Shown here piece after piece: positions 1-12,234 of a stretch of 12,234 bases of DNA. Under the pieces are notes generated by a model, which saw only the letters and a list, made by a program, of their open reading frames with translations, was not told where the DNA came from and searched no databases. This DNA comes from Gammaproteobacteria bacterium (GTDB lineage: Bacteria; Pseudomonadota; Gammaproteobacteria; Arenicellales; JAOTYS01). The stretch covers positions 1 to 12,234 of the forward strand of contig JAOTYS010000095.1 of the NCBI GenBank assembly GCA_029861795.1, in the 5' to 3' direction. The stretch's first letter is position 1; every line of letters starts with the position of its first letter. Both the position numbers and the translations under genes were made by a program.

Positions 1-792
1 TTATCAGGCCATGTCGTGAGCTCGGGCGATAAGCGTTTGAAAGAGGGAGACGCTGTAGTGGTGTGCGGTGCGGGGCTTTCAGAAACCCACGACGGAGGTT
101 ACGCCGAGTACGCTCGACTGCCGGCAGAATTCATCGTCAAGCTGCCCCAGGGCTTGTCGGTATTTCAGGCGATGGCGATCGGCACCGCTGGTTTTACTGC
201 GGCGTTTGCGGTGCAGCGCATGGAGGAAAATCATCAGTCACCGCAGTTGGGCTCGATTGCGGTTACTGGGGCAACCGGTGGGGTTGGGAGCATTGCTATC
301 GATATTCTGAGCGCGCGCGGATATGACGTGGTCGCTTTGACTGGGAAGATTGAACAAGATGAATACTTGAGGAATTTGGGTGCAAGCCGGATCTTGTCTC
401 GACATGATTTGGACATGGGTAGTCGACCTCTAGAGAAGATCCAATGGGGTGGGGCGGTAGATAACGTCGGGGGTGATGTGCTGTCGTGGCTCACTCGAAC
501 GGTCGCGCCGGGTGGAAATATCGCATCGATCGGGCTCGTGGGCGGAGTTAAACTTGAGACCACGGTGATGCCTTTCATTCTTAGAGGAGTCTCCTTACTC
601 GGCATCAATTCCGTGTTGCTGTCTCCAGAGGTTCGCGATGCGGTGTGGCAGCGGCTTGCAGACGATCTGCGCCCGCGTCATCTTGAGCGTATTGCCACTC
701 GGGAGATACCTTTCGCTGAATTGCCAGAGGTATTCGATGCCTACATTGCCGGCGAGGTGGTAGGAAGAGCCGTCGTAAAGATCGAAGGATGA
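1..792 (+). CDS. acuI: Acrylyl-CoA reductase (NADPH), AcuI/YhdH type, 5'-partial
   Basis: Member of the zinc-independent medium-chain dehydrogenase/reductase family. AcuI (E. coli YhdH) reduces acryloyl-CoA to propionyl-CoA with NADPH in the cytoplasm. The frame is open from base 1, and the first residues (LSGHVVSSGDKRLKEGD) match the interior of the family after the conserved 'GIDLSG' stretch, so the gene runs off the left edge. About 60 N-terminal residues are missing; the GTG at 16 is an internal codon, not the start. Visible motifs are GGYAEYAR, the AMAIGTAGFTA stretch typical of AcuI/YhdH, and the glycine-rich nucleotide loop VTGATGGVGSIA. The C-terminus ends with AGEVVGRAVVKIEG, as in the family. 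The next gene is convergent, 19 bases away. Family placement is strong; the substrate in this organism is inferred. Confidence 0.9.
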   Translation, partial: LSGHVVSSGDKRLKEGDAVVVCGAGLSETHDGGYAEYARLPAEFIVKLPQGLSVFQAMAIGTAGFTAAFAVQRMEENHQSPQLGSIAVTGATGGVGSIAIDILSARGYDVVALTGKIEQDEYLRNLGASRILSRHDLDMGSRPLEKIQWGGAVDNVGGDVLSWLTRTVAPGGNIASIGLVGGVKLETTVMPFILRGVSLLGINSVLLSPEVRDAVWQRLADDLRPRHLERIATREIPFAELPEVFDAYIAGEVVGRAVVKIEG

Positions 793-811
793 GGGTCGCG
801 GCCGAATAGCT

Positions 812-1423
812 TTAGTCTTGATGCGAAACGTTCAGGATAAAACGCAAGCGTTGAATCAGCGTCACACAGCTAAGTATTAATAGTACGTAGATGGCGATTG
901 CGAGTTGGTCGAACAACATACCGAGACTGAGGATCAAGACTCGCTCTGGACGCACCACGCTACCGACAGTGCATTGAATCCCGACTGCTTCGGCTCGGGC
1001 ACGCACATAGCTAACCAGGAACCCTGTCAGGGCGGCACTAAATACCAGGACCATGTCCAGCAGTTGTCCACGCTGGGCAAACAGGTAGCCAATAGCTATA
1101 AAGACTACTCCCTCAGAGACTCGATCCAGCGTTGAATCGAGTACTGCTCCTGTTTGTGTGCTTTGACTTGTGGCGCGGGCTAGGGTCCCGTCGAGGAGGT
1201 CCAAAGAACTGCCAAGCAAGAATACCAATGCCGCCCAAATCAATCGGTCTTGTGTGATGAGCCATCCTGATCCGAGGCTGAGCGCTGCGCCCGCGAAGGA
1301 GACCTGATTAGGAGTGATTCCAAGTTGGTCTAGCGATATCGATATGGGAATTAGCCAACCCCGAAGTATCTCTCCAATCTGTTCTCTAAGTGCCTCCATA
1401 AGCAATCGTCGTGTCGCCCCCAC
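812..1423 (-). CDS. CDP-alcohol phosphatidyltransferase family membrane protein
   Basis: Integral inner-membrane enzyme of 203 residues that would transfer a phosphatidyl group from a CDP-activated lipid to an alcohol acceptor in phospholipid synthesis. The family signature D-G-x2-A-R-x8-G-x3-D-x3-D is complete: D78, G79, A82, R83, G92, D96 and D100, with D75 three residues earlier. Hydrophobic segments occur near residues 41-57, 62-77, 104-116, 121-140 and 162-190. The SYVRARAEAVG stretch after the fourth segment resembles PgsA-like and phosphatidylinositol-phosphate-synthase-like members. The acceptor alcohol cannot be told from sequence. The GTG at 1423 gives the longest form; an ATG at 1399 (MEALREQIG) is an alternative, and neither has a clear Shine-Dalgarno sequence. 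The gene is convergent with acuI and divergent from the hypothetical gene at 1812. Confidence 0.87.
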   Translation of the reverse strand: MGATRRLLMEALREQIGEILRGWLIPISISLDQLGITPNQVSFAGAALSLGSGWLITQDRLIWAALVFLLGSSLDLLDGTLARATSQSTQTGAVLDSTLDRVSEGVVFIAIGYLFAQRGQLLDMVLVFSAALTGFLVSYVRARAEAVGIQCTVGSVVRPERVLILSLGMLFDQLAIAIYVLLILSCVTLIQRLRFILNVSHQD

Positions 1424-1686
1424 CCTATAACGTGTTTGAGCACTCAGTAGCTGCGCCTAATTTTATCCTATCTGCGTTGGTCTCAAACATCTTACAGGTA
1501 GAGATGGTTATTTATACGTTCCAGGGCTGACATCGAAGCTTGAGTTATTCGCCTAGTACGTCGATCGGCACAGTATATTGTCACGTCACACGAGTTAATT
1601 TACCTTAGTTTGCAATTTGCCCCTGTAACGCTTCAGCATCAGTGGTGTATATATAGTTTTGAAGTGTCAGACGATTATCTCCTGTT

Positions 1687-1712
1687 ATCAGCCATCCCAT
1701 GGGAGTGCTGAT
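1687..1712. promoter_or_regulatory. 26-bp imperfect palindrome, possible operator
   Basis: The arms ATCAGC (1687-1692) and GCTGAT (1707-1712) flank the perfect inner palindrome TCCCATGGGA (1695-1704), with two-base mismatched steps between. It lies just upstream of the putative -35 box at 1715, a position suited to a dimeric regulator. There is no U-run, so a terminator is unlikely. Regulatory function is inferred from symmetry and position only. Confidence 0.4.
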
Positions 1713-1714
1713 TA

Positions 1715-1742
1715 TTCAGATTTGTCGATTTCCATCTATAAT
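1715..1742 (+). promoter_or_regulatory. Putative sigma-70 promoter of the hypothetical gene pair
   Basis: TTCAGA at 1715-1720, a 16-base spacer and a perfect TATAAT at 1737-1742. Transcription would start near 1749, giving a leader of about 60 bases before the ATG at 1812. The -10 box is strong; the -35 box matches 4 of 6 positions. Confidence 0.5.
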
Positions 1743-1811
1743 TTGATTAACGGAAATGTTTTGCTGCGACGTTGCTAGGGTTATAACGACAGAGAAGGGG
1801 GTTGCTGCACT

Positions 1812-2444
1812 ATGTTAAGCAATCATCATACCGGTAAGTTGATCGCCAGTGGCGATGTCAAAGGTTTCTTTAAAGACTCACTGTCTGAGGTGGTTTACGG
1901 TCGAAATATTGAGGCCAAAGACGACACTCTTGCGTACTTGGTCAATCTTCTTGTTGCATTTACACGCGTTGATGCAGGATTTCATCGGAATTTCGATGGC
2001 GCAACGCTTAAGCCTCTAGCACTGCTCTACGCTGAAGCGGTAGAGGCTGCGTCGGATGAGGAACGACGCCAGGCATTGAGGCAGCTGGGTGATCTATCGC
2101 TATTTGTGGCAGGTGTATTCGCAGATTGTCTCAATCGCAAACTGGTTGACGTGGATTATTTTATCGCAATGGGCGGTAATGCTTACAGCTACCTCTCGGA
2201 TACCATGCCAGACTCAGTTCGTGGTCGCACCTATAGCGAAATCTTCGAGGAACTGTCTTTAAAATTCTCTGAGTTTGTCGACGTGCTAAACGAATTTACC
2301 GACAAAACTAAACTAACCAGTAATGTCGATATTATGCGTCTTTATGAGCTTTGGCTCCGCACCGGCAGTAAGCACGCTGCGCGTAAGTTGCGGCGAGTAG
2401 GTATCCATGTCATGGAGGGCTCGATAAGCCGCCTTCATCACTAG
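1812..2444 (+). CDS. Hypothetical protein, 210 aa
   Basis: I do not recognise a named family. The product is a soluble, mostly helical protein with no signal peptide and no membrane span. The middle part (about residues 60-130) is the most structured-looking, with LYAEAVEAA, RQLGDLSLFVAGVFADCLNRKLVDVDYFIAMGG and AYSYLSD. The C-terminal 25 residues are basic (KHAARKLRRVG). The ATG at 1812 is preceded by a purine-rich GAAGGGGG ending about 10 bases upstream, a fair ribosome site. The gene is followed at once by another unassigned gene whose frame is already open before this stop codon, so the two are probably co-transcribed and translationally coupled. Clean reading frame and ribosome site make it a likely real gene; function unknown. 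Confidence 0.75.
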   Translation: MLSNHHTGKLIASGDVKGFFKDSLSEVVYGRNIEAKDDTLAYLVNLLVAFTRVDAGFHRNFDGATLKPLALLYAEAVEAASDEERRQALRQLGDLSLFVAGVFADCLNRKLVDVDYFIAMGGNAYSYLSDTMPDSVRGRTYSEIFEELSLKFSEFVDVLNEFTDKTKLTSNVDIMRLYELWLRTGSKHAARKLRRVGIHVMEGSISRLHH

Positions 2445-2532
2445 TTCCGTTACCTCTGGGGATACAGCTATTCAACTAAATACCATCCAGAGAAAGCTCG
2501 AAGAGATCTACGAGCTTGACGTCAATCATGAC

Positions 2533-3120
2533 GTGGACGATTTTCTGATCACTGACCGTGAGTTGGCTCGTCAACTCGACACTAGCGAGAATGTCCGTGA
2601 ATCTCGTGAGAAGTTGTTAATCCAGTCGCAGGGCGACGAAATCGGTGTTTCTCTGTTTGTGGATGAGGATGTGATCACAAGCCTGGATCCGACCGATCCA
2701 ACAATTGGATTGACCATCCAAAATATTGAAGAATTTTGTTTGGCATTGGAAGGCGTCAGTCACTTCTTGTATTTGGCATGGAACGCGCACCATCAGCGTA
2801 GCGTGACGCTTCTAGAGCTTGAACTTCAGGCGGAAGTTGACAAATACATAACGCTGGTCGACCTCTTGCAGCAAGAAGGCGATATGGAGGCGTTGCGCAG
2901 ATTAAGAAATTGGCTGTTTGAGAAAGTAAGTTTCGACCCGAATCTCAGCGAAGAGCAACTCACACGCTATCGGGATGCCAACCATTACGCAGGGAAGTAT
3001 TGTATGAACTTGGAAAGTCTATGTTTGAACGGTTGTGCGGATGAAGAATTGTTGCGACAACTAAGACGATTCTATCGGCTGACACAGGGGGAAAAGATCC
3101 ACCTAATTCGATCGTCTTAA
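2533..3120 (+). CDS. Hypothetical protein, 195 aa from GTG, probably longer at the N-terminus
   Basis: I do not recognise a named family. The protein is acidic, soluble and helix-rich, with no signal peptide or membrane span. Notable stretches are EGVSHFLYLAWNAHHQ and LLELELQAEVDKY in the middle, and KYCMNLESLCLNGC near the end with three cysteines. The GTG at 2533 is the only canonical in-frame start before this conserved-looking body, but it lacks a convincing ribosome site. The same frame is open back to 2428 and reads like protein (IQRKLEEIYELDV just upstream). A good Shine-Dalgarno, TGGGGA at 2457-2462, stands 7 bases before an in-frame ATT at 2470. The real start may therefore be the ATT at 2470 (216 aa). 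It follows the 210-aa hypothetical gene and probably shares its transcript. Confidence 0.72.
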   Translation: MDDFLITDRELARQLDTSENVRESREKLLIQSQGDEIGVSLFVDEDVITSLDPTDPTIGLTIQNIEEFCLALEGVSHFLYLAWNAHHQRSVTLLELELQAEVDKYITLVDLLQQEGDMEALRRLRNWLFEKVSFDPNLSEEQLTRYRDANHYAGKYCMNLESLCLNGCADEELLRQLRRFYRLTQGEKIHLIRSS

Positions 3121-3153
3121 AGATTATCGAGTTAGAATTAACCAGTTGGGTTA

Positions 3154-3178
3154 GCCCCCGACTTGCCGCGTCGGGGGC
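3154..3178. terminator. Strong hairpin between the hypothetical pair and tmRNA, likely bidirectional terminator
   Basis: A perfect 9-bp stem, GCCCCCGAC / GTCGGGGGC, with a 7-base loop. It lies 33 bases after the plus-strand stop at 3120 and 5 bases after the minus-strand tmRNA CCA end at 3184, so it can serve both converging units. Neither side has a clear U-run. An outer 7-bp inverted repeat, ACCAGTT (3141-3147) / AACTGGT (3181-3187), encloses it and includes the tmRNA ACCA end. Confidence 0.55.
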
Positions 3179-3200
3179 ATAACTGGTGGAGGCGGCGGGA

Positions 3201-3479
3201 CAGCAATTCCACTTCTTTCGAAATGGGCTGGACTATGCCTTCATCCCCGAAGCTTCCGAGGATGCGGAGCGTATTATCCGCGGTTGCGAATCCTAGTACC
3301 CGCTCATCCATCCTGGACCAGCAGGCCTATGAGTCTCTACAGGGCAGGCCTGAGGTTGGCCCTCTTCCTACCCCTCGGCGTTACCATGCCGTCCTCTGTT
3401 AACCTGCGAGAACGCCAGCAGGCTTCACCGATGTGAGCCCCGTGTTCACCCTGCTCTTGCGAGCAGGGGCGACCCTATG
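3201..3479 (-). ncRNA. Group I intron (IC3-like) in the tmRNA T-loop, 279 nt
   Basis: Self-splicing ribozyme candidate. P1: the exon CGAU and intron base C1 pair with GGUCG (intron 6-10) across an AUAG loop, with the U at the 5' splice site forming the required U-G pair. P2: CCCTGCTC-GCAA-GAGCAGGG (3449-3468), a perfect stem with a GNRA loop. P4: CGGU (3427-3430) with GCCG (3376-3379), flanked by GAAG and TAAC. P7: GACU in GTAGAGACT (3332-3340) with AGUC in AAGGCATAGTCC (3230-3241). P8: a 10-bp hairpin at 3242-3264. P9: CCATTTC-GAAA-GAAGTGG (3209-3226). The last base is G (3201). From memory, CGGYGAARCCU, ATGGYAACGCCGAG, TGTAGAGACT, GATGAAGGCATAGTCCAG and the GAAA-capped P9 closely match the Azoarcus tRNA-Ile intron, the model IC3 intron. 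There is no endonuclease gene. The T-loop site matches my recollection of rare reported tmRNA introns. Splicing activity is inferred. Confidence 0.9.
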
Positions 3480-3693
3480 ATCGAACCCGCGTCCGAGAAT
3501 CCTCCACGCACCGGTTCTACATGCTTAGTCTGTCTTTAGTTTTGACCGACCGTGTCTCGACAGACGGAGGCACTAGTCGGCGAGCCCGCTTAAGGTTTAG
3601 CGAATTGGTAACGGACGCACTTCTTCGCGATCCTGTGTGTGTCGACCCCTCGATTCCTACCCCACAGGCAAGCCAGGTGAGAGGCTAGCGGGA

Positions 3694-3726
3694 TTAAGCC
3701 GCTAGAGCGTAGTTGTCGTCGTTGGC
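3694..3726 (-). CDS. ssrA: tmRNA proteolysis-tag reading frame
   Basis: The resume codon is GCC, and the frame reads ANDDNYALAA followed by TAA. With the alanine carried by tmRNA itself, the full tag would be AANDDNYALAA, differing from the E. coli tag by D for E at one position. The C-terminal LAA is the ClpXP recognition end. This is an internal message within tmRNA and has no start codon of its own. Confidence 0.93.
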   Translation of the reverse strand, partial: ANDDNYALAA

Positions 3727-3841
3727 AACTAATAGTTTGCAGTTGGATTTACGAGGAACTCTGCACCTCGGCATGCTCCGATGGTTTCGCGATCCACGTC
3801 GAAACCATGTCGCCCCCTTTTACTACATCTCCAATGAATAC

Positions 3842-3869
3842 AGTATACCTCTAATACTATTCCAAACAA
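3842..3869 (-). promoter_or_regulatory. Putative tmRNA promoter
   Basis: On the minus strand, TTGTTT (3869-3864), a 16-base spacer and TATACT (3847-3842). Transcription would start about 7 bases further on, giving a 5' leader of roughly 18 bases before the mature end at 3817, to be removed by RNase P. The region is AT-rich, as expected for a strong stable-RNA promoter. Confidence 0.6.
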
Positions 3870-3949
3870 TAATTATATGGGTCTATTTCTTGGGAATTCA
3901 ATAGATACAAAGCGCCGCTGAGATGCGAAGCGTGTGGATTCCCCGGCGG

Positions 3950-4897
3950 TTAGGTGACATTGAGTTCTTGCCTAAACCAACTTGCAGTTTGGTCAAGGCC
4001 CGCTGAGAGCGGCGTAGGGGTGTCGATGCCGAGCTCTTGCTGGAGCTTCCCTGAATCGATGGACGAGCGTTTCTGTTCTCCGGGTTTGGCGGAGCCGTGC
4101 CTCGCCTTACGATTACTATCGACTGCTTTAGTCAGTGCCGAATAAAGTTCGACAACCGAGGTCTCAATACCGGTTCCAACGTTATAGATGCGAAATCCGG
4201 ACTGTCCAAGCGCTGCCATATTGGCCTTAACGACATCTTTTACGTGGACGTAGTCTCGAGTCTGTTTACCATCCCCATTTATCGTGCATTGTTTGCCGGA
4301 CAATAAGCAACTCAGGAAAATGGCGACGACCCCAGCTTCACCATGGGGGTTCTGTCTTTCACCATACACATTGGCGTAACGCAGGCAGGTCGCGTCGAGA
4401 CCATACTCACGATGGAAGTAGTAAAGGTATCGCTCAGAGGTGAGTTTGCTTACACCGTAGGGTGACAAGGGGCGAGTGGGGTGGTCCTCAGCGGCCGGAA
4501 AATACTCCTGGTCACCATAGATTGCCCCACCAGTAGACGCGAAGATTACTTGCTTCACATTGCAATCAACCGCAGCACTGAGGAGGTTTAGCGTTCCGAG
4601 AATGTTTACCTCGGCGTCAAATATCGGATCTTCAGTAGATCGCCGTACATCCATCTGGGCAGCCAAATGGTAGATAACGGTTGGCGCTTTCTCCTTGATG
4701 AGTTGTGACGCATCTTTCGAACGAATATCTATTTCATAGAACTCTGAACCATCGGGGATATTTTGTCGCCGCCCCGAGCTCAGATCGTCCATGATGACAG
4801 TGTGGTACCCCGCTGCAAGGGCAGCGTCTGCAAGGTGGGAACCGATAAATCCTGCACCGCCGGTAATCAACACAATTCGCTCGTGAGTATTTTCCAT
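3950..4897 (-). CDS. NAD-dependent sugar-nucleotide epimerase/dehydratase (GalE-like extended SDR)
   Basis: Cytoplasmic extended short-chain dehydrogenase, 315 residues, probably acting on a UDP- or dTDP-sugar for surface polysaccharide synthesis. The N-terminal Rossmann loop is TGGAGFIGSH at about residues 12-21, followed by MDDLSSG, where an acidic residue ends strand 2 and favours NAD. Catalytic elements are FASTGGAIYG and the YxxxK motif in SPYGVSK. The substrate-side motifs LRYANVYGERQNPHGEAGVVAIF and NGDGKQTRDYVHVKDV match UDP-glucose 4-epimerase relatives. The length is near the shorter GalE-like group (about 310). The ATG at 4897 (MENTHERIV) is chosen over an upstream TTG at 4915 because it has GAGACG six bases upstream and fits the family N-terminus. 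The gene sits between smpB and ssrA with no partner sugar genes in view. The exact substrate is unknown. Confidence 0.85.
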   Translation of the reverse strand: MENTHERIVLITGGAGFIGSHLADAALAAGYHTVIMDDLSSGRRQNIPDGSEFYEIDIRSKDASQLIKEKAPTVIYHLAAQMDVRRSTEDPIFDAEVNILGTLNLLSAAVDCNVKQVIFASTGGAIYGDQEYFPAAEDHPTRPLSPYGVSKLTSERYLYYFHREYGLDATCLRYANVYGERQNPHGEAGVVAIFLSCLLSGKQCTINGDGKQTRDYVHVKDVVKANMAALGQSGFRIYNVGTGIETSVVELYSALTKAVDSNRKARHGSAKPGEQKRSSIDSGKLQQELGIDTPTPLSAGLDQTASWFRQELNVT

Positions 4898-5124
4898 GTT
4901 TCGTCTCGTGATCAATCAAGCAACCCATATCCACAGAAATAAATTTGTTTAACGTATCGCATCATTTCATGATAGCTCAAATATAAGATCATGTCGTTGT
5001 GGCGGTGGATGAGGTTTTCATGCCCGTATACCGTAATGGACTTCTTTACAAGACCATCTGTCCTGATGGATAGCGCATCTACTGATTTTCTGTTTGCACC
5101 TCGAAAAGACTGGATGTGCAAGAC

Positions 5125-5595
5125 TCAGCGGTTTAATTTCATAAGTCGTTGCTGTTCACGGTCCCATTCACGCTGTTTTAGTGCCGCCCGTTTGTCATGC
5201 TGCTTCTTGCCTTTGGCCAAACCAATTCCTAGCTTGACTCGACCAGACTTCCAGTACAGCGACAGCGGGACTAGTGTATAACCACGGCGCTCCACCGCGC
5301 CGACCAGATGGTTGATTTCTTTTCTGTGCAGCAACAATCTACGGGTGCGGGTTGGGTCTGGGTTGACATGTGTGGAGGCAGACGCCAACGGCGAGATATG
5401 TGCACCGAATAAAAATAGTTCCCCACTGCGGGCGATCACATAGGCCTCTTTCAACTGTGCCCGCCCTGATCGAATGCTCTTCACCTCCCAGCCTTGTAGT
5501 TCTACCCCCGCCTCGAATTTTTCCTCGATGAAATAGTCGTGTCTCGCCCTCTTGTTCAGCACGATAGTATTTGGGCGATTCTTTGCTTTGTTCAT
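5125..5595 (-). CDS. smpB: SsrA-binding protein SmpB
   Basis: Small RNA-binding protein of 156 residues that binds the tRNA-like domain of tmRNA, delivers it to stalled ribosomes and is required for tagging. Family marks seen: [27 protein letters not shown] at the N-terminus, [11 protein letters not shown], the [19 protein letters not shown] stretch, and a basic C-terminal tail ([22 protein letters not shown]) that inserts into the empty mRNA channel. The length is close to that of E. coli SmpB (160). The ATG at 5595 (MNKAKNR) has no good Shine-Dalgarno. Its RNA partner is encoded about 1.3 kb downstream on the same strand, with the epimerase between. ratA is divergent on the other side. Confidence 0.97.
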
Positions 5596-5941
5596 ATTAG
5601 TGGCAATGGTGGTAGTGTTCCGAGATTAGATTCAAGCACAATAGGGTAATGGTTAAAACTCTGGCTATGGAGTTGGTCATAGTTCCGCGGACACGAGATT
5701 TGCCGGGAGCCCTGGACATAGAGAGTCTGCTTGACCACAGGTGTAGCATATAATGCGCTTCGTTGATGGTATTCGAGCGCGCATTTGGCACCGTTAGAGA
5801 AAAAGGAGCAGATTTGGTCGAGATCTTTTTTACTCTTGAGACAGTAAGGTTTGGTGTGTTTGACTGTCTCCATGGCGAAGCTTGCGATCCTCTCTAAGTT
5901 TCCATTTTGGCATACCTAATAGTTTGCTTGGGGATATTGTA
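5596..5941. other. Divergent intergenic region between smpB and ratA, 346 bases
   Basis: No firm gene here. A perfect plus-strand TATAAT lies at 5749-5754, but the nearest -35-like box, TTGACC (5731-5736), is only 12 bases away, so the promoter is doubtful. Further on, AAGGAG (5803-5808) precedes a TTG at 5814 that opens a 27-codon frame ending at 5897. This could be a leader peptide or chance. On the minus strand a 93-codon frame reaches smpB but has no family resemblance and was left out. Confidence 0.4.
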
Positions 5942-6373
5942 GTGCGTTACGTTGCGCGTTCCGCTTCGGTTCCTTACGCCGCGAGCCAAATGTATGCGTT
6001 AGTGGCAGATATCCCCTCCTACCCATTGTTCTTGCCCTGGTGCAGAGATTCCCAAGTGCTATCGACGGATGGAGACCAGGTCGTCGCGTCGCTTGAAATC
6101 TCGTTTAAGGGGTTGAACAAGACGTTTACCACACTTAATAGGACCAAGCCCTTCGAGCTAATCGAAATGGAGTTGGTTGCCGGGCCGTTTAGTCACCTAC
6201 AGGGTTACTGGAAGTTTATCGAGCAGGATCAAAACACCAGCAAGATATCATTGAACATGGAGTATGATTTCTCCTCTCGTTTCCTATCTGCTGTTTTTGG
6301 ACCGGTATTCGGCCAGATCGCCAATAGCTTGGTAGAAGCGTTTCGGCGGCGCGCCGGCGAATTATACGGTTAG
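5942..6373 (+). CDS. ratA: RatA family START-like protein (COQ10/PasT type)
   Basis: Type of small START-fold (polyketide cyclase/COQ10) protein. In E. coli, RatA is reported to bind 50S subunits and hinder subunit joining; relatives bind ubiquinone-like lipids, so the role here could be either. From the GTG at 5942 the protein has 143 residues, near the E. coli core length. Matches to the family: ARSASVPYAASQMYALVADI, SYPLFLPWC, GLNKTFTTLNR, GPFSHLQGYWKF and a C-terminal amphipathic helix AFRRRAGELYG. The GTG is preferred to the ATG at 5882 because it aligns with the family start and has TTGGGGA (5928-5934) about 7 bases upstream. It is followed by rnfH after 47 bases, the usual ratAB pairing. 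Confidence 0.93.
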   Translation: MRYVARSASVPYAASQMYALVADIPSYPLFLPWCRDSQVLSTDGDQVVASLEISFKGLNKTFTTLNRTKPFELIEMELVAGPFSHLQGYWKFIEQDQNTSKISLNMEYDFSSRFLSAVFGPVFGQIANSLVEAFRRRAGELYG

Positions 6374-6420
6374 CGGGTCCGTGTTCAGAATCCTCACAGC
6401 TGCAACCATCACAACGTCTG

Positions 6421-6714
6421 ATGCAGGCGAGCACTGATCAAATCCGTGTAGAGATTGTCTATGCTGAACCCGAAGAGCAGCTCGTGCTTACGCTAGATGT
6501 GCCGCGGGCAAGCACGGTTGGTGATGCGATCAGACGCTCAGGGATACTCGAGCGTCGTCCAGGCATTGACCTGAGGCGGGTCGGAATCTATGGACGACGC
6601 GTTACACTATCGCACACGCTGCAACCGGATGATCGTATTGAAATCTATAGGCAGCTTAAGGTTGAGCCCAAGAAGGCGCGTCGCTCCCGCGCCTCGGCAC
6701 TGAGCAAGCATTAG
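6421..6714 (+). CDS. rnfH: RnfH/RatB family protein (UPF0125)
   Basis: Small beta-grasp (ubiquitin-like) protein of 97 residues, called RatB or RnfH in different organisms. The biochemical role is not established; it is habitually encoded after ratA. Family features seen: RVEIVYAEPEEQ at the start, STVGDAIRRSGILER, the core IDLRRVGIYGRRVTLSHTLQPDDRIEIYRQLKVEPK, and a basic tail. The length matches E. coli RatB (96). The ATG at 6421 has no strong ribosome site, and translation may be helped by coupling to ratA. The gene converges on bamE. Confidence 0.93.
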   Translation: MQASTDQIRVEIVYAEPEEQLVLTLDVPRASTVGDAIRRSGILERRPGIDLRRVGIYGRRVTLSHTLQPDDRIEIYRQLKVEPKKARRSRASALSKH

Positions 6715-6802
6715 TTTCTGGTCCTTTCTCAGAACCGACGAAAGAAGCCCTCGCCTTTCTTTTTCAATTTGGGTCTCACCGTTTGAGAGTCGGTGGCGTC
6801 AG

Positions 6803-7159
6803 CTAGGGCGCGCTAGCTTGCTCGCCAAGATGGCCCTCTAGCCGAATAAATTTGTCATTCTCAAATACTACAGTTATTCGATGCTGCTTTTTTTTGGATA
6901 GTCTTCCTGAATGATAGCCGTAATAATAGTCCCACCGGTCGGGGTGAAAAGCGTCGATCAGCATTGGAGTACCCAACACGAACCGAACTTCGCCAGGGGA
7001 CATTCCTACTTTGAGCTCGTTAAGCATCTCCTGTGTCACCACGTTGCCTTGTTGTACCTCTACGCGGTACGGTTTGATGCAGGCGCTGGTGATTAGCATT
7101 ACGAGCGCGATTGTTAGCGTCCCCCTCACTACATATGTACCGTTAGGAAATATTGTCAT
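6803..7159 (-). CDS. bamE: Outer-membrane assembly lipoprotein BamE (SmpA/OmlA)
   Basis: Lipoprotein subunit of the BAM complex that inserts beta-barrel proteins into the outer membrane. The N-terminal signal sequence (residues 12-26, TLTIALVMLITSA) ends in a lipobox with the lipid-bearing cysteine at C27. The mature part carries the BamE core: IKPYRVEVQQGNVVTQEML, LKVGMSPGEVRFVLGTPMLIDAFHPDRWDYYYGY and VVFENDKFIRLEG. The frame stops at 6803 after GEQASAP. A one-base shift just before the stop would continue for 23 more codons with a lysine-rich tail ending GEGFFRRF (TGA at 6729), which resembles C-termini of longer BamE proteins; the annotated end may thus be a frameshift or read error. A promoter is visible at 7225-7254. 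It follows recN and the GNAT gene, as bamE follows recN in E. coli. Confidence 0.93.
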   Translation of the reverse strand: MTIFPNGTYVVRGTLTIALVMLITSACIKPYRVEVQQGNVVTQEMLNELKVGMSPGEVRFVLGTPMLIDAFHPDRWDYYYGYHSGRLSKKKQHRITVVFENDKFIRLEGHLGEQASAP

Positions 7160-7224
7160 CGTAAGCTTGACTGCGTGGTGTGAGTCAGAAACAAGGCGGT
7201 GATCATATCCAATGTGCGAGTATG

Positions 7225-7254
7225 AGTATAGCGGGCAGACATGGAATAACTCAA
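7225..7254 (-). promoter_or_regulatory. Putative sigma-70 promoter of bamE
   Basis: Minus strand: TTGAGT (7254-7249), an 18-base spacer and TATACT (7230-7225), about 65 bases before the bamE ATG. A run of seven T residues on the same strand (7268-7262) lies just upstream and may end the recN-GNAT transcript, although I see no good stem in front of it. Confidence 0.55.
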
Positions 7255-7291
7255 CGTATAGAAAAAAATACTGATGTCGATCTCGAGGGAC

Positions 7292-7777
7292 TCACAGTCT
7301 GCGCAACATCGCTGTTTCGTCGCAGCGATGGAACTTGTAGCAGGTTATACATACGCCCCATATTTTCTCCGGTAAGCTTTCCTTGGGCACGATCTCAAAT
7401 CCCAGCTTTCCAAAAAATTGCGGCACATATGTGAGTGCCATTAGCCTGCGAAGCCCTAGATCACGGGCCTCGGTCGCGATCCATTCGACCATTAGCTTAC
7501 CAAACCCTCTGCGCATGTACGGCTCTGATACTACTAGGCTGCGAACTTCACCTAGATCTTCAGTGAAAACTTCCAAGGCACCACATACCACTGGTTCGCC
7601 ATTGTGGTCTAGTACGAAGAAATCCCGCAGATGTCGAACAATTTCAGAGGGAGGGCGAGGTAGTAGATTGCCTTGATTGGCATTGGTATGCAGTAACGTA
7701 TGGATGTAAGCAACGTCATCGACGGTCGCCGCGCGGATCACCGGAGCATCTTGCTGGGATGAACTATATTTGCTCAT
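7292..7777 (-). CDS. GNAT acetyltransferase resembling short N-acetylglutamate synthase
   Basis: GNAT-fold protein of 161 residues. The core motif DLGEVRSLVVSEPYMRRGFGKLMVEWIATEARDLGLRRLMALTYVPQFFGKLGF strongly resembles the GNAT domain of N-acetylglutamate synthases, both the ArgA C-terminal domain and the stand-alone short forms. The acetyl-CoA loop is MRRGFG (88-93), with Met where Q/R is usual. A C-terminal cysteine pattern, C143-x2-C146-x5-C152-D-E, resembles a segment I recall in short N-acetylglutamate synthase-like proteins of other bacteria. If so, it would make N-acetylglutamate for arginine synthesis, but another amine substrate is possible. The ATG at 7777 overlaps the recN stop by 4 bases (ATGA), so translation is probably coupled. 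In E. coli recN is followed directly by bamE, so this gene is an insertion into that order. Confidence 0.85.
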   Translation of the reverse strand: MSKYSSSQQDAPVIRAATVDDVAYIHTLLHTNANQGNLLPRPPSEIVRHLRDFFVLDHNGEPVVCGALEVFTEDLGEVRSLVVSEPYMRRGFGKLMVEWIATEARDLGLRRLMALTYVPQFFGKLGFEIVPKESLPEKIWGVCITCYKFHRCDETAMLRRL

Positions 7778-9438
7778 CCGGCGGCACGATGTAGCATCTC
7801 TTCAGCATGCGCCAGGGACTGATCGGTCAACTCTAAGCCTCCCAACATTCTAGCGATCTCTTCCACCCGTTGTGTGTCTCCGAGTTCATGAATTGTCACC
7901 TCTACATCATCGTCGGTGCGTTTTGTGACCAACAAGTGATGGTTGCCTTGAGAGGCGACCTGGGGCAAGTGGGTTACACAAAGAACCTGGCTACACGATC
8001 CCAGTTCGCGCAGGCGGTTGCCCACGATCTCGGCGATGCCCCCTCCGATCCCGGCATCCACTTCGTCAAATATGAGGGTTGGCACATTGGCTACACCCGC
8101 GGCGACCACTTGAATCGCGAGGCTGATGCGTGAAAGTTCTCCCCCGGACGCGATTTTCGACAGCGGGCCTATTGCCTGGGCGCGGTTTGTGTTTACCTGG
8201 AACTGAATACGGTCCTTGCCGTGGGAAGTGGGTTGCGCTGTAGCTTGCAGTTCAACAGAAAATTTGCCTCCCGCCATGCCAAGTTGGTGCATTTGCTTGC
8301 TGACCTTTCCACATAATTTTTTTGCCGCGCCTCTACGTTGCTGCGATAGCTTATTGGCGAGGGTATCGTACTTAGCTTGCAGTGATTCGATCTCATGTTG
8401 CAGTTGTTCCAGATCAGTGTCTGTGCTTTCGAATGAGGTCAGCTCTGTTTGCAGCTCTTGGGTTAAGCGAACCAGCCCATCTGGGGTTGTACGATGTTTG
8501 CGCGCGATGTCATGTAATTGTCCAAGACGCTGCTCGACCCAATGTAGACGCTCGGGATCCAACTCCACGTGAGACAGATGATGGCGCAGATGGGTTACTG
8601 CGTCTTCTATTCTTACCGTGGCCTCTGCAAGCAAGGCGACCACCTCCTCGAGACTGTGGTCGAAATTTGTGAGCGCCTCTAGACGTTGAGTGGCCCTCGC
8701 TAGTAGCTGACCTACGGTTCCGTCGTCGGCTTCATATAATGTTTGTGAGGCGTACTGAATGCCTTCGAGTAGTTCGTTGGCGTGGGCCAGACGCTTGTGT
8801 TCGTTTTCAAGTTCGACCACATCGTGCGGACCAAGCTGGAGCGCAGCCAGCTCGGCGCACTGATGACGCAGCAATTCAATTCGTGCGCGCCTGTCGGCCG
8901 ACTCGCCAGATAGGGTTTCCATCCGGGTCTGCAAATTCCTGAGTCTAGCAAAGCACTGTTCGAGTTGTTTGATCGTTGCTCCATGACTGCCATAGGCATC
9001 GAGCACTTGTCGCTGCACTTGACCTTGTAACAACGACTGGTGCTCGTGCTGACCATGGATGTCCACTAGCTCGGCACCCAACTCACGCAGCATCTGAACT
9101 GGCACCGGGCGACCATTGATGAATGCTTTGGTTGCTTTGTCTCGGTACAGGATTCTTCTGATAACACAATTCCCGTCGTCATCTAATTCGTTATGCGTGA
9201 GCCAGGAGCCGGCGCTATGCTCCGGTTGCAACTCGAAGGTGGCAATAATCTCGGCCTTGCTGCAATCGGGTCGGATGGCCGTCGTGTCTGCGCGTGCGCC
9301 CAACAATTGGGACAGTGCATCGATGAGGATGGATTTTCCCGCTCCGGTCTCGCCAGTAAGTACAGTAAATCCTCCACGTAGCGATAATTCTAGATGGCGG
9401 ACGATGGCAAAGTCCCGGATATATAACCCTGTCAACAT
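7774..9438 (-). CDS. recN: DNA repair protein RecN
   Basis: SMC-like ATPase of double-strand break repair, 554 residues (E. coli 553). The N-terminal half-ATPase has Walker A GETGAGKS at residues 29-36. The long middle part is heptad-rich coiled coil (for example LEQCFARLRNLQTRMETLSGES and LEQLQHEIESLQAKYDTLANKL), and the C-terminal half has the ABC signature IASGGELSRISLAI, Walker B TLIFDEVDAGIGG and the switch histidine in CVTHLPQVA. The start at 9438 (MLTGLYIRDFAIV) is chosen over the in-frame TTG at 9465 because it matches the family N-terminus. This start overlaps the end of nadK by 7 bases, and the stop overlaps the GNAT start, so the three genes form one coupled unit. No LexA box is evident in the nadK coding end. 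Confidence 0.97.
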   Translation of the reverse strand: MLTGLYIRDFAIVRHLELSLRGGFTVLTGETGAGKSILIDALSQLLGARADTTAIRPDCSKAEIIATFELQPEHSAGSWLTHNELDDDGNCVIRRILYRDKATKAFINGRPVPVQMLRELGAELVDIHGQHEHQSLLQGQVQRQVLDAYGSHGATIKQLEQCFARLRNLQTRMETLSGESADRRARIELLRHQCAELAALQLGPHDVVELENEHKRLAHANELLEGIQYASQTLYEADDGTVGQLLARATQRLEALTNFDHSLEEVVALLAEATVRIEDAVTHLRHHLSHVELDPERLHWVEQRLGQLHDIARKHRTTPDGLVRLTQELQTELTSFESTDTDLEQLQHEIESLQAKYDTLANKLSQQRRGAAKKLCGKVSKQMHQLGMAGGKFSVELQATAQPTSHGKDRIQFQVNTNRAQAIGPLSKIASGGELSRISLAIQVVAAGVANVPTLIFDEVDAGIGGGIAEIVGNRLRELGSCSQVLCVTHLPQVASQGNHHLLVTKRTDDDVEVTIHELGDTQRVEEIARMLGGLELTDQSLAHAEEMLHRAAG

Positions 9439-10295
9439 CGACCTGGTCGTTTTTCGCTCCCCCAACCGAGCTTTGAGCGCAGCACGTCGTAGTGGTTATG
9501 CCCGAGCGGGCGAACGAGGCGCAGCGTGCGTTTAGCACGTTTTACCTCAACCCGTTCGTGGCCGGTGAGCGCATACTTAGTATGACCGTCAACGGAAACA
9601 TGAGCGCTTTCATGTTCTCCATCGACAGTATCAATTTCAAAGGTAATAGTGCTGTCGCTATTCAGCACGATTGGTCGATTGCTCAGCGTGTGTGGGCAGA
9701 TCGGTACAAGGGTTAGCGCGGGAATAGTCGGATGCAGAATGGGTCCCCCCGCTGAAAGGGCATATGCCGTTGAACCGGTGGGTGTAGCGACGATGACACC
9801 GTCCCCGCGCGAGCTGGTCACAAATTCACCGTCGATATAGGTCTGGAATTCCAGTAGTCGGGCGAGCTCCCCTTTGCTGACGACAACGTCGTTAAGGGCG
9901 GTACCCGAGTGAATGGACTTGTCCTGGTGAACCACGTTGAGATCAAGCATTATCCGCGCTTCAGTGTTGAACTCTCCCTCAAGAATGCGGTCGATTTCCG
10001 GGTACATGTCATCTGCGGCGATGTCAGTGAGGAACCCCAGTCTCCCAAGATTGACCCCGACTAGGGGGATGTCGTGTCTTGTCAACTCCCGCGCAGCATG
10101 CAGCATAGTGCCATCGCCTCCTACCACGATGGCGAGGTCGATCGAATCGTCGCTATCCCAACCGCTGCCGGATTGTCCGCGGAACACTTGCAACCCACGT
10201 TTTTTTAGGTGGATGGACAGATCGGCCAATGTTTGGCTAACGTTTTCGTCGTTGTGTTTGCCATACAAGCCGATCGTATGAAACGCGGATGCCAT
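9432..10295 (-). CDS. nadK: NAD kinase
   Basis: Cytoplasmic enzyme that phosphorylates NAD to NADP, the only route to NADP; 287 residues (E. coli 292). Key motifs: VVGGDGTMLHAARE with GGDGT at residues 59-63, GVNLGRLGFLTDI, the ND motif in TALNDVVVSKG, SRGDGVIVATPTGSTAYALSAGGPILHP and PICPHTLSNRPIV. The start at 10295 (MASAFHTIGLYG) aligns with the E. coli N-terminus; two upstream in-frame starts (10313, 10352) would add unrelated residues. recN begins inside the last codons. A possible promoter on the minus strand is TTGGCC (10352-10347), 17 bases, TAGGTT (10329-10324), which is weak. hrcA is divergent. Confidence 0.97.
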   Translation of the reverse strand: MASAFHTIGLYGKHNDENVSQTLADLSIHLKKRGLQVFRGQSGSGWDSDDSIDLAIVVGGDGTMLHAARELTRHDIPLVGVNLGRLGFLTDIAADDMYPEIDRILEGEFNTEARIMLDLNVVHQDKSIHSGTALNDVVVSKGELARLLEFQTYIDGEFVTSSRGDGVIVATPTGSTAYALSAGGPILHPTIPALTLVPICPHTLSNRPIVLNSDSTITFEIDTVDGEHESAHVSVDGHTKYALTGHERVEVKRAKRTLRLVRPLGHNHYDVLRSKLGWGSEKRPGRC

Positions 10296-10370
10296 GGATC
10301 TCGTTCGTATCATTTGGCGGGTAAACCTAGCACGGGCGGGACGCCAGGCCAATCTCTGGTGAAACGATTC

Positions 10371-10399
10371 TTGACAGTAGATATGGAGGTTGATAGCGT
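10371..10399 (+). promoter_or_regulatory. Putative sigma-70 promoter of hrcA
   Basis: A perfect TTGACA at 10371-10376, a 17-base spacer and TAGCGT at 10394-10399 (3 of 6 matches). The expected start near 10405 falls at the first base of the CIRCE element, the usual geometry for HrcA repression. Confidence 0.55.
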
Positions 10400-10404
10400 G
10401 AATA

Positions 10405-10431
10405 CTGGCACTCCGAGAGGGGGAGTGCTAG
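10405..10431 (+). promoter_or_regulatory. CIRCE operator (HrcA binding site)
   Basis: Inverted repeat CTGGCACTC-N9-GAGTGCTAG, close to the consensus TTAGCACTC-N9-GAGTGCTAA. It lies 31 bases before the hrcA start and just after the promoter, so HrcA should repress its own gene. In RNA the same repeat would form a hairpin in the leader. Confidence 0.93.
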
Positions 10432-10462
10432 TCTGGTCGTACGATTTGATGGGTGCACTCTT

Positions 10463-11512
10463 ATGACTCTTAACGCGCGCGCGGAGATATTACTGAAGAC
10501 ACTGATAAGGCGTTACATCAGTGAGGGTCAACCGGTGGGCTCCCGCACGTTGGCAAAACAGGCCGGATTGGAGCTCAGTCCGGCCACTATACGCAATGTG
10601 ATGGCTGATCTTGAAGAAATGGGGTTGGTGAGCTCGCCGCACACGTCGGCCGGTCGAGTCCCTACCGAGCTAGGCTATCGGGTGTTTGTAGACACCATGC
10701 TGAAAGTGAAACCGCTCACCGAAGAAGCCTTGGGGGAGATGGAAGAGAAGCTAACGTCTAAACACGATCCGCAGCAACTACTCACTGTGGCGTCAGATCT
10801 ACTGTCACAAGTGACAAGGTTCGCTGGTGTGGTTCTTGTGCCGCGCACCGGTCAAGTTAAATTCAAGCAGATAGAATTCCTCTCGTTATCACCCAATCGG
10901 GTTCTCGCGATACTGGTAACTGAAGATGGACGTGTGCAGAATCGGGTAATTGCTGGAGATCGAGGTTATGCCCAGAGTGAACTGGTACAGGCCTCGAATT
11001 ACTTCAATCGAACCTACTCAGGAGATTCTTTGTCGGAGGTGCGTCGCCGGCTGTTGGGCGAGATAAAGCGGGAAAGTGACGAGATGCACAGCATCGTGAA
11101 GACGGCGGTGGAAATGGCGCAAGAATTATTTGAAACAGATGACTCGGCTGATGAAGATTTGCTTGTAAGTGGTGAAGCCAATTTGTTGGATTTCCCGGAA
11201 CTGTGTCAGATTGAAAAGCTGCGCCAGCTCTTTGACACCTTTCAAACTAAGCAGGATCTTCTCGATTTGCTGGATAAAAGCCTGAAGGCCAGTGGCATTC
11301 AGCTCTTTATTGGCCACGAGTCTGGCTATGAAGCACTGACAGAGTGTAGCATCGTCACCTCTTCCTATGAGGTGGATGACCAGCTTATCGGCACCTTGGG
11401 CGTTATCGGACCCACACGAATGTCTTATGAAGACGTGATCCCGGTAGTCGATGTGACCGCCCGCCTGCTTGGTAGCGCACTCAGCGCTAAGTCAGGAGAC
11501 CGACTACAATAA
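10463..11512 (+). CDS. hrcA: Heat-inducible transcription repressor HrcA
   Basis: Repressor of class I heat-shock genes that binds CIRCE and is kept active by GroEL; 349 residues, usual length. The N-terminal winged helix includes RAEILLKTLIRRYISEGQPVGSRTLAKQ, then LSPATIRNVMADLEEMGLVSSPHTSAGRVPTELGYR, the classic HrcA DNA-binding block (about residues 5-75). The C-terminal part has FKQIEFLSLSPNRVLAILVTEDGRVQNR and the GAF-like end (LFIGHESGYEALTECSIVTSSYEVDDQLIGTLGVIGPTRMSYEDVIPVVD). A CIRCE site lies in its own leader. It precedes grpE, an arrangement found in bacteria with hrcA-grpE-dnaK-dnaJ clusters; here grpE also has its own promoter. Confidence 0.97.
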   Translation: MTLNARAEILLKTLIRRYISEGQPVGSRTLAKQAGLELSPATIRNVMADLEEMGLVSSPHTSAGRVPTELGYRVFVDTMLKVKPLTEEALGEMEEKLTSKHDPQQLLTVASDLLSQVTRFAGVVLVPRTGQVKFKQIEFLSLSPNRVLAILVTEDGRVQNRVIAGDRGYAQSELVQASNYFNRTYSGDSLSEVRRRLLGEIKRESDEMHSIVKTAVEMAQELFETDDSADEDLLVSGEANLLDFPELCQIEKLRQLFDTFQTKQDLLDLLDKSLKASGIQLFIGHESGYEALTECSIVTSSYEVDDQLIGTLGVIGPTRMSYEDVIPVVDVTARLLGSALSAKSGDRLQ

Positions 11513-11525
11513 CGCCGCACACACC

Positions 11526-11553
11526 CTTGAAAGTGGTGCTGTGACCCCCATCT
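11526..11553 (+). promoter_or_regulatory. Putative sigma-32 heat-shock promoter of grpE
   Basis: CTTGAAA at 11526-11532, a 13-base spacer and CCCCATCT at 11546-11553, which fits the E. coli sigma-32 consensus CTTGAAA-N11-16-CCCCATNT at every defined base. It starts 13 bases after the hrcA stop; transcription would begin near 11560 and leave a leader of about 115 bases. No CIRCE copy is seen in this gap. Confidence 0.8.
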
Positions 11554-11676
11554 GTTGGCATAGTGCACTACGCGCGGGGTTGAGGTGGTGCGATCACTGC
11601 ACTGGCTCGCGTGAGTGAGCTTACTTATGTTGCGTACATAACGTTCATGTGAGTATTGGGAGGCAACAGCGGAAGT

Positions 11677-12234
11677 ATGAGTACTGCACAAGATTCTAAC
11701 ACCCACGACGCAAAGCTCGCTGAGGACGAATCGGCGAGCGCCTCGACCACAGGACAGCGCGAGGACGTTGCAGACCAGAGCCAGCAGCAGCCCGACCAGC
11801 AGGATCAAACCGCGACAGTATCGGAACTCCAGGCTCAGTTGGCGCAGGCCCTTGAGCAAGCCGAGCAACACAAAGAGCAGTTTTTGCGAGCCAAGGCTGA
11901 AGTAGAGAACATTCAGCGCAGGGCCACCAGCGATGTCAGCAACGCCCACAAGTACGCGATTGAGAGGTTTGCTACAGAGATGCTATCGGTTAAAGACAGC
12001 TTGGAGTTAGCGCGCGCGGTAGAGCTTAAAGGCGACAACAAAACTGCGGTGAAGAACATGCTGGAAGGCCTGGAGCTTACGCTAAAGCAGATGGATAGCG
12101 TATTCGAAAAGTTCTCCCTAGAAGTGATTGACCCGGTCGCAGGCGAAAAATTTGATCCCGACAAGCACCAAGCGATGACCATGCAGGAATCGCAAGAGGT
12201 GGAGCCCAATCACATCTTGTTGGTGGTGCAGAAG
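11677..12234 (+). CDS. grpE: Nucleotide exchange factor GrpE, 3'-partial
   Basis: Dimeric cochaperone that releases ADP from DnaK. 186 codons are present and the frame is still open at the right edge; E. coli GrpE has 197 residues, so only the last few are missing. The first 50 residues are low-complexity and Gln/Asp-rich (QSQQQPDQQDQ), followed by a long coiled-coil region (LQAQLAQALEQAEQHKEQFLRAKAEVEN). The GrpE signature follows: NIQRRATSDVSNAHKYAIERFATEML, LELTLKQM, VIDPVAGEKFDPDKHQAM and EVEPNHILLVVQK. The ATG at 11677 follows GGGAGG (11658-11663) at 13 bases, a rather long spacing, and GGAAG immediately before. Controlled by the sigma-32-type promoter upstream. dnaK is expected just beyond the edge. 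Confidence 0.95.
   Translation, partial: MSTAQDSNTHDAKLAEDESASASTTGQREDVADQSQQQPDQQDQTATVSELQAQLAQALEQAEQHKEQFLRAKAEVENIQRRATSDVSNAHKYAIERFATEMLSVKDSLELARAVELKGDNKTAVKNMLEGLELTLKQMDSVFEKFSLEVIDPVAGEKFDPDKHQAMTMQESQEVEPNHILLVVQK

Follow-up and report, generated by a model that had tools for sequence, protein, structure and literature searches.

A probable self-splicing, subgroup IA-like group I intron in the T-loop of a gammaproteobacterial tmRNA gene, with homologous introns in viral tmRNA genes

The tmRNA (ssrA) gene in a 12,234-nt gammaproteobacterial contig (JAOTYS010000095.1, assembly GCA_029861795.1; the whole stretch is called the window here) is split by a 279-nt insert between T-loop nucleotides 6 and 7, the main site of tmRNA introns. 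Its sequence leaves us highly confident that the insert is a subgroup IA-like group I intron, most likely self-splicing. The intron is a sound new example of a published class whose favoured site was already known. What is newest was found beyond the window, where viral tmRNA genes carry homologous introns and two of these genes are permuted.

The complete tmRNA gene occupies positions 3817-3184 of the minus strand, 634 nt in all and 355 nt without the insert. The Rfam tmRNA model (RF00023), recommended as a check in the initial annotation, matched the minus strand with 174.1 bits over 3809-3478 and stopped at the T-loop. Read on this strand, the T-loop sequence UUCGAU is followed by the 279 nt and then by UCCCGCCGCCUCCACCA. 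Removal of the insert restores the T stem, the acceptor stem and CCA, as had been proposed; the acceptor stem has 7 bp, with all seven pairs formed between the 5' end GGGGGCG (3817-3811) and CGCCTCC of the 3' exon (CGCCUCC in RNA). The tag frame translates to ANDDNYALAA followed by a stop, and the tag is identical in three relatives (L005, L033 and L034). A near relative (L002) carries a continuous tmRNA gene at 10517-10871 that is likewise 355 nt long. ARAGORN did not report the tmRNA gene in the window. Directly past the CCA there is a strong hairpin (GCCCCCGAC/GTCGGGGGC, 3154-3178) in which a clear T run is absent.

The insert (3479-3201, minus strand) is preceded by U and has G as its last base. 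The group I core, P3-P7-P8 and P4-P6, was found within it. All elements listed in the initial annotation were present, namely P1 with a splice-site U-G pair, P2 with a GNRA cap (GCAA), P4, P7, P8, P9 with a GAAA cap and the terminal G; P3, P5, P6, P7.1, P7.2 and P9.0 were absent from that list and are added here (Table 1). By analogy, we take P7 to be the putative guanosine-binding site. By eye, P10 would comprise only about two pairs, a point against a splicing group I intron.

Table 1. Features of the split tmRNA gene, its intron and the related viral loci. Positions refer to the window unless a locus is named.
Feature	Position	Strand	Basis
tmRNA (ssrA) 5' exon, acceptor stem to T-loop nucleotide 6 (UUCGAU)	3480..3817	-	RF00023; 7/7 acceptor pairs
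Tag frame ANDDNYALAA plus stop	3694..3726	-	sequence, translation, tag identity in L005, L033 and L034
tmRNA 3' exon: T-loop nucleotide 7, T stem, acceptor stem, CCA	3184..3200	-	sequence
Group I intron, 279 nt, longest stop-free stretch 45 codons	3201..3479	-	fold, covariation, covariance model
P1: exon CGAU and intron C with GGUCG; U-G pair 3480/3473	3470..3483	-	4/5 pairs invariant in 17 sequences
P2, 8 bp, GCAA loop	3449..3468	-	two-sided changes in 7/8 pairs
P3 5' strand (3' strand 3265-3270)	3437..3442	-	two-sided changes in 3/6 pairs
P4 5' strand (3' strand 3376-3380)	3426..3430	-	paired cells 98.8%; two-sided changes 0
P5 (3422-3421 with 3385-3384) and variable outer hairpin, enlarged in the window	3384..3422	-	two-sided changes in 1/2 pairs; insertion in alignment
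P6 (3374-3370 with 3345-3341)	3341..3374	-	two-sided changes in 2/5 pairs
P7 5' strand/R element (3' strand/S element 3230-3234)	3332..3337	-	invariant in 17 sequences
P7.1 hairpin	3299..3325	-	two-sided changes in 5/6 pairs; paired cells 84.3%
P7.2 hairpin	3276..3291	-	two-sided changes in 5/6 pairs; paired cells 99.0%
P8	3242..3264	-	paired cells 69.6%; weakest helix
P9.0 (3229-3227 with 3204-3202)	within 3202..3229	-	two-sided changes in 3/3 pairs
P9 (3226-3220 with 3215-3209), GAAA loop	within 3202..3229	-	two-sided changes in 5/7 pairs
Intron terminal guanosine	3201..3201	-	G in 17/17 aligned sequences
smpB, gene of the tmRNA partner protein	5125..5595	-	PF01668, E 1.5e-60
Viral standard tmRNA with intron	L184:803-1507	-	model R1
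Viral standard tmRNA with intron	L238:4234-4796	+	model R1
Viral standard tmRNA with intron	L239:20-656	-	model R1
Viral standard tmRNA with intron	L241:988-1596	-	model R1
Viral permuted tmRNA with intron	L235:1897-2363	-	212 kb contig
Viral permuted tmRNA with intron	L237:3857-4323	-	155 kb contig
Viral permuted tmRNA with intron	L236:12381-12814	-	165 kb contig; own reading

Folding of positions 3180-3500 gave a z score of -4.27, and none of 100 shuffled sequences folded equally low. The insert was aligned with 16 homologous inserts, 15 from the class sample described below and one from the viral contig L184. All 17 sequences had the splice-site U with its U-G pair and ended in G, and in the core all carried UAGAGACUYAUAG and AUAGUCC. 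Over this alignment 93.8% of the cells in the drawn structure were paired, and two-sided changes were seen in 33 of 64 pairs. The covariation score, window included, was 0.526 against 0.193 for shuffled alignments (0 of 500 as high). Sliding the partners by 1-3 columns reduced pairing to 32.5-45.6%, a comparison biased in favour of the drawn structure, which was drawn on the window and the consensus. P7 and four of the five P1 pairs were invariant and contributed nothing to covariation; P7 is therefore without covariation support. Pairing was weak in P8, perhaps as a result of the alignment. The window retained 104 of the 105 columns invariant across the 16 relatives, the lone departure being U at 3383, where all 16 have C. 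A covariance model built from the 16 relatives, with the window left out, scored 238.1 bits at 3184-3494, a span that includes 32 exon bases, so part of this score belongs to the exons. The fold, the covariation and this score bear out a group I intron in the T-loop, with the boundaries first proposed.

The Rfam group I model behaved differently. Intron_gpI (RF00028) gave no match on the window at its gathering threshold and only a partial one (10.9 bits, E 2.5) at a loose threshold. The initial annotation had named the lack of such a hit as grounds for giving up the intron, and technically the hit was lacking (10.9 against a gathering score of 50), although that score is a practical test and not a defining trait of group I introns. 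Because of this failure, relatives of the insert were sought. Ten of the 16 sister loci were run through Rfam: six matched RF00028 at a loose threshold with 22.9-39.2 bits (best E 8.3e-7), the other four gave nothing at E <=1, and none reached 50 bits. Since six of these ten loci match only below the threshold, the miss on the window is read as insensitivity of the model. With ARAGORN silent and the Rfam group I model failing, the window shows how split tmRNA genes are missed.

The genome samples are described as drawn evenly from a larger group. The class sample comprised 369 genomes from the class to which G002 belongs (G002 carries locus L002). A split T-arm pattern matched 35 of them; among 30 loci examined from these matches, 15 had the insert and 15 a continuous tmRNA gene. 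Covariance model R1 matched 19 of the 369 genomes strongly (221.8-288.1 bits) and six further ones weakly (19.3-32.3 bits). The insertion site, the preceding U and the terminal G were identical in the 15 loci and in four more. When model R1 was run on 194 relatives of G002, the seven strong matches all fell within the class sample, and 26 further genomes had weak matches (18.5-43.3 bits). Among 398 genomes of the phylum sample there was no strong match, and two had weak ones (44-46 bits); since the drawing is known only as even, 19/369 and 0/398 are not taken as natural frequencies. The two weakly matching phylum loci, L242 (46.4 bits) and L243 (44.4 bits), had no tRNA calls.

Ten weak-match loci were inspected. 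Six lay between tRNA-Pro and tRNA-His genes, one (L218) held a continuous tmRNA gene, and the other three were L219, L220 and L228. Loci L221 and L224-L227 had their weak matches in the tRNA-Pro(TGG)/tRNA-His gap. In the same gap, a tRNA-Arg-like gene at L231:1320-1885 (minus strand) is, judged by eye, interrupted by a group I intron. At L228:1579-1769 (minus strand) RF00028 matched above its cut-off (52.2 bits), with no tRNA calls nearby.

Closer to the window, a DNA search of 100 near relatives matched the exon in 61, and every alignment ended at query position 51 or 52, which is the T-loop. Of 30 loci taken from these 61 matches, 29 had continuous tmRNA genes (L138 is the remaining one). 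Among 80 SmpB loci, seven had a continuous tmRNA gene, none had an insert, and 73 were without a T-arm by the test used. In L001 and L061 the tmRNA runs past the contig end. The insert is thus patchy in distribution and was unseen in the nearest genomes compared.

Intron and exon distances were correlated at r 0.26 (1 of 2000 permutations as high; 19 of 21 rows, full exons only), a value so weak that distances do not separate inheritance from transfer. In an intron tree of 26 rows with the exons removed, the window grouped with nine other bacterial introns (100/100), and ten bacterial introns fell beside six viral ones, apart from the window's group. The tree suggests two well-separated bacterial intron lineages, with the window in one; because of the midpoint root, the 13 of 23 inner branches drawn open and the long branch of L235, the claim is limited to these two lineages, and no direction of transfer is claimed.

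In the initial annotation, tmRNA introns were taken to be rare. A 2025 survey (PMC11915505), cited here from parts of its text, counts 883 unique intron-form tmRNA genes from 21 phyla, all with the intron in the T-loop and mostly at position 7; this, together with the 19 strongly matching genomes in the class sample, speaks against rarity, although the phylum sample had 0/398. As we read the survey's Figure 2 legend, insertion after loop nucleotide 6 corresponds to position 7. The gene in the window has an interrupted T-loop at one of the four listed subsites, and its junction restores the T arm. It shares with the published position-7 introns the gene, the internucleotide position, the U before and the G at the end. 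Founding introns at this position average 293 bp, compared with 279 in the window, and their P7.1 region is named. Endonuclease genes occur in 36 of the 883 introns, so that most, like that of the window, have none. No structural difference from these introns was found in the parts of the survey used. The words Gammaproteobacteria and Pseudomonadota are absent from its main text; the lineage may be in its supplement. A literature search for tmRNA introns in Gammaproteobacteria found nothing, which is weak evidence given limited journal coverage. The 287-nt Clostridium botulinum tmRNA intron, from a different phylum, is stated to be self-splicing in the section of PMC2729099 consulted, and is likened to that of the window by description only. 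To this class the window contributes a further member with good support and clear boundaries.

The window also corrects the subgroup assignment. P7.1 and P7.2 are the mark of subgroup IA, both together indicating IA2, and are absent between P7 and P3 in subgroup IC3. The insert carries both hairpins between the P7 5' strand and the P3 3' strand and is most likely IA-like, of the IA2 type, as judged from these hairpins without an IA2 reference sequence. It had been called IC3-like, a label we take to belong to the group I introns of tRNA genes. An IC3 intron akin to those of tRNA anticodon loops would share the general core with the window intron, and some of the weak matches of model R1 (18.5-43.3 bits) adjoin tRNA genes. 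We nevertheless consider this reading improbable. The split gene and the site in L231 (relative G001) differ from those of the window, and its intron, which has the group I core in common, is without P7.1 and P7.2 by eye. In the class sample a wide gap separates the scores of split tmRNA genes (221.8-288.1 bits) from all others (32.3 bits at most). Because P7.1 and P7.2 covary in the insert and are missing from the L231 intron, the label IC3-like is unsupported. In the portion of PMC3984707 used, P7.1/P7.2-type elements are listed among the features telling classes apart.

An IA-like intron would be expected to leave the precursor, whose T arm it splits, by the route common to group I introns. 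The intron would fold, with the U-G pair in P1 holding the 5' splice site. In the two-step reaction that is general for group I introns, guanosine bound in P7 would bring about the cut after U 3480; attack by the released 5' exon after G 3201 would follow. The ligated RNA could fold its T arm and be processed to a normal 355-nt tmRNA with the tag ANDDNYALAA, so that trans-translation would probably be unaffected. Unspliced RNA, with its T arm split, should be barred from trans-translation. An intron that is present yet splices poorly, leaving tmRNA impaired and the cell served by another rescue route or gene copy, would agree with the low RF00028 score relative to the six matching sister loci, with the enlarged P5 hairpin and with the change at 3383. 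We consider this possibility unlikely, as nearly all relative-invariant columns are kept, no damage is seen in the exons, the tag or smpB, and the covariance model from the 16 relatives alone still recognizes the window clearly. Least probable is an integration scar or other non-ribozyme element. Although tmRNA genes are often integration sites of islands (PMC11915505, in the part used), the insert has the group I core fold, 19 of 369 class genomes have inserts with identical U and G ends, and no stop-free stretch exceeds 45 codons; this candidate was rejected on covariation. With stop-free stretches this short, the intron does not encode a homing endonuclease, and for that reason any movement at present would depend on help in trans, on reverse splicing or on being passed down together with the flanking DNA.

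Viral sequences were searched for the same element. The split T-arm pattern picked out 52 stretches in IMG/VR, of which one had an insert (L184), 32 were continuous and 19 were neither by the test used. In all, the IMG/VR searches yielded eight contigs in which model R1 recognized the intron (105-229 bits). Four (L184, L238, L239 and L241) carry standard tmRNA genes with a T-loop intron and seven of seven acceptor pairs, and the locus in L240 is cut, with only its downstream part visible. In L235, L237 and L236 the gene is permuted: the 3' piece with the split T-loop leads, and the 5' piece follows 3 or 30 nt later. Their acceptor stems form 7/7 pairs and their T stems 5/5, and their tags are VNNIYPFSRKRALVAA and ASNDSTYDQRLAA. 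L235 and L237 are identical over the 1471 bases compared and represent one sequence. The Rfam model of permuted tmRNA (RF04321) matched both with 47.9 bits, barely above its cut-off of 47; L236 scored below it, and its permutation is therefore our own reading. Table 3 of PMC11915505, within the parts used, distinguishes a standard, a permuted and an intron form besides two no-CDS forms; a permuted form with an intron is not listed. Nor was a permuted tmRNA gene with an intron announced in the titles and abstract openings of the literature matches listed.

Phage identity was backed by PHROG matches to RIIB-like (L235), tRNA nucleotidyltransferase (L238) and homing endonuclease (L239) proteins. 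Matches were less telling for L184, L236, L240 and L241, whose phage identity comes mainly from IMG/VR. BLAST of the intron against phages returned three records at chance level (E 0.3-0.9), BLAST of the intron with short exons against plasmids matched nothing, and three viral tmRNA regions likewise had no BLAST match among named phages. Genes resembling HNH/endonuclease VII lie downstream of the viral tmRNA in L184:110-685 and L240:883-1440 (both minus strand; 43% identity) and are possible helpers of intron spread. A second group I-like match in L235 (2669-2859, minus strand, 37.8 bits) lies upstream of the RF04321 match at a distance of about 300 nt; by eye, its host reads as a tRNA gene split in the anticodon loop.

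Taken together, this family would have three kinds of host: standard tmRNA genes in two gammaproteobacterial lineages and, in phages, both standard and permuted tmRNA genes. We put forward tentatively, and with some doubt, that a single intron family specific to the T-loop passes between bacteria and phages by way of tmRNA genes carried by phages, whatever the architecture of the gene. Phage tmRNA genes, some adjoining an HNH endonuclease gene, might be the vehicle that seeds bacterial ssrA. In permuted phage genes, excision of the intron from the leading 3' piece would have to precede formation of the two-piece tmRNA. The bacterial and viral inserts offer a testable route for the repeated return of one RNA element to one loop, and the moderate interest of the case rests mostly on the viral relatives.

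The neighbours of the window gene fit a gammaproteobacterial chromosome. Pfam named smpB, a polyketide-cyclase-like gene (presumably RatA-like), BamE, a GNAT gene and HrcA. Proteins that we take to be RnfH, RecN and NAD kinase are matched, with their order conserved, in L001 and L002, from two MAGs called Gammaproteobacteria. SmpB of the near relative L002, where the tmRNA gene is continuous, stands at 75%. An NAD-dependent epimerase gene (3950-4915, minus strand) sits between smpB and ssrA in the window, unlike in L002 and L005, where ssrA follows smpB after about 65 bases.
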